A DNA stretch of 64,000 bases from Planctomycetota bacterium (lineage in GTDB: Bacteria > Planctomycetota > Planctomycetia > Pirellulales > Pirellulaceae): positions 62,001 to 126,000 of the forward strand of contig VGZC01000002.1 in NCBI GenBank assembly GCA_016872725.1, in the 5' to 3' direction. Position 1 is the stretch's first letter; each line of letters opens with the position of its first letter. Below are positions 1 through 64,000 of this stretch, piece by piece. Made by a program: the position numbers and the translations under genes. The notes below the pieces were generated by a model. The model was not told the DNA's origin, did not search any database, and saw only the letters and a program-made list of their open reading frames with translations.

Positions 1-3000
1 ATCCGCATCCGAGCCCGCGAGCTGCTGGCGCAGCGTTATCCGGGACTCCGAGTCGAAATCCGCGCGGCGCGGCGCGAACCGGGAACGGGTATCGAGCTAT
101 CGGGGATCACGATTCGGGAGCCGGGCTCCGAGGGCTACTCGGAGCTCATCGACATCGACCGAGCACTGGTGCGGTGCGACGCGGGCCTTGAGTCGATCGG
201 AACGCGGCCCACGGTTCCCGAGTCGATCCTCATTCAACGTCCCCGCGTACGGATCGCCCGTCGGGCGAATGGGGAATGGAACATCGCCCGGCTCATCGCC
301 GCGTCCGACCGGCCATGGGGTGGTGGCGGCGTGCCCCCGATCACCATCGAAGGCGGCGCGGTCGAGTTCGTCGAACGGGCCTCGTCGTCGTCCGCGCCGA
401 TCGAGCTGCGCGAGGTGAACGTGTCGATCGGCGGTCGGGAAAACGCCGTTCGCCGTGAACAGTCCGCGTCGGCCGAAGTGGTGTGGGAGGGTACCTGCAT
501 CGGCGAGGGGTTTCCCCGCGCGTCGTTCCGCGGCCAATGGAATCCGGAAACGGGCGACTGGGCCCTCGACGGCCGGCTCGACGGACTCCAAGTCGCGCCC
601 GAACTCGCGGCGAGGCTCCCCGAGTCATGGGTCGGCCGGCTCGAGCCCATCGCGGCGCTCCGCGGCCGATCGGACGTCTCGTTCCGCGCGGGTGTCCGGG
701 GCGGCGAATCGAGCTATTCGATTCGAGGCTCGCTGCGCGACGGATGGCTCAGCGACGCCGCGCTCCCCTATGCGCTGACCGATTTGAATGCCGACTTCAC
801 GTTCGACGCCTCGGGCCTTCGGATCGAGAACGCGACGGGCCGTTCCGGCGCCGCCGAATTCGAACTCGACCTGATCCGCGAAGGGTTCGCCGCATCGAGC
901 CCGCTCGTCCTGCGGGCACGCACTCGCCAATTCCCGCTCGACGGTCGATTGCCCCTCTTGTTGACACCCTCGCTCCGAACGCTCTGGGAGCGATTCGCTC
1001 CGTCGGGAACGGCCGACGTGACGCTCGCCCTGACCTTCGACGGCGCGCGATTCCGGAGCGATGCCCGCATCACATGCCGCGACCTCGCGTTCACCTACGA
1101 AAAATTTCCGTACCGCGTACACGGGGCGGCGGGCACGTTCACTTTGAGGCACGGCGAGCTTGCGATCGATTTGCGCATCCCGACCGGGGGAAGGACCACG
1201 TCGCTGCGCGGCATGCTCGCGGTCGTTGGTGAAAAGCCGACCGGGTGGATCGAGATCGAAACGGACGGATCCGTTCCGATGGACGACGAACTGATCGCGG
1301 CCCTGCCCGACCGCACCGAGGATTTCCTTCGCACGTTGCATCCACAAGGCATGCTCGACTTGTTTGGCCGATTCGAACGGGCGGAGGGAGACACGAAATT
1401 CCATCACCGGCTGGAGCTCCGCGTGCACGGCGGCTCGATGCGCTACGACGGGTTCCCATATCCGCTCGACAAGATCGAAGGCCTGATCCATGTCGCCGAC
1501 GACCGGTGTTGGTTCGATGAATTGACGGGCCGCAATGGAAGCGGCCATATCGTCGCGCGAGGCGACTGGGATCCCGGCTCGACCGACAGCCGCCACCTCA
1601 AGCTTGAATTGCGGTGCGCCGACATCCCGCTCGAAGAGTCGCTGCGCGGCGCGCTGCGCGACGACGCGCGCCAGTTCTGGACGCGACTCCAACCACAAGG
1701 CACGGTCGATCATGTCGAAGTGCGTCTTGGATACGACCGCGCGCGGCGCGACCTCGATGTCGAAGTGACCGGACAGAAATGGCCCCCGACCCAGAACATC
1801 GAAGGTCGATCGATCACCATGCGGCCCATCGCGTTCCCCTACAAGCTCGACAACGTGACCGGCTCGTTCCACTATCATGACGGAGTCGTTTCCATGCGGG
1901 ACGTGCGGGCCGAGCATTCGACCGTGCGTCTCAGAAAGCTCGCGGGCCGCTGCGCGTCGCGGCCCGAAGGCGGATGGAACGTCCGGTTCGACGAATTCGA
2001 TGTCGAACATCTGATTCTCGACTCCGACTTCCTCGGCGCGTTTCCCCGTAGGCTCGGCCAAGCGCTCGGTCGGCTGCATTTCCGAGGGACCGTGAACGCG
2101 CGCGGCGCGATGGAATTCTCCGGAACGTCGACCGGGGGCCTCGATGCGGCCGGATGGAACATCGACGTCGATACGGAGGACGGGCAGCTCGACTGCGGCG
2201 CGGTCGTCGAGCATATCCGGGGCGGCGCGCGGCTCGACGGGCGTCTCGAGGAAGGATGGCCCGTTTGCGGCGGTGAAATGCGGATCGATTCGCTGGTCTT
2301 CCGCGGCCTGCACGTGACGCGGATCCGCGGTCCCCTTCGCATCGAACCCGACGGAATCACGCTCGGCGCCTGGGCTCGCGCGGAAACCAATCGAGTCGGC
2401 CTTCCCCGCAGCGTCACGGCGCGGGCCTTGGACGGCGATCTGACCGTCGACGCGCGATTCAGCCTCTCGGGCGATGGCCGATTCGATTTGCTGACGCGTC
2501 TGGCCGACGCCGATTTGGGCGAGGCCGCGGCTTCGACGGCCGTCGCGACGGCCCCTGTCTCCGGCAAACTGTTCGCCGACCTGCGGCTCGCCGGACAAGC
2601 CGGAATCCCCGAATCATGGCGCGGCGCGGGCACCGCAAGACTGCTCGACGCCGACATCTACCAATTGCCGCTCATGGTCGCCATGCTCAAACTGCTCAAC
2701 GTCCGCCCTCCCGACACGACGGCCTTCACGCAGGGAGACACCCAATTTCGCGTCGAGGGCGATCGGGTCCATTTCGATCGCATCGGTTTGCAAGGCGACG
2801 CGATCAGCCTGATCGGCAACGGACGGATGAACCACCTGCAGAGGCAGCTCGATCTCGACTTCTACAGCGTGGTCGGACGCGAGGACGCGCAGCTCCCGCT
2901 CTTCCGACCGCTTTTCAAACAGGCGGCGCGCAGCGTCCTGCTCATCAAGGTCACGGGCCCGCTCAACCAGCCGAACGTGACGCCCCATCCGTTCCCCGAA

Positions 3001-3078
3001 CTGAACGAAACGTTGCAGCAACTCTTCCCGGAAACATCCAAGGACGGAATTCTCGGAGGAGGAGGAGGATCACCATGA
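1..3078 (+). CDS. AsmA-like envelope protein, 5' end missing
   Basis: The frame is open from the first base of the window, so the N-terminus, where a membrane anchor would be expected, is outside. About 1,025 residues are visible. They are rich in alternating hydrophobic and polar beta-strand sequence, typical of the AsmA/TamB/DUF3971 group of long groove-forming proteins linked to lipid transport or outer-membrane assembly. The C-terminal part (window 2640-3000) has an AsmA C-domain look: a LLNVRPP segment, then LDFYSVVGRED and LLIKVTGPLNQPNVTP. The tail is GGGGSP. The stop overlaps the ATG of the next gene by 4 nt (ATGA), so the two are probably translationally coupled. The family assignment is from overall pattern, not from a unique motif, and the substrate cannot be said. 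Confidence 0.75.
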   Translation: MRIRARELLAQRYPGLRVEIRAARREPGTGIELSGITIREPGSEGYSELIDIDRALVRCDAGLESIGTRPTVPESILIQRPRVRIARRANGEWNIARLIAASDRPWGGGGVPPITIEGGAVEFVERASSSSAPIELREVNVSIGGRENAVRREQSASAEVVWEGTCIGEGFPRASFRGQWNPETGDWALDGRLDGLQVAPELAARLPESWVGRLEPIAALRGRSDVSFRAGVRGGESSYSIRGSLRDGWLSDAALPYALTDLNADFTFDASGLRIENATGRSGAAEFELDLIREGFAASSPLVLRARTRQFPLDGRLPLLLTPSLRTLWERFAPSGTADVTLALTFDGARFRSDARITCRDLAFTYEKFPYRVHGAAGTFTLRHGELAIDLRIPTGGRTTSLRGMLAVVGEKPTGWIEIETDGSVPMDDELIAALPDRTEDFLRTLHPQGMLDLFGRFERAEGDTKFHHRLELRVHGGSMRYDGFPYPLDKIEGLIHVADDRCWFDELTGRNGSGHIVARGDWDPGSTDSRHLKLELRCADIPLEESLRGALRDDARQFWTRLQPQGTVDHVEVRLGYDRARRDLDVEVTGQKWPPTQNIEGRSITMRPIAFPYKLDNVTGSFHYHDGVVSMRDVRAEHSTVRLRKLAGRCASRPEGGWNVRFDEFDVEHLILDSDFLGAFPRRLGQALGRLHFRGTVNARGAMEFSGTSTGGLDAAGWNIDVDTEDGQLDCGAVVEHIRGGARLDGRLEEGWPVCGGEMRIDSLVFRGLHVTRIRGPLRIEPDGITLGAWARAETNRVGLPRSVTARALDGDLTVDARFSLSGDGRFDLLTRLADADLGEAAASTAVATAPVSGKLFADLRLAGQAGIPESWRGAGTARLLDADIYQLPLMVAMLKLLNVRPPDTTAFTQGDTQFRVEGDRVHFDRIGLQGDAISLIGNGRMNHLQRQLDLDFYSVVGREDAQLPLFRPLFKQAARSVLLIKVTGPLNQPNVTPHPFPELNETLQQLFPETSKDGILGGGGGSP

Positions 3079-3407
3079 GCGTGGGTCCCACGAACCTGGC
3101 GAGCGGCGTCGCGGCGACGCAGCTCGCGCAGCCTCGGGCATCCGAGGATCGCGGTGCGACCGAAGCCGCGGACGCCGCGCGGCGGCTCGAGTCGAACCGC
3201 AGCGCGGAGCGAGCCGAGGGGATTGGCCAAACCCGGGAGGAATCCGAGACGCACGATCGGGACGCGGACGGACGCCGCCTTTGGGAGAAGGCGGCCGCGA
3301 AACGGTCCGGCTCGGACGAGAGCGCGGCGGCCGAAACGGCGGACCGGCCGGCGGCGAGTCGCGATCCGACGGGCCAACGCGGTCAACAACTCGACCTCAG
3401 CGGATGA
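3075..3407 (+). CDS. Small charged protein of unknown function (110 aa)
   Basis: The ATG overlaps the stop of the AsmA-like gene, and a long purine-rich GGAGGAGGAGG run at 3057-3069 is a strong ribosome-binding site inside the upstream coding end. The protein starts MSVGPTNLASGVAATQLAQ and is otherwise very polar, rich in Arg, Glu, Asp and Ala, with a DRDADGRRLWE motif near residue 70. There is no signal peptide and no membrane segment. It looks soluble and partly disordered. I do not recognise a function. The tight overlap and the excellent SD are the main reasons to call it real. Confidence 0.6.
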   Translation: MSVGPTNLASGVAATQLAQPRASEDRGATEAADAARRLESNRSAERAEGIGQTREESETHDRDADGRRLWEKAAAKRSGSDESAAAETADRPAASRDPTGQRGQQLDLSG

Positions 3408-3482
3408 CCAAGCCAACCATCCCGCCGCCGGCCGCGATGGGACCGCCGGGATGACACAAAGGCACAAAGGCCGATCGCCTTC

Positions 3483-3500
3483 ATCCGGCCTTTGCCGGAT
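3483..3500. terminator. Hairpin upstream of dapF
   Basis: A perfect inverted repeat, ATCCGGC / GCCGGAT (7 bp) with a CTTT loop, lies in the 147-bp gap between the small gene and dapF. No T-run follows, so a rho-independent terminator is uncertain. It could equally be an mRNA processing or stability hairpin. Confidence 0.3.
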
Positions 3501-3554
3501 CGGGCCGCGCGGGTACAAAGGGCGCGTACGCCGTTCCGGGTTCGAGGAGCCGCC

Positions 3555-4391
3555 ATGCGATTCACGAAAATGCACGGTGCGGGCAACGACTATGTGTACG
3601 TCGATTGCCTCGAACACGATCCGCCCCGCCAAGCGGCGGAACTCGCCGTCCGCATGTCCGATCGGCGCATGGGTATTGGAGCGGACGGATTGATCCTGAT
3701 CCTCGCGTCCGACCGGGCCGATGCCCGCATGCGGATGTTCAATGCCGACGGATCGGAAGCGGAGATGTGCGGCAACGGCATCCGGTGCGTGGCGAAATAT
3801 GTTTACGACCACGGGTACGCGCGGAAACCCAGCCTGGCAATCGAAACCGGCGCGGGAGTTCTGAATCTGGACCTCGAAATCGACGAGGGACGGGTCCGAC
3901 GCGCGAGGGTCGACATGGGCGAACCGATCCTGGACGCGGCCCGAATCCCGACTCGGCTCGCCGGCTCGCCGGTCGTCGATCGCCCGCTCGACATCGACGG
4001 CGAGACGTTCACGGTCACGTGCGTTTCGATGGGGAATCCGCACTGCGTGATCTTCGTGCCCGAAGCGGTCGATCGATTGGTGCTCGGTGTCGGCCCGAAG
4101 ATCGAACGCGATCCGCGATTTCCCGCGAGAACGAATGTCGAGTTCATCGAGGTGATCAGTCCGACCGAGGTGCGGCAGCGGACGTGGGAACGCGGTTCGG
4201 GAGAAACCTGGGCGTGCGGAACGGGGGCGAGCGCCGTATGCGTCGCGGGCGTGCTCTCCGGGCGCACCGAACGGCGCATCGTGAATCACCTGCGCGGCGG
4301 CGACCTCGAACTCGAATGGAATCCCACAACCAACCGGGTCTTCATGACGGGCCCGGCCGTCGAGGTCTTTTCGGGGGAATGGCCCGATTGA
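3555..4391 (+). CDS. dapF: Diaminopimelate epimerase
   Basis: DapF interconverts LL- and meso-diaminopimelate, the last step before lysine and peptidoglycan cross-link precursors. The protein begins [17 protein letters not shown], the family's usual N-terminus. It carries both catalytic cysteine motifs: MCGNGIRC (Cys about 72) and WACGTGASA (Cys about 220). The length of 278 aa is normal. An upstream in-frame extension to 3492 exists, but the start at 3555 fits the family and follows a GAGGAG site at 3544-3549. It lies downstream of the AsmA-like pair and upstream of the acyltransferase on the same strand. Confidence 0.96.
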
Positions 4392-4473
4392 GGGCGCGAA
4401 CGGACCGCCGTGGGGTCCGACGCGCGTACGTGTGCGAAACCTGACCGTTGAGCGGCAAGGAGGCAATCAAGCC

Positions 4474-5241
4474 ATGCGGATCGCGGGAGGCGACAAGGCG
4501 GGTGGAATCCTGATCGCGGCGCTCACGGAGCGTTGGATGAGTTCGCTGGATTACCGGGGCGCGTTCTTCGATCGGACGGTGGACCCGGCGGACGCGGCCT
4601 TTCAAGGCCCCGCCATCTTCCTCTTCTGGCACGAGTACATTCCGATCCTGTTTTACCTGAGGGGATACTGCGATATCACGATGCTGTTGAGCCGCCACCA
4701 CGACGCCGAATGGCTGGCGATGGCCGCGCGCCATATGGGATTCGAGACGGTTCGCGGATCGACGACTCGGGGCGGAGCGACCGCCCTCATGCAATTGATG
4801 GAGCGGGGTCGCGTGATGAACCTGGCCCTCACTCCCGATGGACCGCTTGGACCGCGCCGGCATTTGGCCATGGGAGCCGTGTACCTCGCGTCGCGCATCC
4901 AGATCCCACTCGTTCCCATCGGCCTCGGATACGATCGTCCCTATCGCCTGTCGACGTGGGACCGATTCGCCGTGCCGAGGCCCTGGAGCCGAACTCGGGG
5001 CATCGTGGCGCCTCGCATCCGAGTGCCCGAGGGCCTGGACCGCGCCGGACTGGAAGTATACCGCGGTTATGTCGAACGGGTCTTGAACCAAGTCACCGAT
5101 CATGCGGAACGATGGGCCGCTTCGGGGCGGCGGCATCACGGCGAATGCGTCATCCGCCGACAAGGTTCCGCGCGGCGCGGCATCACGGCCGTTCATTCCG
5201 GGCCCCGATGGGCCGACGAGGGACTACCCGACGCGGCGTGA
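4474..5241 (+). CDS. DUF374 lysophospholipid acyltransferase-family protein
   Basis: A 255-aa LPLAT-superfamily protein of the DUF374 type, likely acting on lipid substrates at the membrane. Visible motifs are FLFWHEY near residue 50, SRHHDAEWLA near residue 75 (the DUF374 version of the acyltransferase His-Asp motif), GFETVRGSTTRGG, and LTPDGPLGPRR near residue 121, which matches the family's substrate-binding TPDGP motif. The start at 4474 is preceded by AAGGAGG at 4458-4463, better than the in-frame GTG at 4432. The C-terminal 30 residues are arginine-rich and overlap the space before xseA. The substrate (lipid A-like or phospholipid) is not shown by sequence. Confidence 0.85.
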   Translation: MRIAGGDKAGGILIAALTERWMSSLDYRGAFFDRTVDPADAAFQGPAIFLFWHEYIPILFYLRGYCDITMLLSRHHDAEWLAMAARHMGFETVRGSTTRGGATALMQLMERGRVMNLALTPDGPLGPRRHLAMGAVYLASRIQIPLVPIGLGYDRPYRLSTWDRFAVPRPWSRTRGIVAPRIRVPEGLDRAGLEVYRGYVERVLNQVTDHAERWAASGRRHHGECVIRRQGSARRGITAVHSGPRWADEGLPDAA

Positions 5242-5341
5242 CGCGGTTTCCCCTTCGATCGCGCTCGGCGACCCCGGTCCGCGATCGATGCGGACGGCTG
5301 AACGGCCCGACCATTCAATAACTCCGCGACGGGATTCGCCG

Positions 5342-6628
5342 ATGACCACGCGACGCGATTCCGCGGCCGAATCACCAACGGGCCGCGATCCGACCGGAAA
5401 ACCGGACATCTTGAGCGTGAGCCGACTCACCGCGCTCATCAAGTCGACGCTCGAGTCGGCGTTTCCGCTGGTCTGGGTTGGAGGCGAATTGTCGGACGTG
5501 GCGCGGCCCCAATCAGGGCACCTCTATTTCACGTTGAAGGATGCCCATGCCCAGGTCCGCGGCGTGATGTGGCGATCCACGGCCGCGGCGCTCCGGTTCC
5601 GTCCGTCCGACGGCCAGGAAGTCGTTTGCCTCGCTTCGGTCGACGTCTATCCGCCCCGCGGAACGTATCAGATCGTCGTGCGCCGCATGGAGCCGCTCGG
5701 AGTCGGCGCCCTGCAGCTCGCCCTCGATCAACTGCGGGCCAAGCTGTCCGCCGAGGGCCTTTTTGAGGCGGCCCACAAGAAACGCCTTCCCCGGTTCCCG
5801 CGCGTGATCGGCCTGATCACGAGCCCCACGGGCGCGGCCGTACGCGACTTCCTCGAGATCCTCCGACGGCGGTGGTCGGGCGCGCGGGTCCTGCTTTTCC
5901 CCGTGCGGGTGCAGGGGGAAGGCGCGTCGGCCGAGGTGGTCCGCGCGATCCGCGACGCCCATCGGCTCCGCGAGCGTCCCGACGTGCTGGTCGTCACGCG
6001 CGGAGGCGGCGGTCTCGAGGATCTGTGGACATTCAACGAAGAACCCGTGGTGAGGGCGATCCACGCCGCGGAGATTCCGGTGGTCTCGGCGATCGGCCAC
6101 GAGATCGACGTCACGCTGTCCGATTTGGCGGCCGACCTGCGCGCGCTGACGCCGAGCGAGGCGGCCGAACGCGTCGTCCCTTCGCGCGAGGACCTGATGC
6201 GCGACGTCGACCAATTCCAACGCCGCGCCCGGTCGGCCATCCTGCGTCGGCTGCGCGAACTTCGAGGACGCCTCGATGGCCTCGCGCGGCGGCCTGTCCT
6301 CGCCAGGCCGTTCGATCCCGTCCTCGCCCGATCGCGGTTCGTCGACGATCTGCTGGCTCGCGCCGGACGGAGCGTCCGGCGACGGGTCGCCCAGCACCGC
6401 GCGTCACTCGCCCAACACGCGGCCCATCTCGAATCACTGAGCCCGCTCGCCGTGCTGCGCCGAGGTTATTCGATCACGCGCGACGCGGAAGGCCGGCCGA
6501 TCCGATCGGTCGGTGACGCCGGGCCCGGTTCGGCCCTCGAAACGCTCGTTCCCGACGGATCGATCTGGAGCCGAGTCGAGCGCGGGGAGTCTCGCGGAGA
6601 GACGCCGACGCGCGACGGGAACACGTGA
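5342..6628 (+). CDS. xseA: Exodeoxyribonuclease VII large subunit
   Basis: The large subunit of ExoVII degrades single-stranded DNA into oligonucleotides together with XseB. After a 20-residue polar leader come an N-terminal OB-fold (LSVSRLTALIKSTLE to about residue 115, with GELSD and GHLYFTLKD), then the conserved catalytic region with GLITSPTGAAVRD, VVTRGGGGLEDLW and IGHEIDVTLSD LAADLRA, then a coiled-coil arm, and the C-terminal LRRGYSI motif. The length of 428 aa is normal. The frame is open 240 nt further upstream, but the family's N-terminus sits at the chosen ATG. The partner xseB lies 1.3 kb downstream, separated by a broken peptidase gene. Confidence 0.96.
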   Translation: MTTRRDSAAESPTGRDPTGKPDILSVSRLTALIKSTLESAFPLVWVGGELSDVARPQSGHLYFTLKDAHAQVRGVMWRSTAAALRFRPSDGQEVVCLASVDVYPPRGTYQIVVRRMEPLGVGALQLALDQLRAKLSAEGLFEAAHKKRLPRFPRVIGLITSPTGAAVRDFLEILRRRWSGARVLLFPVRVQGEGASAEVVRAIRDAHRLRERPDVLVVTRGGGGLEDLWTFNEEPVVRAIHAAEIPVVSAIGHEIDVTLSDLAADLRALTPSEAAERVVPSREDLMRDVDQFQRRARSAILRRLRELRGRLDGLARRPVLARPFDPVLARSRFVDDLLARAGRSVRRRVAQHRASLAQHAAHLESLSPLAVLRRGYSITRDAEGRPIRSVGDAGPGSALETLVPDGSIWSRVERGESRGETPTRDGNT

Positions 6629-6683
6629 GCTGACGGGGGCAAGGCGGGGGACCGGATGGACGGCCGTTGTGTTATACTCGCGA

Positions 6684-7898
6684 ATGATGAACAAGCTGAG
6701 TTGGATTCTGTTTGGCCTGTGCAGTTGTCTTTCCGGGCCGGTCGAGGGCCGGAAGCCGGGCGTGCGGGCGGCTTCGGCCAAGCCGGGTGCGCAGCGCCTG
6801 TTGGTGATTGCGCCCGGGCGTTTCCGGGCCGCCTTGGACGAATTTGTCCGTTCAAGAGCGGCCTCTTGCCCACGGAGCTTGTGACACTGGAACAGATCCT
6901 CGGTTCATCCCAGGGCGTCGATGACCCCGAGCGCGTGAAACGGTTTCTTCTTGACCGCCGGCGGAATGGGGAAATCGGATATGTCCTGCTCGTGGACGAT
7001 GTGGACGTGTTCCCGGTTCGCTACATGGTCCTGGACCGAATCACTCCGCATGCCTTCGATTACGCGTTCTATCCGTGCGATCTTTGCTACAGTGATCTCG
7101 CGCGGGCGGACGGCCAATTCGATGATTGGAACGGCTGCAAGGAGTCTTCTTATGCCGGCTATTTTGGGGAAGTGCGCGGCGAAAAGAACAATAACGACCC
7201 GATCAATTTCGATGCGGTCGACTACCGCCCCGACATCGCCGTGGGACGCTGGCCGGTGTGTAACGAAGAGGAAGTGGGGCGAGTGGCGGGAAAGACGATT
7301 GCTGCGGATCCTGAATGAGGGAACCGGATTGGTCATACATGCCGGACATGGGAATGACGGGGCTTGGGAGCAGTGCTTCTCGATCGATAGCCTGTCAAGG
7401 CTCGCGAACGCCGATCGATTGCCGGTGATGATCTCCGCGGGGTGTTCCACGGCCATCTGCGGATCGCTCGGACCCTATCAAGCGTATTTGGACATCTACG
7501 GCATCGAGCACGAGGGGACCGATCACGGCGAGGTTTTTCAGGCTCCTCCTCCTCCTCCCCCCGCCGCGTATCAGACCGGCCGATTCAATCCGACGGGTCT
7601 TGGCGAACAGCTGCTGCGGCGCGGATCGCAAGAGGCCGTCGCCTATATCGGATGCAATACGGGAAGTCAGCCCTGCGGACTGACTCTGGTCGATGGTTTC
7701 GCCAAGGCATTGGCGGCGGACCCCACGGTCCGTCTCGGTGATGCCTGGGCAAGCGCCGTGGCTTACTACTACGCGCACGAACAGCTCGACACGCTGGTTC
7801 CCACCGACAGTTGGTATCCGGCCAGCGTCTACTTCCAAGGGATGAAGTTCATGCTGTTTGGTGATCCGTCGCCGCCGTTGCGTGCCGCGCCGAAATAG
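6684..7898 (+). pseudogene. Broken C25 (gingipain-like) cysteine peptidase
   Basis: Three consecutive segments in two frames make one peptidase. Segment 1 (6684 to about 6850) starts MMNKLSWILFGLCSCLSG, a signal peptide, and runs to ALDEFVR. Segment 2 (about 6851-7290, another frame) continues FKSGLLPTELVTLEQIL to DYRPDIAVGRWPV. Segment 3 (about 7295-7898, back in the first frame) carries GTGLVIHAGHG with the catalytic His and VMISAGCSTA with the catalytic Cys, and ends FMLFGDPSPPLR. The first break is explained by one lost T at about 6851 (cgt-ttc read as cgttc). The second, near 7290-7305, also seems to lack the residues normally found between the two motifs, so it looks like a deletion. 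Codon use is more A+T-rich than in its neighbours. A TATACT box lies at 6673-6678. Confidence 0.8.
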
Positions 7899-7959
7899 CC
7901 AGTGCGAACCATGCAAGCGCAGGCATTGTCTCAAATCGCCCCTCAGGTACCCGCTTCCG

Positions 7960-8466
7960 ATGGCCAAACGAAATACGCCCTCCGAGCAAAGATCGTCCAC
8001 CGAGCAGGGCGCCGGCGACTCGGCCGAGTCCGCCAAGACGTCCGAGTCGTTCGAAACGGCGCTCGCGAAACTCGAACAGTCCGTCAACGCGCTCGAATCG
8101 GGCGAACTCGGCTTGTCCGAGGCCCTCGATGCGTTCGAACGGGGGATCGGCCACTTGAAGACCTGCTATCGACAGCTCGATGAGGCCGAACGGCGTGTCG
8201 AGCGGTTGACCGGAATCGACGCCGACGGAAACCCGGTAACCGAACCGTTCGACGACGAGGAAATGACCCTCGATCAGAAGCACGCGGCCCGGGCTCGGCG
8301 CCGCTCGCACGAAGGCCCTTCCCGGACCGTGGCGTCCGACGGACAATCACCGCCGGGTCCGCGTTCCCGAGTCGGACGGCGGTCCGAAATGGAACCCGAG
8401 GATGCCGGCGGAATGGGCGCCGCGGGCGGCCCGGATGACGTGGACGAGTCCGACTGCCTGTTCTAA
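7960..8466 (+). CDS. xseB: Exodeoxyribonuclease VII small subunit, long form
   Basis: XseB binds the arm of XseA. The family domain is residues 29-85: SFETALAKLEQSVNALESGELGLSE then ALDAFERGIGHLKTCYRQLDEAE, the canonical two-helix hairpin. The protein is 168 aa, about twice the usual 70-90. The extra 80 C-terminal residues are polar, Arg/Pro/Gly-rich and end in an acidic DDVDESDCLF tail, so they are probably disordered. The gene starts an xseB-ispA-dxs run, the same order as in E. coli. The start at 7960 precedes MAKRNTPSEQ. An in-frame ATG at 7858 lies inside the peptidase relic and is not likely. Confidence 0.93.
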   Translation: MAKRNTPSEQRSSTEQGAGDSAESAKTSESFETALAKLEQSVNALESGELGLSEALDAFERGIGHLKTCYRQLDEAERRVERLTGIDADGNPVTEPFDDEEMTLDQKHAARARRRSHEGPSRTVASDGQSPPGPRSRVGRRSEMEPEDAGGMGAAGGPDDVDESDCLF

Positions 8467-8547
8467 GATGGGGTCATGGTTGGTTAAGCGGTGGTGAGGG
8501 GCGGGTTTAGGTCGGAACCGCACCCATCAGGGGATCGGACCGGAAAA

Positions 8548-9486
8548 ATGGCGTCGTCGTCGGCCGCGGCATCCGCGGGTTTCTTGGATGCACTGGATTT
8601 CTTGGAACGCGCCGCGCCGATGCGGACGCGGATTGAAGCGGCCCTCGAAGTCTATTCGAGGTACGACGCGGATTGCCCGATCGTGCTTCGCGACGCGATC
8701 CGCCACAGCCTGCTCGCGCCCGCGAAGCGGCTGCGCCCGATGCTCGTGTTGATGGCCGCCGAGTCGTGCGGAGGGGGCCCGTCGGCGATGGCCGCCGCGT
8801 GCGCGGTCGAGATGGTCCACACCTATTCGCTGATCCACGACGATCTGCCGGCCATGGATGATGATGAATTGCGGCGCGGCATTCCGACCTGCCACGTGAA
8901 ATACGGCGAAGCGACGGCGATCCTCGCCGGCGACGCCTTGCTGACGCAGGCGTTCGAATTGCTGGCGACCGAGGTCCGACCGCTCGAAGTGGCGGCGAGG
9001 TGCTGCGCCGAACTGGGCCGCGCGGCGGGTGCGAGCCGATTGGTCGGCGGACAAAGCGACGACCTCGCGGCCGAATCGCGCGGCGGATCGGAATCGCCCG
9101 AGGAATCGCTTGCCCGACTCGAAGCGATCCATCGTCGCAAGACCGGCGCGCTGTTCGTCGCCTCGTTGCGGCTCGGCGCGCTGGTCGCCGACGCGCCCGA
9201 ACCGTTCGACGCGGCGCTCGCCGCCTACGGTCGAGCGCTCGGACTCGCGTTCCAGATCGCCGATGATCTGCTCGACCACGAAGGCAACGCGGCCGCCTTG
9301 GGAAAACGCGCGCGGAAGGACGGGGACCGCGGCAAGCTGACGTTCCCCGCGCTGCTCGGCGTCGAATCGAGTCGACGGCGGGCGGCCGCGCTGATCGACG
9401 AGGCGGTCGGATCGATCGAGTCGCTTGGGCCGCAAGCCGTATCGCTGCGCGCGCTCGCCCGCTATGTGCTCGACAGGACCCATTGA
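8548..9486 (+). CDS. ispA: Polyprenyl (farnesyl/geranylgeranyl) diphosphate synthase
   Basis: Short-chain trans-prenyltransferase that condenses isopentenyl diphosphate with allylic diphosphates. The first Asp-rich motif DDLPAMDDDELRRG lies at about residue 98 with the two-residue insertion typical of bacterial FPP/GGPP synthases. The second, DDLLD, is at about 240. The substrate motifs AKRLRPML and GGQSDDL are also present. The length of 312 aa is usual. The ATG at 8548 is chosen; a GTG at 8491 is in frame but would add a Gly/Arg leader. It ends 3 nt before dxs, so the two are co-transcribed. Product chain length is not predictable with confidence. Confidence 0.93.
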   Translation: MASSSAAASAGFLDALDFLERAAPMRTRIEAALEVYSRYDADCPIVLRDAIRHSLLAPAKRLRPMLVLMAAESCGGGPSAMAAACAVEMVHTYSLIHDDLPAMDDDELRRGIPTCHVKYGEATAILAGDALLTQAFELLATEVRPLEVAARCCAELGRAAGASRLVGGQSDDLAAESRGGSESPEESLARLEAIHRRKTGALFVASLRLGALVADAPEPFDAALAAYGRALGLAFQIADDLLDHEGNAAALGKRARKDGDRGKLTFPALLGVESSRRRAAALIDEAVGSIESLGPQAVSLRALARYVLDRTH

Positions 9487-9489
9487 CCC

Positions 9490-11391
9490 ATGCCCACTCT
9501 GCTCCCGCAACTCGATTCGGCCGCCGCGCTCCGCGGCATGCAGCCGCAACAGCTCAAGCAGATCGCCCAAGAGATCCGCGAGGTGCTCTGCAATCTCCTG
9601 TCCGCCCGCTCGGCCCACTTCGCTTCGAACCTGGGAGTCGTCGAGCTGTGTCTCGCGCTGCACAGCGTCTTCGACTTCCGATTCGATCGGCTCATTTGGG
9701 ACACGGGCCACCAGATCTATCCGCACAAGCTGGTCACGGGCCGCTACCGCGCGTTCGGTTCGATCCGCGCGAAAGGCGGTTTGATGGGATATCCGAATCC
9801 CCAGGAGAGCGACTACGACCTGTTCATGACCGGCCACGCGGGCTGCAGCCTCTCGACGGTCATGGGCCTGCGGAGCGGCGACGAGCTCTTGGGGGAAGTC
9901 GATCGGCACGCGGTCGCCGTGATCGGCGACGGCGCGTTTCCGTCGGGGATCGTTTTCGAGGCGATGAACAACGCGAGCGCCGCGAAGTCGAAGCTGCTGG
10001 TCGTCCTGAACGACAACAAGATGTCGATCTGTCCCCGCGTCGGCGGCATGGCCCAGTACCTCGATCGTTTGCGATCGAACCCGATCTACACGGGCTTCAA
10101 GGGTGAGGTCGTCAAGGTCCTCAACCGCGTTCCCGTGCTCGGCGATCCCGCCGAACGGTTCCTCGCCCAATTGAAGGAGGCGTTCAAGGCGGGCCTTCAC
10201 GGCGGCATGCTTTTTGAAGAACTCGGATTCCGGTACCTCGGGCCGATCGACGGACACAATATCGGCCTGCTCCGCAAATACCTGAAGATGGTGCGCGGAT
10301 TGAAAGGCCCCGTGCTGTTGCATGTCGTGACGGAAAAGGGCCACGGATACCAGCCCGCCGCGGCCGATCCGGTCTTCTTCCACGCGCCGCCTCCGTTCAT
10401 CCAGGAGGACGGCCGACCGGTACCCAGGAGTTCGGACCGCCCGACCTACACCCACCGCGCGCGGGACGCGATCGCCGAACGGATGCGGGACGACGCGCGG
10501 GTCACCGTCCTGACGGCCGCGATGTGCCAGGGCAACAAACTCGAACCGGTGCGCGACGCGTTCCCCGATCGGTTCTTCGATACGGGGATTTGCGAGTCGC
10601 ATACGGTCGCGTTCGCCGCCGGGCAAGCGAAAGCCGGCCTTCGGCCGATCGTCGACATTTACAGCACGTTCCTGCAGCGGGCGTTCGACCAGATCTTCCA
10701 GGAAGTCGCCCTGCAAAATCTCCCGGTCGTCTTCACGATGGATCGAGCGGGCATCGCGGGTCCCGACGGACCGACCCATCACGGCGCGTTCGACATCGCC
10801 TACCTGCGCATGTTCCCCAACATGGCCGTGATGGCGCCGGGCGATGGTCCCGAATTGTCCGACATGTTGCGATTCGCGGTCCGGCAGGCCGGGCCGGTCG
10901 CCATCCGTTATCCGAAAGCGGCGTCGTCGGACGTGGAGCGTACCCGGGCGCCGATCGAATTGGGGCGTGCCGAGGTTGTTCGGGCGGGCCGCGACGGCGC
11001 GATCCTCTGCTTCGGCGCGCTGCTCGACGATTGCATGGCGGCGGCAGCCGACCTTTCGAAGCGGAACGAGTTGGATCTGGAAGTGATCAACGCCCGGTTC
11101 GCCAAACCGCTCGATAAGGTCCTGCTCGCCCGCGTCCTGCGCGCCGCGCCGTTCGTGGTCACGGTCGAGGAAGGCTGTTTGATGGGCGGATTCGGGAGCG
11201 CCGTGCTCGAAGTCGCCAACGATCTCGGGCTCGATACGCGCCATGTCCATCGGCTGGGCATTCCCGACCACTATGTCGACCACGGCGAGCGATCGGAGCT
11301 TCTCGCCGAATTGGCGCTCGACGCCTCGGGAATCGCCCGCGCCTGCCTCCGATTCGCCCGCATCGAACCGCTCGGCGCCCCCGGCGCCTGA
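9490..11391 (+). CDS. dxs: 1-deoxy-D-xylulose-5-phosphate synthase
   Basis: A thiamine-diphosphate enzyme that joins pyruvate and glyceraldehyde-3-phosphate, the first step of the MEP isoprenoid pathway. N-terminal motifs are HFASNLGVVEL, the ThDP-binding GDGAFPSGIVFEAMNNA (about residue 145) and NDNKMSI. The pyrimidine-binding domain has FFDTGICESHTVAFAAG, where most bacterial enzymes have GIAEQH, then YSTFLQRAFDQ. The C-terminal transketolase domain has EEGCLMGGFGSAVLE. The loop usually written GHSSTSIS is GHAGCSLS here. The length of 633 aa is normal, so this is a divergent but apparently intact Dxs. It is downstream of ispA by 3 nt. Confidence 0.95.
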   Translation: MPTLLPQLDSAAALRGMQPQQLKQIAQEIREVLCNLLSARSAHFASNLGVVELCLALHSVFDFRFDRLIWDTGHQIYPHKLVTGRYRAFGSIRAKGGLMGYPNPQESDYDLFMTGHAGCSLSTVMGLRSGDELLGEVDRHAVAVIGDGAFPSGIVFEAMNNASAAKSKLLVVLNDNKMSICPRVGGMAQYLDRLRSNPIYTGFKGEVVKVLNRVPVLGDPAERFLAQLKEAFKAGLHGGMLFEELGFRYLGPIDGHNIGLLRKYLKMVRGLKGPVLLHVVTEKGHGYQPAAADPVFFHAPPPFIQEDGRPVPRSSDRPTYTHRARDAIAERMRDDARVTVLTAAMCQGNKLEPVRDAFPDRFFDTGICESHTVAFAAGQAKAGLRPIVDIYSTFLQRAFDQIFQEVALQNLPVVFTMDRAGIAGPDGPTHHGAFDIAYLRMFPNMAVMAPGDGPELSDMLRFAVRQAGPVAIRYPKAASSDVERTRAPIELGRAEVVRAGRDGAILCFGALLDDCMAAAADLSKRNELDLEVINARFAKPLDKVLLARVLRAAPFVVTVEEGCLMGGFGSAVLEVANDLGLDTRHVHRLGIPDHYVDHGERSELLAELALDASGIARACLRFARIEPLGAPGA

Positions 11392-11777
11392 ACGCCTGGA
11401 TTCGGTGGTGTGCCGGAGCGAACCCTGGCTCCGGGGAGGACGGCCCGCGCAAGGCGGGAAACACAAGAAAGACCGTGACGTCGATGCTTGGACCGGCCTG
11501 ACGCTCCAAGACGCGTCTCGTGGTTGCCGCGCAGGAGACGACTCGCGTTCCCTCACGGCGATTTCCGTTTCTTGGGCGGCTGATCGAGCTTCACGCCGAT
11601 CGACGTGTCGAGCACAAGGCCTTCCATGGCGGGCATCGCGAATCCTGGCTCCGTCCCGGTGCGAATTGGTGTTCCACCATATGGGCAAACGGGGTAGAAC
11701 AACGGTCGGCTCGACGCGATTCCGGAGATCCGGATCGCTCCGGACGCCGCGATTCCTGGCTTGCAAGGAGGCATTCG
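11392..11777. other. Gene-free stretch after dxs
   Basis: This 386-bp stretch holds no convincing gene. Just after the dxs stop there is a 7-bp hairpin (CCGGAGC / GCTCCGG, 11413-11434) that may end the xseB-ispA-dxs transcript. On the minus strand, a short ORF at 11553-11774 lacks a ribosome-binding site and is judged spurious. The AAGGAGG at 11765-11772 belongs to the next gene. Confidence 0.5.
11413..11434 (+). terminator. Candidate terminator hairpin after dxs
   Basis: Arms CCGGAGC and GCTCCGG (7 bp perfect) with an 8-nt loop begin 22 nt after the dxs stop codon. There is no downstream T-tract, so intrinsic termination would be weak. Confidence 0.35.
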
Positions 11778-12704
11778 ATGACCCGTCGATTCCAGCCGAC
11801 CCGCGCCGTCGTTTCGGTGCTGCGCCGCGCCCCGCTCGTGATCGGAGCGATCGCGTTCACCGCCGTTCCCTGTGGATCCTCACCGCGCGACACCGCCCGG
11901 GCCGAGGACGACGCGACCTATGAGCTGCGTTACGCGTTCTCGGAAGGAGAAATACTCCGGACCAAGGTCACGCACATGGCGACGACCGAGACGACGATCC
12001 GCGGCGTCACGCAGGAATCCAAATCCCGTTCCCACTCGACCAAGATCTGGAAGGTCCTGTCGATCGACGACCAGGGCGCGTACCACATCGAGCACGAGGT
12101 CGAGAACGTCGACATGTGGCAGAAACTCAGCGATCGGCCCGAGGTCACGTTCAACAGCGGGACCGACAAGAAGGCGCCCCCCGAGTACGAATTGGCGGCC
12201 GATTCGATCGGAGTGCCCATCACGCGGGTCACCGTCGATCCGTACGGCGAAGTCAAGGAGCGTGAAGATCTCAAGGCGTCCCCGAACATGGGGCTTGGCC
12301 AGATCACGACGCCCCTTCCCAAGGGCAAGGTCGCCGTGGGCCATCAATGGGAATTCCCAACCGAGATCGCCGTGCAGATGCCCGACGGGCGCGTACGGCG
12401 CATCAAGACGCGCCAGTTGTACACGCTCGAATCGGTGAAGACGGGAGTCGCGACCATTTCGGTCAGGACCCAGATCCTCACACCCGTGAATGATCCGAAG
12501 ATCGAAGTGCAGATTGTACAGCAGATCACGAACGGACAGATCAAGTTCGACATCGATGCGGGCCGCGTACTCTCCAAGCAGGTCGATTGGGACGAATCGG
12601 TGGTCGGATTCAACGGGTCGGAAAGCCGATTCAAGTACCTGGCCCGATTCACCGAGGAGTACGTTCCCCGGCAACCGAAAGTCGCCGGCAGGCCGGCGCC
12701 GTGA
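11778..12704 (+). CDS. Exported protein of unknown function (308 aa)
   Basis: The start follows an AAGGAGG site at 11765-11772. Residues 1-42 form an export signal (MTRRFQPTRAVVSVLRRAPLVIG, hydrophobic core to AVPCG, then a processing region near TARAED). The mature part is beta-rich without obvious catalytic motifs: YELRYAFSEGEILRTKVTHM, then PITRVTVDPYGEV, PKGKVAVGHQWEFP and DAGRVLSKQVDWDE. The pattern, with a ...GEVKERED... stretch and a PLPKGKVAVGHQW turn, resembles the secreted DUF6263-like proteins that are common in planctomycetes, but I cannot confirm that name. A periplasmic or cell-surface location is inferred. Confidence 0.75.
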   Translation: MTRRFQPTRAVVSVLRRAPLVIGAIAFTAVPCGSSPRDTARAEDDATYELRYAFSEGEILRTKVTHMATTETTIRGVTQESKSRSHSTKIWKVLSIDDQGAYHIEHEVENVDMWQKLSDRPEVTFNSGTDKKAPPEYELAADSIGVPITRVTVDPYGEVKEREDLKASPNMGLGQITTPLPKGKVAVGHQWEFPTEIAVQMPDGRVRRIKTRQLYTLESVKTGVATISVRTQILTPVNDPKIEVQIVQQITNGQIKFDIDAGRVLSKQVDWDESVVGFNGSESRFKYLARFTEEYVPRQPKVAGRPAP

Positions 12705-12834
12705 CGCCGCGCGTCCCGGCTTCGCCTTCGGGTCGTCCGCTCGAATGCGGTGAAACGGCCCCGCTCCGCTCCCCGCCGCGTTCCCGACGGTCCGATGGAA
12801 CGGCTATAATGGGTGTCGTCCGCGCGGGCCTTGC

Positions 12835-12864
12835 GACACCAACGAACGGGACACCAACGAACGG
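12835..12864 (+). repeat. 15-bp tandem repeat, two copies
   Basis: Unit GACACCAACGAACGG occurs twice in direct succession, followed by a partial third (GACATC). It lies in the probable leader between the TATAAT at 12805-12810 and the start codon at 12887. Confidence 0.7.
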
Positions 12865-12886
12865 GACATCGAGAGGGAGGCGGGGG

Positions 12887-14059
12887 ATGAGGCGGCGCAC
12901 CGGTTTCTTGGCGCGGGTGGCTCGCGCCGCCGCGCTGGCCTTGGCGGTGACCGGTTCGTACGGCTTCCCGCGCGTCGCGTCCGCGATCGATGTCCTCGAG
13001 GTCGAACAGGACGGGAAACCGGTCCGCATCGAAGGCAAGGTGCTCGTCGAAGCGGTGGACGGCGGCCTGCTTGTCCTGGACGTCGACGGCACGATGTGGC
13101 CCCTCCAGCCCGACGAAATCAAGAGCCGAACGACCGATGACCGACCGTTCACGCCGCTCACGGCGAAGTCGCTCGAAGAGCGGCTGCTGCTCGAGTTCCC
13201 CGACTTTCGCACGCTCCGGACGCCCCATTACGTGATCGGCTACCGCACGTCGCAGACCTACGCGCAGTGGTGTGGATCGCTCTATGAACGGCTCTACCGG
13301 GGATTCCTCAACTATTGGAAGACGCGGGGTTGGGATTTGAAGGAACCCGAACTGCCGCTCGTCGCGCTGATCTTCGAGAACCGCGAGACATTCACGAACC
13401 ATGCCCGAACCGAACTGGGTGATGCGGCATCGGGCGTGATCGGCTATTACAACATGCGGTCGAACCGGGTCACGATGTACGACTTGACCGGGGTCGACGA
13501 GTTCCGAAGGAACGGGCCCCGTGCGAGTGATGCGGCGCACATCCAGCAGATCCTCTCGCAACCGGGCGCCGAGCGCACCGTCGCGACGATCGTGCACGAA
13601 GCCACGCACCAGCTCGCCTACAACTGCGGAGTCCAGGTGCGGTACGCGGCGAATCCGATGTGGGTCAGCGAGGGGCTCGCCGTTTTCTTCGAGTCACCGG
13701 ACCACAAGAGCGATCGCGGGTGGCGCACCGTCGGAGCCGTCAATCAGGTGCACCTCGCCAATTTCCTTCAATACATGGCCACGCGTCCGGAGAACTCGCT
13801 GTTGACGCTGTTGATCGAGGACAAACGGTTTCACGATCCGAAGCAGATCCCCGACGCCTATTCGGAAGCATGGGGTCTGAACCATTTCCTGGCCAACCGG
13901 CGACGCGACCAATATGTCGCCTATCTCAAGCGGCTCGCCGAAAAAAAACCGCTGGTCGAGGAAACGCCCCAGGATCGGCTCGCCCTCTTCAAGGAGTGTT
14001 TTGGCGACCTGAGGACGGTCGACGAGGAGTTCCTGAGGTACATGCGGAAACTGCGTTGA
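12887..14059 (+). CDS. Secreted DUF1570-type zinc metalloprotease-like protein
   Basis: The 390-aa protein has a signal peptide (RRRTGFLARVARAAALALAV to ASA, cut near residue 31), a small beta domain, then a gluzincin-like domain. The metal-binding motif is IVHEATHQLAYNCG (HExxH at about residue 228), followed by WVSEGLAVFFE with the likely third ligand Glu. This arrangement matches DUF1570 proteins. The ATG at 12887 is preceded by GGGAGG at 12875-12880. A longer frame would run upstream through the tandem repeat and lacks the signal. A TATAAT at 12805-12810 is a likely -10 box. Substrate unknown, probably an envelope or extracellular protein. Confidence 0.82.
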   Translation: MRRRTGFLARVARAAALALAVTGSYGFPRVASAIDVLEVEQDGKPVRIEGKVLVEAVDGGLLVLDVDGTMWPLQPDEIKSRTTDDRPFTPLTAKSLEERLLLEFPDFRTLRTPHYVIGYRTSQTYAQWCGSLYERLYRGFLNYWKTRGWDLKEPELPLVALIFENRETFTNHARTELGDAASGVIGYYNMRSNRVTMYDLTGVDEFRRNGPRASDAAHIQQILSQPGAERTVATIVHEATHQLAYNCGVQVRYAANPMWVSEGLAVFFESPDHKSDRGWRTVGAVNQVHLANFLQYMATRPENSLLTLLIEDKRFHDPKQIPDAYSEAWGLNHFLANRRRDQYVAYLKRLAEKKPLVEETPQDRLALFKECFGDLRTVDEEFLRYMRKLR

Positions 14060-14177
14060 ACGCCGCGCGGCTTGCGGCGCGGGGTTGGTTCGCTTGCGGC
14101 GGCGGGCAACCGCGGACTATCATGGCGTCGGCCGCGTCGGCGTTGGCAGGTGGGGCCCCACGAGAGGAAACACGATC

Positions 14178-15521
14178 ATGATCGAGCGGAACGAATCGAA
14201 CGGACCGTCCGGTGACGGGCGCGCCGCGAACCAGGGCATCTCCGCCGAGGAACCGACGCGGCGGTCCTTCGTGCGCGGGACGGCGGCCGCCGCGCTCGGT
14301 GCCGCGCTCGGCGCCCTCGGACAACCGCGCTCGGCGCACGCCGCCGGCTCCGATACGCTGCGGATCGGATTGATCGGATGCGGCGGACGCGGAACGAGCG
14401 CCGCCGTCAACGCGCTGCAGGCCGATTCCAACACGAAGCTGACCGTGATGGCCGACATCTTCGCGGATCGGATCCAGCAGAGCCGCAAGACGCTGTTGCG
14501 CCAACCGGTCGCCGATCGGATCGACGTCCCCGACGATCGGTGCTTCTCGGACTTCGACGGATACAAGAAGGTCATGGAGTCGGACATCGACGTCGTCCTG
14601 CTCTGCACACCCCCCCATTTCCGGCCCGCGCATCTCGAAGCGGCCATCGCGGCGGGCAAGCACGTCTTCTGCGAAAAACCGGTTGCCGTCGACGCGCCCG
14701 GGGTCAACAGCGTTCTGAGGACGGTCGAGCTCGCCCGACAGAAAAACCTGACGATCGTTTCCGGACTCTGCTGGCGATACGATCTGGGCGTGCTCGCCAC
14801 GATGAAACGCATCCAGGACGGAGCGATCGGCGAGCTGCTCACGATCCAGGAAAACTACCTCACCAACACGCTCTGGCATCGGGGTCGCGAGCCGTCATGG
14901 AGCGAAATGGAATACCAGATCCGCAACTGGATGTACTTCACGTGGCTCTCGGGGGACCACATCGTCGAACAGCACGTGCACAGCCTCGACAAGGCCCTTT
15001 GGCTCATGAATGACCAACCGCCCGCGCGCTGTTTTGGGCTGGGTGGACGCCAGGTCCGGTCGGGCGAGATGTGGGGGCATATCTACGACCACTTCGCCGT
15101 CTGCTATGAATGGCCGGGCGGCCAGAAGGTGTTCTCCCATACGCGGCAGATGGCCGATTGTTTCAACGACGTCGAGGACTACGTGGTCGGCACGAACGGC
15201 ACGGCGCGGGTCCTCGCGCACGAAGTCGCGCCGCGCGGCGGCGCCGCGTGGAAATTCACCGGTGAACGGCCGAGCATGTACGATCTGGAGCACCAGGCCC
15301 TGTTCGCGGGCCTCCGATCGGGCCAGATCCTGAACAACGGCATTTACATGTCGTTCAGCACGATGCTCGCCATCATGGGTCGGGAAGCCTGCTATTCGGG
15401 CCAGTCGATCACCTGGGAACAGGCGATGGCGTCGACGACCAGCCTGTCGCCGACCGCCTATGCGTGGGGCGACGTGCCGGCTCCGACCGTCGCCATGCCC
15501 GGTACGACCAAGGCTTTTTGA
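14178..15521 (+). CDS. Gfo/Idh/MocA-family oxidoreductase, Tat-exported
   Basis: Begins with a twin-arginine signal (TRRSFVRGTAAAALGAALGA, residues 27-46), so a folded, cofactor-loaded enzyme is exported. The Rossmann motif is IGLIGCGGRGTSA, and the family's FCEKPVAVD (catalytic Lys) is at about residue 173. The C-terminal half has the family beta-sheet domain with SGDHIVEQHVHSLD. The 447 aa are normal for the exported planctomycete members, thought to oxidise or isomerise sugars or polyols with NAD(P). The start at 14178 is chosen from the Tat signal and a GAGAGG upstream. Substrate unknown. Confidence 0.9.
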   Translation: MIERNESNGPSGDGRAANQGISAEEPTRRSFVRGTAAAALGAALGALGQPRSAHAAGSDTLRIGLIGCGGRGTSAAVNALQADSNTKLTVMADIFADRIQQSRKTLLRQPVADRIDVPDDRCFSDFDGYKKVMESDIDVVLLCTPPHFRPAHLEAAIAAGKHVFCEKPVAVDAPGVNSVLRTVELARQKNLTIVSGLCWRYDLGVLATMKRIQDGAIGELLTIQENYLTNTLWHRGREPSWSEMEYQIRNWMYFTWLSGDHIVEQHVHSLDKALWLMNDQPPARCFGLGGRQVRSGEMWGHIYDHFAVCYEWPGGQKVFSHTRQMADCFNDVEDYVVGTNGTARVLAHEVAPRGGAAWKFTGERPSMYDLEHQALFAGLRSGQILNNGIYMSFSTMLAIMGREACYSGQSITWEQAMASTTSLSPTAYAWGDVPAPTVAMPGTTKAF

Positions 15522-15527
15522 TCCGCT

Positions 15528-15572
15528 CTTGGATACGCGGCCCTTGGATACGCGGCCCTTGGATACGCGGCC
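15528..15572. repeat. 15-bp tandem repeat, three copies
   Basis: Unit CTTGGATACGCGGCC is repeated three times exactly (15528, 15543, 15558), with a fourth decayed copy to about 15582. It fills the gap between the convergent oxidoreductase gene and dnaA. Confidence 0.85.
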
Positions 15573-15583
15573 CTTGGGTCCGC

Positions 15584-17041
15584 CTATCCCGTGCGCAACT
15601 GCGATTCGATTCGGCGAATCGCATCCTCGATCGGAAGTTCGCCGTGCACGAGCCGCACGGCGTCGTTGCGGTCGAGCCATCGTTTGACCTGGCGTTCGGC
15701 CGAAACGACCGTGCTGTGGCTGCGTTTCCCGAAGTGGCGGCAGATCTCGGAGACCCCCGCGCGGGTGTGCTTCCGCGCGAGCCACATCGCGAGCATCCTC
15801 GGCTGACTGATCCGCTTGCAACGGTTGTCGGCGTGGAGCGACGCGCGATCCAAGCCGAACAGATCGCAGACCGCCTCGTCGATGTCCGCGAGACGCACGG
15901 CGCGCGCCGGCGCGCGGACGAGATCCAGGAGGGCCGATTCGGCCGATGCCGTATCGAGCGGTTTGCCGGTCGCGTGCCGCGTCGCGACGAGCCGGTAGAC
16001 GGCGCCGGCGATCCGTCGCGCGTCACCCGCGAATCGCTCGGCGATCCAATCGACGACGTCCCTCGGCAATCCGCCATGTTCCCTCGCGACCTGCTCGACG
16101 ATGCCGCGCCGCGCTTCGAACCCCGGATAGGGCAGCTCGCAGACAACGCCGCCACGAAGGCGGCCCGCAAGCCCCGCGTGAAACGCCGCCAGCTCGTATG
16201 GAGATCGGTCGGCCGCCAGGACGAGTTGCCGCCGTTCGCGGATGAGATAGTCGATCGTCGCCTGCAATTCGCCGAGCGTCTGTTTCTTTCCGTTGAAGAA
16301 CTGCAGGTCGTCGATGAGCAACAGGTCGACCTCGCGGAACTTCCGCCGAAAACTCGGCATCCCCTTCCCCTGGAGCGCCTCGAGGAACTGGGCCGTGAAC
16401 TGTTCGGCGGAGACGCCGACGACGCGCCGTATTCCGGCGCGGCGCCGCGCCTCGCGGCGCACGTGGTCGAGGAAATGCGTCTTGCCGCAGCCGGTCGGTC
16501 CGTGGACGAAAAACGGGGTCACCTTGCCGGGCTGCCGGAGGACCATATCGAGCGACGCGGACGCGACGCCGTGCTCTTCACCGAGCATGAACGCGAGGAA
16601 CGCCTGCGAATCGGGCGAGGGCGCCGCGGCACGTTGCCCGTTCGACGCCGGCCCGCCGACACGACCGTCGGCTCCGTTCGTATCGAGGCCGCTCGCCACG
16701 CTCCTTCGAATCGCGCGGCCGCACGGTTGCGACGACCGCGAATCCGGCGCGCGTGCGGGAGTCGCGTCCGCACCGTTCGGTCGAACGCGATCCGCGTCGA
16801 CTCGGAACTCGACGCGCGTCTCGGCGCCGACCGTCTCGCGCACGACAGCCTCGATCGCCGCCCGATGCGTCCGTTGGAGTCGTTCCGCGCGGAACGGATC
16901 GGCGACCGTCACGATGATCCGATCGGCCTCGTGGTCGATCGCGGCGTGGCCACCGAAGTACAACGCGAACGGCTCGGGACCGAACCGGTCCGCCAAGGCG
17001 ATCCACACGGCGGACGCGATTTCCAAATCGTGGTTGCTCAC
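15584..17041 (-). CDS. dnaA: Chromosomal replication initiator DnaA
   Basis: DnaA binds DnaA boxes and melts the origin. The protein starts SNHDLEIASAVWIALADRFG after a GTG, a typical domain I. Domain III has Walker A GPTGCGKTHFLD (about residue 180) and Walker B LLLIDDLQFF, and the C-terminal domain IV has the signature FGKRSHSTVVSAERQV. With this start it is 485 aa, normal length. The frame is open to another GTG at 17200, which would add 53 poorly conserved residues. The GTG at 17041 overlaps the TGA of a 58-codon upstream ORF (GTGA) and fits the family's N-terminus. A strong promoter lies at 17231-17258. The gene ends 62 nt from a convergent oxidoreductase. Confidence 0.93.
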   Translation of the reverse strand: MSNHDLEIASAVWIALADRFGPEPFALYFGGHAAIDHEADRIIVTVADPFRAERLQRTHRAAIEAVVRETVGAETRVEFRVDADRVRPNGADATPARAPDSRSSQPCGRAIRRSVASGLDTNGADGRVGGPASNGQRAAAPSPDSQAFLAFMLGEEHGVASASLDMVLRQPGKVTPFFVHGPTGCGKTHFLDHVRREARRRAGIRRVVGVSAEQFTAQFLEALQGKGMPSFRRKFREVDLLLIDDLQFFNGKKQTLGELQATIDYLIRERRQLVLAADRSPYELAAFHAGLAGRLRGGVVCELPYPGFEARRGIVEQVAREHGGLPRDVVDWIAERFAGDARRIAGAVYRLVATRHATGKPLDTASAESALLDLVRAPARAVRLADIDEAVCDLFGLDRASLHADNRCKRISQPRMLAMWLARKHTRAGVSEICRHFGKRSHSTVVSAERQVKRWLDRNDAVRLVHGELPIEDAIRRIESQLRTG

Positions 17042-17214
17042 TTCCTGCCGCGTCCTCTGCGCATACCGCGATCGCCGTTGTGCAACGAAGTGCGCGGGGT
17101 TCCCTGGGCCACGAATCCCCGAAGCACGCTGTCGAACGCAGCGAGAATCCTGAATCGAAGCACTCGACGTCGGCCGATTCCCTCGTCCGCGTCGAACCAC
17201 GTTCCACGACGCAT
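17038..17214 (-). CDS. Candidate leader ORF overlapping dnaA (58 aa)
   Basis: An ATG at 17214, about 10 nt after the predicted transcription start, opens a 58-codon frame beginning MRRGTWFDADEGIG and ending RRGRGRK. Its TGA overlaps the dnaA GTG by 4 nt. It is basic and unlike anything I recognise. It could couple translation to dnaA, or it may just be an open frame in the leader. Confidence 0.25.
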   Translation of the reverse strand: MRRGTWFDADEGIGRRRVLRFRILAAFDSVLRGFVAQGTPRTSLHNGDRGMRRGRGRK

Positions 17215-17230
17215 GAGCCGTGGACCGCCG

Positions 17231-17258
17231 ATTGTACGACTGCTAGCACTCCTGTCAA
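17231..17258 (-). promoter_or_regulatory. Sigma-70-type promoter of dnaA
   Basis: Reading the minus strand: TTGACA (17258-17253), 16 nt, TACAAT (17236-17231). The -35 is a perfect consensus and the -10 matches 5 of 6, making it the best-looking promoter in the window. It points at dnaA. Confidence 0.75.
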
Positions 17259-17310
17259 ACGGTTCTCGGCGCGGTGTCCGGTCCTTTTCATCGACTGATG
17301 AGGATGCCGC

Positions 17311-17424
17311 ATGAAAATCCCGCGAGGTCATCCCAAAAAGATCGATCCGACTCGCTTGAAAAGGCGTGCAAAACCCGTCGACCATTCGCGCGCCAAAGAG
17401 GGCGGAAATCGCCGCGGAACCTAA
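17311..17424 (+). CDS. Candidate 37-aa basic protein next to dnaA
   Basis: The sequence MKIPRGHPKKIDPTRLKRR continues to a total of 37 residues and is strongly basic. A GAGGA at about 17300-17304 gives a properly spaced ribosome-binding site. Its last four bases overlap the end of the convergent GNAT gene. It is not RpmH (L34), which sits beside dnaA in many bacteria but begins MKRTYQPS. Whether it is a small nucleic-acid-binding protein or an open frame by chance is undecided. Confidence 0.4.
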   Translation: MKIPRGHPKKIDPTRLKRRAKPVDHSRAKEGGNRRGT

Positions 17425-18401
17425 GTCATCCTCGGCCCGTCAGTTACGCCGTCGACTTCGCGCCGGCGCCATGCGCTGAACGTGCGAACCCAAACGACGC
17501 GCCGCCCCCACGACTCGAAACCCGCCCCGCGATAGGCGGCCCGCGCCGCGTCGTTCGCTCGATCGACGGCGAGCACGATCCGCGATCGACCCGCCTCGCA
17601 TGCCACGCGGTGCGCCTGAATCACGAGGTCGCGCGCGAGCCCCTTCCCGCGATGCTCGGGCACGATGCCCATGTACATGAGTTCGACCTGGTCCGCCGCC
17701 GGATGGTCCGCCAACAAGAGGCATCCGACGGGTTCCCGGCGCCGCAGGACGATCCGCCACCAATCCGGCCGATAGACACCCGTTGACCGGTATCCGTCGA
17801 GAACCTCGTCGATCGAGCGAAGTCCGTCGAGACGCGGGCAATCTCGCGAATCGCCATACGTGCGTTCGATGACGCGGCCGAGGAGGTCGAGCGCGGATGC
17901 GTCGGAAACGGAAACGAATTCAAGCCGATCGGCCGCATGAAGCGCCATGTCGGCGCGGTTCCATGTCGGCGCGGTCAGGTATTCGATCTCCGCCACCAAG
18001 AGGAACGACGCGGTTTCCAGACGCGACGCGGCCCGTTCGTCCGATGGTTCCACGCACGCTTGCACGATCCGTACCGACTGATCGAATGCCCAGTGCAGGC
18101 AATCCTCGATCAATGCCCGCGCGGTCGACTCGGGCTCGCCCGGAACAAGCCGCGGCGGCCAAAGGAAAGCGACGGCGCCCGATGTGGGCTGAATGAGGAT
18201 CGCGCCGACCATCCGCTCGTCACGCACGGCGACCCGCAATCCTCCCGGAGCAAACAGGGATCCACCGACCACGCTTCGCACCTCGCGCCCCGACCCATCG
18301 CCGTCGGATTCGCACGCGCCGAGCAACCGGACGGCGGCGTCCCATTCGGCGAATGGGGCAACCCGTCGCGTCACTCGGTCCGTCCCACTGCAATCGGCCA
18401 T
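17421..18401 (-). CDS. GNAT-family N-acetyltransferase (two-domain)
   Basis: A 326-aa protein with the acetyl-CoA-binding motif A near the C-terminus: VELMYMGIVPEHRGKGLARDL (about residue 235), followed by VDRANDAARAAYRGAGFE. The N-terminal half has a weaker GNAT-like pattern (GAILIQPTSGAVAF), suggesting a tandem GNAT like mycothiol synthase-type enzymes. The ATG at 18401 is preceded on the minus strand by GGAGGG. The acceptor is unknown. Confidence 0.85.
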   Translation of the reverse strand: MADCSGTDRVTRRVAPFAEWDAAVRLLGACESDGDGSGREVRSVVGGSLFAPGGLRVAVRDERMVGAILIQPTSGAVAFLWPPRLVPGEPESTARALIEDCLHWAFDQSVRIVQACVEPSDERAASRLETASFLLVAEIEYLTAPTWNRADMALHAADRLEFVSVSDASALDLLGRVIERTYGDSRDCPRLDGLRSIDEVLDGYRSTGVYRPDWWRIVLRRREPVGCLLLADHPAADQVELMYMGIVPEHRGKGLARDLVIQAHRVACEAGRSRIVLAVDRANDAARAAYRGAGFESWGRRVVWVRTFSAWRRREVDGVTDGPRMT

Positions 18402-18564
18402 GATCGCGGCCCCCTCCTGTCACGCTCGGCCGGCATGCATCCCCATTGACGACATGATACCCGCGATCGGGCTATACTGGATGCGCGCCGTTTCGCGGCG
18501 GATTCGATGCGGGTTGCGGCGGGCGTGCGAGCACGAGCACCAGGATATGGAGGGACCGAGGGTC

Positions 18565-19503
18565 ATGCGAAGCAATGCCGGGAATCTGGATCGTTCGGTT
18601 TCAGAGCGTGGCGTGCGAATGGGTCGGCCGGCGCGGTGGGCGGTGATCGCGATCGGCGTCGCGATGGCCGGATCGGCGCACGGATTGACGCGTCGGTCGG
18701 CGCCCGAAACGAGCCTCGCTCGGGAACGGCGCGAGGAACCGCCCGCGGAAAGCGATCGAACCGAGCCGACGCCGAGCGAGGAATCGGCAAGCTCGGCTCG
18801 GCGGGAAACGTCCGGCGCGTCCGAATCGAAACCTCCCGCCGTATGGCTCGGCGCCGTCCTCGCGCCGGTCTCCGATTCGCTTCGCGAGCGGTACGGATTT
18901 CGGCTCGATGAGGGCGCGGTGGTCGTCGACATCGCGTCGGGTTCGCCGGCCGACCGATACCACTTGCCGCTCGGTGGTGTCATCGTCGATATGGGCGGAG
19001 CGCCGATCCGATCGCCTCGCGACGCCGAACGCGTGCTCCAAGGCGCGAACGTCGGCGACACGATCGAGATCGCCTATTTCATTCGAGAGCAGCGGCATCG
19101 CGTGTCGGCGAAACTCGGTCCCGCGCCGGCGGCCATTCCCGTTCCCGTTCCGCCGCCGCACGATCCGGGAGCCGAACCGCGGCCTCCCGCATCGACGGCG
19201 CGGCCCGGCGATCGGCCTTCCGGCTCGGGACTCGAAAACGCATTGGGCCGCGACGGAAGAAGGCCTCTGCTCGGACGGCTTGGCCGAGTACTCGACGGCG
19301 TCGTGCGGGACGCGATCGGTGGTCCGCCGAACGCGGCCGTGCCGCCGGACGCGGCCGTGCCGCCCGAAGGCGGACCGGCGGATCCGGTCGCCGAAGCGAT
19401 GGCGACGCTTGTCGAGGAAGTCCGCCTGCTCAGGCGGGAAATCGACATGCTGCGCGCCCGCGTCGAGGCGATCGAGCGCAAACAGGGCTCCGACCGACGA
19501 TGA
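18565..19503 (+). CDS. Exported PDZ-domain protein with C-terminal coiled coil
   Basis: 312 aa. The N-terminus carries a signal or anchor (RPARWAVIAIGVAMAGSAHG, residues 15-34), then a Glu/Ser-rich linker. A PDZ domain follows, about residues 93-185 (WLGAVLAPVSDSLRERYGF, then GAVVVDIASGSPADRYHLPL and GDTIEIAYFI). Next come a Pro-rich linker with two NAAVPP/DAAVPP copies and a C-terminal coiled coil (VEEVRLLRREIDMLRARVEA). No protease domain is present, so it is probably a scaffold. The start at 18565 follows GGAGGG at 18549-18554; an ATG at 18547 is the alternative. A TTGACG (18446) and TATACT (18473) lie upstream, with an over-long 21-nt spacer. Confidence 0.8.
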   Translation: MRSNAGNLDRSVSERGVRMGRPARWAVIAIGVAMAGSAHGLTRRSAPETSLARERREEPPAESDRTEPTPSEESASSARRETSGASESKPPAVWLGAVLAPVSDSLRERYGFRLDEGAVVVDIASGSPADRYHLPLGGVIVDMGGAPIRSPRDAERVLQGANVGDTIEIAYFIREQRHRVSAKLGPAPAAIPVPVPPPHDPGAEPRPPASTARPGDRPSGSGLENALGRDGRRPLLGRLGRVLDGVVRDAIGGPPNAAVPPDAAVPPEGGPADPVAEAMATLVEEVRLLRREIDMLRARVEAIERKQGSDRR

Positions 19504-19562
19504 CCTCCGGAGCCTCCGTCGCCGGGCGAGCGCGCGGACGTGTGGCGATTGGCCATGCGCGG

Positions 19563-19593
19563 GCGGTCGCCGCGACAATGCGAAGGCGACCGC
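19563..19593. terminator. Hairpin between convergent genes
   Basis: Perfect 9-bp arms GCGGTCGCC and GGCGACCGC with a 13-nt loop, in the 102-bp gap between the PDZ gene (+) and the unknown minus-strand gene. It could serve both directions, though there is no T-tract. Confidence 0.4.
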
Positions 19594-19605
19594 TCACCAG
19601 CCGAG

Positions 19606-20421
19606 TCAGCCGCCCCATCGCCTTGCCTTGCGGCCCAAATCGAGGGCGTCGTCGAGCGGTTGGCTGAGCCGATACGCGCCGTCGGGCCGGTTGAGTTCGA
19701 GCGTGATCTCGAGCCGCGCGTGCGGATCGCGGCTCTGAACGACTGCCGCGTGGCGCACCCAGAGCACGCTCTTCGGCACGCCGTTCCATTTGGTGACGAG
19801 CAACCCCGCATAGTGCGACGGTTCGAGCTCCAACCCGAACGCGCCTTGGACAAAACGCGCGAATCGGCGGTCGTCGCCGCATCGGCCCTCGAATGTGATG
19901 CGCTGGAGTTGATGCCGTTGATCGAAATAGTAGGTGAGCGACCCGGCGACATCGTCGACCCGCGTACCGCTGACAAACGGTACGCGAAGTCCCTCCAGAT
20001 CAAACTCCGACAGGATTGTCGTCACTCGGGACCATCGGTCGAGCACCCAGCGCTGGGTGATGTCGAACCGGAACACCTCGGCGAAGTCGACGACCTGGGG
20101 ACCGACGAGCCGATCGGAAGGCGTTGGTCGGTCGGATGCCGTGTTCCCGTCGCGCGGCGCGCCGGGATCGGCGAGTGAAACGAGTGACGGGGCGGTCGCG
20201 TTCGGATCGGCACTCGCCGAGGCCTGGGCCGACGGCGTCGCGGCGGTCCACGGTTCGAGTTGGGATACGTCGGCCACGGCTTCGGCGCGGCCGGCGAGTT
20301 CGTGCCACGCCTTGGCAAGCCTCTCGCGCCAACCGGGCAGATTCCAGAGATACGGGCCGATGGTCGCGGCGCCCAGGAGGAGCAGGAAAACGGTGTGTCG
20401 TCCGAACAGGAGACCGAACAT
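19606..20421 (-). CDS. Membrane-anchored protein of unknown function (271 aa)
   Basis: Starts MFGLLFGRHTVFLLLLGAAT, a single N-terminal transmembrane segment, then WNLPGWRERLAKAWHELA, a Ser/Ala/Pro linker and a folded C-terminal domain (VVDFAEVFRFDITQRWVLDR to the end). The C-domain has SLTYYFDQRHQLQRITFEG and GLLVTKWNG. A minus-strand GTGAGG eight bases before the ATG at 20421 supports this start over the longer frame to 20541. It looks like a conserved planctomycete protein with a periplasmic or cytoplasmic domain on a membrane stalk. No function is assigned. Confidence 0.7.
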   Translation of the reverse strand: MFGLLFGRHTVFLLLLGAATIGPYLWNLPGWRERLAKAWHELAGRAEAVADVSQLEPWTAATPSAQASASADPNATAPSLVSLADPGAPRDGNTASDRPTPSDRLVGPQVVDFAEVFRFDITQRWVLDRWSRVTTILSEFDLEGLRVPFVSGTRVDDVAGSLTYYFDQRHQLQRITFEGRCGDDRRFARFVQGAFGLELEPSHYAGLLVTKWNGVPKSVLWVRHAAVVQSRDPHARLEITLELNRPDGAYRLSQPLDDALDLGRKARRWGG

Positions 20422-20728
20422 CGGAAGGACCTCACAAACGACGCTCCCCGCTCGCGCCGTCCGTGGGCCCACGCCCTCCTCATTCCTTGGAAGGGAGCTC
20501 TTCACCCACTTCATCGACGGCCGGACCGCCCCTTCTTGCATCGTGCGTCCACGTCCCGCGCGAACGGCCCTCCCGTTCGCCCTTGCGCGACCCGCAGGAC
20601 CAACCCGATCGACCGATCGGCCGAATCGCGGTCGATTTCATCTGGTCGGTCGCAGACCGTTTTGCTATAAGCCCCCGGCGACCCGCAAACGGGTCCGCGA
20701 TGGCGTGAAGCCGGGAGAGGTGGATAGT
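20422..20728. other. Divergent intergenic region
   Basis: 307 bp between the minus-strand membrane protein and the plus-strand HEAT protein. It should hold both promoters. On the plus strand a TATAAG at 20666-20671 lies 58 nt before the HEAT gene. Nothing else stands out. Confidence 0.5.
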
Positions 20729-21433
20729 ATGGCTAGCCGGGAACGGCGCGTGGGTCAGTTCGCGCCATGGCTCCTGCTGATCGCGGGGGTATCAGTCGAA
20801 GCGGGCTGTGCCGAGTTTGCGGGGTTGAACCCGTACTATCGGCAGCAGTGGGCCGAGGACGATCGGATCCTCCCGTCGTTCCATGTGCATCTCGCGGGAA
20901 TCCGGAAACTCGAAAGCGAGGCCGCCCGGATGCCGCCCGCCGAACAGCGGCGGACGGCCGACGAACTGACTCGATTGATTCAGGAAGACAAACACGTCGT
21001 GCTGCGGACCGCGGCCGTGCGAAGCCTCGGCGCTTTTCCGCTCGAACTCGCCAAGCGGGGCATTCTGCTCGCGGCCGCCGACCCCGATGCGCGCCTGCGC
21101 GCCGAGGCATGTACGTCGTTGAGGAAACTCGGCGACGCCGAATCGATCGGCCTCCTCGTCGCTCTCGTGGAGAACGACTCGGAGCTGGACGTCCGCATCG
21201 CCGCGACCCGCGCGCTGTCCGGCGCGCAGGACCCCCGCGCGTTCCAAGCGCTCGGCCTGGCGCTCGACGACACCGATCCGGCTCTTCAATATCGCGCCAT
21301 GCAGTCGTTGGGTGAAAGTTCGGGGCGTGCATACGGCAACAACGTGGCGCTCTGGAAGGCGTGGATGCGCGGCGAGAATCCCGAGGAACCCCGGACGGAG
21401 CTCGCCGATACCGTCCGGTCGTGGTTGCGCTGA
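20729..21433 (+). CDS. HEAT-repeat lipoprotein-like protein
   Basis: 234 aa. The signal peptide (FAPWLLLIAGVSVEAGC) ends in a lipobox-like VEAGC, so it is possibly lipidated at Cys26. The body is helical HEAT/PBS-lyase repeats: VVLRTAAVRSLGAFP, ARLRAEACTSLRKLGD, DVRIAATRALSGAQDP and LQYRAMQSLGE. These repeats bind other proteins. The start has GGGAGAGG at 20713-20720. The sequence after the lipobox (NPYYRQQWAEDDR) is an extended linker. Confidence 0.8.
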   Translation: MASRERRVGQFAPWLLLIAGVSVEAGCAEFAGLNPYYRQQWAEDDRILPSFHVHLAGIRKLESEAARMPPAEQRRTADELTRLIQEDKHVVLRTAAVRSLGAFPLELAKRGILLAAADPDARLRAEACTSLRKLGDAESIGLLVALVENDSELDVRIAATRALSGAQDPRAFQALGLALDDTDPALQYRAMQSLGESSGRAYGNNVALWKAWMRGENPEEPRTELADTVRSWLR

Positions 21434-21740
21434 GCCGAACGACCGGCCCCGTCGGTCCCTATCGGGATCCGACATGGTTGGCGCAGCGGGCGACCGGGGA
21501 CGGTCGCCCCGCGTAGACCCGCAATCCGCCGAGTCTTCTTGGGCTTCCCAGCTTTCCCGACCTGTACGGTGTCCCTAGCGGTTTCGGTTGAACGATCCCG
21601 CGCGGCGGAATGGAAAAACCGACCCGACGCGCCTTCGGCGGTTCGATTCCGCGAACCGATATGATTCCTACGTCCTGCCCGCCGACGATCGGCGCGGACT
21701 AATGGGTGAAGGTCTTTCCACTCGACGCAAGACGGCAACT
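21434..21740. other. Gene-free leader region
   Basis: 307 bp before the next start. The following frame stays open to 21588, but the signal peptide begins at 21741. A GGTTCGATTCC-like T-arm at 21648-21657 was examined and does not fit a tRNA. I see no gene. Confidence 0.45.
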
Positions 21741-23558
21741 ATGATTCGAACGGCATTTTCGTTCCTTGTTCTGTTTGGAAGTCTGCTGATCGCTTCCAAA
21801 GCGCTGACCGAATCCCAAGCCCAAGAGAAAAGTGGGGGGACGGGGACCGCGGTCGGCGCGCCCCGACTGGTCGACTCGCGATCGTTATCTTCCGATCGAA
21901 GTCGTTTGGAAACGAACAGGAATGACCGAAGCGGATCGGCCGAGTCAGCGCGGATGATGATGCCGCTCGTTGCCGCCCGTATCGCGACGCCGCAACTCGG
22001 CACTGTCGGCAAGAACGGTGCCTCGACGCATTCCGCTCGGCTCGCCCACGGCACGGCCCGGGCCTTCCCGCGTTCATCCGAGCCGACCGAGACGCTTCTC
22101 GATCCCGAGCTCGGCACGACGGCTCGGGCGCAACGCGAACGGCCTGGACTTCCTCTCGCGCTTGCCCCGGCGCTGACGCTCACATCCGCGCCCGCCGATC
22201 CGCCCGTGGACGGGCCGGCGCCTCAAGACCCCCATCCAACCCATTCCAAGTCCGACGATGGGACCATCGTGCCGCGCGATGGAGAATCGTCGAACGCGGG
22301 GGGGCCGAACGCCGACGGTCCGAATGCCGGCTCGAAGGACGATGGGGCGAAGGACGGCGATTCGGCAAGCGAAGGCGCCGCGATCGTGCGTCTCGTGGAT
22401 GAACCTCCGGCGAATATCACCGAGACGCCAAGCGACGGCGCCGATGCGAACCGAGCGCGGCCCGCGAACGGTCCGTTGTCCGGGTCTCCGTCAAGTTCGA
22501 CCGAAGCCGATGATCCGTCGAGTCTCGAACGGGAAACGAACCGATCGCCCGAACGGCCGTTGACGGCGGAGCAGGAAGTTCGGCGGGAGAAGATCCGCGA
22601 CGTTCTGGCATACCATATTCAGCGTCACGAACAGGTCGAGCGGCGGAGTCCGTGGGGCATCATGCACGCGTTGATCGCGTACGGCGTCGATACGCAGGTA
22701 TTCGCGGGGGACCGCAAGGTCAATGCGATCGGCTGGCTCTGCTACAACGGGCCTTGCCGAGGCCAACAACTGCTCTATCTGGAAAACGACCAATTGATGA
22801 CCCGACTAGGCCCGGGCGTCCAAGGCCACGGCGGTCAGTTCCTTGCCATGCTCGCTCAGTCCAAAGTCAAAGCGGACTTTCCGATCCGAGTCGAAGGCGA
22901 ATCACTGACGGTGATGGACCTTGTCAAGCACGAAATGTCGACGTGCCAGGAAGGAACCGAGCTCACCTTCAAGCTGATCGGCCTCTCGCACTACCTCGAA
23001 TCGGACGCCCAGTGGAAGAACACGGATGGACAGGCCTGGGATATTCCCAAGCTGATCAAGGAGGAACTCGCGCAGCCCGTGATCGGAGCGGCGTGCGGCG
23101 GTACGCACCGCATGATGGGCTTCAGCTATTCGGTCAAGCGACGCGAGAAGTCGGAGCTTCCCATTGCCGGTCAATGGCTTCGAGCCCGGAAATATGTCGA
23201 CGCGTACCACGACTACACATTCAAGCTCCAGAACGCGGACGGCAGTTTCAGCACGAATTGGTTCCGGGGCCCCGGAGAATACGGCACGAACGATCGCCAT
23301 CTCGAAACGACGGGCCACACCTGCGAATGGCTTGCGTTCTCATTGTCGGATGACCAGCTTCAGGATCCGCGCATGGTCAAGGCCGTGGACTTCCTCGCTT
23401 CGATGCTCCATGACAACCTCGATCATGAATGGGAGATCGGCCCGAAAGGGCACGCGTTGCACGCGCTGGCCATCTACGACGAGAGGGTCTATGGCGGGCA
23501 GCCCGGCAAGCGGGGAATCGAGTTGGCCGAGCATCGCAAGCAGAAGAAACCCCGGTGA
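21741..23558 (+). CDS. Secreted protein of unknown function, possible alpha-toroid C-domain
   Basis: 605 aa. Signal peptide MIRTAFSFLVLFGSLLIASKA, then about 260 residues of low-complexity Asp/Gly/Ser/Pro linker, then a conserved C-domain of about 330 residues. The C-domain has VLAYHIQRHEQVERRSPWG, NAIGWLCYNGPCRGQ, LVKHEMSTCQEGTELTFKLI, GAACGGTHRMMGFS, and near the end LETTGHTCEWLAFSLSD and IGPKGHALHALAIYDERVYG. The repeated helical pairs with Gly/His turns suggest an alpha/alpha barrel like that of the prenyltransferase-type domain at the end of the 50867-55606 gene. Several conserved Cys and His residues could bind metal. I do not recognise a characterised family. Confidence 0.72.
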   Translation: MIRTAFSFLVLFGSLLIASKALTESQAQEKSGGTGTAVGAPRLVDSRSLSSDRSRLETNRNDRSGSAESARMMMPLVAARIATPQLGTVGKNGASTHSARLAHGTARAFPRSSEPTETLLDPELGTTARAQRERPGLPLALAPALTLTSAPADPPVDGPAPQDPHPTHSKSDDGTIVPRDGESSNAGGPNADGPNAGSKDDGAKDGDSASEGAAIVRLVDEPPANITETPSDGADANRARPANGPLSGSPSSSTEADDPSSLERETNRSPERPLTAEQEVRREKIRDVLAYHIQRHEQVERRSPWGIMHALIAYGVDTQVFAGDRKVNAIGWLCYNGPCRGQQLLYLENDQLMTRLGPGVQGHGGQFLAMLAQSKVKADFPIRVEGESLTVMDLVKHEMSTCQEGTELTFKLIGLSHYLESDAQWKNTDGQAWDIPKLIKEELAQPVIGAACGGTHRMMGFSYSVKRREKSELPIAGQWLRARKYVDAYHDYTFKLQNADGSFSTNWFRGPGEYGTNDRHLETTGHTCEWLAFSLSDDQLQDPRMVKAVDFLASMLHDNLDHEWEIGPKGHALHALAIYDERVYGGQPGKRGIELAEHRKQKKPR

Positions 23559-23711
23559 TCCCGACTCCTTGAACCGCGCGGGGACCGCGCCGCGACCGGC
23601 CGGGCCCGGCATGCATTGGGGGAGTTGCCGGTGATCGGGGACCGGCATACGATGCGCCGGCGTCGCGCATCGCCGATCGTCCCATGGACCTTGCATAGTC
23701 CCCACAGACGC

Positions 23712-24632
23712 ATGAAGCCGCCACGGTTCACGAAGCAGTTCGCGACCTTCCTCGGCATGGCATCGCGGATGTGCCGGGATGTCGAGGCGGACGCGGTATT
23801 GGTATTGGTCGACGGTCCGACCGACTGGGAGCAATGCCGCGCCCACGTGGCCGACATGAAGCTCATCGTCGCGGGCGAAACGGACGAGGATGTCGCGGGC
23901 GCGGCGGTCGCGGGGTTTTCCGCCGTCGTTCTGGGAAAGCAGGAATCGACCGTTCTTGAAAAACTGACCAAAGCCGTGCTCGACAGCGTCGCGCATGACG
24001 TTCTGCCTGCCGGCGCCGAGGTCGTGGCGATCTACAGCGGTGTCGAACCCGATCGCATCGACTCGCTCAGCCTGATCAGCCTCGACGAACGGCTCGGCCG
24101 ACTGACCGCCCGCGACCTGCGCCGGCTCGAAACGAGCGTCCCGCTCGACACGCTCAAGTGGGTCGTGGATCTGGCGGTGGAAATCGGACGGGAAGGCCGC
24201 GAGGGAAAGCCGGTTGGGACGCTGTTCGTCATCGGCGACACGCGCCACGTGTTGCAGCACAGCCATTCCGCCGGTTTCGATCCGGTGAAGGGCTACCATC
24301 GCAAGGAACGGAATCTCGCCGATCCCAAGGTCCGCGAGGCGATCAAGGAAATCGCCCAGCTCGACGGCGCATTCGTCGTTTCGGCCGAAGGCATCGTCGA
24401 GCGTTCTTGCCAATTGGTCGACGCGACGCACGCCAACCTCACGATGTCCGCGGGGCTCGGCGCACGCCACTGGGCCGGCGCCGCGATCAGCAAGAACACC
24501 AAGGCGATCGCCGTCGTGGTGAGCGAATCGAGCGGGACGGTCCGCATCTTCCAGAACGGCGAGGTCGTATTGAGAATCGAACCGTTTCGCCGACCGATGA
24601 AGTGGCGCGGATTCGAGGATGTCGACGATTGA
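23712..24632 (+). CDS. Diadenylate cyclase (DacZ-like, c-di-AMP synthase)
   Basis: The C-terminal DAC domain has the catalytic IAQLDGAFVVSAEGIVER (DGA) and GARHWAGAAISK, the position of the RHR motif, where this protein has RHW. The N-terminal region (about residues 1-130, DAVLVLVDGPTDWEQ) resembles the pyruvate-kinase-C-like domain of archaeal-type DacZ, giving the DacZ two-domain layout in 306 aa. It would make cyclic di-AMP from two ATP. The ATG at 23712 is chosen; in-frame starts at 23616 and 23652 would add an Arg-rich leader. The gene overlaps nnrE by 14 nt. Confidence 0.85.
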   Translation: MKPPRFTKQFATFLGMASRMCRDVEADAVLVLVDGPTDWEQCRAHVADMKLIVAGETDEDVAGAAVAGFSAVVLGKQESTVLEKLTKAVLDSVAHDVLPAGAEVVAIYSGVEPDRIDSLSLISLDERLGRLTARDLRRLETSVPLDTLKWVVDLAVEIGREGREGKPVGTLFVIGDTRHVLQHSHSAGFDPVKGYHRKERNLADPKVREAIKEIAQLDGAFVVSAEGIVERSCQLVDATHANLTMSAGLGARHWAGAAISKNTKAIAVVVSESSGTVRIFQNGEVVLRIEPFRRPMKWRGFEDVDD

Positions 24633-25368
24633 CGACGAACCGCGAACGCGCGCCGGGGTTTGCAGCGTGACTCGCCATGACCGACTCTCTCGGGACCAGC
24701 TCCGGACCATCGATCGGCTCGCCGTCGAACGGCTGGGCATACCCTCGCTCGTCCTCATGGAAAACGCGGGCCGCGGCTGCGCCGACCTGCTCGAACGACT
24801 CGGTATCGATGGCCCGATCGTGATCTGCTGCGGAAAGGGGAACAACGGCGGCGATGGATTCGTGATCGGCCGTCATCTGGATCTGCGCGGTTACGACGTC
24901 CGCCTGCTCCATTGGGAGGATCCCCGCGAATTCTCGACCGATTGCCGCGTGAACTACGAGATCGCCGTTCGAAAGGGGCTCGCCGTCGAACGTGTATCCG
25001 GCGATCCGGCCCCATCGATCGGCGCCGAGCGCGGCGCGTGGTGCGTCGATGCCCTGCTGGGAACGGGGAGCCGAGGCGAACCGAGACCGCCTGTCGATCG
25101 GGCTATCGCGTGGATGAACGCGGGGCCCTGGAGACGATTCGCCGTCGATATTCCGAGTGGCCTGGATTGCGACACGGGCGAGCCGGCTCGGCATACCGTT
25201 CGCGCGGCGCACACCGCCGCGATGGTCGCCATGAAACGGGGATTCGCACAGCCCGCCGCCGGACCCTTCCTGGGTTCCGTCACCGTCGTCGATATCGGCG
25301 TGTCCGCTCGTTGGATCGACGGCGCGTTGGACCCGCCGGAAACCGGCGCCTACCCGGCGGACCCGTGA
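24619..25368 (+). CDS. nnrE: NAD(P)H-hydrate epimerase
   Basis: A YjeF N-terminal-domain protein that epimerises damaged NADHX/NADPHX. It has LVLMENAGRGCADLLE, the phosphate-binding CGKGNNGGDGFVIGRHL, VDALLGTGSRGE and the catalytic AVDIPSGLDCDTG. The length of 249 aa is that of a stand-alone epimerase; there is no C-terminal dehydratase domain. The start overlaps the cyclase gene by 14 nt; a GTG at 24667 is also in frame. Confidence 0.92.
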   Translation: MSTIDDEPRTRAGVCSVTRHDRLSRDQLRTIDRLAVERLGIPSLVLMENAGRGCADLLERLGIDGPIVICCGKGNNGGDGFVIGRHLDLRGYDVRLLHWEDPREFSTDCRVNYEIAVRKGLAVERVSGDPAPSIGAERGAWCVDALLGTGSRGEPRPPVDRAIAWMNAGPWRRFAVDIPSGLDCDTGEPARHTVRAAHTAAMVAMKRGFAQPAAGPFLGSVTVVDIGVSARWIDGALDPPETGAYPADP

Positions 25369-25411
25369 TGGCCTATCTTGGAAAGGCGGAAGAAACGAGG
25401 AGGAGCCGGAC

Positions 25412-25636
25412 GTGCCGATCTACGAGTATCTTTGCCGGCGCTGCCGCGACGAGTTCGAACTCTTGGTGCGCGGAAGCGAACGACCGGCATGCCCTCGATG
25501 CGGGGGCGGGGAATTGGACAAGCTGCTGAGCGTTCCCGCGGCGCATGTGGCCCAGAAGGCCGCGTTGCCCGTCTGCCATCCTTCGGGATCCGGATGCGGA
25601 CGATGCGATCTGCGCGACGGGCCGTGCGGTCTTTGA
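25412..25636 (+). CDS. FmdB-type zinc ribbon protein
   Basis: 74 aa. MPIYEYLCRRCRDEFELLV then CPRCGGGELDKLLSVPA is the FmdB/CxxC_CxxC_SSSS zinc ribbon, with two CxxC knuckles that bind one zinc. The C-terminus adds a second Cys cluster (CHPSGSGCGRCDLRDGPCGL), common in planctomycete copies. It starts with GTG behind GAGGAGGAG at 25397-25405. The role is usually given as regulatory and is not really known. A terminator hairpin follows the stop. Confidence 0.92.
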   Translation: MPIYEYLCRRCRDEFELLVRGSERPACPRCGGGELDKLLSVPAAHVAQKAALPVCHPSGSGCGRCDLRDGPCGL

Positions 25637-25648
25637 ACGAAAGCGAAA

Positions 25649-25678
25649 GGCGAGGCGGCGCGTGCGCGCCGCCTCGCC
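25649..25678. terminator. Strong bidirectional terminator hairpin
   Basis: Arms GGCGAGGCGGCGCG and CGCGCCGCCTCGCC, 14 bp perfect with a 2-nt centre (12-13 bp once a real loop is allowed), 12 nt after the FmdB stop. On the minus strand the hairpin is followed by TTTCGCTTTCG, so it is a rho-independent terminator for the convergent minus-strand gene as well. Confidence 0.8.
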
Positions 25679-25795
25679 CGTCCAATCGCTCCCGCACTCC
25701 ATACCCGCTCGATGGCTCGATCGTCGTCCGTACCCCGGTCCGTCCCGCCGCGCGCGACCGGGCGGCATGGTCGGACGGGGCGTTCGTGACGCGTG

Positions 25796-27400
25796 TTACG
25801 GAACGACGTGGATTCCTCCCAGCACGGCGCCCGCCTGCATGAGCCCTCCGCGAAGGCTGAGCGGCACCGGTGGCACCAGCCACGGAGCACAATTGCCGGG
25901 CCGGTAGTATCCGAGCGGATAGCGGCACTCGCTCGGCGGATTGATCCCCATCCGGTACGGAAGGACGATCACGTTTCCGAAGAAATGAGCTCCCGATAAG
26001 GCGGGCTGCAGCCAGGGACCCGCCGTATGGCCGTACCGCTCCAACTGGGGCTCCTCGAAGTAGAGCGGTTTATGGCAGAGGGCCGACGCCTTCCACGACA
26101 ACGTCGCGGGGACCGCGTCCCGCCCCGCGAACTCCTCGTGGCCAAGCGTGCAATCGATGGGGATCCGCCACAAGTTCGCGAAATAGCATCGATCGGCGTC
26201 GCTCAGGTCGCGATAGGCCGGCCGCTCGACGTGCCCCCCTTTGTCGCGGATCAGCAATCGGCCGTTTTCAAAGCCGGCGAGCACTCCGTTCGCGATCACT
26301 TGGTTCTGTCCGTTGCGCCATGTCCGGTGATCGCCCTCGGGCGGCGATCCCATCGAACGGATCTCGGCCCACTCGCTCGCCCGCGGATTGAAAGCCGGGC
26401 TGATGTCGAGCGAGATTTGGTCGATCGATCGCGAACGCAGGTGGTCCCGGAACGTCTCGCATGACTTGCCCTCGCGGTCGCAATTCGCCTCGATTTCGGC
26501 GCGACCCGGCGTCAGGGGCGCTTGCGACGTCACGAGCGGTTCGGCGTCGGGAAACGCCGGCATGCCTTCGATACGCGCCGGTTCGATCGGCTCACGTCGG
26601 GATACGGGATACCGATCGGATTGCGACGCGCGCCGATCGCCGAACGGATCCTCGAACGCGTCGGCGTGGCGCACGGCGGCCGGAGCAAGCAGCTCGGGCC
26701 CCGAATCGAACGCCGCGCGTCGACCTGCCTCGGGCCGCCCCTCGTCCGCACCGGACGTGAGTCGCGCGGTCGGCGAAGGGTCGCCGATCGGCGTCTCGTG
26801 CGACGCGGCCGTCGTGCCAAGCCCCTCGCCGAGGCCCTCGCGCGCCGCCGATCGCCACCTCAGGACGACCGATTGATCATCGTCGGGCGCCGTCACGTCG
26901 TCCAGGAAACTCATCCGCGCGCCGCGTCGCGCCCCGTCCCGGTCCTCGAAGGGGCCTGGCCGCCGCTCGTCCGAAACGCGCTCGTCCGAAACGCGCTCGT
27001 CCGAAACGCCACCGCTCGATGGCGGGCCGTCCGCGGCCTCCGATGACGCCCGTGCGAAAGCCAAGCCGTCTTCCGCATCGTCCAAGGCCCGAAGCGAAAC
27101 ACGCTGCACGGTCTTCCTGCTCGTATCCCCGCCCCGCGGATCGTTCCTTCGCGACTCGGCGCCTCGCGCCGCGGCGAACGTGGAACGGGGTTGGTCGGCA
27201 CGTGCCGTCGACGCGGACGGGCACCACCGCGATTCCACATTCACGAACCACAATGTGTCGTCGACGCCATGGACGGCGATCGCCCCTCCGATCACCGCCG
27301 CGAGGACGTTTCGCCATCGGCGCCGGGGATCAGTCGGCGTCCTCCGTGGACGGATACTCGGGGCTGTAGTTGGGCGCTTCCTGCGTGATGGCAATGTCAT
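25796..27400 (-). CDS. Conserved planctomycete-type protein of unknown function
   Basis: The real domain is the C-terminal third: [59 protein letters not shown], then [20 protein letters not shown] and a Pro/Gly-rich end. The middle is low-complexity linker with three VSDER copies from a 15-bp DNA repeat. The N-terminus has one hydrophobic segment ([19 protein letters not shown]), probably a signal anchor. The start is uncertain. The ATG at 27400 would overlap the end of guaB by 71 bp, and a GTG at 27295 would not overlap. The function is unknown. Conserved Cys, Tyr and Pro in the tail suggest a secreted fold. Confidence 0.68.
26964..27008. repeat. 15-bp tandem repeat inside a coding region, three copies
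   Basis: Unit CGCTCGTCCGAAACG, three exact copies (26964, 26979, 26994). Read on the minus strand it encodes three copies of VSDER in the linker of the unknown protein. The 15-bp length keeps the frame. Confidence 0.85.
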
Positions 27401-28814
27401 GAGGATGGCTTTCTCGAACGCTCGCGGACGATACCTTGATGAACCTTGCTTCCTTGCGCAGTTGCTCGATCGTGCGGGCACCGCAATACCCCATGCCCGC
27501 GCGCAGCCCCCCAACCAATTGATAAATGAACTCGGCGACAGGTCCCTTGAACGGGACCCGACCCTCGACTCCCTCCGGCACCAGTTTTCCATTATCCGCG
27601 CGATCTCCGCCTTGCCGATACCGCTCGCTCGAACCCTTCACCATGGCTCCGAGCGATCCCATGCCCCGGTACGATTTGAATGTCCGTCCTTGGTAGAGAA
27701 TGGTTTTGCCGGGGCTTTCGGCGACGCCGGCGAAGAGCCCGCCGATCATCACGCTGTGGGCACCCGCGGCGATCGCCTTGGTGATGTCTCCCGAGAACCG
27801 AATTCCTCCATCCGCGATGATCGGGACTCCCGTCCCTCGAGCCGACTTCGAGGCCCGGTAGATGGCGGTGACCTGGGGCACGCCGACTCCCGAGATCACC
27901 CGCGTGGTACAGATGGATCCGGGCCCGATCCCGACCTTGACCGCATCCGCGCCCGCTTCGACCAGCGCTCCGCATCCCTCCTCAGTCGCCACATTCCCCG
28001 CGATGACGTCGATATCCCATTGTCGCTTGATTTCCCGAACGGTCGCGATGACGTTCGCCGAATGGCCGTGGGCCGAATCGACGACCAGGACATCCGCGCC
28101 GGTATGAATCAGGACTTCGGCCCGCTCGTAATCGGAGACACCGACCGCGCCACCCACGCGGAGACGGCCCATTTCGTCCTTGCACGCGGCTGGAAACCGC
28201 TTCATCATGTCGATGTCTTTGATCGTGATCAGACCCGTCAGCCTAAAAGATTCGTCAACCAGCAGAAGTTTCTCCACCTTTTTAGCCGTTAAAATTTTCT
28301 CAGCTTGCTCAAGCGATACTTTCCCCGTCGCCGTGACGAGGTTTTCGCGCGTCATGACGTCACCGACGAGGGCTGCGGGGTTTTCGAGGAAACGCAGGTC
28401 GCGTCGCGTCAGGATGCCGACCAGCTTTCCTTGGACGTCGGTGATCGGCACACCCGACACCTTGTCGCGTTCCATCAGTTCGCGGGCATCGGCGACGCGC
28501 GCGTCGGGACGCAAGGTGATCGGATCGACGATGATTCCGTTGGCGCTCCGCTTGACCTTGTACACCTCGGCCTTCTGCGCCTCGATCGACATGTTCTTGT
28601 GGATAACCCCCAATCCCCCTTCCTTTGCGAGGGCGATCGCCATGGCGCTTTCGGTCACCGTGTCCATGGGCGAGCTCAGGATGGGGATTTGGAGCTGAAT
28701 GCGGCGTGTCAGCAGCGTCCGGACATCACACTGGGCCGGCACGACGTCGCTGTAACTCGGTTCCAGCAGGACGTCGTCGAACGTGATGCCGGAGTAGCGG
28801 ATTTTCTCGTCCAT
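27330..28814 (-). CDS. guaB: IMP dehydrogenase
   Basis: Oxidises IMP to XMP with NAD, the committed step of GMP synthesis. It begins [20 protein letters not shown]. The TIM barrel is interrupted by two CBS domains (about residues 95-215), and the active-site loop [13 protein letters not shown] has Cys at about 302. [17 protein letters not shown] and the flap [10 protein letters not shown] are present. The length of 494 aa is standard. A promoter at 28857-28885 matches its start at 28814, so the longer frame is not used. Within the CBS region, about 28236-28320 is markedly A+T-rich with AAA/ATT/TTA codons, unlike the rest of the window. Confidence 0.97.
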
Positions 28815-28856
28815 GGCGGGCCTCGCGCGAGCGGGATGGGCTCGGTAAAAGCCCGC

Positions 28857-28885
28857 AGTATGCCACGCGATCGCGAGACTGGCAA
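28857..28885 (-). promoter_or_regulatory. Promoter of guaB
   Basis: On the minus strand: TTGCCA (28885-28880), 17 nt, CATACT (28862-28857), about 43 nt before the ATG at 28814. Confidence 0.6.
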
Positions 28886-29103
28886 CGAGCCGTACGGCGG
28901 GGATCGCACCGGGCCGGACGCGACGCGGGGCGGCTTGTGCCCGCGATGCGCGCGTCGCGAAGGGACACGGCGTCGAGCCTTGACGGACCCGGCAAAACCA
29001 CCCTATCGTGGTATTCCGTCGAGCCGCCCCACGACGAGAATTGAGGAAAGTTGTCGCGTCGGCGGACCCGGCTGGGCGCGCGTCTCGGATAGGGAGTTTC
29101 CCC

Positions 29104-30063
29104 GTGCGACTCGATCGGCGAGCCGTATTCGGCAATCTACCCGCGCGGTTCCGCAACGACGGGCGATCGCTCCGCGCCGCGCGGCCGTTCGCACTGCTCG
29201 TCCTCCTATTCCTCGCGCCGCGGATCGCGACCGCTCAGCAGGCGTCCGAAGCGGAGCCCGAGGTCCACACGTTCGTCGAGTGGGAGTCGTTCGGCGCGGG
29301 GTCATGGAAACAGGCCCGCATCTATCGCGAGACGTTCGGCGAAGGCGGCAAGCTCATCGGGACCTCGATCGCCGATGCCAAGACGACGTTGCAGACGATC
29401 GATGAACGCGGATTCACGCTGCGCGCGGACGTGACCGTCGAGGTCGCCGGCCGGCGGTTCGCGGCGCAACCGCAAGTGGCCTGGCACGGGTTTCATGGCG
29501 AGAGCGAGGGGCAGGTCGCACAACCTCACCATGCGGGGCAAGCGACGTTTCGGCTCAACGGACAAGCGATCCCGGTGGACGTGTTCCGGATCACGACGGC
29601 CGAAGGCGATCTGCGCCGCGACACCGAGGCTCAGTGCGGAGTCGTTTTTCCCCACCTCTTCCGCAAACAGTCGATCCTCATCGATCCCAGCGGCGGCGCC
29701 GCGCCGGCGAACGGAGGCCGTTCGGCAGTCGCGGCCTTGGAGAAAGACGCCAATCCAAAACCAAGGGAAATCGACCGCGTGCTCGTCGAGGTGATTGCGA
29801 CCGATCTACCCCACCGCGTGTTATCGGAATGGAAACCGACGGCCCATGTCCGAACGGTGCGCGAACGGCCTGATGCGCGCACCGTCACGCTCGAAGTGCA
29901 TTGCGAGGAAGTACCTGGTCGCGTCGTCGCGCACTGGTCGGCAAAGACCGACGCGGCGGGCCGGCTGATCGAACGCTCCACGCTCGAACTCACAGCCTAT
30001 GGGATGGGGTCCGAACCGGCCGATCGCCCCATCGTGCGCCGCCCCTTCTTCCGTCGGCGGTGA
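29104..30063 (+). CDS. Exported protein of unknown function (319 aa)
   Basis: A GTG start at 29104 with GGGAG seven bases upstream, better than the frame opening at 29008. An Arg-rich n-region is followed by a hydrophobic core ([20 protein letters not shown], residues 30-49), a cleavable signal. The mature part is beta-rich, with [33 protein letters not shown] and [17 protein letters not shown]. It has the look of the planctomycete exported unknown at 11778 but no shared motif strong enough to call it a paralogue. It lies divergent from guaB and convergent with selA. Confidence 0.7.
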
Positions 30064-30066
30064 GTC

Positions 30067-30170
30067 GGCACGTGGCGCCGGCACGTGGCGCCGGCTTCAG
30101 CCGACGCAATCGAAGAGAAGAAACGTGGGCCAAAGCCACGCCACGGACCACGTTACGGACCACGTTACGG
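30067..30170. repeat. Short tandem and palindromic repeats between convergent genes
   Basis: Two copies of GGCACGTGGCGCC (13 bp; 30067 and 30080), then a CGGCT/AGCCG hairpin, then two copies of ACGGACCACGTT (12 bp; 30143 and 30155) with a partial third. They fill the gap between the exported unknown and selA; the last copy touches the selA stop. Confidence 0.7.
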
Positions 30171-31559
30171 CCCGGCGCCCAGATGCTCGAATGCGTCGAC
30201 CAAGCGGCGATCGTCGCTCGGCGGAACCGATCGCAAGTCGAGGCAAAGGCGGTCCTGCTGAATGCGGCCGACCACGGCGGGTTCGCCGACCCGTAGCCGG
30301 TGCGCCAGTTGATCGATCGTTCCGCGGCGCGGCGTCACCGCGATACAGATGGTCGGAACGCGCTGCGCGGGCACCGAACCCCCGCCCAGATACGTCACGT
30401 CGTCGATCGGCTCCGCCGTCGCCAACTCGGGCACCGCGGCAAGCTGAGGCGCAAGCCGTTCCGCGCGGTTCCGGAGATTCTCGATCGGCGTGGTGAGCAG
30501 CGCGAGCAACGGAACATGTTGCTCGGCGCAATCCCGCGACCGATAGAGCGCGAGGGTGGCGGCGAGCGCGGCGAGCGTCATCTTGTCGACGCGCAGCGCG
30601 CGGCTGAGCGGGTGGTTCATGATCGCCGTGATCCATTTCTTGCGCCCGACGATGATCCCGCATTGCGGGCCGCCGAGCAGCTTGTCTCCGCTGAACAGCA
30701 CGACGTCGGCGCCCGAGCGGATCCGGTCCCCGGCCACCGGTTCGCCGTCGATGCCGTACGGCCCGAGGTCGAGGAGCGCGCCCGAACCGATGTCGTCGAT
30801 CACGGGCAACGCGTGTTTTCCGCCCAGCGTGACGAGCTCCTCGATCGAGGCCTCTTCGGTGAACCCGACGACCCGATAATTGCTCGTGTGGACCTTCATC
30901 AAGGCCGCCGTATCCGGTCCGATCGCCCGTTCGTAGTCGGCCGCGCGCGTCTTGTTGGTCGTGCCGACTTCACGGAGCCGGCACCCGCTCTGCTCCATGA
31001 CCTCGGGGAGCCGATAACTCCCGCCGATCTCGATCAACTCGCCGCGCGACACGACGACCTCGCGGCCGGCGCCGAGCGCCGCGAGGGTAACCAACGTCGC
31101 GGCCGCGTTGTTGTTCACGACGAACGCGCTCTCCGAGCCCGTCAGGTTCCTCAGCGGCCGCTCCACGGCGAGCGCCCGCTGCGACCGATCCCCCGTCTCG
31201 AGATCGATTTCGAGACTCGCATAACCCCGGGCCGCGTCGGCGACGGCCTGGATCGCCGATTCGGCGAGCGGCGCTCGGCCAAGGCCCGTGTGGAGCAGGA
31301 TGCCCGTCGCGTTGATCGCGGGACGGAGGCGAGGCCGCTCCGAGGCGAGAATCCACTCGGCGATCCGCTCGGCGAGCTCGGCCGGCTTCAAAATGCGCCG
31401 CTCCGCCGACGCCGCGTGCAGTTCGCGGCGCAGGTTATCGAGGAACGAGCGGACGCCCGTCACGACGACGTGATGGCTCACCCGGTCGACGACCCGACGC
31501 AGGGGAGCGCTTTCGAGCAGTTCATTCACCGATGGAATGTTGCGGAGCACGTTGGACAT
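30165..31559 (-). CDS. selA: L-seryl-tRNA(Sec) selenium transferase
   Basis: A PLP enzyme that converts seryl-tRNA(Sec) to selenocysteinyl-tRNA(Sec) using selenophosphate. It begins [17 protein letters not shown], the standard SelA opening. It has NATGILLHTGLGRAPL, VVNNNAAAT and the PLP-lysine motif VLFSGDKLLGGPQ (Lys about 293). The length of 464 aa is normal. Its start lies inside the end of selB (38-nt overlap), so selB and selA form one unit in the order selB then selA. An ATG at 31574 is an alternative. Selenocysteine use by this organism is therefore expected; selC and selD are not in the window. Confidence 0.95.
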   Translation of the reverse strand: MSNVLRNIPSVNELLESAPLRRVVDRVSHHVVVTGVRSFLDNLRRELHAASAERRILKPAELAERIAEWILASERPRLRPAINATGILLHTGLGRAPLAESAIQAVADAARGYASLEIDLETGDRSQRALAVERPLRNLTGSESAFVVNNNAAATLVTLAALGAGREVVVSRGELIEIGGSYRLPEVMEQSGCRLREVGTTNKTRAADYERAIGPDTAALMKVHTSNYRVVGFTEEASIEELVTLGGKHALPVIDDIGSGALLDLGPYGIDGEPVAGDRIRSGADVVLFSGDKLLGGPQCGIIVGRKKWITAIMNHPLSRALRVDKMTLAALAATLALYRSRDCAEQHVPLLALLTTPIENLRNRAERLAPQLAAVPELATAEPIDDVTYLGGGSVPAQRVPTICIAVTPRRGTIDQLAHRLRVGEPAVVGRIQQDRLCLDLRSVPPSDDRRLVDAFEHLGAGP

Positions 31560-33513
31560 CGCTTGGGTTTCCATCAAGAACGGCCGAGGTCGGCGGAGCC
31601 GCGGCGAGGACGCGGAGATCGCCCTGCCGGCGCGTGACGCCGATACGGTCAAGGTACTCGCCGTACGGAACGGCGAACTTGCGCGTCGTGCCGAGCAGGT
31701 CGCGCATCTCGCTCATCGTCATCCCTTGCCCGCTCGCCATGTGGGCGGCGAGCCGTTCCCGAATCGCGCGGTCCGTTTCGGCATGGATATGATAATCGCC
31801 CTGGATCTGGACGAGATCGCCTTGGTCGGCCGCGATCTTGACCAACTGGGGGACCGACGCGTGATTGCGCGTGGTTCGGGCCTGGAGATCGGCGAGCGTG
31901 GGTCCTTCGAGTCCCGCCTCGCGGTGCCACTCGACGATCTGCCGCAGCAGTTTCTCCTCGTTCTGCGACAATTGCGGTCCGCGGCCCGCGAGTCCGACGG
32001 TGTCGTTCGTGAGCCGAACTCGACCCGCGTCCCGCAATTCGACCAGCGCCGCGTCGACGATCGCCTCCTCCCCGACATACCGGAACCCGTGCGCGACGTT
32101 CCGCCGGTCGAACCGGCCCCGCAACGGATGCTCGTCGTGCAGCCGCCCCAGCATGGCCTCGATCCGTTCGCCAAGCCGCCTCAGCGATTGCCGATGGACA
32201 TGGATCGACCTCGCGTGCGACAGCGTTATGGTCCGCAAATCACCCGCCGCGCGCAGCCGATCGGCGATCGGCCGAGGATCGTCGATGCCGGCCGTTCGAG
32301 CCAGGTCGGTCGGATCCCATCCGCCGAACCCGGCGAAATAGAGCGACGCGGAGGCACGGGCGACCGGGTCGGTCGCGAGCAGGTTGCGGGCCCGCGCGAG
32401 ATCCTCGGAGGTCGGCCGCCGGAGCGGATCGGAATCGGAATCGAGCACGATGCCGCCTCCGATCGTGACGACCGGCGATTCCTCGCGGATCACGAACGGC
32501 TGCCTCCAAACGGCGACCGCCGGCTTATCGAGGAAACACTGCGCGCATCCCGACCCGCCGGGCGGGATCGCATCGCCTTCGAGCAACCGAACCCGCGCGA
32601 GGAACTCGGCCGCGCCCAGGTGGAGGCGGACGCGCGACCGGTGTTTGAGCGGTCGGACCGCGTCGGACGCCAATCGGATCTCCGCGAGAATCCGCCTCGA
32701 CGCGCGCAGGTGTCCGGGCGCGCCGAGCTCGTGTCCGCGGCGGATTTCGTCGTGGCGGACACCCGCGAGATTGATCGCGGCCCGCTGCCCCCGGCACACT
32801 TCCTCGACGGGCCGGTCGTGGTTGCGCAGTCCGCGGACCCGCACGGCGATCCGGCCCGGCTCGAGGAACAGCTCGTCGCCGACCGCCGCCCGGCCCGCGC
32901 TGACGCTTCCGGTCACGACGGCTCCGTGTCCCGGCACGGTGAAAACGCGATCGACGGCCATGCGGAACGGCGCGTCGAGCCGCGCCGCGCGGCTCCGCAT
33001 CGACTCGACGGCCGCCAGACGCAGCGCCTCGCGAAGCCGATCCAGTCCCTCGCCCGTCACGACACTCGTCGGTACGATCGGCGCGTCGGCGAGGAACGTG
33101 CCTTGGACCAGCTCGCGGATCTCTTCTTCGACGAGCGCGAGCCACTCGGCGTCGACCATGTCGCACTTGGTGAGCGCGACGACTCCGGCGGGCAGTTCGA
33201 GCAGCCGGAGGATTTCGAGATGTTCGACCGTTTGAGGCTTGATCGAATCATCGGCCGCGACGACGAGCATGGCGAGATCCATGCCGGTCGCGCCCGCGAG
33301 CATGTTGCGGACGAACCGCTCGTGCCCCGGCACATCCACGATTCCCAACCGGTACTCGCCGACCATCAGCTCGGCGAACCCCAGGTCGATCGTGATACCC
33401 CGCCGCTTCTCCTCCGGCAAACGATCGGTATCGACTCCGGTCAGCGCCTTGACAAGCGAGGTCTTGCCGTGATCGATGTGGCCGGCGGTACCCAGGATCA
33501 GATCGGTAGGCAT
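31522..33513 (-). CDS. selB: Selenocysteine-specific elongation factor
   Basis: SelB is a GTPase that brings Sec-tRNA to UGA codons marked by a SECIS hairpin. N-terminal GTP-binding motifs are [21 protein letters not shown] and TKCD. After the EF-Tu-like domains, the C-terminus has the winged-helix repeats, ending [19 protein letters not shown], the SECIS-binding WH4 motif. The 663 aa is normal. It overlaps selA at its 3' end. A small exported-protein gene lies 71 nt upstream on the same strand. Confidence 0.96.
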
Positions 33514-33583
33514 ACGGCCGATTGTAACTCGCCGCGACGAAGCGGGCGAGCGGCCGCCGAACGAGCGTGAATCGGCGTCCGGC

Positions 33584-34081
33584 CTACGGGCGGACGCGCG
33601 GAAGGGCGATAAACTCGTTGACCGTTTGCACGTCCTTCGGTTCGTCCGGCTTGGACCAGGGCCACCATGAACTTTGGGCCGACGCGCCGGGCTTCCGCGC
33701 GGTCTTGGTCTGAGTCGATGGTTTCTTCGGTTTGTCGTTGTCCCACGGAGTCAGAACGTCGTAGGTCTTCGAGAAGAAGTTCTTGGTCCCGGTCGACACC
33801 CGATCGACGGTCGACGGTCCCTTCGGCGCGGCGCGGCGGTTCGCGGCCGGTTTTTGGGCGAACGGCGTCGACATCTTGGGCATCTCGGGCATCTTCAGCC
33901 ACGAACCCGATCCCTTCTTCCCGTCGGACACCGACGCCGACACGCGTTTCTTGGCCGGTTTACTCGACTTGAACGGGTTCAGGTTGGGCAGCTTCCAGCC
34001 GTCCTCGTCGGCCGGCGCCGCGACCGCGAGCGCCAGCACGATCATCGGAACGGCCAACCACGTTGAACGGAGCGTACGCAC
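33584..34081 (-). CDS. Small exported protein of unknown function (165 aa)
   Basis: A GTG start at 34081 preceded by AAGGAG at 8-nt spacing on the minus strand. Signal peptide RSTWLAVPMIVLALAVAAPA (residues 5-24). The mature protein is polar and Lys/Pro-rich, with DGWKLPNLNPFKSSKPAKKR, a WW-PWS segment and the C-terminal VNEFIALPRVRP. The Trp/Pro/Lys composition and end motif recur in planctomycete exported proteins, but I know of no function. Confidence 0.72.
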   Translation of the reverse strand: MRTLRSTWLAVPMIVLALAVAAPADEDGWKLPNLNPFKSSKPAKKRVSASVSDGKKGSGSWLKMPEMPKMSTPFAQKPAANRRAAPKGPSTVDRVSTGTKNFFSKTYDVLTPWDNDKPKKPSTQTKTARKPGASAQSSWWPWSKPDEPKDVQTVNEFIALPRVRP

Positions 34082-34586
34082 GGCTCTTTCTCCTTCGCGG
34101 ACATTGCCTCGGCGCGCGACCGTCCCGGTCGCTCGCCCGATCCCCACGTTCGCCTCGCGAGGGACGCGCGACCCGGCGAACCGACGTTCACCCCGCGCGC
34201 CCCATGACGGGCGGCGGGTTGTCGCAGAACGGCTCCGTTCTGTCCAGGTCGGTTGAGCAAAAAAAACCGGAAATCGGGAGTCACGGGTCCGCGGCAACCA
34301 GGCCGATGGGGACGCGCTCACCTCGATATGATGACGCTGCAACCGCGTCGGATAGGGGAACGGATCCACGTTCGCGCCGTAACAGGTGTGGGCTACGCCC
34401 ATGTGGATGTCGCGACGGCTCGCGATCGACAACAAAACGTGCCTCACCGGGCACGTGTGCGGTTCATCGGAACCGATAGGAAGCCATGTGCCCCTCCACC
34501 CAGGAAGGACAGGAAGTCCACAAGCAACGGGAAGTGATCGAGAGCTCGGCGCGGGTCGTGGAACGAACACGCGCGGGGACCGGCGA
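34082..34586. other. 505-bp gene-free region with several hairpins
   Basis: No supported gene. It contains a perfect 8-bp hairpin at 34225-34242 (CAGAACGG / CCGTTCTG), an A8 run at 34259-34266, a TGGGC-TAC-GCCCA triloop hairpin at 34389-34401, and a 6-bp hairpin at 34460-34475 (CGGTTC / GAACCG). It was checked for tRNA-Sec because selAB is near, and no TCA anticodon arm of the right shape was seen. The first 150 bp upstream of 34081 should contain that gene's promoter. Confidence 0.5.
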
Positions 34587-35618
34587 TCAGCGGGCCGTCA
34601 TGCCGCGTTTCTTCAGTTCATCGACGACCTGCTTGACGATGCGCGCGACCTGATCGGCGTCGACGCCGTGGCCCGCCGGGCAACCGCCGATCGGCTCCTC
34701 CGTGAATCCCTCCGCCGCCAACAGGCATTGCAGTTCGTTGCTCAGCCGCTCGATCGCGAGTTGCTGGTTCTCCGCCTGCGGTTGCCGACCGACACCCGTC
34801 GCGAATCCCCGCAGCCTCAGCGCGGCGCGGAAGCCTTCGGGGAATTCCGAGGAATAGATCATCGTGTCGAACAACTTGAGCAACCGGTATTGGAGGGCGC
34901 GCGCTTCGTCGAGCCGTTCCGAGAGGGTGAGGTCGTAGAGCTTCCGCGTGATTTCCGGCACAACGCCGCTCGTCGCGTTCGTGCCCCCGTCGCAACCGAT
35001 CAGGAGCATGGGCATGAGGGCCGCATCCCATCCGGTCATGAAACTGAAGTCGGGACGGAGCGGACCGACGGCCGCGATCATGCGCATCATGTGGGGAAGG
35101 TCGCCCGACGAATCCTTGATCGCGACGACGCGGTCACATTCCTCGGCGAGACGCGCGACGGTCGGCACGTCGATCGGCGACGCGAACATCGGGATGTTGT
35201 AGAGCGTGATGTCGATCGGCGAATTCCGCGCGATCTCGCGGAAATAGGCGTACACGCCGGAAGGGCTGAGTCGGTAGTAGAACGGCGCGACGATCGCCAC
35301 GGCCCGGACGCCGAGCGAATGGTAGTATTCACAAGCCTTGATCGTCTCCCGCGTATTCGCCTCGGCGGCTCCCGCGAGGATCGGAACGCGGCCCGCCGTT
35401 TGATCGGCCATGATCTCGATGACGCGACGCCGCTCTTCGGCCGTGAACCGCAGGAACTCGCCCGTCGATCCGTTCGGATACAACCCGTGCACGCCCCGTT
35501 CGATCAACCAGTCGACGTAGCGGCGCAGTTCGCATTCGTGAATGTCGCCGTTCGGGTCGAGCGGCACAATGTTGGGCGTGTAGATCCCTCGGAGTTTCTC
35601 TCGGGTGGTCATCGGCAT
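34587..35618 (-). CDS. DapA/NanA-family class I aldolase (dihydrodipicolinate-synthase-like)
   Basis: A TIM-barrel Schiff-base lyase. The family's substrate loop is [17 protein letters not shown] (usually GTTGE), the catalytic Tyr is in DITLYNIP and the Schiff-base Lys in [11 protein letters not shown] conserved [11 protein letters not shown] is near the C-terminus. The 343 aa is longer than DapA (about 290) because of a C-terminal extension ending [14 protein letters not shown]. With no lysine genes nearby, it more likely splits or forms a keto-acid sugar. The start codons 35618 and 35612 are equally possible. Confidence 0.85.
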
Positions 35619-35789
35619 TTCGAGGCAAGAGGCGGAAACAGGGTCGGGACGCCCAATCGCGGGTTCGGGCCGGGTGCGGGGTGGCGATCGGCGGCGCGAC
35701 GCGCGATACAATCGGCACAAAGGTCACGCTCCGCGCGGCCGAACCGGGGCTCCGTCCCGACGCACGAACAATGATAGCTCAGCGCCGCC

Positions 35790-38141
35790 GTGGATCGCAT
35801 GGGTGGACAGACGAACGATCCGAATTCGCGACGCACCACGCGTCCCCGAGCGCGCTCGGCCGCGGAATCCGGGCGGCCCGGCCCGACACTCGGTTTTCCC
35901 CGCGTCCCCGCCGCCGCGATCGTCGGCGGAGCGATCTGCGCCGTTTACTGGGTTCGATTCTTCACGTGCGACAACGAGCGCACCGCGTTCTACCGCCGAC
36001 TGCTCGGCTATTTCTGGATCCCCGACGCGCTCGCCTCCGACCTGTTCGACATGTGGTCCGACGGATCGTGGTCGCACGTTCACGTCACCGATCGGATCCC
36101 CGTGATCGGAATCGCGCTGGCCATCCTCGGGGTGGCGATCGCGGCCGGGGGGCTGTTCATCCCCAAACGGTGTCGGTCGGGTCTGGGCACCGCCGAGTTG
36201 CTGGCGATCGCGGCGGGGATCGGCCTGCAGGTTCAATCGCTGGCCATTCTCGGAATCGGGCTGGCCGGTGGGCTCCGCACGATGTGGGTTTGGAGCCCGG
36301 TCGGGCTCGTCGCCCTCGGATGGGCGATTCGATTCCGCAAGACGGACACCTCGCCCATTCGGTCCGCATGGCGCGCGGCGCAATTCCGTTTTCCGGCGGC
36401 ATGGTGGTGGCTCGCCGCGCCGCCCCTGCTGCTCACGCTGATGCTCGCCGCGCTTCCGCCCTGGGAGTTCGACGTGCGGGAATACCACCTGCAGGTTCCG
36501 AAGGAGTGGTTCGAGGAGGGCCGGATCACGTTCCTCGAGCACAACGTCTACGGCAACATGCCGCTCGGCGCGGAAATGCAGGCTCTGCTCGCCATGACCT
36601 GGACACCGGGTGAACGATCCTGGTGGTACGGAGCACTCGCGGGCAAGGTCGTGATCCAGGCCTACACGTGGATCGCGGCCGTGATCATCCACGCGATGGT
36701 GAGCCGGCACGCCGGCTTGTTCGCCGCGTGGTCGGCGGCGATCGTGTATCTTTCGACGCCTTGGGTCATCCATGCTTCGGCGATCGGGCATGTTGAAGGC
36801 GCGGTCGCCGCGTACGGCGCGCTCGCGCTCCTCGCGACGGCCCGCGCGCTCGGGATCGGGGGCGGAGCGCCGCCGAGCGGATCGGCGGGCGGCGCGCCGA
36901 TCGATCGCTTGGATTCCGATGGGGAAGGCGGGTACGGCCGCACGGCGGACGCGTTCGGCCTCGCCGGTTTCTTCGCGGGCGCTGCGGCGTCGTGCAAATA
37001 CACGGCCCTTGTTTTCATCGTCCTACCCTGTGTGCTGACGCTCGCGTGGCCGCGGCCCCGTGTTCCCCTTCGATCGCTTGGCATCTTCCTCGCCCTGTTC
37101 GCCGCCTCGTTCGGACCCTGGCTGGTCAAGAACGCGGCGCTGGCGGGCAATCCGGTCTACCCCCTGCTCTACTCGGTTTTCGGCGGGCGCGCCTGGGACG
37201 AGGCGACGAACGCGCGATGGCGCGAGGCCCACGGCCCGCCGCGCGCCGCGGACGGCCATCGGTTCGGCCCACGCCAGATCGAGGCGTCGGCGCGCGACAT
37301 CGGCTGGTGGAGCGACAAGCTGCATCCCCTGCTCTGGCCCCTCGCCGTGCTCGGCGTGCTCGGAGGCCCGCGCGGCGGCGCGACGGTCCGCCTTCGACGC
37401 GTCATCGGTTTCTGGCTCGCCGTTTGCCTTGCGGCCTGGTGGGCACTGACCCATCGTTACGATCGGTTCGTCGTGCCGGCGTTCCCAAGCGTCGCGGTCC
37501 TCGCCGGGTTCGGAGCCGCGTGGATCGGCGCGACGCGCTTGGGTCGGCGACTCGGAATCACCGCGCTCGCCGCCGCCACGGCACTCAACGGCGTCCTCGT
37601 CGCGTCCGGCGCGTTCACCGGCGACAACCGGATCCTCGTGGGCCTCGAACGCCTGCGCCGCGACGAACAACGCCAATTGCGCACGCACCCGGCGCATCTC
37701 TTCCTGAATGATCATGTGCCGGCGGGCCGGAGCGCGCTGCTCGTCGGAGAAGCCCAGGTCTTCGATCTCGAAGTTCCCGTCCACTACAACACGTGTTGGA
37801 ACGCGTGTCTGTTCGAGTCCTGGATGAAGGGCAAGTCGCGAGCCGACCGGTTGAGGACGCTGCGGGAGCGCCGCGTTTCGCACGTCTTCATCCACTGGTC
37901 GGAAATCGCCCGGTATCGCGAGCCCGGAAATTACGGATTCACGGACTACGTCACGCGCGAACGCGTCCATGACGAACTGGTCCGCCAACAAGGCCTGCTC
38001 CGCCCCATTCCCGTCCGGATCAGCGGAACCGAGCTAGATCCCGGGTCGGGCGAGGTTTTTGAAGTGGTGTACGACGATCGGGCCGACGATCGGGCCGACG
38101 ATCGGGCCGACGATCGGGCCGACGAGGCGGAGGTCCGGTGA
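35790..38141 (+). CDS. Multi-pass membrane protein, GT39/PMT-like
   Basis: 783 aa with about ten or more transmembrane segments (for example AAAIVGGAICAVYWVRF, IALAILGVAIAAGGLF, WWWLAAPPLLLTLMLAAL, IVYLSTPWVIHASAIGH). The first large loop has PPWEFDVREYHLQVPKEWFE, the Asp/Glu-containing loop expected in GT39-type mannosyltransferases and related lipid-linked sugar transferases. A soluble C-terminal part (LNDHVPAGRSALLVGEAQV onwards) follows. The tail carries four exact DDRA repeats from a 12-bp DNA repeat. The start is a GTG at 35790 or an ATG at 35799, both with weak ribosome-binding sites. Probable role: transfer of a polyprenyl-phosphate sugar. Substrate unknown. Confidence 0.78.
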   Translation: MDRMGGQTNDPNSRRTTRPRARSAAESGRPGPTLGFPRVPAAAIVGGAICAVYWVRFFTCDNERTAFYRRLLGYFWIPDALASDLFDMWSDGSWSHVHVTDRIPVIGIALAILGVAIAAGGLFIPKRCRSGLGTAELLAIAAGIGLQVQSLAILGIGLAGGLRTMWVWSPVGLVALGWAIRFRKTDTSPIRSAWRAAQFRFPAAWWWLAAPPLLLTLMLAALPPWEFDVREYHLQVPKEWFEEGRITFLEHNVYGNMPLGAEMQALLAMTWTPGERSWWYGALAGKVVIQAYTWIAAVIIHAMVSRHAGLFAAWSAAIVYLSTPWVIHASAIGHVEGAVAAYGALALLATARALGIGGGAPPSGSAGGAPIDRLDSDGEGGYGRTADAFGLAGFFAGAAASCKYTALVFIVLPCVLTLAWPRPRVPLRSLGIFLALFAASFGPWLVKNAALAGNPVYPLLYSVFGGRAWDEATNARWREAHGPPRAADGHRFGPRQIEASARDIGWWSDKLHPLLWPLAVLGVLGGPRGGATVRLRRVIGFWLAVCLAAWWALTHRYDRFVVPAFPSVAVLAGFGAAWIGATRLGRRLGITALAAATALNGVLVASGAFTGDNRILVGLERLRRDEQRQLRTHPAHLFLNDHVPAGRSALLVGEAQVFDLEVPVHYNTCWNACLFESWMKGKSRADRLRTLRERRVSHVFIHWSEIARYREPGNYGFTDYVTRERVHDELVRQQGLLRPIPVRISGTELDPGSGEVFEVVYDDRADDRADDRADDRADEAEVR
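38073..38120 (+). repeat. 12-bp tandem repeat, four copies
   Basis: Unit GACGATCGGGCC, four exact copies, at the 3' end of the membrane-protein gene, encoding DRAD repeats. The length keeps the frame. Confidence 0.9.
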
Positions 38142-39010
38142 TGCTGCTGAGGTGGCTTGTCGGGAACTACCTGAGGCAATCGGCCGAGTCGGCGGCGGCT
38201 CGGACGTTCGCGGCCGCGGCGCGCATCGCGCGTCCCGGTGATCGGTCCGTACGGATACCCGACCATTACCGCACGGCCGTCGCGTTTGGATTGGCGATCG
38301 AATCCGACGGTTTCCGAGCGATCCTGGACGGACCGGCGACGTACCGCGGCGACGCGGGCACCGAACATTGGGGCCCACTGAACGGGATGCCGATCCGCGT
38401 CGTGGAAACAGGGGCGGGAGCCGACCGCGCCGCGCGCGGCATCCTCGACGCGATCGGCCGCTCGAAGCCCGACTGGGTGGTTTCCGCCGGTTTCGCGACC
38501 GCCCTATCGGCCGAGCTCGGTCGAGGTGACCTGATCCTGGCCGAACGTGTACGAGGCGAGAGCGGGGCGGAATTGCGGATTCCGTTCCATCTTCCCGAAT
38601 CATCGATTCGTGAGACGCCGCGCCTCCATGTCGGCTCGTTGGTGAGTCTATCCAACGTCCTCACGACGCCCGACGCGCGGCGCGAGGCCGCCGCGCGATT
38701 CGGCGCGATCGCGGCCGATCAGGATACGATGGGCGTCGCCGAGATCTGCGCGCGGGAGCGCATCCGGTTCCTTTCGGTGCGCATCGTCACCGACGCGATC
38801 GACGACATCCTGCCTCCCGAAGTCGCCGGATGGCTCAGCCGTAAATCGGTGGCGGGCAAGCTGGGCGTCGCGGCGGGCACCGTGTTCAAAGACCCGGAAC
38901 GCGTCGCGTCCCTTTGGCGGCTCGCCGACACCGCGCGCGCCGCCTCGCGCCGACTCGCCGGATTCCTCACCGGCATCGTGCGGCAACTCGGGCCCGAGCC
39001 GAGCCGATGA
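38141..39010 (+). CDS. MTA/SAH nucleosidase-like (PNP/UDP phosphorylase superfamily)
   Basis: 289 aa. The N-terminal 45 residues are Ala/Arg-rich, then VAFGLAIESDGF starts the superfamily core. It has VVETGAGADRAARG, DWVVSAGFATALSAELGRGD (the conserved G-x-A-G-x-x region), VLTTPDARREAAARFGAIAADQDTMGVAEI (the E/D substrate loop) and FLSVRIVTDAIDD, typical of MTAN/HpnG-type enzymes. The previous stop overlaps its start and GGAGG at 38128-38132 supports the ATG at 38141. It sits just upstream of ispH. Superfamily members near isoprenoid genes include the adenosylhopane nucleosidase HpnG, but the substrate here is open. Confidence 0.8.
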   Translation: MLLRWLVGNYLRQSAESAAARTFAAAARIARPGDRSVRIPDHYRTAVAFGLAIESDGFRAILDGPATYRGDAGTEHWGPLNGMPIRVVETGAGADRAARGILDAIGRSKPDWVVSAGFATALSAELGRGDLILAERVRGESGAELRIPFHLPESSIRETPRLHVGSLVSLSNVLTTPDARREAAARFGAIAADQDTMGVAEICARERIRFLSVRIVTDAIDDILPPEVAGWLSRKSVAGKLGVAAGTVFKDPERVASLWRLADTARAASRRLAGFLTGIVRQLGPEPSR

Positions 39011-39071
39011 GCGCGGCGCGCGGGGTGGCAGGGGCGCGAGAAGAACCGCGCCGATCGAATCGAACCGCCTA

Positions 39072-39099
39072 TTGAGTCGCGCTTGGGGAATGGGATAAT
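39072..39099 (+). promoter_or_regulatory. Promoter of ispH
   Basis: TTGAGT (39072-39077), 16 nt, GATAAT (39094-39099), between the nucleosidase-like gene and ispH. The transcribed leader would be about 120 nt. Confidence 0.5.
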
Positions 39100-39226
39100 T
39101 CGGGCGCGGGAGGCCATTGAATGGGGCCCGGGCTCTTCACAGCGATCGACGGGAGGCCCGTACGGCCGGTGTCCGCGATACGCGCGACCCGCGCCTCCAT
39201 TCCATGATGGGTCAACGGAACGCACG

Positions 39227-40225
39227 ATGAAGATCATCCTCGCCGCGCCGCGGGGCTTTTGCGCCGGCGTGAATATGGCGATCGACAGTCTCGATTTGGC
39301 GCTCGAGACGTTCGGACCCCCGCTGTACGTCTACCACGAGATCGTTCACAACCGGTATGTCGTCGAGACGTTTCGAGGACGCGGCGTCCGGTTCGTCGAT
39401 CGAATCGAGGACGTTCCGGCCGGCGCCGTCGTTCTTTTCTCCGCGCACGGCGTCGCGCCGGGGATCCGGGAAGCGGCCCGGGCCCGGCAATTGACGGCCA
39501 TCGACGCGACATGCCCGCTCGTCACGAAAGTCCATCTCGAAGCGATCCGATTCGCGCGCGAAGGATACACGATCGTGTTGATCGGCCATGCCGGGCACGA
39601 TGAGGTGCTCGGGACGATGGGCGAAGCGCCTGACGCCATGGTGCTCGTCGAACGCCCCGCGGATATCGATCGGCTCGAGGTGCCCGACGCGTCGAAGGTG
39701 GCCTACCTGACGCAAACCACGCTCTCGGTCGACGACGCGAACCGCATGATCAACCGGCTCCGCGAGAAGTTCCCCAGCGCGGCCGGTCCGCCGGGCGACG
39801 ATATCTGTTATGCGACCCAGAACCGCCAAGAAGCGATCCATCTCCTCGCGCCCGATGCGGACGTGGTCCTGATCCTCGGCAGCCAAAACAGCTCGAATAG
39901 CCGGCGGCTCATGGAGATCGGCGTCGAGCACTCCAGGCCGTCCCATCTCATCGATGGCGTGAACGACATCGACCCCGCCTGGTTTCGCGATACCGACACC
40001 GTGTTGATCTCGGCCGGCGCCAGCGCGCCGGAGTCGGTGGTCGAGGAATGCGTCGAGTACTTGCGGAATCGGTTCGGAGCGACGGTCGAGGCGCGGACCG
40101 TCCGGCAGGAACAGGTACGATTCCAACTGCCGCGCGAATTGCGGAGTACGGCGAAGACCGGCGCGGATCGGCGTTCGAACCGTTCCGAACGGCAATCCGA
40201 TGACCGATTCGAACCGGCTCCCTGA
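39227..40225 (+). CDS. ispH: 4-hydroxy-3-methylbut-2-enyl diphosphate reductase
   Basis: The 4Fe-4S enzyme that makes IPP and DMAPP at the end of the MEP pathway. It begins MKIILAAPRGFCAGVNMAI. The three cluster cysteines are in FCAGV (12), DATCPLV (about 101) and ICYATQNRQ (about 193). SAHGVAP, IGHAGHDEV, TQTTLS and LGSQNSSNS are all present. At 332 aa it has a short polar tail. The start at 39227 follows the family; the frame is open 144 nt upstream. Together with dxs and ispA it covers two ends of the MEP route in this window. Confidence 0.96.
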   Translation: MKIILAAPRGFCAGVNMAIDSLDLALETFGPPLYVYHEIVHNRYVVETFRGRGVRFVDRIEDVPAGAVVLFSAHGVAPGIREAARARQLTAIDATCPLVTKVHLEAIRFAREGYTIVLIGHAGHDEVLGTMGEAPDAMVLVERPADIDRLEVPDASKVAYLTQTTLSVDDANRMINRLREKFPSAAGPPGDDICYATQNRQEAIHLLAPDADVVLILGSQNSSNSRRLMEIGVEHSRPSHLIDGVNDIDPAWFRDTDTVLISAGASAPESVVEECVEYLRNRFGATVEARTVRQEQVRFQLPRELRSTAKTGADRRSNRSERQSDDRFEPAP

Positions 40226-40233
40226 CGGCGCGG

Positions 40234-40653
40234 TCAACCGGCCGCCATCACTTCAATGTGGACCTCCGGCGCGGAACCGCTTGGATCCAGGAAATCGATC
40301 GCCAGTTCGTTGCGATACGCCAATCGACCCGTCACGTCGATGCGCGCGGGTGACTCGAGCGCCCCGTCCATCGTCGTGCCGTTGAGCCGCCAGTCGACCG
40401 ATCCTCCGTCCCATGCGACGGACAAGTACACGCGATCGGACGGGCCGATCCCGGTCGGCCGCCCAAAAGAACGCATCAACGTCATTCCGCGGACCGAGCG
40501 CCGAGCCAACTCGGCCAACAGAAGGGGCCAGTCGTCGGGCAGCCGGAACGCGGTATGCCCGTCGCCGGTGTCCACTCCGCGCATCCGGTAGAGCCATGGC
40601 CCCCGGAGCCGGATGACGTAACCGTTGGCGTTTTCCGCGTCGCCATCGCTCAT
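40234..40653 (-). CDS. Protein of unknown function downstream of a DUF1080 lipoprotein (139 aa)
   Basis: The ATG overlaps the stop of the upstream DUF1080 gene by 4 nt, so they are translated together. It has a beta-rich fold with YVIRLRGPWLYRMRGVD, ARIDVTGRLAYRNELAIDFL and APEVHIEVMAAG, resembling a carbohydrate-binding-like jelly roll. There is no signal peptide. I recognise no specific family. It is likely a cytoplasmic companion, or its coupling is only positional. Confidence 0.7.
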   Translation of the reverse strand: MSDGDAENANGYVIRLRGPWLYRMRGVDTGDGHTAFRLPDDWPLLLAELARRSVRGMTLMRSFGRPTGIGPSDRVYLSVAWDGGSVDWRLNGTTMDGALESPARIDVTGRLAYRNELAIDFLDPSGSAPEVHIEVMAAG

Positions 40654-42050
40654 GGCGCGTTCGATTCCCCGCGACCCGGCAATCGCGCGATCCGGAGTTC
40701 GCGGAACGATACGTCGGTGGTCTCGTCGTGGCCCTGCAACATGAGCGTTCCGGGCTCGAGACGCAAACCGTTGCGGGGATTCGCGTGGGGAGCCCGCTCG
40801 TCAAGCCAATCGGTCACCAACAGGCCGTTCACCCAGACGCTGATCCGAGGCCCATCGGCAATGACCGTGATTCCCGTCCATTCGAGATCGTCGGAGGCGA
40901 CCACCCGCGCGGGTGCTCGACGGAAGATCGCGCCCGTCCCCTGATCGACGGGCTTCGTTCGATCCCCGTCGTGAAACGCGTTGTGGATCTGACACTCATA
41001 GCCGTTCATCGTCTCGCCCGGAATGCAGCGGAAGAACACCCCCGAATTCAAGCCCCGCGCGTGCGTGCGGCATTCGAGCCGCAGGATGAAATCGGCGTAC
41101 GATTCGGCCGATTCGAGCTGGCCTCGGCCGTTCCGCACGTGCAACCAACCCTCGTCCGTGACCGTGAAACGGCTTGGCATGTCGGCATACGTCTTCCATC
41201 CGTCGAGCGATCGGCCGTCAAAGAGCCGAGCCAATCCGAGCGGCTGGACTCGGATGTTCCGGAACGCCACACGGCCCTCGTTGAGCTGCAGACCGATCCG
41301 GCCGGCGCGCAGGGGCGATGGATCCTGATAGTCAAGCACATCGGCTCCGTCGAGCCGCACGCGCACGCGCGGCCCTTCGACCGTGACGTCGAACGTCCGC
41401 CATTTCCCCGCCGACGCGTCGGCCGTCGATCGGCCGCGTCCAACCAGACTGCCTGTCGGAAACGGATTGTCGCTCGGCGCGATGTTCAGTTCATAACAAT
41501 CGGATTTGGGATCGGTGGGTCGGACCGGCGTGCGCAGGAAGATGCCGCTGTTCGTTCGCGGTTCGGCGAGGAAATCGACGTGAAACCGGAAATCGGCGAA
41601 GGGAACCTGCGTGCAAAGCAGGCCTTTCTCGCCAGACGATACGACGATCGCGCCGTCCTCGACGCGCCAATCGGCCCGGCTGCCCGGTGTCCATCCAAGA
41701 AGGGATCGGCCGTCAAAGAGCGAAATCCAGCCTTCATGCCAGAGCTCGGTCGGCAAGACCCCGTCGGGGAGCGGACTCCGCGTCGGCACGTCGGCGTTGT
41801 TCGCCGATGGGTCGCGCGGGCCTTCTTCGCCGGCGGAGGTCCCGCCGGCGGAAGTCCGATCGGCGGACGTCGTCGCGACGGCGCTCGGATTGCCGTGATC
41901 CGTCATCGCTTCGCAACCGGGCGCTACGAGTCCGGCGAGGCCCATGCAGGCGAGCCAGGCGGCCGCGGTCGGGCGGCGTCGGGGCGACGACGCGCGTCGA
42001 CCGGTCGTTTCGGGAACGTCGATCCGCGGATCGGCATGAGCGGCCAACAT
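40650..42050 (-). CDS. Lipoprotein with two DUF1080 (3-keto-disaccharide hydrolase) domains
   Basis: 466 aa. The signal has a lipobox-like LVAPGC (Cys about 46), so it is probably anchored in the outer or inner membrane. Domain 1 (about 105-265): GWISLFDGRSLLGWTPG, SGIFLRTP and CYELNIAPSDN. Domain 2 (about 272-455): ARLFDGRSLDGWKTY, SGVFFRCIPG, NGYECQIHNAF and DLEWTGITVIADG. Both show the concanavalin-like DUF1080 pattern linked to hydrolysis of 3-keto sugars. This fits planctomycete polysaccharide breakdown. The 139-aa gene follows with an ATGA overlap. Confidence 0.88.
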   Translation of the reverse strand: MLAAHADPRIDVPETTGRRASSPRRRPTAAAWLACMGLAGLVAPGCEAMTDHGNPSAVATTSADRTSAGGTSAGEEGPRDPSANNADVPTRSPLPDGVLPTELWHEGWISLFDGRSLLGWTPGSRADWRVEDGAIVVSSGEKGLLCTQVPFADFRFHVDFLAEPRTNSGIFLRTPVRPTDPKSDCYELNIAPSDNPFPTGSLVGRGRSTADASAGKWRTFDVTVEGPRVRVRLDGADVLDYQDPSPLRAGRIGLQLNEGRVAFRNIRVQPLGLARLFDGRSLDGWKTYADMPSRFTVTDEGWLHVRNGRGQLESAESYADFILRLECRTHARGLNSGVFFRCIPGETMNGYECQIHNAFHDGDRTKPVDQGTGAIFRRAPARVVASDDLEWTGITVIADGPRISVWVNGLLVTDWLDERAPHANPRNGLRLEPGTLMLQGHDETTDVSFRELRIARLPGRGESNAP

Positions 42051-42203
42051 CGGTTTCCGTTTCGCGCGAGGGGGGCGTTGATTGACAGTCCCGAATGCCG
42101 CGTGTTAGTGTAGCGGGTGCGGGTGCGGGTTCCCACCGTTCGGCGCGGTATCCGTCCGCATTCGTCCGACCTCGCTTCTCATCTCCGTCATTCGAGGTTC
42201 TCC

Positions 42204-42626
42204 ATGACGATCCGTGCGATCTTGCGCGAAAAAGGCTCGGCGATCTTCGCCGTGTCGCCGAAGTCGACGCTCACCGAGGCGGCTCAGGAGATGATGCGCC
42301 ATCGGTGCGGAGCCCTCGTGGTCCTGCATGGGCGCGAACTCCAAGGGATCTTCACCGAACGCGACCTGTTGCGGGTCGCCGCGACCGGCCAGCCGCTCGA
42401 CAACATGCGGGTCGAAGAAGCCATGACACGGGAGGTCGTCGCCGGCCGACTCGACGACGATGTCGCCGACGTCATGTCGCTGCTGACCGCGCGCCGAATC
42501 CGCCATTTGCCCATTTTCGAGGACGGCGCCATCGTCGGCCTGATCTCGATCGGCGATGTCGTGAAATACCGGTCCGACGCGCTCCAGTTCGAGAATCACG
42601 TCCTCAAGTCGTACATCGCGAGCTGA
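42204..42626 (+). CDS. CBS-domain-pair protein
   Basis: 140 aa, only a pair of CBS domains: FAVSPKSTLTEAAQEMMRHR, then ALVVLHGRELQGIFTERDL and VEEAMTREVVAGRLDDDVAD, with IRHLPIFEDGAIVGLISIGD. Such stand-alone pairs bind adenosine nucleotides or SAM and act as energy sensors. The ATG at 42204 has GAGG just upstream. The frame extends upstream to 42117 without an obvious ribosome-binding site. Confidence 0.92.
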   Translation: MTIRAILREKGSAIFAVSPKSTLTEAAQEMMRHRCGALVVLHGRELQGIFTERDLLRVAATGQPLDNMRVEEAMTREVVAGRLDDDVADVMSLLTARRIRHLPIFEDGAIVGLISIGDVVKYRSDALQFENHVLKSYIAS

Positions 42627-42649
42627 TTGCGGCGAGCGGACCGCCGAAT

Positions 42650-42671
42650 GCCCGAATGCCGTCATTCGGGC
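42650..42671. terminator. Terminator-like hairpin at convergent gene ends
   Basis: Arms GCCCGAAT and ATTCGGGC (8 bp perfect), 6-nt loop, starting 24 nt after the CBS gene stop and covering the stop of the convergent pseudopilin gene (42662-42664). Confidence 0.5.
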
Positions 42672-44245
42672 GTGAAGTCGTGCGAGATGCCCAGTTGCTT
42701 GACGTTCCGCGCGTCGGCCTCGATCACGCGGATTTCGACGCGGATCCCGCGGAGCGGCGCGGCGTACGGCGGTTGGGTTTCACGCTCCGACGGATTGTCG
42801 ACTCCTTGGATGCCGTCGTTGTCGAGCCCATCCATTCCCTGGTCGACGGTCCCCCGCCAGGCGTACGTTGCGGCGAGGCTTGGCAGATCGACGCCGTCGG
42901 CTCGATTCACGGCGCGATCCTGGTCGATCCCGTCCTGTTCATAATGGAATGACCATGTGTCGTAGACGGGAAACGCCGAGCCCTGGAACGGTTCGTTGGC
43001 GATTCCCCACAACGCATTTCCGTTGAGGTCATGGAATGCGGGCGGCCCGGAGAACCGCGACGCATATTCGCTCGTCAGTCCGGTACCGTACACCGAAGTG
43101 AGCGGCTGGACGGCCCAGGTCGGGAAGCCGCTCATGCGAGGCAGAACATAACGCATGTAGTACAGATCGACAAATCCTCCCATACTGATCGGCGTTTCAT
43201 TCAAGCCGCTCGGCCCCGGGCGACCGTACCCCGGATCGCTTGGATGCAACACGTCCTGTCCCGATTGGCTGGCGAGCAGGGGCACGTGCGGATCGTACGC
43301 CTTGACGTCGAACGCCAACAGATTGGCCTGGATCACATCCTCGCCCGTCTGCGTTCCCACCTGGATGGCCGTATTGAGCGCGGGGAGCGCGCCGGTGTTC
43401 AGCGCCACATCGTTCCTTTGGATGTCGAACGGGTAGTGCGGATTCAAGGCGACGACCGTATTGTTCGTTCGGTTGAGGGCGAGGATCGGATGATGGCAGA
43501 ACCGGTTCTCGCGCCGCGTCAGGTCGGCCATGGAATTGGCCCAGAGCTGGACGCGCATGTTGCCGCCGCTCCACGTCACCACGGGGTGCGTCGAGACGTC
43601 GTTCGTGTCGTAGAACGTCTTGAGCGAGTCCCACATCGTGAGCAGATTCGAGGACGTAAGGTCGAAAACGACGCCCAGGTCGGGTCGAACGAGCAGCGGG
43701 CGGCGGTGGAGCATCAGTTCGCCTGGTCGCGGCTGGCCATCCGCGTCGGCATCGTTCCAGTACGTCCACCAGACGACCTCGGCATGATGCGAGTCGATCG
43801 TCGCCCCGGCGTATTGGCCGACGAACGGATATTTGACGCTGTGGCTGGTGAACGCGAGGTAGTCGTCGAAATCGCCGAACGACGTGTCGGCCACCGGGGG
43901 ATCGGTCCACGCGCCGGCCGTGAATACGGCGAGCGGTCCGGTGTCATGGCCGAGTCCTTCGCCGTATTCGAAATAGCCGAGTCCCGCGTCGGATGCCATC
44001 GAGGTCCGCGCGGGCGCGGTCACGCCGCGGAGATCGGATTGCAGGATGGTGGTCGAGCCTCGAAGCTGGCCCGACAGTTCGACCGAACTTCGACCCTCGG
44101 CGACCTGCGTCACCACGACATTGAACTGGCCGATCATCGCGTAGACGACGACCAGCGAGACGGTCATCGCGATGAGCAATTCCAGGATCGTTACGCCGGT
44201 GACGGAGCGCGAACGACGCCGCGCGCCGATCGGGGGATTCGCCAT
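42662..44245 (-). CDS. Type IV pilin-like / type II secretion pseudopilin, large
   Basis: The prepilin motif SVTGVTILELLIAMTVSLVVV gives a G/V cleavage site followed by a hydrophobic helix (Glu +5 is present). The remaining 480 residues are a large globular body with Trp/Tyr/Asp-rich segments (WWTYWNDADADGQPRPGELM, YYMRYVLPRMSGFPTW, GMDGLDNDGIQGVDNPSE). The DADADGQ and DNDGIQGVDN stretches look like calcium-binding loops. At 527 aa it resembles the long planctomycete prepilin-type proteins of PulJ/GspJ type. The ATG at 44245 has GAGGA at 6-nt spacing. Processing would require a PilD peptidase encoded elsewhere. Confidence 0.82.
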   Translation of the reverse strand: MANPPIGARRRSRSVTGVTILELLIAMTVSLVVVYAMIGQFNVVVTQVAEGRSSVELSGQLRGSTTILQSDLRGVTAPARTSMASDAGLGYFEYGEGLGHDTGPLAVFTAGAWTDPPVADTSFGDFDDYLAFTSHSVKYPFVGQYAGATIDSHHAEVVWWTYWNDADADGQPRPGELMLHRRPLLVRPDLGVVFDLTSSNLLTMWDSLKTFYDTNDVSTHPVVTWSGGNMRVQLWANSMADLTRRENRFCHHPILALNRTNNTVVALNPHYPFDIQRNDVALNTGALPALNTAIQVGTQTGEDVIQANLLAFDVKAYDPHVPLLASQSGQDVLHPSDPGYGRPGPSGLNETPISMGGFVDLYYMRYVLPRMSGFPTWAVQPLTSVYGTGLTSEYASRFSGPPAFHDLNGNALWGIANEPFQGSAFPVYDTWSFHYEQDGIDQDRAVNRADGVDLPSLAATYAWRGTVDQGMDGLDNDGIQGVDNPSERETQPPYAAPLRGIRVEIRVIEADARNVKQLGISHDFTPE

Positions 44246-44400
44246 GGTCATTCCTCGCGGATGTCGTTGCGTCCAGGGGCGATGGCCGCCGCGTCGACGG
44301 CCGCGGCGAACGGGCCTCGCGGTCGTTCCGATCCCGATCCCGCTGGAATGACGGAACTTGCGGCCGTCCATCCCTATTGCAACGCCGATGAAGGCCTTTG

Positions 44401-45393
44401 TCAAGGAATAATCCGTGCGCCCCGCGCGATCGCGACCAGTTCGCCGATGATCGAATCGAGCGAGCGGACCGGCTCAAAGCCGATCAGTTCGCGGAGCCTC
44501 GCGAGATCGGGCACGCGGCGCCGCACGTCCTCGAAGTCGCGGTCGTACGCGCTCGTGTAGGTCTGGAACGCGACGGTCGACCGGGACCCCGACGCCGCGA
44601 TCACGCGGAGCGCCAAGTCGTGGATCGAAACGGGCACGTCGCTCCCGATGTTCACCACCGTTCCGGCGGCGCGTGGAGCGGCCATCAGGCCGAGCACGGC
44701 GCGGATCACGTCGTCGACATGCGCGAAACACCGGATTTGCCGACCGTCGTCATGCACCATCAGAGGCCGACCCGCGACGGCCGCCTCGACGAATCGCGGC
44801 AAAACCATCCCGTACGCTCCCGTCTGTCGCGGACCGACCACGTTGAAAAAGCGGCCAACGACGACGGGAAGTTGGTACTCGCGCCAATACGCCAGCGCGA
44901 GGAACTCGTCGATCGCTTTCGACGCGCCGTAGGACCATCGCGCCCGAATCGTCGGTCCGAAGACCAGATCGTCCTCCTCGTTCCATCGTTCCTTGGGGTT
45001 CTTGCCGTACACCTCGCTCGTGCTCGCGAGGAACAGCCGGATCGTTCGGCCGCGCATCTGTTGGCGGCAGGCTTCGGCGAGCAGCCGTTCGGTCGGATAG
45101 ATGTTCCGCTCAATCGTCTGGATGGGATGCTTGGCGATGAGCGAGACTCCGACGGCGGCCGCAAGGTGGTAGACCTCGTCGACCTCGGGAAGCAGTTCCC
45201 CCAACAGGTCGGCGTTCGCGATCGTGCCCCGATGATAGGTGAATCGGTCGCATTTGCGGACTCCGTCGAGGTTCTCCGCGCGTCCGGTCGATTCATCGTC
45301 GACGACCGTGACATGATCGCCCCGCGCGAGGAGACGCTCGGTCAAGTGGGATCCGATGAAACCCGAGCCGCCCGTCACGAGAATGCGCTGCAT
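44401..45393 (-). CDS. NAD-dependent sugar epimerase/dehydratase (extended SDR)
   Basis: 330 aa. N-terminal NAD-binding ILVTGGSGFIGSHLTERLL, the active-site serine region FLASTSEVYGKNP and YGASKAIDE (Tyr-x-x-x-Lys), plus GRFFNVVGPRQTGAYGMVLP and RCFAHVDDVIRA. This is a GalE/UDP-sugar type enzyme, making precursors for envelope or exopolysaccharide sugars. The N-terminus abuts the palindromic array, and the gene is divergent from the TPR operon. Confidence 0.9.
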   Translation of the reverse strand: MQRILVTGGSGFIGSHLTERLLARGDHVTVVDDESTGRAENLDGVRKCDRFTYHRGTIANADLLGELLPEVDEVYHLAAAVGVSLIAKHPIQTIERNIYPTERLLAEACRQQMRGRTIRLFLASTSEVYGKNPKERWNEEDDLVFGPTIRARWSYGASKAIDEFLALAYWREYQLPVVVGRFFNVVGPRQTGAYGMVLPRFVEAAVAGRPLMVHDDGRQIRCFAHVDDVIRAVLGLMAAPRAAGTVVNIGSDVPVSIHDLALRVIAASGSRSTVAFQTYTSAYDRDFEDVRRRVPDLARLRELIGFEPVRSLDSIIGELVAIARGARIIP

Positions 45394-45510
45394 CGTTCGC
45401 CAATCGCCAATAGAAAGATGAAACCGGCTCGCGCCTCGGGACGCCGCTCATTGTGGACGGGAAGCCGTCTGACGACAACGGGCGGACAAGAGGCCAGCGC
45501 GGAAATAGTC

Positions 45511-45951
45511 GCACGCCTCTCCGAGGCGTGTTGCGCGCCAAAGAGACCTTGTGGGGCTGGAAAACTCGCCTCGGAGAGGCGAGCGACTTGCTCCGAGGCG
45601 TGTTGCACTGGAAAAGGGGTCTTGGATTCGGGAACTCGCCTCGGAGAGGCGAGCGACTTGCTCCGAGGCGTGTTGCGCGCCTAAGAGACCTTGTGGGGCT
45701 GGAATACTCGCCTCGGAGAGGCGAGCGACTTGCTCCGAGGCGTGTTGCACTGGAAAAGGGGTCTTGGATTCGGGAACTCGCCTCGGAGAGGCGAGCGACT
45801 TGCTCCGAGGCGTGTTGCGCTGGAAAAGGGGTCTTGGATTCGGGAACTCGCCTCGGAGAGGCGAGCAACGTCGCACGCCTCTCCGAGGCGTGTTGCGCGC
45901 CAAAGAGACCTTGTGGGGCTGGAATACTCGCCTCGGAGAGGCGAGCGACTT
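45511..45951. repeat. Array of six palindromic (REP/BIME-like) units
   Basis: The 19-mer CTCGCCTCGGAGAGGCGAG (8-bp arms, GGA loop) occurs exactly six times at 45565, 45635, 45707, 45777, 45847 and 45927, at spacings of 70, 72, 70, 70 and 80. A second hairpin, CACGCCTCTCCGAGGCGTG (TCC loop), is complete at 45512 and 45874; in the other units its left arm is lost and only TCCGAGGCGTG remains. The sequence between hairpins is one of two types: A (AAAGAGACCTTGTGGGGCTGG, with one variant base) or B (GGAAAAGGGGTCTTGGATTC), in the order A B A B B A. The outer units (45508-45589 and 45870-45951) differ at one base. The array sits between divergent genes. No cas genes are near, and only two spacer types exist, so it is not a CRISPR. 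Confidence 0.9.
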
Positions 45952-46115
45952 TGACGACAAGGAACTCGGATTGGTCCCAGTGGTTCTTGTCCAGTGGGCG
46001 CGATTCGCCACAATGGAACGGTCGGCGGGGCGGGAACTCCGCGCCGTATGGCCAGGGACCGGCGAGCGAGCGTCGGTCCCTTTGCGAAACGCGAATGAAG
46101 GAGGAAGACGCGGCC

Positions 46116-49100
46116 ATGAATGCACGCCGTGGCGGAACGGTCCCGGTGGGGATCGCGTTCGGTTGTCTGGTGTTCGCCGTGACGTGGTTCCCGGGCGTCG
46201 CGCGCGGCCAGGATGCGGAAAGCCCACCCGAGGCGCTGCGTCTCTATGAAGGCGCGGTCAACGCGCAAACGGGAAGCGCGTTCGAGCTGGCCGTCGAGGA
46301 ATGGGGCAAGTTCCTCACGCAATTCCCCAAGGATCCGCTCGCCCCGAAAGCCGCCTATTACCGGGCCGTCTGCCACCTCCAGCTGCGCCAATGGGATCCG
46401 GCCATCGCCGGGTTCCAAAAAGTCATCGCCGAGCATCCGAAGTTCGAATTGCTCGAAGACGCCTTCGTCAATCTGGGCTGGTGCCAGTATTCGGCGGCCG
46501 AGGACGGCAAGAAGGAACTGCTGCCGGCGGCGGCCAAGACGTTGCGCGATCTGCTCGCCCAGTTCCCCAAAGGCAAACACCGCGACGAGGCGTGGTATTT
46601 CCTTGGCGAATCGCTTTACCAACAAGGAAACCGCAAGGAAGCGGTCGAGGCCTACGCGGCCTTGACGAGCGAGCACCCGAAGTCGCGTTATTTCGCCGAC
46701 GGACTCTATGCGCTCGGCGTCGCCCGTGAGGAACTCGAACAATTCGCCGAGGCCCTGGAGACGTACACCGCGTTTCTGACCGCGCTGCCTCAGCACGCGT
46801 TCGCGACCGAGGTATCGATGCGGAAGGCCGAGTGTTTGGTGCGGACGGGGTCGATCGAGGAGGCGGAACGGCTTTTCGCGGCATCCGCCGCCGCGCCGGA
46901 TTTCGCGGCCGCCGATCATGCGCGGATGCGGCGCGGCTATTGCCTCGACCGACTCGAACGGTTCGCCGAGGCCGCCGCGATCTATGCCGCGCTCGTCAAG
47001 GACCTTCCCGAATCGGCGATGCGGCCCGACGCGGAAATCGCGGCCGCGCGGTCGTATTACCGCGCCAAGAACGTCGACGAGGCGATGAAATGGTTCGAGA
47101 CGGCGAAGCGGCGGGGCGGCGAGGCGGCCCTCGAAGCCGCGCATTGGATGTGCCGGCTCCTCCTTCAAGCGGGCAAGGCGGCCGACGCCGAGAAACTCGC
47201 CGCCGATTCGTTGTCGGGCACGGCCGGCGGCGGCGCGTGGCTCGTCCATCTCCGTTTCGATCATGCCGACGCGCTCTACGAACAACCGGCCAAACGATCG
47301 CAGGCGCTCGTGCTCTATTTGAAGATCGCCGAGGACCATCCCGAGCACCGGATCGCGCCGCAAGCGCTCTACAACGCGGCCATCGCCGCGCTCGACGCGA
47401 AGGACTACGACCTCGCGTTGCGCCTCGGCGAACAACACCGCAAGGCCTATCCGACGGATGGGCTCGCCGCCGACGCGCGGCGCATTCTCGTCGAGAGCCT
47501 GATCCAAAAACGCGATTATGCGCGGGCGATCGACGAATTGACGAAACTCATCGCTGATTTTCCCGAGCACGCCGAGCGTCCGGCGTGGCGCGTTCGCGCG
47601 GGAATGGTCCATTACCTGCAGCGCGCCTATCCGCAGGCGATCGACCACTTGACGCCGTTGGCCGCCGAACTGGGACCGTACCCCGAACTGCTCGCCGAAT
47701 CGCAATACTGGATCGGCGCGAGCCGGTTCCAACAGGACGCGCCGGATCCGGCGATCGCCGCGCTCGAGGCGTCGCGCGCCGCGTCGGCGACGTGGAGGCA
47801 GGCGGATGAATGCCTGCTGTTGCTCGCGCGGTGCCTGCACAAACAGTCGCGGACCGACGACGCGATCGCCCTCACGCGCGAAATGATCGCGAAATACCCT
47901 CAAAGCACGGCCCTCGACCAAGCCTGGTATCGACTCGGCGATTTCCTCTACGCCGGAAAGCAGTTCGCCGAGGCGAAACAGGCGTACGCGAAGACGATCG
48001 AGTCGTACGCCGACTCGGTCTTTGTTCCGTACGCCCTGTTCGGCCGGGGCTGGGCCGAGCTTTCGGCGGGCGAGCATCCGGCGGCGATCACCGATTTCTC
48101 GGCGATCGTCACGAGCCACGCGTCGCATGAACTGGCCGACGACGCGCGGCTCGCGCTCGGCATGGCCCGCCGCCAGGCCTCGCAGCACGACAAGGCGATC
48201 GAGGACCTCAACGCGTTCGTGGCGACGAATCCGCCGCCCGCCCGCAAGTCCGAGGCGCTCTACGAACGGGGACTCGCCGAATCCGCGCTCAAGAAGGCGG
48301 GCGAGGCGGCCGCGACGTTCGCCGCGATCCTCGCCGACGATCCCACGTTCGCGAAGGCCGATGCCGCCCGATATGAACTCGCTTGGGCGTATCGAACGTC
48401 CGAACAGGACGACAAGGCGGTCGCCGAATTCGCCAAGCTCGCCGCCGAACACCCCAAAAGTCCGCTCGCCGCCGAGGCGCACTTCCATGTCGGCGAACAT
48501 CATTACAAGGCGAAAGCGTACAAAGAGGCGGCCGCGTCGTACACATCGGCGATTGCCGGCGCCAACTCGGACGAACTCAAAGAGAAATCGCTCTACAAAC
48601 TCGGCTGGTCCCGATTCCAGCTCGACGACCCCCAGGCGGCCCACGACGCGTTCGCCGAACAGGCCAAGGCGTTTCCCAACGGCACCCTCGCCGGGGATGC
48701 GGGGTTCATGAAAGGGGACTCGCTGTTCAAGGTCGGCAAGTACGCCGAGGCGCTCGCCGCGTTCCAGGAGACCCGGCAAAAAAAGCCGTCGTCCGAATCG
48801 ATGGAGATGCTCATGCTGCTGCATGCCGGACAGGCCGCCGCGCAGGTCAAGCAATGGGACGTAAGCCTCGCGTTCCTAGACGCCCTGATCACCGGATTTC
48901 CCAAGACGCCCCATCTCGCCGAAGCCCGTTTCGAGCGCGGATCGGTGCTGAGGAACCAGGAGAAGTTGGACGACGCGCTGAGGGAATTCGACGCGGCCGC
49001 GTCGGCCACGACGGTCGTCGGAGCCCGGGCCCGGTTCATGATGGGCGAGGTCCGTTTCGCGCGGAAGGAGTTTCCCGAAGCGATCCGCGAGTTCCAGCGG

Positions 49101-49340
49101 ACGATGTTCCTTTACGGCGGCGAGAACGCGCCCGCCGAGATCAAGGCGTGGCAGGCGCGGGCCGGATTCGAGGCGGGACGGTGCGCCGAAGTGCGGATCG
49201 GGTCGAGCGCGACGCCGCAGGCCAAGGCCTCGGCGATCGCGGACGCCAAGAAGTTCTATACGTTCGTCGTTGAAAAACACGCCCAGAGCGAACTTGCGGC
49301 GGAAGCCCAAAAGCGCCTCGCGGAGCTCGCCAAGCTATAA
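46116..49340 (+). CDS. Very large exported TPR protein (1074 aa)
   Basis: The signal peptide is at residues 1-32 (VGIAFGCLVFAVTWFPGVARG). From about 35 to the end the protein is TPR units, some 25 of them, for example AFELAVEEWGKFLTQFPKDP, AIAGFQKVIAEHPKFELLED, AVEAYAALTSEHPKSRYFAD and the C-terminal AIREFQRTMFLYGGENAPAE. Each resembles the YbgF/CpoB-like pattern (P-K-S at the turn). The start at 46116 has AAGGAGGAAG at 46098-46107. The same frame is open upstream through the palindromic array but without a signal. It is followed at 68 nt by the exbB-like gene. TPR proteins next to Tol/Exb genes act as periplasmic scaffolds, so a CpoB-like role is inferred. Confidence 0.9.
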   Translation: MNARRGGTVPVGIAFGCLVFAVTWFPGVARGQDAESPPEALRLYEGAVNAQTGSAFELAVEEWGKFLTQFPKDPLAPKAAYYRAVCHLQLRQWDPAIAGFQKVIAEHPKFELLEDAFVNLGWCQYSAAEDGKKELLPAAAKTLRDLLAQFPKGKHRDEAWYFLGESLYQQGNRKEAVEAYAALTSEHPKSRYFADGLYALGVAREELEQFAEALETYTAFLTALPQHAFATEVSMRKAECLVRTGSIEEAERLFAASAAAPDFAAADHARMRRGYCLDRLERFAEAAAIYAALVKDLPESAMRPDAEIAAARSYYRAKNVDEAMKWFETAKRRGGEAALEAAHWMCRLLLQAGKAADAEKLAADSLSGTAGGGAWLVHLRFDHADALYEQPAKRSQALVLYLKIAEDHPEHRIAPQALYNAAIAALDAKDYDLALRLGEQHRKAYPTDGLAADARRILVESLIQKRDYARAIDELTKLIADFPEHAERPAWRVRAGMVHYLQRAYPQAIDHLTPLAAELGPYPELLAESQYWIGASRFQQDAPDPAIAALEASRAASATWRQADECLLLLARCLHKQSRTDDAIALTREMIAKYPQSTALDQAWYRLGDFLYAGKQFAEAKQAYAKTIESYADSVFVPYALFGRGWAELSAGEHPAAITDFSAIVTSHASHELADDARLALGMARRQASQHDKAIEDLNAFVATNPPPARKSEALYERGLAESALKKAGEAAATFAAILADDPTFAKADAARYELAWAYRTSEQDDKAVAEFAKLAAEHPKSPLAAEAHFHVGEHHYKAKAYKEAAASYTSAIAGANSDELKEKSLYKLGWSRFQLDDPQAAHDAFAEQAKAFPNGTLAGDAGFMKGDSLFKVGKYAEALAAFQETRQKKPSSESMEMLMLLHAGQAAAQVKQWDVSLAFLDALITGFPKTPHLAEARFERGSVLRNQEKLDDALREFDAAASATTVVGARARFMMGEVRFARKEFPEAIREFQRTMFLYGGENAPAEIKAWQARAGFEAGRCAEVRIGSSATPQAKASAIADAKKFYTFVVEKHAQSELAAEAQKRLAELAKL

Positions 49341-49408
49341 TCCAAACGGCGGTCGCGCCGCGCGCCGCATGATCGGTCCCACCGCCCGTCGGGGGAGATT
49401 GCTCGGAC

Positions 49409-50440
49409 ATGAGAACGCTTGGGCTGCTTCTCCCTCGGGATTCCCGTTGGGCGGGCATGGTATGGATCGCCGTCTTGCTCGCCGTCGTCGGCTGGCCGAA
49501 TGTCGTGGTTCGCTCCGCGAACCACCCGCCCCGCCCATCGTTTGGACACGAATCCAACGTTGATCGCGGAGCAATCAACGACAATCACGATTCCTTGCCG
49601 AAACTCAGCCTCGTCGCCTACGCCGCTCAGACGCGGGAACCCGAAGCGCCGGACGGCGCGTTCGGCGACGGTGACGCGCCTCGAGAGGAACCCGCCGGCC
49701 CCAACCCCGATTCCGAGGGCCTCAATCTGTTCCTGCTGTTCTGGGATTCCAAATGGTGGATGCTCCCGATCGTCATCCTCTCGTTCATCGCGATCGCCGT
49801 CTCGGTCGACCGGCAAATCGCGTTGTCCACATCCCGAGTCATGCCAAAGGGGCTTCTGAGCGAGCTTGGACGACTCGGCGATGCGAAGGAAGGATTCGAT
49901 CCGCGCGAGGCGTACCGGATCTGCCAGCGTTATCCGTCGCCGGCTTCGAGTGTGATCCGCGCGATGTTGCTCAAGATCGGCCGGCCGCACAGCGAGGTCG
50001 AGCATTCGGTGAAGGAGGCGAGCGAGCGGGAGGCGCAGCGGCTGTACGGCAATGTCCGTTGGCTCAATCTGGCCGCCGGCGTCGCTCCGCTGCTCGGACT
50101 CATGGGCACGGTTTGGGGCATGATCGTTTCGTTCCATGACACGACCCAACTACTGCCCGGTCAAAACAAGGCCGAGTATTTGGCGAAAGGAATTTACCTC
50201 GCCCTCGTCACGACGCTCGGCGGATTGGCGGTGGCCATTCCCGCGACCGTCCTGTCCCATTACTTCGAGGGCCGGTTGATCACGATCTTCCATCGGATCG
50301 ACGAGCTCCTATTCAACCTCCTTCCTCAAATCGAGAAGTTCGAGGGTCGCGTGCGGTTCAGTCAAGCGGCGGGCGACAACGGAACGAATCGGGGTTCGAC
50401 CGATGCGGCGACGGGTGCGGGTCGAGCGCGAAGCGGGTGA
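49409..50440 (+). CDS. MotA/TolQ/ExbB-family proton channel protein
   Basis: 343 aa. An N-terminal signal-like hydrophobic segment is followed by a 60-residue acidic/proline linker, then the family's three membrane segments: WDSKWWMLPIVILSFIAIAV (about 110-130), WLNLAAGVAPLLGLMGTVWG (about 216-235) and IYLALVTTLGGLAVAIPATV (about 259-278), with the conserved GLMGTVWGMIxxF. The C-terminus is polar. This is the channel part of a proton-driven energy transducer; with ExbD it drives a third protein. A perfect 9-bp palindrome (49505-49525) lies in the linker coding sequence. It ends 3 nt before the ExbD gene. A TATAAT overlaps the end of the upstream gene at 49336-49341. Confidence 0.92.
   Translation: MRTLGLLLPRDSRWAGMVWIAVLLAVVGWPNVVVRSANHPPRPSFGHESNVDRGAINDNHDSLPKLSLVAYAAQTREPEAPDGAFGDGDAPREEPAGPNPDSEGLNLFLLFWDSKWWMLPIVILSFIAIAVSVDRQIALSTSRVMPKGLLSELGRLGDAKEGFDPREAYRICQRYPSPASSVIRAMLLKIGRPHSEVEHSVKEASEREAQRLYGNVRWLNLAAGVAPLLGLMGTVWGMIVSFHDTTQLLPGQNKAEYLAKGIYLALVTTLGGLAVAIPATVLSHYFEGRLITIFHRIDELLFNLLPQIEKFEGRVRFSQAAGDNGTNRGSTDAATGAGRARSG
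49505..49525 (+). repeat. Triloop palindrome inside the ExbB-like gene
   Basis: Arms GTGGTTCGC and GCGAACCAC (9 bp perfect) with a TCC loop. The same left arm and a near-identical right arm recur at 55681-55701 with a GGA loop. Confidence 0.75.
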
Positions 50441-50443
50441 ACC

Positions 50444-50851
50444 ATGGCCATCGAAATCAAGAAGGGAAACGCGCTCAGCGCGATCAACTTCACGTCGCTC
50501 ATCGACGTCGTCTTTCTATTGCTGATCTTCTTTCTCGTCGCGTCCCGGTTCGCCGAGGAGGATCGGCAGTTGGAAGTGAGGCTGCCCAACGCGAGCGAGG
50601 CGAAGCCGCTCACCGACCGGCCCCGCGAGATCATCGTGAACATCGACGACGGGGGGAACTATTTCGTCGGTGATTCGAAGATGACGCTCGATGAAGTCGA
50701 CCTCGCCCTGCGTCAGGCGACGGCGAACAACCCGGCCCATCAGACGGTCAATATCCGGGCCGACAAACGGGTCGGTTTCGAGGCGGTCGTGCTCGTGCTC
50801 AACCTCTGCAAACGCCACGCGATCGAGAACTACTCGATCGACACCCGCTAA
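50444..50851 (+). CDS. ExbD/TolR-family protein
   Basis: 135 aa. One membrane helix near the N-terminus, INFTSLIDVVFLLLIFFLVA, with the key Asp of ExbD/TolR (LIDVVF, about residue 21), followed by a periplasmic domain (EIIVNIDDGGNYFVGDSKM, then VNIRADKRVGFEAVVLVLNL). It works with ExbB to use the proton gradient. The gap to exbB is 3 nt and to the giant gene 15 nt, so they form one transcript. Confidence 0.93.
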   Translation: MAIEIKKGNALSAINFTSLIDVVFLLLIFFLVASRFAEEDRQLEVRLPNASEAKPLTDRPREIIVNIDDGGNYFVGDSKMTLDEVDLALRQATANNPAHQTVNIRADKRVGFEAVVLVLNLCKRHAIENYSIDTR

Positions 50852-50866
50852 TCATCGGCTCCCGCC

Positions 50867-53800
50867 ATGCGACGCGTCGTCCGCAAGATCGATCCGCCGT
50901 TCACGGCGACCGACGACCTGCACTGGCCGGTCGACGTCGCCCTCGTCGTGCTCGGCGCGTTCGTCATCGGCGCCGCGCTCGACTTCCAGCGATTCGACCA
51001 TCCGGTATGGCACGGAAACGCGTGGAGCACGCTGATCGGCGTTCCCCTCTTGATCGGCGGCGGCATGCTCGCGACGCGGGCGGTCAGCCGCGCGTGGCTG
51101 CGCCGGTCGATGCAGTTCGGCATGCTGGTGAGCCTGTTCGTTCATTTCGCCCTGCTGCTCGCCGCCGTCGGGCTTGTCGTTCCCGTGAACACGGCGAGTC
51201 TCGACAAGAAGGCTCGCGATCTCGTGCGGGAACGGGAGCGGCGCGCGGTGCCCGACCGCGTTCCCATTCCGATGGCCCGGCACCATTCCGAACCGTCCGA
51301 TCTGGAGCGGCCCGTCGAGACGCCGGTGCCCGAACCGAGCGAGCCGATCGAACGGGAGCGGACGGAAACGGCTCAGTCGCCCGTCGAACCGCAGCCGCAA
51401 CCGGTGATCGAGCGCGAGTCGACCGCGCGGCCCGACATCGTGAAGCGCGAGCGGGAATCGGAGTCGGCACCGCGGCGCAGCGAGATGGCTTCGCAATTGA
51501 GCCGCAGCCGGACCGAGCGCGTCATGAGACCGGAAACCACGGTTCCCGAATCGCGTTCGGCGCCGCGTCCTAGCGAGACCGCGGCGCCGCCGATCTCGCC
51601 GTCGATCGACGTCGCCAAGCGACGGCCATCGGAATCCCGATCGGCGGCGAGTCAAGAGCGGGAACAGGCCGCGCCGCCGGCGCTCGCGATGCGCGAATCG
51701 GTCCCGACCGAACCGTTGCCGCGACCCGTTCGATCGGACCAACCGATTCCGGCCGAATCGCCGATCATACTGCGCCGCGAGTCGGCGACGGCTCCGTTTG
51801 AACCATCGCTTGCCGCGGAGAACGAACCTCGACCGGCCGCCCAGCGTTCGGAAACGCCCGTCCTCGCGCCGCGCGACGCCGACGTCGCGCAACGGACGCC
51901 CGAGCCCTCTTCGCATGGTCGACGCGATTCCGAGGAGATGGGCGCGTCCCAATCGGCCGTCGATCCGGAAGTCCGGCGCAACGCGTCGGATGACCAACCG
52001 CTCGTCGCCCAATCGCCCGAACCCACACCCAATCAACTGGCGAGGCGCACGGAGCGCGTGGACCGTCTTGAGATCGCGGCGCCCCAAACCACGTCGGGCT
52101 CTCGGCGGGATTCCGACGCGCGACCCGAGATCGCCGCGGCCGATGCGCGGATGGACCGCTCGGCGTCCTCCGCGCCGACCGCCGAGCGAATGGAATCCGA
52201 ATCCGCGACGGCCCCGGCGCGGGCGATCGCCATGGAGCGCCCGTCAACGGCGTCGGCACCGGATGCTCCTTCGAACGCGGCGCCGTCACCGCCGAGCCCT
52301 CTGGTTCGAAGTTCGCTCCCACGTTCCGAAACGGCGCCCCCGATCGACGTCGCGGCGGCGGCGGAGCGGACCGAACCGAGTGCTTCGCCGGTCGAGGACG
52401 CCGGGGGCGCGCGGCCGACCGACGCACCGATCGCAAGGCAGGCCGCGACGAGCGCCGCCCCGACACCGCGACAGCCGCTCGACGAGCCGCGGTCGACCTC
52501 TCGCGATCAGGTGGCGAATACCGTCTCGCGCCGGACGATCGTTTCGGAGGAAGCCACCACCATGCCGTTGGAGCGACCGACGCCGCGCCCCGCGCGATCG
52601 GTGACGAACGAAACGCTCCAGACGACGGTGAAGATGGACCATCCCGCGGCCCGCGTCGTCGTCGAGCCGTCACCGGGCAGCGCGCAGCCGTCGTCCATCG
52701 CGGTTTCCAAAGGCACGACGGGAACGGCCGGATCCGGATACTCGACCAACGTCGATCGCCGAGCTCCCTCGGGCGAAAGTCCTTCGCTGGTCGCATCGGG
52801 TTCGAGTCGCGACCGAGCGACGCAACGAACAGCCGAAGGCCCGGCGCTCAGTCCGGCCGAGTCGGCGACGGTCCCGCGATCGCGGGCCGATCACGACTCG
52901 CCGCTCGCCGCCGCACCCGTTCCTCAAACGACCTCCGCGCCGGGCGCGCCGCCCGAAACGTCGGGGAGACCGCATTCGGCGAGCGCGGCGACCATCGAGA
53001 TGCGCGCTCGGTCGGAGAGCGGCGCGGTCACGGCCGACCGGGGTGACGCGCCGGTCGATATCGGGCCTCAACGGATCGTGGCCCAATTCCAATCGGGTCC
53101 GGCGTCCGGAGGCGGGCAACCCGAACCGACGTTGTCCGCGGCGCCGAACCCGGCACGAACCTCTCGAGGCGGCGCGACGCAACAGGCTCTCGACGTCGAT
53201 ACGACGGCCATGCAGGTCCGCGCTCCGGACGGCGATGGCGGCGCGCGGCCGCTCGCGATCGACGCCCAGCCGACGGCGGTCGCGGCGAAGCGGACCGATC
53301 GGGGAGGCGAAACGGCATCGAGCGGCGGGCCCGCGAGCTCGCTTGTCGAAGGACGTGCGTCCGAATCCAACGCGGCCGATGCGCACGGCGCGCTGGCCTT
53401 GCGCCGCGCCCCGGCCGACTCGAATGACGCGCTCGGAGCCCTGCAACCGAATACCGATACGGCGGCTGCGCCGTCCGGAACGGGGGCCTCCGAGCCCGCA
53501 CCGCGTCGTGCGGCATCCGCGCCGCCGACCGCGACGGCCGGTCGGCCCACGCCGATCGGCACAGGTCGACGCGATTCGGAGTCGGCGGTGGCCGACCCGC
53601 AAGGCGCGGAGCGCGGCTCGCCCCCGCCGTCCGCGTCGGCGACCGACGTGGCGCGCCGCGATCCCGCCGAACTTCCGTCGGAAGGTCGCGCCGCGCACGC
53701 GAACGCGATTGATGAAGTCGGTCCTTCCAGCCCGCCGACCTCGACCGCTTCGAACGAGCGCCGCGCGGAACCGGCCGACGGACCCGCTGGACCACCGCTC

Positions 53801-55606
53801 GTCGGCGGAGGCCCGCGGGAAACGACTCGCATCGCTCGAGCCCCGCGATTGGGCGACGACGCGTTCGGCAATCCGACCGCCGAGTCGCCCGTATTGAATG
53901 CGATGCGCGCGGAAGGCGCCTCGGCCGCTCCCGTCGCGAGCGGCGTGGAAATGCGCAAACGGGAAGGCGGCATCAGTGCGGGTCTCGATTCGGCCGCCGA
54001 GACCACGGCCGACCAGCCATCGCTCGACGTCACGCGCGCCGCCATTCGGCCCCGCGCCGGCCGATCGACGGAAGACGAAGGTCCGTCGACCGCATCGGCG
54101 ACGTCCGCCATTGCCCGAGGTCGAACCCGATCGGGACCCATGCTCGCCAATCCATCGATCGATGACGGCGGTCCGTCGGCGCGCATGGCGCGGCGCGCGC
54201 CGCCCGAATCCCGCACACCGTCGGACGCGGATGGCGCATCGGCGAGCGAGACGCCCGTCGCGATCGGCCCGACGCGACGCGAGTCGCCGTCGAGCCGTCC
54301 GGTCGATATCGACGCCGAGCCTGGACCGGGCGGACTTGCGGCGACACCGACACCGGACGCGGGCATCGAGGATCGCCGGGCAAGCCGAGAGACCGAAAAC
54401 GTGCAGTTCCGCATGGTCCGCATTCCGCGCCGCGACTTGGGTGGTCGGCCGGACGTGAACACCGCGCCGGTGATCGCGGCCGAGGCGTTCCGGCGGCGAT
54501 CGGACCGGAACCGAGGACCATCCGGCGGCGATCGGCTCGGACCCGAAACCGAACAAGCGATCGAGGCCGGGCTCGCGTTCCTCGCGCGGTCGCAGCGCGA
54601 GGATGGAAGATGGACCTTCGAGGGCTTCGATGACGAGCAACCCGGCATGCGGTCCGACGCGGCCGCCACCGCGCTCGCCCTGCTCGCGTTTCAAGGCGCG
54701 GGGTACACGCATCGCGAACACCGGTACGCGTCGAATGTCCGCTCGGGGCTCGACTTCCTGATCGCGAACCAGGAACGCGACGGATCGGTTTTTGTGAACG
54801 CCGACGAGGAATCGAATCGATTCGCGAGGCTCTATACGCAAGGCATCGCCGCGCTCGCGCTGTGCGAGGCCTACGGGATGACGCGCGACCCGGCGCTCGC
54901 AGGCCCCGCGCAGCGAGCCATCGACCAGATCGTCGCGTCCCAGAATGGCCAACTCGGCGGATGGAGATACGCGCCGCAAGTCAGCAGCGACACATCGGTC
55001 ACCGGCTGGATGATGATGGCCCTCAAGAGCGGCGAACTGGCCGGGCTGCGCGTGCCGGTCGAGGCGTATGAAGGCGTCGCCCGCTGGCTCGACCGCGCTC
55101 AGGCATCGCCCGCCGAGTCACACCTCTATCGCTACAACCCCGACGCGCCCGACACGGCGGAACAATCGCACGGCCGCCGGGCGTCGCCCAGCATGACCGC
55201 CGTCGGACTCCTGCTCCGGCTGTATCTCGGCTGGAATCGCGATCACGAGGCGGTCCGACGCGGTGCCGATTACTTCCGCGCGAATCTGCCCGCGCAGGGC
55301 GAACCCACCGATACGATCCTGTCCCGGCGCCGGGACACCTACTATTGGTACTACGCGACCCAGGTCATGTTCCACGTCGGAGGCGACGCCTGGAAGGAAT
55401 GGAACGCGAGGCTCCACCCGATGCTCGCGCGCACGCAGATCGCGGATGGACGCCATGCGGGGAGTTGGGATCCCTTCCTGCCCGTGGCCGATCGATGGGC
55501 CGGCCAAGCCGGACGACTCTACGTCACCACGCTCAACCTGCTCTCCCTCGAAGTCCATTACCGCCACCTTCCGCTCTACAAGGAAGAAGGCCGCGCGAGC
55601 CCGTGA
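50867..55606 (+). CDS. Giant TonB/TolA-positioned protein with C-terminal prenyltransferase-like toroid (1579 aa)
   Basis: Residues 1-110 hold three hydrophobic segments (ALVVLGAFVIGAALDFQRF, LIGVPLLIGGGMLATRAV, MQFGMLVSLFVHFALLLAAV). Residues about 115-1215 are low-complexity Arg/Glu/Ser/Pro/Ala-rich sequence with RR/RE and PxEP-like patterns, so it is probably extended and periplasmic. Residues about 1220-1579 form a domain with squalene-cyclase/prenyltransferase-type repeats: GLAFLARSQREDGRWTFEGF (QxxxGxW), FLIANQERDGSVFVN, IVASQNGQLGGWRYAP. The DxDD catalytic motif is not seen. Its place after ExbB/ExbD corresponds to TonB or TolA, which also have an anchor, a long linker and a C-terminal domain. 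The cargo is unknown. Probably not an active terpene cyclase. A hairpin follows at 55627. Confidence 0.88.
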   Translation: MRRVVRKIDPPFTATDDLHWPVDVALVVLGAFVIGAALDFQRFDHPVWHGNAWSTLIGVPLLIGGGMLATRAVSRAWLRRSMQFGMLVSLFVHFALLLAAVGLVVPVNTASLDKKARDLVRERERRAVPDRVPIPMARHHSEPSDLERPVETPVPEPSEPIERERTETAQSPVEPQPQPVIERESTARPDIVKRERESESAPRRSEMASQLSRSRTERVMRPETTVPESRSAPRPSETAAPPISPSIDVAKRRPSESRSAASQEREQAAPPALAMRESVPTEPLPRPVRSDQPIPAESPIILRRESATAPFEPSLAAENEPRPAAQRSETPVLAPRDADVAQRTPEPSSHGRRDSEEMGASQSAVDPEVRRNASDDQPLVAQSPEPTPNQLARRTERVDRLEIAAPQTTSGSRRDSDARPEIAAADARMDRSASSAPTAERMESESATAPARAIAMERPSTASAPDAPSNAAPSPPSPLVRSSLPRSETAPPIDVAAAAERTEPSASPVEDAGGARPTDAPIARQAATSAAPTPRQPLDEPRSTSRDQVANTVSRRTIVSEEATTMPLERPTPRPARSVTNETLQTTVKMDHPAARVVVEPSPGSAQPSSIAVSKGTTGTAGSGYSTNVDRRAPSGESPSLVASGSSRDRATQRTAEGPALSPAESATVPRSRADHDSPLAAAPVPQTTSAPGAPPETSGRPHSASAATIEMRARSESGAVTADRGDAPVDIGPQRIVAQFQSGPASGGGQPEPTLSAAPNPARTSRGGATQQALDVDTTAMQVRAPDGDGGARPLAIDAQPTAVAAKRTDRGGETASSGGPASSLVEGRASESNAADAHGALALRRAPADSNDALGALQPNTDTAAAPSGTGASEPAPRRAASAPPTATAGRPTPIGTGRRDSESAVADPQGAERGSPPPSASATDVARRDPAELPSEGRAAHANAIDEVGPSSPPTSTASNERRAEPADGPAGPPLVGGGPRETTRIARAPRLGDDAFGNPTAESPVLNAMRAEGASAAPVASGVEMRKREGGISAGLDSAAETTADQPSLDVTRAAIRPRAGRSTEDEGPSTASATSAIARGRTRSGPMLANPSIDDGGPSARMARRAPPESRTPSDADGASASETPVAIGPTRRESPSSRPVDIDAEPGPGGLAATPTPDAGIEDRRASRETENVQFRMVRIPRRDLGGRPDVNTAPVIAAEAFRRRSDRNRGPSGGDRLGPETEQAIEAGLAFLARSQREDGRWTFEGFDDEQPGMRSDAAATALALLAFQGAGYTHREHRYASNVRSGLDFLIANQERDGSVFVNADEESNRFARLYTQGIAALALCEAYGMTRDPALAGPAQRAIDQIVASQNGQLGGWRYAPQVSSDTSVTGWMMMALKSGELAGLRVPVEAYEGVARWLDRAQASPAESHLYRYNPDAPDTAEQSHGRRASPSMTAVGLLLRLYLGWNRDHEAVRRGADYFRANLPAQGEPTDTILSRRRDTYYWYYATQVMFHVGGDAWKEWNARLHPMLARTQIADGRHAGSWDPFLPVADRWAGQAGRLYVTTLNLLSLEVHYRHLPLYKEEGRASP

Positions 55607-55626
55607 CCTTTGTGGTTGACCATGTC

Positions 55627-55647
55627 GCTGATCGCTCCGCGATCAGC
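55627..55647 (+). terminator. Hairpin after the giant gene
   Basis: Arms GCTGATCGC and GCGATCAGC (9 bp perfect), TCC loop, followed by CTTTCTTGG. It ends the TPR-ExbB-ExbD operon, and its shape also matches the triloop palindromes elsewhere in the window. Confidence 0.55.
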
Positions 55648-55680
55648 CTTTCTTGGTATCCACGTCGCGCGCAGATTCCC

Positions 55681-55701
55681 GTGGTTCGCGGAGCGAACCA
55701 T
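55681..55701. repeat. Triloop palindrome, GGA loop
   Basis: GTGGTTCGC, loop GGA, GCGAACCAT: 8 bp plus one G-T pair. Counterpart of the copy at 49505 with the loop swapped to its complement. Confidence 0.7.
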
Positions 55702-55809
55702 GACCATGGCTCGCCAGCGACGCGTTCCAACGCTATACTGTCGGCCGAATGGCCGATCCTTCCATGCGGCCCGGCCGTGATTGCCTATCCCGGACGAGGA
55801 GTTGCCACC

Positions 55810-56028
55810 ATGGAGACGACGTTGCGTTCGCCCGTCATGGCGATTGGGGAAACGGCCGGCGCGGTCTGGCACGCCCTCAAGGACCAGGGACCTCTTTCCC
55901 TCGCGAAACTCATCAAGACCGTCGACGCGCCGCGCGATCAGATCCTGCAAGGCGTCGGCTGGTTGGCCCGCGAGGGGAAGATCGACATCGAGGAAACCAG
56001 CCGCGGACGGATCCTCACGCTCAAATAG
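55810..56028 (+). CDS. Winged-helix DUF2582-type protein
   Basis: 72 aa. METTLRSPVMAIGETAGAVW, then ALKDQGPLSLAKLIKTVDAP and ILQGVGWLAREGKIDIEETS is a small winged helix-turn-helix of DUF2582 type. The start at 55810 has GAGGAG at 55797-55802. A TATACT lies at 55734-55739. A role in DNA or RNA binding is inferred; the target is unknown. Confidence 0.85.
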   Translation: METTLRSPVMAIGETAGAVWHALKDQGPLSLAKLIKTVDAPRDQILQGVGWLAREGKIDIEETSRGRILTLK

Positions 56029-56038
56029 GCGGAGCTCC

Positions 56039-56470
56039 ATGACCGCCCTGTACGAGGATGACGGCGTTCGCTTCCAATATCCCGAGAATTGGTCGCTCGC
56101 CGAACGGTCCGACGCGTGGCCGCGCGAAGTCACGGTCGAGAGCCCAACCGGCGCTTTTTGGACGTTGCAGATCTACGCCCACCCGCGCGATCCGGAACAT
56201 CTGGTCGACGAAGTGGTGCGGATCATGGATTCCGACTGCGAACAGCTTGAGGCGGAGCCGGTCCGCGAATCGTTCGGGTCGGTCGTCGCGGAGGGTCGCG
56301 ACATGGCGTTCTTCCTGCGGGAGTTCGTCATCACGTGCCGTGTCCGGGCCTTCACCGTCCAGGATCGTTCGTATCTCGTGCTCGCTCAAGCCGAGGATCG
56401 CGACTTTGAACGGCTCGAAACCGTTTTTCAGGCCATGACCGTCAGCCTTCTGCGGAATCTCGAATTGTAA
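56039..56470 (+). CDS. Unknown protein, possibly PsbP/Mog1-like fold (143 aa)
   Basis: Opens MTALYEDDGVRFQYPENWSL, the start typical of DUF1795/PsbP-like proteins, then VTVESPTGAFWTLQIYAHPR, FLREFVITCRVRAFTVQDRS and a final FQAMTVSLLRNLEL. There is no signal. The start codon follows GGAG at 4-nt spacing. It is 10 nt after the winged-helix gene, so it is likely in one operon with it. Function unknown. Confidence 0.75.
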   Translation: MTALYEDDGVRFQYPENWSLAERSDAWPREVTVESPTGAFWTLQIYAHPRDPEHLVDEVVRIMDSDCEQLEAEPVRESFGSVVAEGRDMAFFLREFVITCRVRAFTVQDRSYLVLAQAEDRDFERLETVFQAMTVSLLRNLEL

Positions 56471-56716
56471 TTCCTTCCCGGGCATCGGCCGATCGTGCAG
56501 GCGGAGCGGATGGAGGCCCGCGGCTTCGAGCCGAAACAGGCCTGTTTTCCGGCCTTTTCCTGGCATGGCCCCGATTGGCGTCCCAATGGCACGCCGTTCG
56601 CACCGTCCCCGGTTCCGAAATGACGCGGACGGGTCGCTCGGAGGATCCCGCACCTCCGGACGGCCCGTCGCGATTCATTCCGCAAACCCGCGGAAGGACC
56701 GTGACGCGGGAGAACC

Positions 56717-57622
56717 GTGAATCGACGTGCGACAGACCGCATCGTGGCCAATCCAGTTTCCCGCCGACTTGTCGTGGCCGCTTGCCTATTGAGCGGAACG
56801 GGGTGCGCGCTGGCCACCAAATCGAAGCCGGCTGAGAGTATCGTTGCGGGTCGGCAGCGGATGTTGCGCGGGATCGAGTCGATGCGGCGCAACGAGGTCG
56901 ACGCCGCCGAGTCGCATCTCGCGGCGGCGGTCAGCGCCTCGCCCGAGGATGAGCGGGCCCATTTCCATTACGCCCGCGTTCTCTGGCAACGGGGACGCCG
57001 CCCGGACGCGATGCGGGAGATGGTCGAGGCAGTGCGGCTCTCGGGCGGCAACGCCGAGCTGTTGATCGAGCTGGGCCGCATGCACCTGGCCGAACAGCGG
57101 CTCGACGAAGCGCGGCGCGCGGCGGAGCAGGTGGTCGCGGCCGATCCCAAGAGCGCGCCGGGCCACGCGCTGCTGGGCGACGTGGACGCCCACCGAGGCC
57201 GGCTCGATCGGGCGCTCGAGTCCTACCATCTCTCGCTCGCCATCCAACCCCGCAATGCCGACGTGCAGCTTGCCGTGGCGGACATCTATCGAATCTGGGG
57301 GGAACCTCGCCGAGCCCTCTCGACGTTGCAGTCGATCGACACCGATGCGCTTTCCAATCCCCAGCTCGCCGCCCTCCATCGGCTTGAAGGGCTCGCGCAC
57401 CGCGAATTGGGGCGCGCGGACGAAGCGATCGTCCATTTCCGCCGCGCGATGGAGTTCGGTCCTCCGAATGCCGCGCTTTGGCACGAATTGGCCCGAGCCC
57501 AACAGCTCGCGGGCGACCGGGAGGGCGAACGCCTCAGTCTCGAAACGGCCCGCGCGATGGGACTGGAAATCGCCGAACGGACCGACGACGAGCTATCGAT
57601 CGAATCAAGCCTGCGGCGGTAA
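56717..57622 (+). CDS. TPR lipoprotein (301 aa)
   Basis: A GTG start after GGGAG. Signal and lipobox VVAACLLSGTGC (Cys about 30). The body is TPRs: VDAAESHLAAAVSASPEDER, AREMV-like second repeat, LDEARRAAEQVVAADPKSAP, LDRALESYHLSLAIQPRNAD and ADEAIVHFRRAMEFGPPNAA. It is probably a membrane-anchored scaffold. The upstream gap (56471-56716) holds a GC-rich AAACAG/CTGTTT palindrome near 56540 that could terminate the preceding transcript. Confidence 0.87.
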   Translation: MNRRATDRIVANPVSRRLVVAACLLSGTGCALATKSKPAESIVAGRQRMLRGIESMRRNEVDAAESHLAAAVSASPEDERAHFHYARVLWQRGRRPDAMREMVEAVRLSGGNAELLIELGRMHLAEQRLDEARRAAEQVVAADPKSAPGHALLGDVDAHRGRLDRALESYHLSLAIQPRNADVQLAVADIYRIWGEPRRALSTLQSIDTDALSNPQLAALHRLEGLAHRELGRADEAIVHFRRAMEFGPPNAALWHELARAQQLAGDREGERLSLETARAMGLEIAERTDDELSIESSLRR

Positions 57623-57638
57623 CGGCCACCCCCGGCGG

Positions 57639-57657
57639 GGCAAGCATCTTGCTTGCC
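57639..57657. repeat. Triloop palindrome, TCT loop
   Basis: GGCAAGCATCTTGCTTGCC: 8-bp arms, 3-nt loop, 16 nt after the TPR lipoprotein stop. A copy with one change is at 62227-62245. Confidence 0.8.
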
Positions 57658-57847
57658 TCCTCCCGGTGATGACCATCCGTTAAGAACGGTGGAATCGTTC
57701 CGATCGCGCGCGGTCGGTGCGGCGTGCCGCCCACGGACCACGACCCCGCGCCGTGTTTCGGGTGTATGTTTGGGTGGACGGCCGCGCGAACCGATCCCAT
57801 CGTGGGGGACCGCTCGGCCGGCGCGACAGCGCGGAGGCTTGACGGCC

Positions 57848-58081
57848 ATGGCGACGCAATTGGAAAACGAAGCCCCGTTCATCGAACGGCGAGGAAACAG
57901 TTCGCGGGCGCCGATCGCGCGGGAACGGAGGCAATTCGCCAATTCGCACGACGCGTTGTCTCCCGATGCGAGGGAACTCGCATCGGCCATCGACCAATAC
58001 AAGCTCGAACACCGGCGCCGATTCATCACCTACGAGGAAATGCACTCGATCATCACGTCGCTCGGTTATCGCAAGGTTTGA
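57848..58081 (+). CDS. Small conserved protein of unknown function (77 aa)
   Basis: Starts MATQLENEAPFIERRGNSS after GGAGG at 57833-57837. The C-terminal half, LSPDARELASAIDQYKLEHR then RFITYEEMHSIITSLGYRKV, is a compact helical motif that I associate with many planctomycete genomes. No known fold. Probably cytoplasmic and basic. Confidence 0.82.
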   Translation: MATQLENEAPFIERRGNSSRAPIARERRQFANSHDALSPDARELASAIDQYKLEHRRRFITYEEMHSIITSLGYRKV

Positions 58082-58389
58082 CGTCCCGCGCCGAGCGTCG
58101 CTGCGCGAAGGAAGACCTTGCCTCCGGGCGACCCGATGATCGACCGGCATCAAAGCAGCACATGCGGAACGCCATCCGATAGGGCCGCCGCCGTACGGCT
58201 TCCGAACGTTTCGCGGGCATCCACCCGGGGCGGCGCCGCCGCGCCGCAAAACTCGCGTCGGCTTGCCCCGGGCTTTGATCGGACCGTCGCTTCGCGACTG
58301 GGAACGCGAGTCGGATCCTCCGTCGCCGGAGCGATTCTCGGGATCGCAAGTTGGGAGCTTACGCCACCGGGTTGGGAAAGTTCAATCCT
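58082..58389. other. Gene-free convergent gap
   Basis: 308 bp between the small conserved gene (+) and the aminotransferase gene (-). It is G+C-rich with short palindromes such as GGCGGCGCCGCC near 58230. No supported gene; frames on both strands here look like chance. Confidence 0.5.
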
Positions 58390-59499
58390 TCATCCGCGCA
58401 GCGCGTGCGTCAGCCGATCGGCTTCGTCGGCGCAGCCGGTGATCGGCCCGGCGAGCGCCGTGTGGTGGATCAGGAGGGTATGCGACGCGGCCCGTTCGCA
58501 ACCGGGAAGTCCGCCGACTCGGCGGCATCGCGCCGCGCCGCGGCGATGGAACCCGCGGAACCCCGCGCCGATGTCGATCGGCCGATCGATCGCGCGCCGC
58601 GCGGCGAGTTTTTCCAAGACCTCGACCGCCGGAGCGCGCGAACGGAGCCCGAGCTTATAGAAGGCGGGCGACCCCCGCTCGAACGGCGGCACGTCGAACG
58701 GTCCGTCCTCCATGGTAAGCCGTTCGCGCCAGACCCGCGCGCGATCGAGTCGGTCGGCGTGCCGTTCGGCGAGGCGCGCGAGTTGGGGGAGGAGGACGGC
58801 CGCCTGCAGCTCGCTGAGCGGAAACGCCTGATTGCCCCGTTCGCCGAAGATCACGGTCCGCTGCAGGACCGACGCGTCGCGGATCAGGAGGGCTCCGCCT
58901 CGACCCGCCGTGAGCAGCTTGCTTCCGCCGAAACTCAGGACGCCGACATCGCCCCACGTCCCGGCCGGCTTGCCCTGCACGGTCGCGCCGACCGCCTGGC
59001 AGGCGTCCTCGACCACGCCGACGCCGTGCCGCGACGCAATGTGACAGATAGTTGTCATGTCGGCGAGCGTGCCGTGGAGATGCGACACGACGCACGCGCG
59101 CACCGGGCCGCTCGATACGGCCTTCTCGAACGATTCGGCGTCGATCGTCCACCGGTCCGGTTCGAGATCGACGAGCACGGGTCTCGCGCCGATCGCCTCG
59201 ATCGCGCGGAAATTGCCCGGGAAATCGTAACCGGCAAGGACGACTTCGTCGCCCGCGCGGACGGCCAACCCGCGCAAAGCCAGTTCGACGCCGATCGTGC
59301 CCGACGCACAGGGGTGGACGTGCGGCGCGTGATGGAATGCGGCGAGCTTCCGGGCGAATTCCGCACCGGCGCGACCCTCGTACCGACCCCAATCGCCCGA
59401 CTCCCAAGCGGCGAGCAGCGCGTCGCGGATCGCCGGATCGTTCGGCGGCCACCGCCCGGGAAACGGATCGGGATCGCCGTTCGTCGGATCGATCGTCAC
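58390..59499 (-). CDS. DegT/DnrJ/EryC1-type PLP aminotransferase
   Basis: A sugar aminotransferase-type fold: HVHPCASGTIGVELALRGLA (PLP phosphate region), DEVVLAGYDFPGNFRAIEAI, VVEDACQAVGA and the PLP-Lys motif LSFGGSKLLTAGRGG. It is 369 aa from a GTG at 59499 (AAGGA seven bases before). The ATG at 59550 would add a poorly conserved leader. It sits downstream of CobW, 54 nt apart. Substrate unknown. Confidence 0.85.
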   Translation of the reverse strand: MTIDPTNGDPDPFPGRWPPNDPAIRDALLAAWESGDWGRYEGRAGAEFARKLAAFHHAPHVHPCASGTIGVELALRGLAVRAGDEVVLAGYDFPGNFRAIEAIGARPVLVDLEPDRWTIDAESFEKAVSSGPVRACVVSHLHGTLADMTTICHIASRHGVGVVEDACQAVGATVQGKPAGTWGDVGVLSFGGSKLLTAGRGGALLIRDASVLQRTVIFGERGNQAFPLSELQAAVLLPQLARLAERHADRLDRARVWRERLTMEDGPFDVPPFERGSPAFYKLGLRSRAPAVEVLEKLAARRAIDRPIDIGAGFRGFHRRGAARCRRVGGLPGCERAASHTLLIHHTALAGPITGCADEADRLTHALRG

Positions 59500-59553
59500 A
59501 TCTGCGTCCTTCGCAAGGGATCGCCGCGACGCGGGACGCCCGTCGCCCATCGA

Positions 59554-60648
59554 TCAGCCGAACCGGTGCGTCGGCACGGGGCGTCCCGGTCGGAACCGCT
59601 GCATGCCATCGATCGTCACGACCAGGTTGTGCCGGAGCGCCCAGTCGTCGAGCGTCGCTCGAACGAGTTCTTCGAGCGATTCGGGATCCCCGGCGACCCG
59701 CGCGTTCACGACCAGCCGCGCGCCGGGCACGCGCGATTCCGAAGCGACGGACAGTTCGGGCGCCGCGTCACGGCTCACCAGGTTCACCAGCGCCGCATCC
59801 TCGCCGTGCTCGCCGTGGATCTTCCAATGCGCCGGTTCCATCCCCGACCGGGCGAGCGCGTCGCGCTGCGCCGTGATCAGATCGAGCATGCATGCATCGA
59901 GCGGGAACTCGGCGGAGGACGCGACGGCGCAACGGCAATTCAGCCACCCCAATTCCGCCTCGCCCTCGGCGTAGACATCGTAGTCGACGTCGATCGGTCG
60001 GCTCGGCGCGATCCGCGGGGACGCCAAGGCATCGAGGAGCCGATCGAATCCCGCGCCCGTTCGCGCGCTGAGCGGGACGACCGGTTTACCCGGAAAACGG
60101 TTTCGCACGAGATCGGTCAGATCGTCGATCTCGGTCGGAGTCAATCGGTCGACCTTGTTGAGTCCCACGAGGTCGGCTTCCTCGATCTGCTTCAGGAAGA
60201 TGTAGGCGGCCTTCGGCGAAAAACCGGCGTTCCGGTCGCCGCCGAGGATCTTGCGGCCGTGTTCGGGTTTGAGCAGGACGGTGAACGGCGCGACGTCGTA
60301 GTCGTCGGCATGCAGGTGCCGCAGCGGTTCGATGACCGTCGCCGCGAGATCGGTGCAGCTTCCCACCGGTTCGGCCAGAATCAGGTCGGGCGCGGCCGTG
60401 CCCGAGAACCGGCCGGCGACATCGACAAGATCGTCGAACTTGCAGCAGAAGCAGGCGCCCGGGACTTCCCCGACCTCGAATCCTTCGTGCCGGAGGGTCC
60501 GCGTGTCGACCAGATCATGGGCCTGATCGTTGGTCACGACGGCGACACGACGGCCATCCCGCGCGTACGCCCGCCCAAGCCGAGCGACGGTGGTCGTTTT
60601 CCCCGCGCCCAGAAATCCACCGATCATGACGAAACGGATCCGCGGCAT
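59554..60648 (-). CDS. CobW/G3E-type GTPase metallochaperone
   Basis: P-loop GTPase with MIGGFLGAGKTTTVARL (Walker A), the metal-binding CFCCKFDDL (CxCC), AEPVGSCTD, and NKVDRL. The CxCC motif is the hallmark of COG0523 metal chaperones. At 364 aa the C-terminal CobW domain is unusual: it has LGWLNCRCAVASSAEFPLD and a long end not clearly of the CobW C type. The start codon at 60648 follows GGGAGG. It may deliver a metal to another enzyme; the metal is not determined. Confidence 0.87.
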   Translation of the reverse strand: MPRIRFVMIGGFLGAGKTTTVARLGRAYARDGRRVAVVTNDQAHDLVDTRTLRHEGFEVGEVPGACFCCKFDDLVDVAGRFSGTAAPDLILAEPVGSCTDLAATVIEPLRHLHADDYDVAPFTVLLKPEHGRKILGGDRNAGFSPKAAYIFLKQIEEADLVGLNKVDRLTPTEIDDLTDLVRNRFPGKPVVPLSARTGAGFDRLLDALASPRIAPSRPIDVDYDVYAEGEAELGWLNCRCAVASSAEFPLDACMLDLITAQRDALARSGMEPAHWKIHGEHGEDAALVNLVSRDAAPELSVASESRVPGARLVVNARVAGDPESLEELVRATLDDWALRHNLVVTIDGMQRFRPGRPVPTHRFG

Positions 60649-60686
60649 GCGTCGGCCCACCTCCCTCGCATCGAACGCCGTCGATT

Positions 60687-60771
60687 GTAGGTGAACGGCC
60701 ATGCGGGAGGAAGTGCGCGGCGCATTCCGGCAAACGGCTACTCGGGCTCGAGCGCGGCGCGGTTCACCTAC
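60687..60771. repeat. 10-bp inverted repeat pair
   Basis: GTAGGTGAAC at 60687-60696 and its exact complement GTTCACCTAC at 60762-60771, 65 nt apart, in the gap between the alpha/beta hydrolase and cobW-like genes; the right arm overlaps the hydrolase stop. It could form a stem or be a binding site. Confidence 0.5.
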
Positions 60772-61640
60772 GACGCGGACCCAGGACCGCCGATCCAATC
60801 GATCATGGCGAGCACGGCGGCATTGAGCGATTCCTGGTAGCCCACATAGAAATGGTCCGCGTCCGGAATGATCTCGAACCGGAGCAACCGGCGATCGGAA
60901 ACATGGTCGGCGAGGATCTCCGGCAGTTCCGCGAACGCGGCATTCGCGTCGACAAGTTCCCGCGCCCCATAGATGAATCCGGCGGGGATCGCGAGGCTTC
61001 GAACCTGATCCACGATGTGGTAGGCCTCGGCACCGTACTTGTCGCGAAACGACTCGGCCGTGATCAGCATGGGAAAGGGAAAGGGCGACTCGAGGATCGC
61101 CCGCGGTTGGCCCTCCGCGATCCGGCGCTCGGCCTCCTCCAATGTCGGCAGGAACCGCTCGGGCGCGTTCGATCGGAAAAGGCCGGCGGATAGTCTCGGG
61201 GGAGAAATCGCGATGATGCCCCGCGCGAGCGCGTGGCGCGCGTGGACCTGGCTGTGCAGCGCTTTGATCGCGCCGAGGCTGTGGCCGAGCACGACGGCGC
61301 GGGGCGCCCCGCGACCCGCGAGCCAATCGAGCCATGCCGTGACGTCCTGTTCGCAGTCGCCGACCCGTTCGTACGCGGCGCCGAGACGCGCGGGGCCGGC
61401 CGCCGTCCGGGTGGGAAAATAGCCGTCGTGGCCTCGCGTGTTCACGCGGAGCACGCCCCATCCCCGATCGCGGAGCGGCTCGACGAGCCGCTCGAACATC
61501 GCGCCCGAATAGAAATTCCCCGCCGCGCCATGCAGGCAAAGCACGTCGCCGATCCGCGCACGCGGCTCGCGGACCCGCTCGTACGCGCCGTCGAGGCGCA
61601 CGCCGTCCCGCGTGAGCACGCGCACAAGCTCGACATTCAC
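60768..61640 (-). CDS. Alpha/beta hydrolase
   Basis: 290 aa. Nucleophile elbow VVLGHSLGAIKAL (Ser in GHSLG), oxyanion region LCLHGAAGNF, and a likely late Asp/His pair in IPAGFIYGARELVDANAAFA and IIPDADHFYVGYQ. It resembles serine esterases or lipases. The ATG overlaps the end of the coiled-coil gene by 4 nt. Substrate unknown. Confidence 0.87.
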   Translation of the reverse strand: MNVELVRVLTRDGVRLDGAYERVREPRARIGDVLCLHGAAGNFYSGAMFERLVEPLRDRGWGVLRVNTRGHDGYFPTRTAAGPARLGAAYERVGDCEQDVTAWLDWLAGRGAPRAVVLGHSLGAIKALHSQVHARHALARGIIAISPPRLSAGLFRSNAPERFLPTLEEAERRIAEGQPRAILESPFPFPMLITAESFRDKYGAEAYHIVDQVRSLAIPAGFIYGARELVDANAAFAELPEILADHVSDRRLLRFEIIPDADHFYVGYQESLNAAVLAMIDWIGGPGSAS

Positions 61641-62077
61641 GCCGTGCCGCTCAACTGCGAAAAGACCTGGAGAAGACCGTTCAAATGGGCGAGCCGCGGT
61701 CCGTAACGGTCGACGAACTCGTTCAACATGAATTCACCATCCATCAGCGCGTCCTCGCAATGGACCACTTCCCGCGCCATCGATTGCAGGAACTCGGTCT
61801 GCACGCGGCTCAGTGTCTCGGCGGCCGCGCGGCATTGCTGCGCCACCTCGGGATGCGCGTCTTTCCACTGCTGGAGTTCGGTCGCGCGCTGGCGCTGGGC
61901 CGCCGAGAACTGGCGATTCAATTCCTCGATCAACTGGTTCTGGCGCTCCTGCGACGCGAGCAATTGGCGCAGCAGGAAGACGACCATGCGATCGTGGTCC
62001 CCCGTGGGCTGAGCCGCCGTGGTGTCGGCCGAGACGTCGATTCGGAAGATGGGAGGAACCTGTTGCGGATCGTGCAT
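61637..62077 (-). CDS. Coiled-coil protein of unknown function (146 aa)
   Basis: MHDPQQVPPIFRIDVSADTT then a long helix (LRQLLASQERQNQLIEELNR, QFSAAQRQRATELQQWKDAH) and VHCEDALMDGEFMLNEFVDR. The coiled coil covers about residues 30-110. There is no signal. The ATG at 62077 has GGAG at 6-nt spacing and a promoter at 62110-62137. First gene of the minus-strand operon with the alpha/beta hydrolase, CobW and aminotransferase genes. Confidence 0.78.
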   Translation of the reverse strand: MHDPQQVPPIFRIDVSADTTAAQPTGDHDRMVVFLLRQLLASQERQNQLIEELNRQFSAAQRQRATELQQWKDAHPEVAQQCRAAAETLSRVQTEFLQSMAREVVHCEDALMDGEFMLNEFVDRYGPRLAHLNGLLQVFSQLSGTA

Positions 62078-62109
62078 CGTGGACTCCAGTACGGCGTGCC
62101 GGAGCCCTC

Positions 62110-62137
62110 AGTATAGACAAACGCAGTGCCTTGTCGA
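62110..62137 (-). promoter_or_regulatory. Promoter of the coiled-coil/hydrolase/cobW operon
   Basis: On the minus strand: TCGACA (62137-62132), 16 nt, TATACT (62115-62110), 32 nt before the ATG at 62077. Confidence 0.55.
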
Positions 62138-62226
62138 GCAATTCCACCGGTCGCGGCGAGACCTCACCGACCAACGGCCGTTCGAACGGGCCGCCCGTAC
62201 CGATTCTCGCGGCAAGCCGGAAAGAA

Positions 62227-62245
62227 GGCGAGCATCTTGCTTGCC
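62227..62245. repeat. Triloop palindrome, TCT loop, second copy
   Basis: GGCGAGCATCTTGCTTGCC, one base different from 57639-57657 (G-T wobble replaces A-T), 8-bp arms, TCT loop. Confidence 0.75.
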
Positions 62246-62478
62246 TCTCCAAAGGTCCGAGATAAGGCGGCAAGCTGGACGCTAGCCCCACGGCACGCGA
62301 ACCTCGCGGCTTCGCCGAGCTCTCCCAGTCGCGCCACTTTCGCAGACCTTCGAGCAAGGTCGGTAAAGGTGCTAAAGTCCAGCATCGGCCCGACCCGATC
62401 ATTGCACGGTCCACACGCGGGCGACCCGCCCGCTCGATTCGCGATTCGCAAACCGTGCGGGGAGGTTGCAGCGGCCTG

Positions 62479-63120
62479 ATGAGCGGACCAAGCCCTTCGA
62501 GCGGAGCGGGAACCGGAGGACCGCCGACAGTCGGGTTCGTGACGGTTGTCGCGGGCGGCGACGCGACGTGGATCGGCGGCTATCTCGTGCTCAACACGCT
62601 CGGCCGACCGATCGAATTCCACTGTACGGCTCCGGTGCGAGCCAGCCGCGCCCAGGAGATTCTCTACGGTCCGACCCTTCAACCGTTCTTGTTCGGCGAA
62701 CAGATCGCCCAGGCGCTCGTCCGCAAATCGAGCGCGAAACCGCTCTTCGTCTGCACCGATCTCGATCCCGTTCTGGCCGTCCGGGGAACCCTGGATACGC
62801 CCGTCGCGCGCATTGTCGTCTCCGATCCCGGTTCCAACTCGGTCGGCGAAGATCGATCGCGTGCCGGACCCGGCCTAACGGCATCCCGGACATCGTTCGG
62901 CGGCGAGTCGCAAGAGAGCGACGGCCGGTCCCCAAGGAGGGCCTGCGCCGTTCCGACGCCGTTCGAGCTTGGCGCGCGCCGGTTGGAAGTGGCGAACCGA
63001 TTCGAGTCGGACGGTCCGCGGATCGTCGAGTTATGGCGGGCGCACGCGAACGAGTTGGACTTGGCCGAGCCGTTCGAGCGGATTCGGGAAGCGATCGGCG
63101 AGGCGAGAAAGGCCGCCTGA
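62479..63120 (+). CDS. Conserved planctomycete-type protein of unknown function (213 aa)
   Basis: Starts [14 protein letters not shown], then a compact domain: [76 protein letters not shown]. The C-terminal half is looser with a helical end ([20 protein letters not shown]). The GGGAGG at 62460-62465 is 13 nt from the ATG, long but usable; a GTG at 62455 is in frame. It is upstream of the SNF2 helicase gene by 49 nt. The pairing suggests a functional link with DNA transactions but is not proof. Confidence 0.78.
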
Positions 63121-63169
63121 CCGCGGGGATCGAGCGGCGATCGGAGCCCATTCGCACGACGAGGACGGC

Positions 63170-64000
63170 ATGACCGATGGCGGCGGGCCTGAGCGAATCG
63201 AAAGGGCGAGGATCGAGGACGATCGTCGCGCGCCGATTTCCGTGGGCTCGATCGATCTGAGAATCCCCGTCGCGGATTTCTCCACGGGTTGGAACACGGC
63301 CCTCGCGCGCGGATGGCGGATTCAGGCGTTGCCCGTCGAGATGGGCCGGGAAGCGTCCGTTCGCATTATCACGGTGCGCGTCGTCGGGCCGGCGCCGCCC
63401 TGCGAGAGTTTCTTGTTTCCCGAATCCGCGCGGTTCGTTCCGATGGGGAAGCGTCCGGCGCGGGGGCCGGCCCCCGATCGCTCCCGGCCGATCGCGCCGC
63501 CCGTCCGTCATACGCGGATTCGACCGCCCAACGACATCATCAAATTGAAGGACCGTCTCTATTACATGCTCCAGCCTCCCCTGGAGTCGCTCGTTCAGAC
63601 GGGCGAGGTCCATTTCCCGTTCGAACCGTTTCCGTACCAACTCGAAGGCATCGCCTTCCTCTACCCGCGCGTCGCGGCGGTCCTCGCGGACGAAATGGGC
63701 CTTGGTAAGACGATGCAGTCGATCACGGCCGTGCGGCTCCTGCTGAGATCGGGAGAAATCCGATCGGTGCTGCTCGTCTGCCCGAAACCGCTCGTCAGCA
63801 ACTGGCGACGCGAGTTCGCACTGTGGGCCCCCGAGATTCCGCTCGCCATCATCGAAGGCGAGCGGGAGAAGCGGCACTGGCAATGGCGGCAGCCCGCGAT
63901 GCCGGTCAAGATCGCCAACTACGAACTGCTCATGCGCGACCGCGATCTGCTCAACGAGGGCGGACTGCGTTTCGACCTCGTCCTGCTCGACGAAGCGCAG
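63170..64000 (+). CDS. SNF2-family helicase, 3' end outside the window
   Basis: Open from the ATG at 63170 to the last base, 277 codons exactly. The N-terminal 130 residues are unusual (DLRIPVADFSTGWNTALARG, SFLFPESARFVPMGKRPARG). Then FEPFPYQLEGIAFLYPR starts the helicase core: motif I LADEMGLGKTMQSI (about residue 173), motif Ia VLLVCPKPLVSNWRREF, and motif II LVLLDEAQ at the very end. DEAQ replaces the usual DEAH. The rest lies past 64000. Confidence 0.9.
   Translation, partial: MTDGGGPERIERARIEDDRRAPISVGSIDLRIPVADFSTGWNTALARGWRIQALPVEMGREASVRIITVRVVGPAPPCESFLFPESARFVPMGKRPARGPAPDRSRPIAPPVRHTRIRPPNDIIKLKDRLYYMLQPPLESLVQTGEVHFPFEPFPYQLEGIAFLYPRVAAVLADEMGLGKTMQSITAVRLLLRSGEIRSVLLVCPKPLVSNWRREFALWAPEIPLAIIEGEREKRHWQWRQPAMPVKIANYELLMRDRDLLNEGGLRFDLVLLDEAQ

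Follow-up and report, generated by a model that had tools for sequence, protein, structure and literature searches.

The four genes between positions 46116 and 55606 of a 64,000-nt stretch of DNA (hereafter the window; positions 62001-126000 of contig C2 in the 5.24-Mb genome of a Planctomycetota bacterium of the family Pirellulaceae) probably encode a puller that is driven by the proton motive force and reaches across the periplasm in the manner of TonB or TolA, with an alpha/alpha toroid as its head. All four lie on the plus strand in the order TPR protein, ExbB, ExbD and giant transducer, with intergenic gaps of 68, 3 and 15 nt. This layout had been described in an initial annotation made from the sequence, and all of its coordinates, lengths and gaps were reproduced, giving the following features:

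46116..49340, plus strand: exported TPR protein, 1074 aa (ATG 46116 to TAA 49340)
49409..50440, plus strand: ExbB/TolQ-type proton-channel subunit, 343 aa (ATG to TGA; Pfam MotA_ExbB, E 8e-24)
50444..50851, plus strand: ExbD/TolR-type subunit, 135 aa (ATG to TAA; Pfam ExbD, E 2e-26)
50867..55606, plus strand: giant transducer, 1579 aa, consisting of a three-TM anchor, a linker and a toroid (ATG to TGA)
50867..51202, plus strand: three-TM anchor, giant aa 1-112 (from sequence)
51131..51145, plus strand: S89-x3-H93 in TM3 of the giant, the core of the TonB/TolA SHLS motor-binding motif (from sequence)
51203..54466, plus strand: low-complexity linker, giant aa 113-1200, 1,088 residues (from composition)
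54467..55603, plus strand: C-terminal alpha/alpha toroid, giant aa 1201-1579 (from AlphaFold2 and fold comparison)

Pfam and NCBIfam assign the first three genes to the TPR, MotA/TolQ/ExbB and ExbD/TolR families, respectively, and the TPR gene has an alternative in-frame ATG 21 nt upstream of the one listed. The membrane segments, long linker and C-terminal toroid foreseen for the giant were all recovered, as three TM segments, 1,088 residues and an AlphaFold2 toroid, and the statement that the operon includes no TonB-dependent receptor, TolB or Pal also held for the ORFs around it, which were read by eye. The arrangement is far beyond chance, recurring in many genomes with genes 26-75% identical over their best segments, and in view of its orthologues in many genomes a chance open frame or an assembly artefact was set aside as an origin of the giant. 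Genes downstream of 55606 were considered as members of the system and rejected, since no more than 4 to 7 of 44 orthologous loci contain homologues of those frames. On the other side, a sugar-nucleotide epimerase gene adjoins the operon (window 44401-45393, minus strand), with homologues in 14 of the 44 loci, and by eye it also lies beside the TPR-ExbB half of a split operon in locus L241. Four overlapping copies of a 142-nt direct repeat, 61-100% alike, occupy window 45519-46022 just upstream of the operon; this repeat has 84 matches genome-wide, often in arrays, and creates repeated spurious ORFs in several frames.

The ExbB protein scores 84.2 bits against PF01618 (cut-off 22.9), a model with nine matches in this genome, and keeps counterparts of E. 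coli ExbB Thr148 and Thr181, which line the pore, and of Pro190, the AIPA proline. Ser125 corresponds to Ser34 of E. coli TM1, which touches His20 of TonB, and is present in at least 97% of 53 ExbBs; the absence of counterparts of E. coli Trp38 (TM1) and Glu176 (TM3) from the window protein counts against the comparison. The transmembrane aspartate of ExbD is Asp21 (50504-50506), and at least 97% of the 66 family members compared retain it. Upstream of this pair, the TPR protein begins with a signal peptide and continues from aa 38 to 1073 as one all-helix alpha-solenoid, which AlphaFold2 models as an unbroken helical solenoid (pLDDT 90.0, pTM 0.50), the overall curve being uncertain because of the low pTM. 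It scores as YbgF/CpoB-like over many repeats, and its 39 orthologues are 29-46% identical.

The proposed link between this motor and the giant lies in the membrane anchor, whose TM segments start near aa 22, 55 and 87, the third of them reading SLFVH at 89-93. According to the part of PMC12215075 that treats the motif, Ser-x3-His is the conserved core by which TonB binds ExbB and TolA binds TolQ, and in E. coli Ser16 and His20 of TonB touch Ser34 and Trp38 of ExbB; our comparison was also made against the E. coli sequences. By the positive-inside rule the N-terminus of the giant would lie inside, and since arginines precede TM3, the linker and toroid are suggested to be periplasmic. Within the genome, Ser-x3-His occurs in a TM segment of all six anchored toroid proteins, whereas other genes, read over 16 stretches, have it in only 1 of 177 TM segments (2 of 177 if Asn is also allowed at the last position), giving a Fisher probability of 1.5e-10 for paralogues that are not independent and TM thresholds that differed (1.3 against 1.6). 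The sole control protein with the motif sits two genes from an ExbB.

Among the orthologues of the giant, the last position is His in 32 of 40 aligned rows, Asn in six and Tyr in one, with one misaligned row that reads SLLVH, whereas the first is looser (Ser 26, Cys 6, Gly 4, Ala 3). A second set of 72 loci gives His 61, Asn 9 and Tyr 1, with one not seen, when 64 are counted by script and 7 by eye; another parse reads 68 of them as His 62 and Asn 6. Asn is reportedly able to replace the TonB His, a result ascribed to Postle's group, and the Tyr found in L084 and in one locus of the second set counts against the motif. In 41 further toroid proteins (5 from this genome, 36 from others), the best TM segment carries Ser-x3-His in 38, Ser-x3-Asn in two and Ala-x3-His in one, and 18 of another 22 toroid frames carry Ser-x3-His, the scripts being not blind to the motif in that they choose the best hydrophobic segment holding S/C/G/A/T-x3-H/N. 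Two of the remaining four frames are cut by contig ends; L219, which has no such TM segment, and L213, with an unconvincing A-x3-N, count against it. The full SHLS pattern (Ser-x3-His-x6-Leu-x3-Ser) was not found, only the Ser and His positions being kept; column +11 in the giant orthologues reads Ala 10, Leu 9 and Ser 7 of 39, with Ala in the window giant, and the same part of PMC12215075 describes the Leu-Ser half as less conserved in Ton proteins too. A D-box-like alternating strand follows the TM segment in 24 of 34 non-giant toroid proteins (10.7 expected from shuffles, none of 500 reaching the observed number), whereas in the giants, where it was expected, it is not enriched (23 of 72 against 25.9 in shuffles), which counts against the parallel. 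The placing of the giant in the TonB/TolA slot, as first proposed, is nonetheless supported by the Ser-x3-His in TM3 and by the conserved ExbB/ExbD neighbourhood.

Behind the anchor, the linker is rich in Ala (16.6%), Pro (13.2%), Arg (11.6%) and Ser (11.5%) and is very variable in length among orthologues, from about 400 to 1,800 residues, while the orthologous open frames measure 842-2337 aa; no clear repeat emerged from a search for recurring motifs, which yielded only islands, GGGQ (29 of 72) among them. The only Pfam match of the giant is SQHop_cyclase_C at its C-terminus, at 22.4 bits below the cut-off of 26.1, rising to 28.7 bits for the toroid domain alone, and 56 of 58 aligned toroid domains match the same model at E 0.01 or better. 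From an alignment of these 58 C-terminal domains, AlphaFold2 predicts for the 400-aa toroid a ring of paired helices with pLDDT 90.9 and pTM 0.90, so that the alpha/alpha toroid read from the sequence was borne out by structure prediction. The nearest solved folds are squalene-hopene cyclase and other class II terpene cyclases (Foldseek E 1.8e-8); superposition on 2sqc aligns 297 residues (VIA Z 26.4, rmsd 3.8, 16% identity), and sugar epimerases come next with Z about 23. That the giant is itself a class II terpene cyclase was rejected, since only two of 58 toroids contain D-x-D-D, each at a different place, and that of the window does not.

The initial annotation proposed a search for the same four-gene neighbourhood in other planctomycetes, and this neighbourhood was found. 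All 60 genomes searched, that of the window included, have toroids, and in 45 of them the giant has a clear orthologue, scoring at least 350 bits against 305 for the next match. Leaving out the window itself, 44 such loci remain; the N-terminus of the giant is missing from 5 and 6 kb of upstream sequence from 4 more, and in 31 of the remaining 35 all four genes are adjacent. A second, overlapping set of 80 loci came from one toroid-profile scan; after 8 and then 18 were dropped on the same two grounds, 41 of the 54 with 6 kb upstream have all four genes together, while ExbB and ExbD are found in 52 of 66 loci with 2.5 kb upstream and ExbD in 63 of 68 with 1 kb. The 4 and 13 loci that depart from the pattern count against a fixed operon. 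Species with the full operon include Rhodopirellula baltica and Stieleria tagensis, both culturable, and it is also present in Rubripirellula obstinata and Neorhodopirellula pilleata. When the TPR neighbour of the giant is missing, a full-length TPR orthologue lies elsewhere in 6 of 7 genomes checked, the exception being the genome of L184, which has no TPR match; the relocated gene is accompanied by ExbB-ExbD in G033 and G041 and by ExbB in Blastopirellula marina, and no ExbB was detected in about 1.5 kb after it in G010, G450 and G451; these last three and the genome of L184 weigh against the reading. In G018, outside these seven, the operon is split into TPR-ExbB and ExbD-giant, which lie apart. 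Parts that are rearranged and yet retained together argue for one machine, and conserved operon and co-retention alike support the earlier view of the TPR protein as a stable partner.

Toroids occur in 320 of 392 Planctomycetota genomes drawn, and the arrangement TPR-ExbB-ExbD-toroid extends to three loci outside the taxonomic order (L209, L210 and L211). The TPR profile matches 39 of 294 genomes at E 1e-60, and of 20 loci found with it, 11 have TPR-ExbB-ExbD-toroid in order, three are cut by contig ends, three have TPR-ExbB only and one TPR only. The other two carry a different protein after the TPR gene: in L259 (5986-8931, minus strand) a PD40 propeller protein with a carboxypeptidase-regulatory domain, and in L253 (4805-9853, minus strand) a vWA protein with no ExbB/ExbD between, suggesting from gene content that the heads may be exchangeable. 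In many related transducers a long insert separates TM1 from TM2, ahead of the last two TM segments, and in the three toroid proteins scanned with Pfam (L104, L210 and L256) this insert is a PD40 propeller; the window giant has no propeller insert and a longer linker. ExbB-ExbD-toroid operons with a long insert were seen in 17 loci (L089, L104, L105, L106, L107, L109, L210, L211, L243, L244, L246, L248, L249, L254, L256, L258 and L260), all of which include a TPR gene except L106, which is cut by a contig end. The propeller form may be ancestral because of its wider spread, as judged from distribution and not from a tree.

In the genome of the window there are eleven toroid matches. Ten toroid proteins lie in the stretches examined. 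Six of them are anchored and carry Ser-x3-His; the other four, in L024-L027, are more remote relatives that lack it, and two of these begin with what resembles a signal peptide. For four of the six anchored proteins, the stretches of 14-17 kb that were read contain no ExbB/ExbD (L022, 3209-6514; L020, 7293-9002; L021, 7543-8886; two of the four in tandem), and these four would have to share a motor in trans. Many toroid paralogues lack an adjacent motor, which counts against a strict coupling of the two. The initial annotation had named as fatal to its reading a usual absence of ExbB/ExbD beside homologues of the giant and TPR proteins, which is not what these homologues show, whereas the wider toroid family is often found without a motor. 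A second motor operon, L023 (contig C12, 7333-10667, minus strand), encodes ExbB, ExbD and a toroid transducer of 662 aa with SLVAH in a TM segment; none of its neighbours resembles the window TPR protein, and a divergent 424-aa gene lies alongside. L031 (contig C29, 4186-10677, minus strand) encodes a 341-aa protein with SALLH in a TM segment, then TPR, ExbB, two ExbDs and finally an 837-aa protein without a Pfam match, a layout that resembles published vWA transducers.

In the mechanism that we propose, ExbB, presumably pentameric, and ExbD, presumably dimeric, would form the motor, with protons passing by way of ExbD Asp21 and the ExbB threonines. TM3 of the giant would dock on the outside of ExbB through Ser89 and His93, and ExbD would take up the juxtamembrane stretch of the giant, whose long disordered linker may span the envelope and carry tension. 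The toroid, standing in for the TonB or TolA head, would grip a partner at the wall or outer membrane, and the exported TPR solenoid could serve as a dedicated adaptor or dock. Our best guess, by analogy, is that the purpose is Tol-like maintenance of the envelope rather than uptake through a single receptor, because a TolB-type PD40 propeller shares the polypeptide in related operons, the TPR protein scores as YbgF/CpoB-like, no receptor is encoded in the operon and TolB_N has no match in the genome.

Ton-type ExbBD motors open outer-membrane channels, and the toroid may likewise open such a channel for large polymers, as TonB does. The presence of six anchored toroid transducers in a single genome would be in keeping with a wide range of substrates; we nevertheless consider a transport system rather unlikely, since the operon has no outer-membrane receptor, a single plug domain was found in the genome and the giant has no TonB_C match.

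A tethered envelope enzyme that the motor moves or positions, acting for example on polysaccharides (as a lyase or hydrolase) or on prenyl lipids, is less probable still. In its favour, a comparison of 65 toroids from every class shows 42 positions conserved in 90% of them or more; many of these positions are aromatic or charged, among them W1366-R1367-Y1368, D1375, Y1492 to Y1496 and R1550, a pattern that would fit a common ligand or active site. The profile of pectic acid lyase matches 48 of 58 members and that of GH88 matches 25, and the structural neighbours include sugar epimerases and GH76, which leans the same way. However, matches between toroid families would be expected from shared repeats, the DxDD of the nearest fold family is not conserved, and the catalytic set of a known family is not demonstrated. 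Quite improbable is co-location without coupling, in which the motor would serve the TPR protein or an ordinary TonB and the giant would be an unrelated membrane-anchored protein: the genome does hold a canonical TonB_C protein and one plug-domain receptor, and an adjacent motor is missing for many toroid proteins, but the Ser-x3-His motif, the conserved operon and the co-retention of its parts all speak against it.

Beyond the toroid-headed puller of the window, a broader reading can be offered tentatively, at somewhat less than an even chance. It would see a phylum-wide machine of Planctomycetota with an ExbBD motor, a TPR solenoid and a three-TM transducer whose toroid binds a ligand, ancestrally with a built-in TolB-like propeller, and with orphan toroids sharing motors in trans; one conserved cleft would grip a common envelope ligand, and the machine would do the work of Tol-Pal and much of that of Ton. 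Already with the puller of the window, proteins that match squalene-cyclase-type models only become candidate power strokes of the planctomycete envelope, whose periplasm is wide, folded and poorly understood, and a further kind of head is added to those on which motors of the ExbBD type may pull. The single His/Asn position offers a direct mutational test.

The operon shares features with several known systems. It resembles TonB-ExbB-ExbD of E. coli in its ExbB/ExbD motor, Ser-x3-His TM segment, Pro-rich linker and C-terminal head, and differs in that the giant has no TonB_C head, three TM segments and a far longer linker, and in having a TPR partner, no receptor gene and an ExbB without counterparts of Trp38 and Glu176. 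With Tol-Pal (TolQRA-TolB-Pal-CpoB) it has in common a motor, a transducer and a TPR protein, and the PD40 propeller of related operons recalls TolB; unlike Tol-Pal it includes no Pal and no TolA head, and its genome, in which two OmpA-family domains lie elsewhere, gave no TolB_N match. An identity of the giant with TonB or TolA proper was rejected, since Pfam finds no such head. Class II terpene cyclases are closest in the fold of the head and differ from it in their DxDD, which is not conserved here, and in the motor-type anchor to which the toroid is attached.

The nearest parallel is given by vWA-headed transducers with TPR, tolQ-like and tolR-like genes, published in 2025 and found in Planctomycetes among others (PMC12204202). 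As far as the section of that paper on the vWA class describes them, both systems have a TPR gene upstream, a TolQ/TolR-type motor, an SHLS-type TM segment, a disordered linker and a globular head other than that of TonB (PMC12204202). Their head is a vWA domain, of which Pfam finds no match in the giant, in contrast to the alpha/alpha toroid here; they have a tolR pair against one ExbD, and a single TM helix with a domain II of some 100 residues against three TM segments and a linker of about 400-1,800. The PD40 propeller of operons related to that of the window further sets these apart, and toroid head, three-TM anchor, giant linker and built-in propeller are all absent from that section (PMC12204202). 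The premise of the initial annotation that the protein driven by ExbB and ExbD is always TonB or TolA is thus too narrow, and its suggestion of a new machine stands in part: no description of a toroid-headed transducer appeared among the matches listed from the openly licensed literature, whereas a transducer with a foreign head and a TPR partner had already been published (PMC12204202). Given these vWA transducers, the toroid operon is best regarded as a new class of a known principle and not as a new principle.
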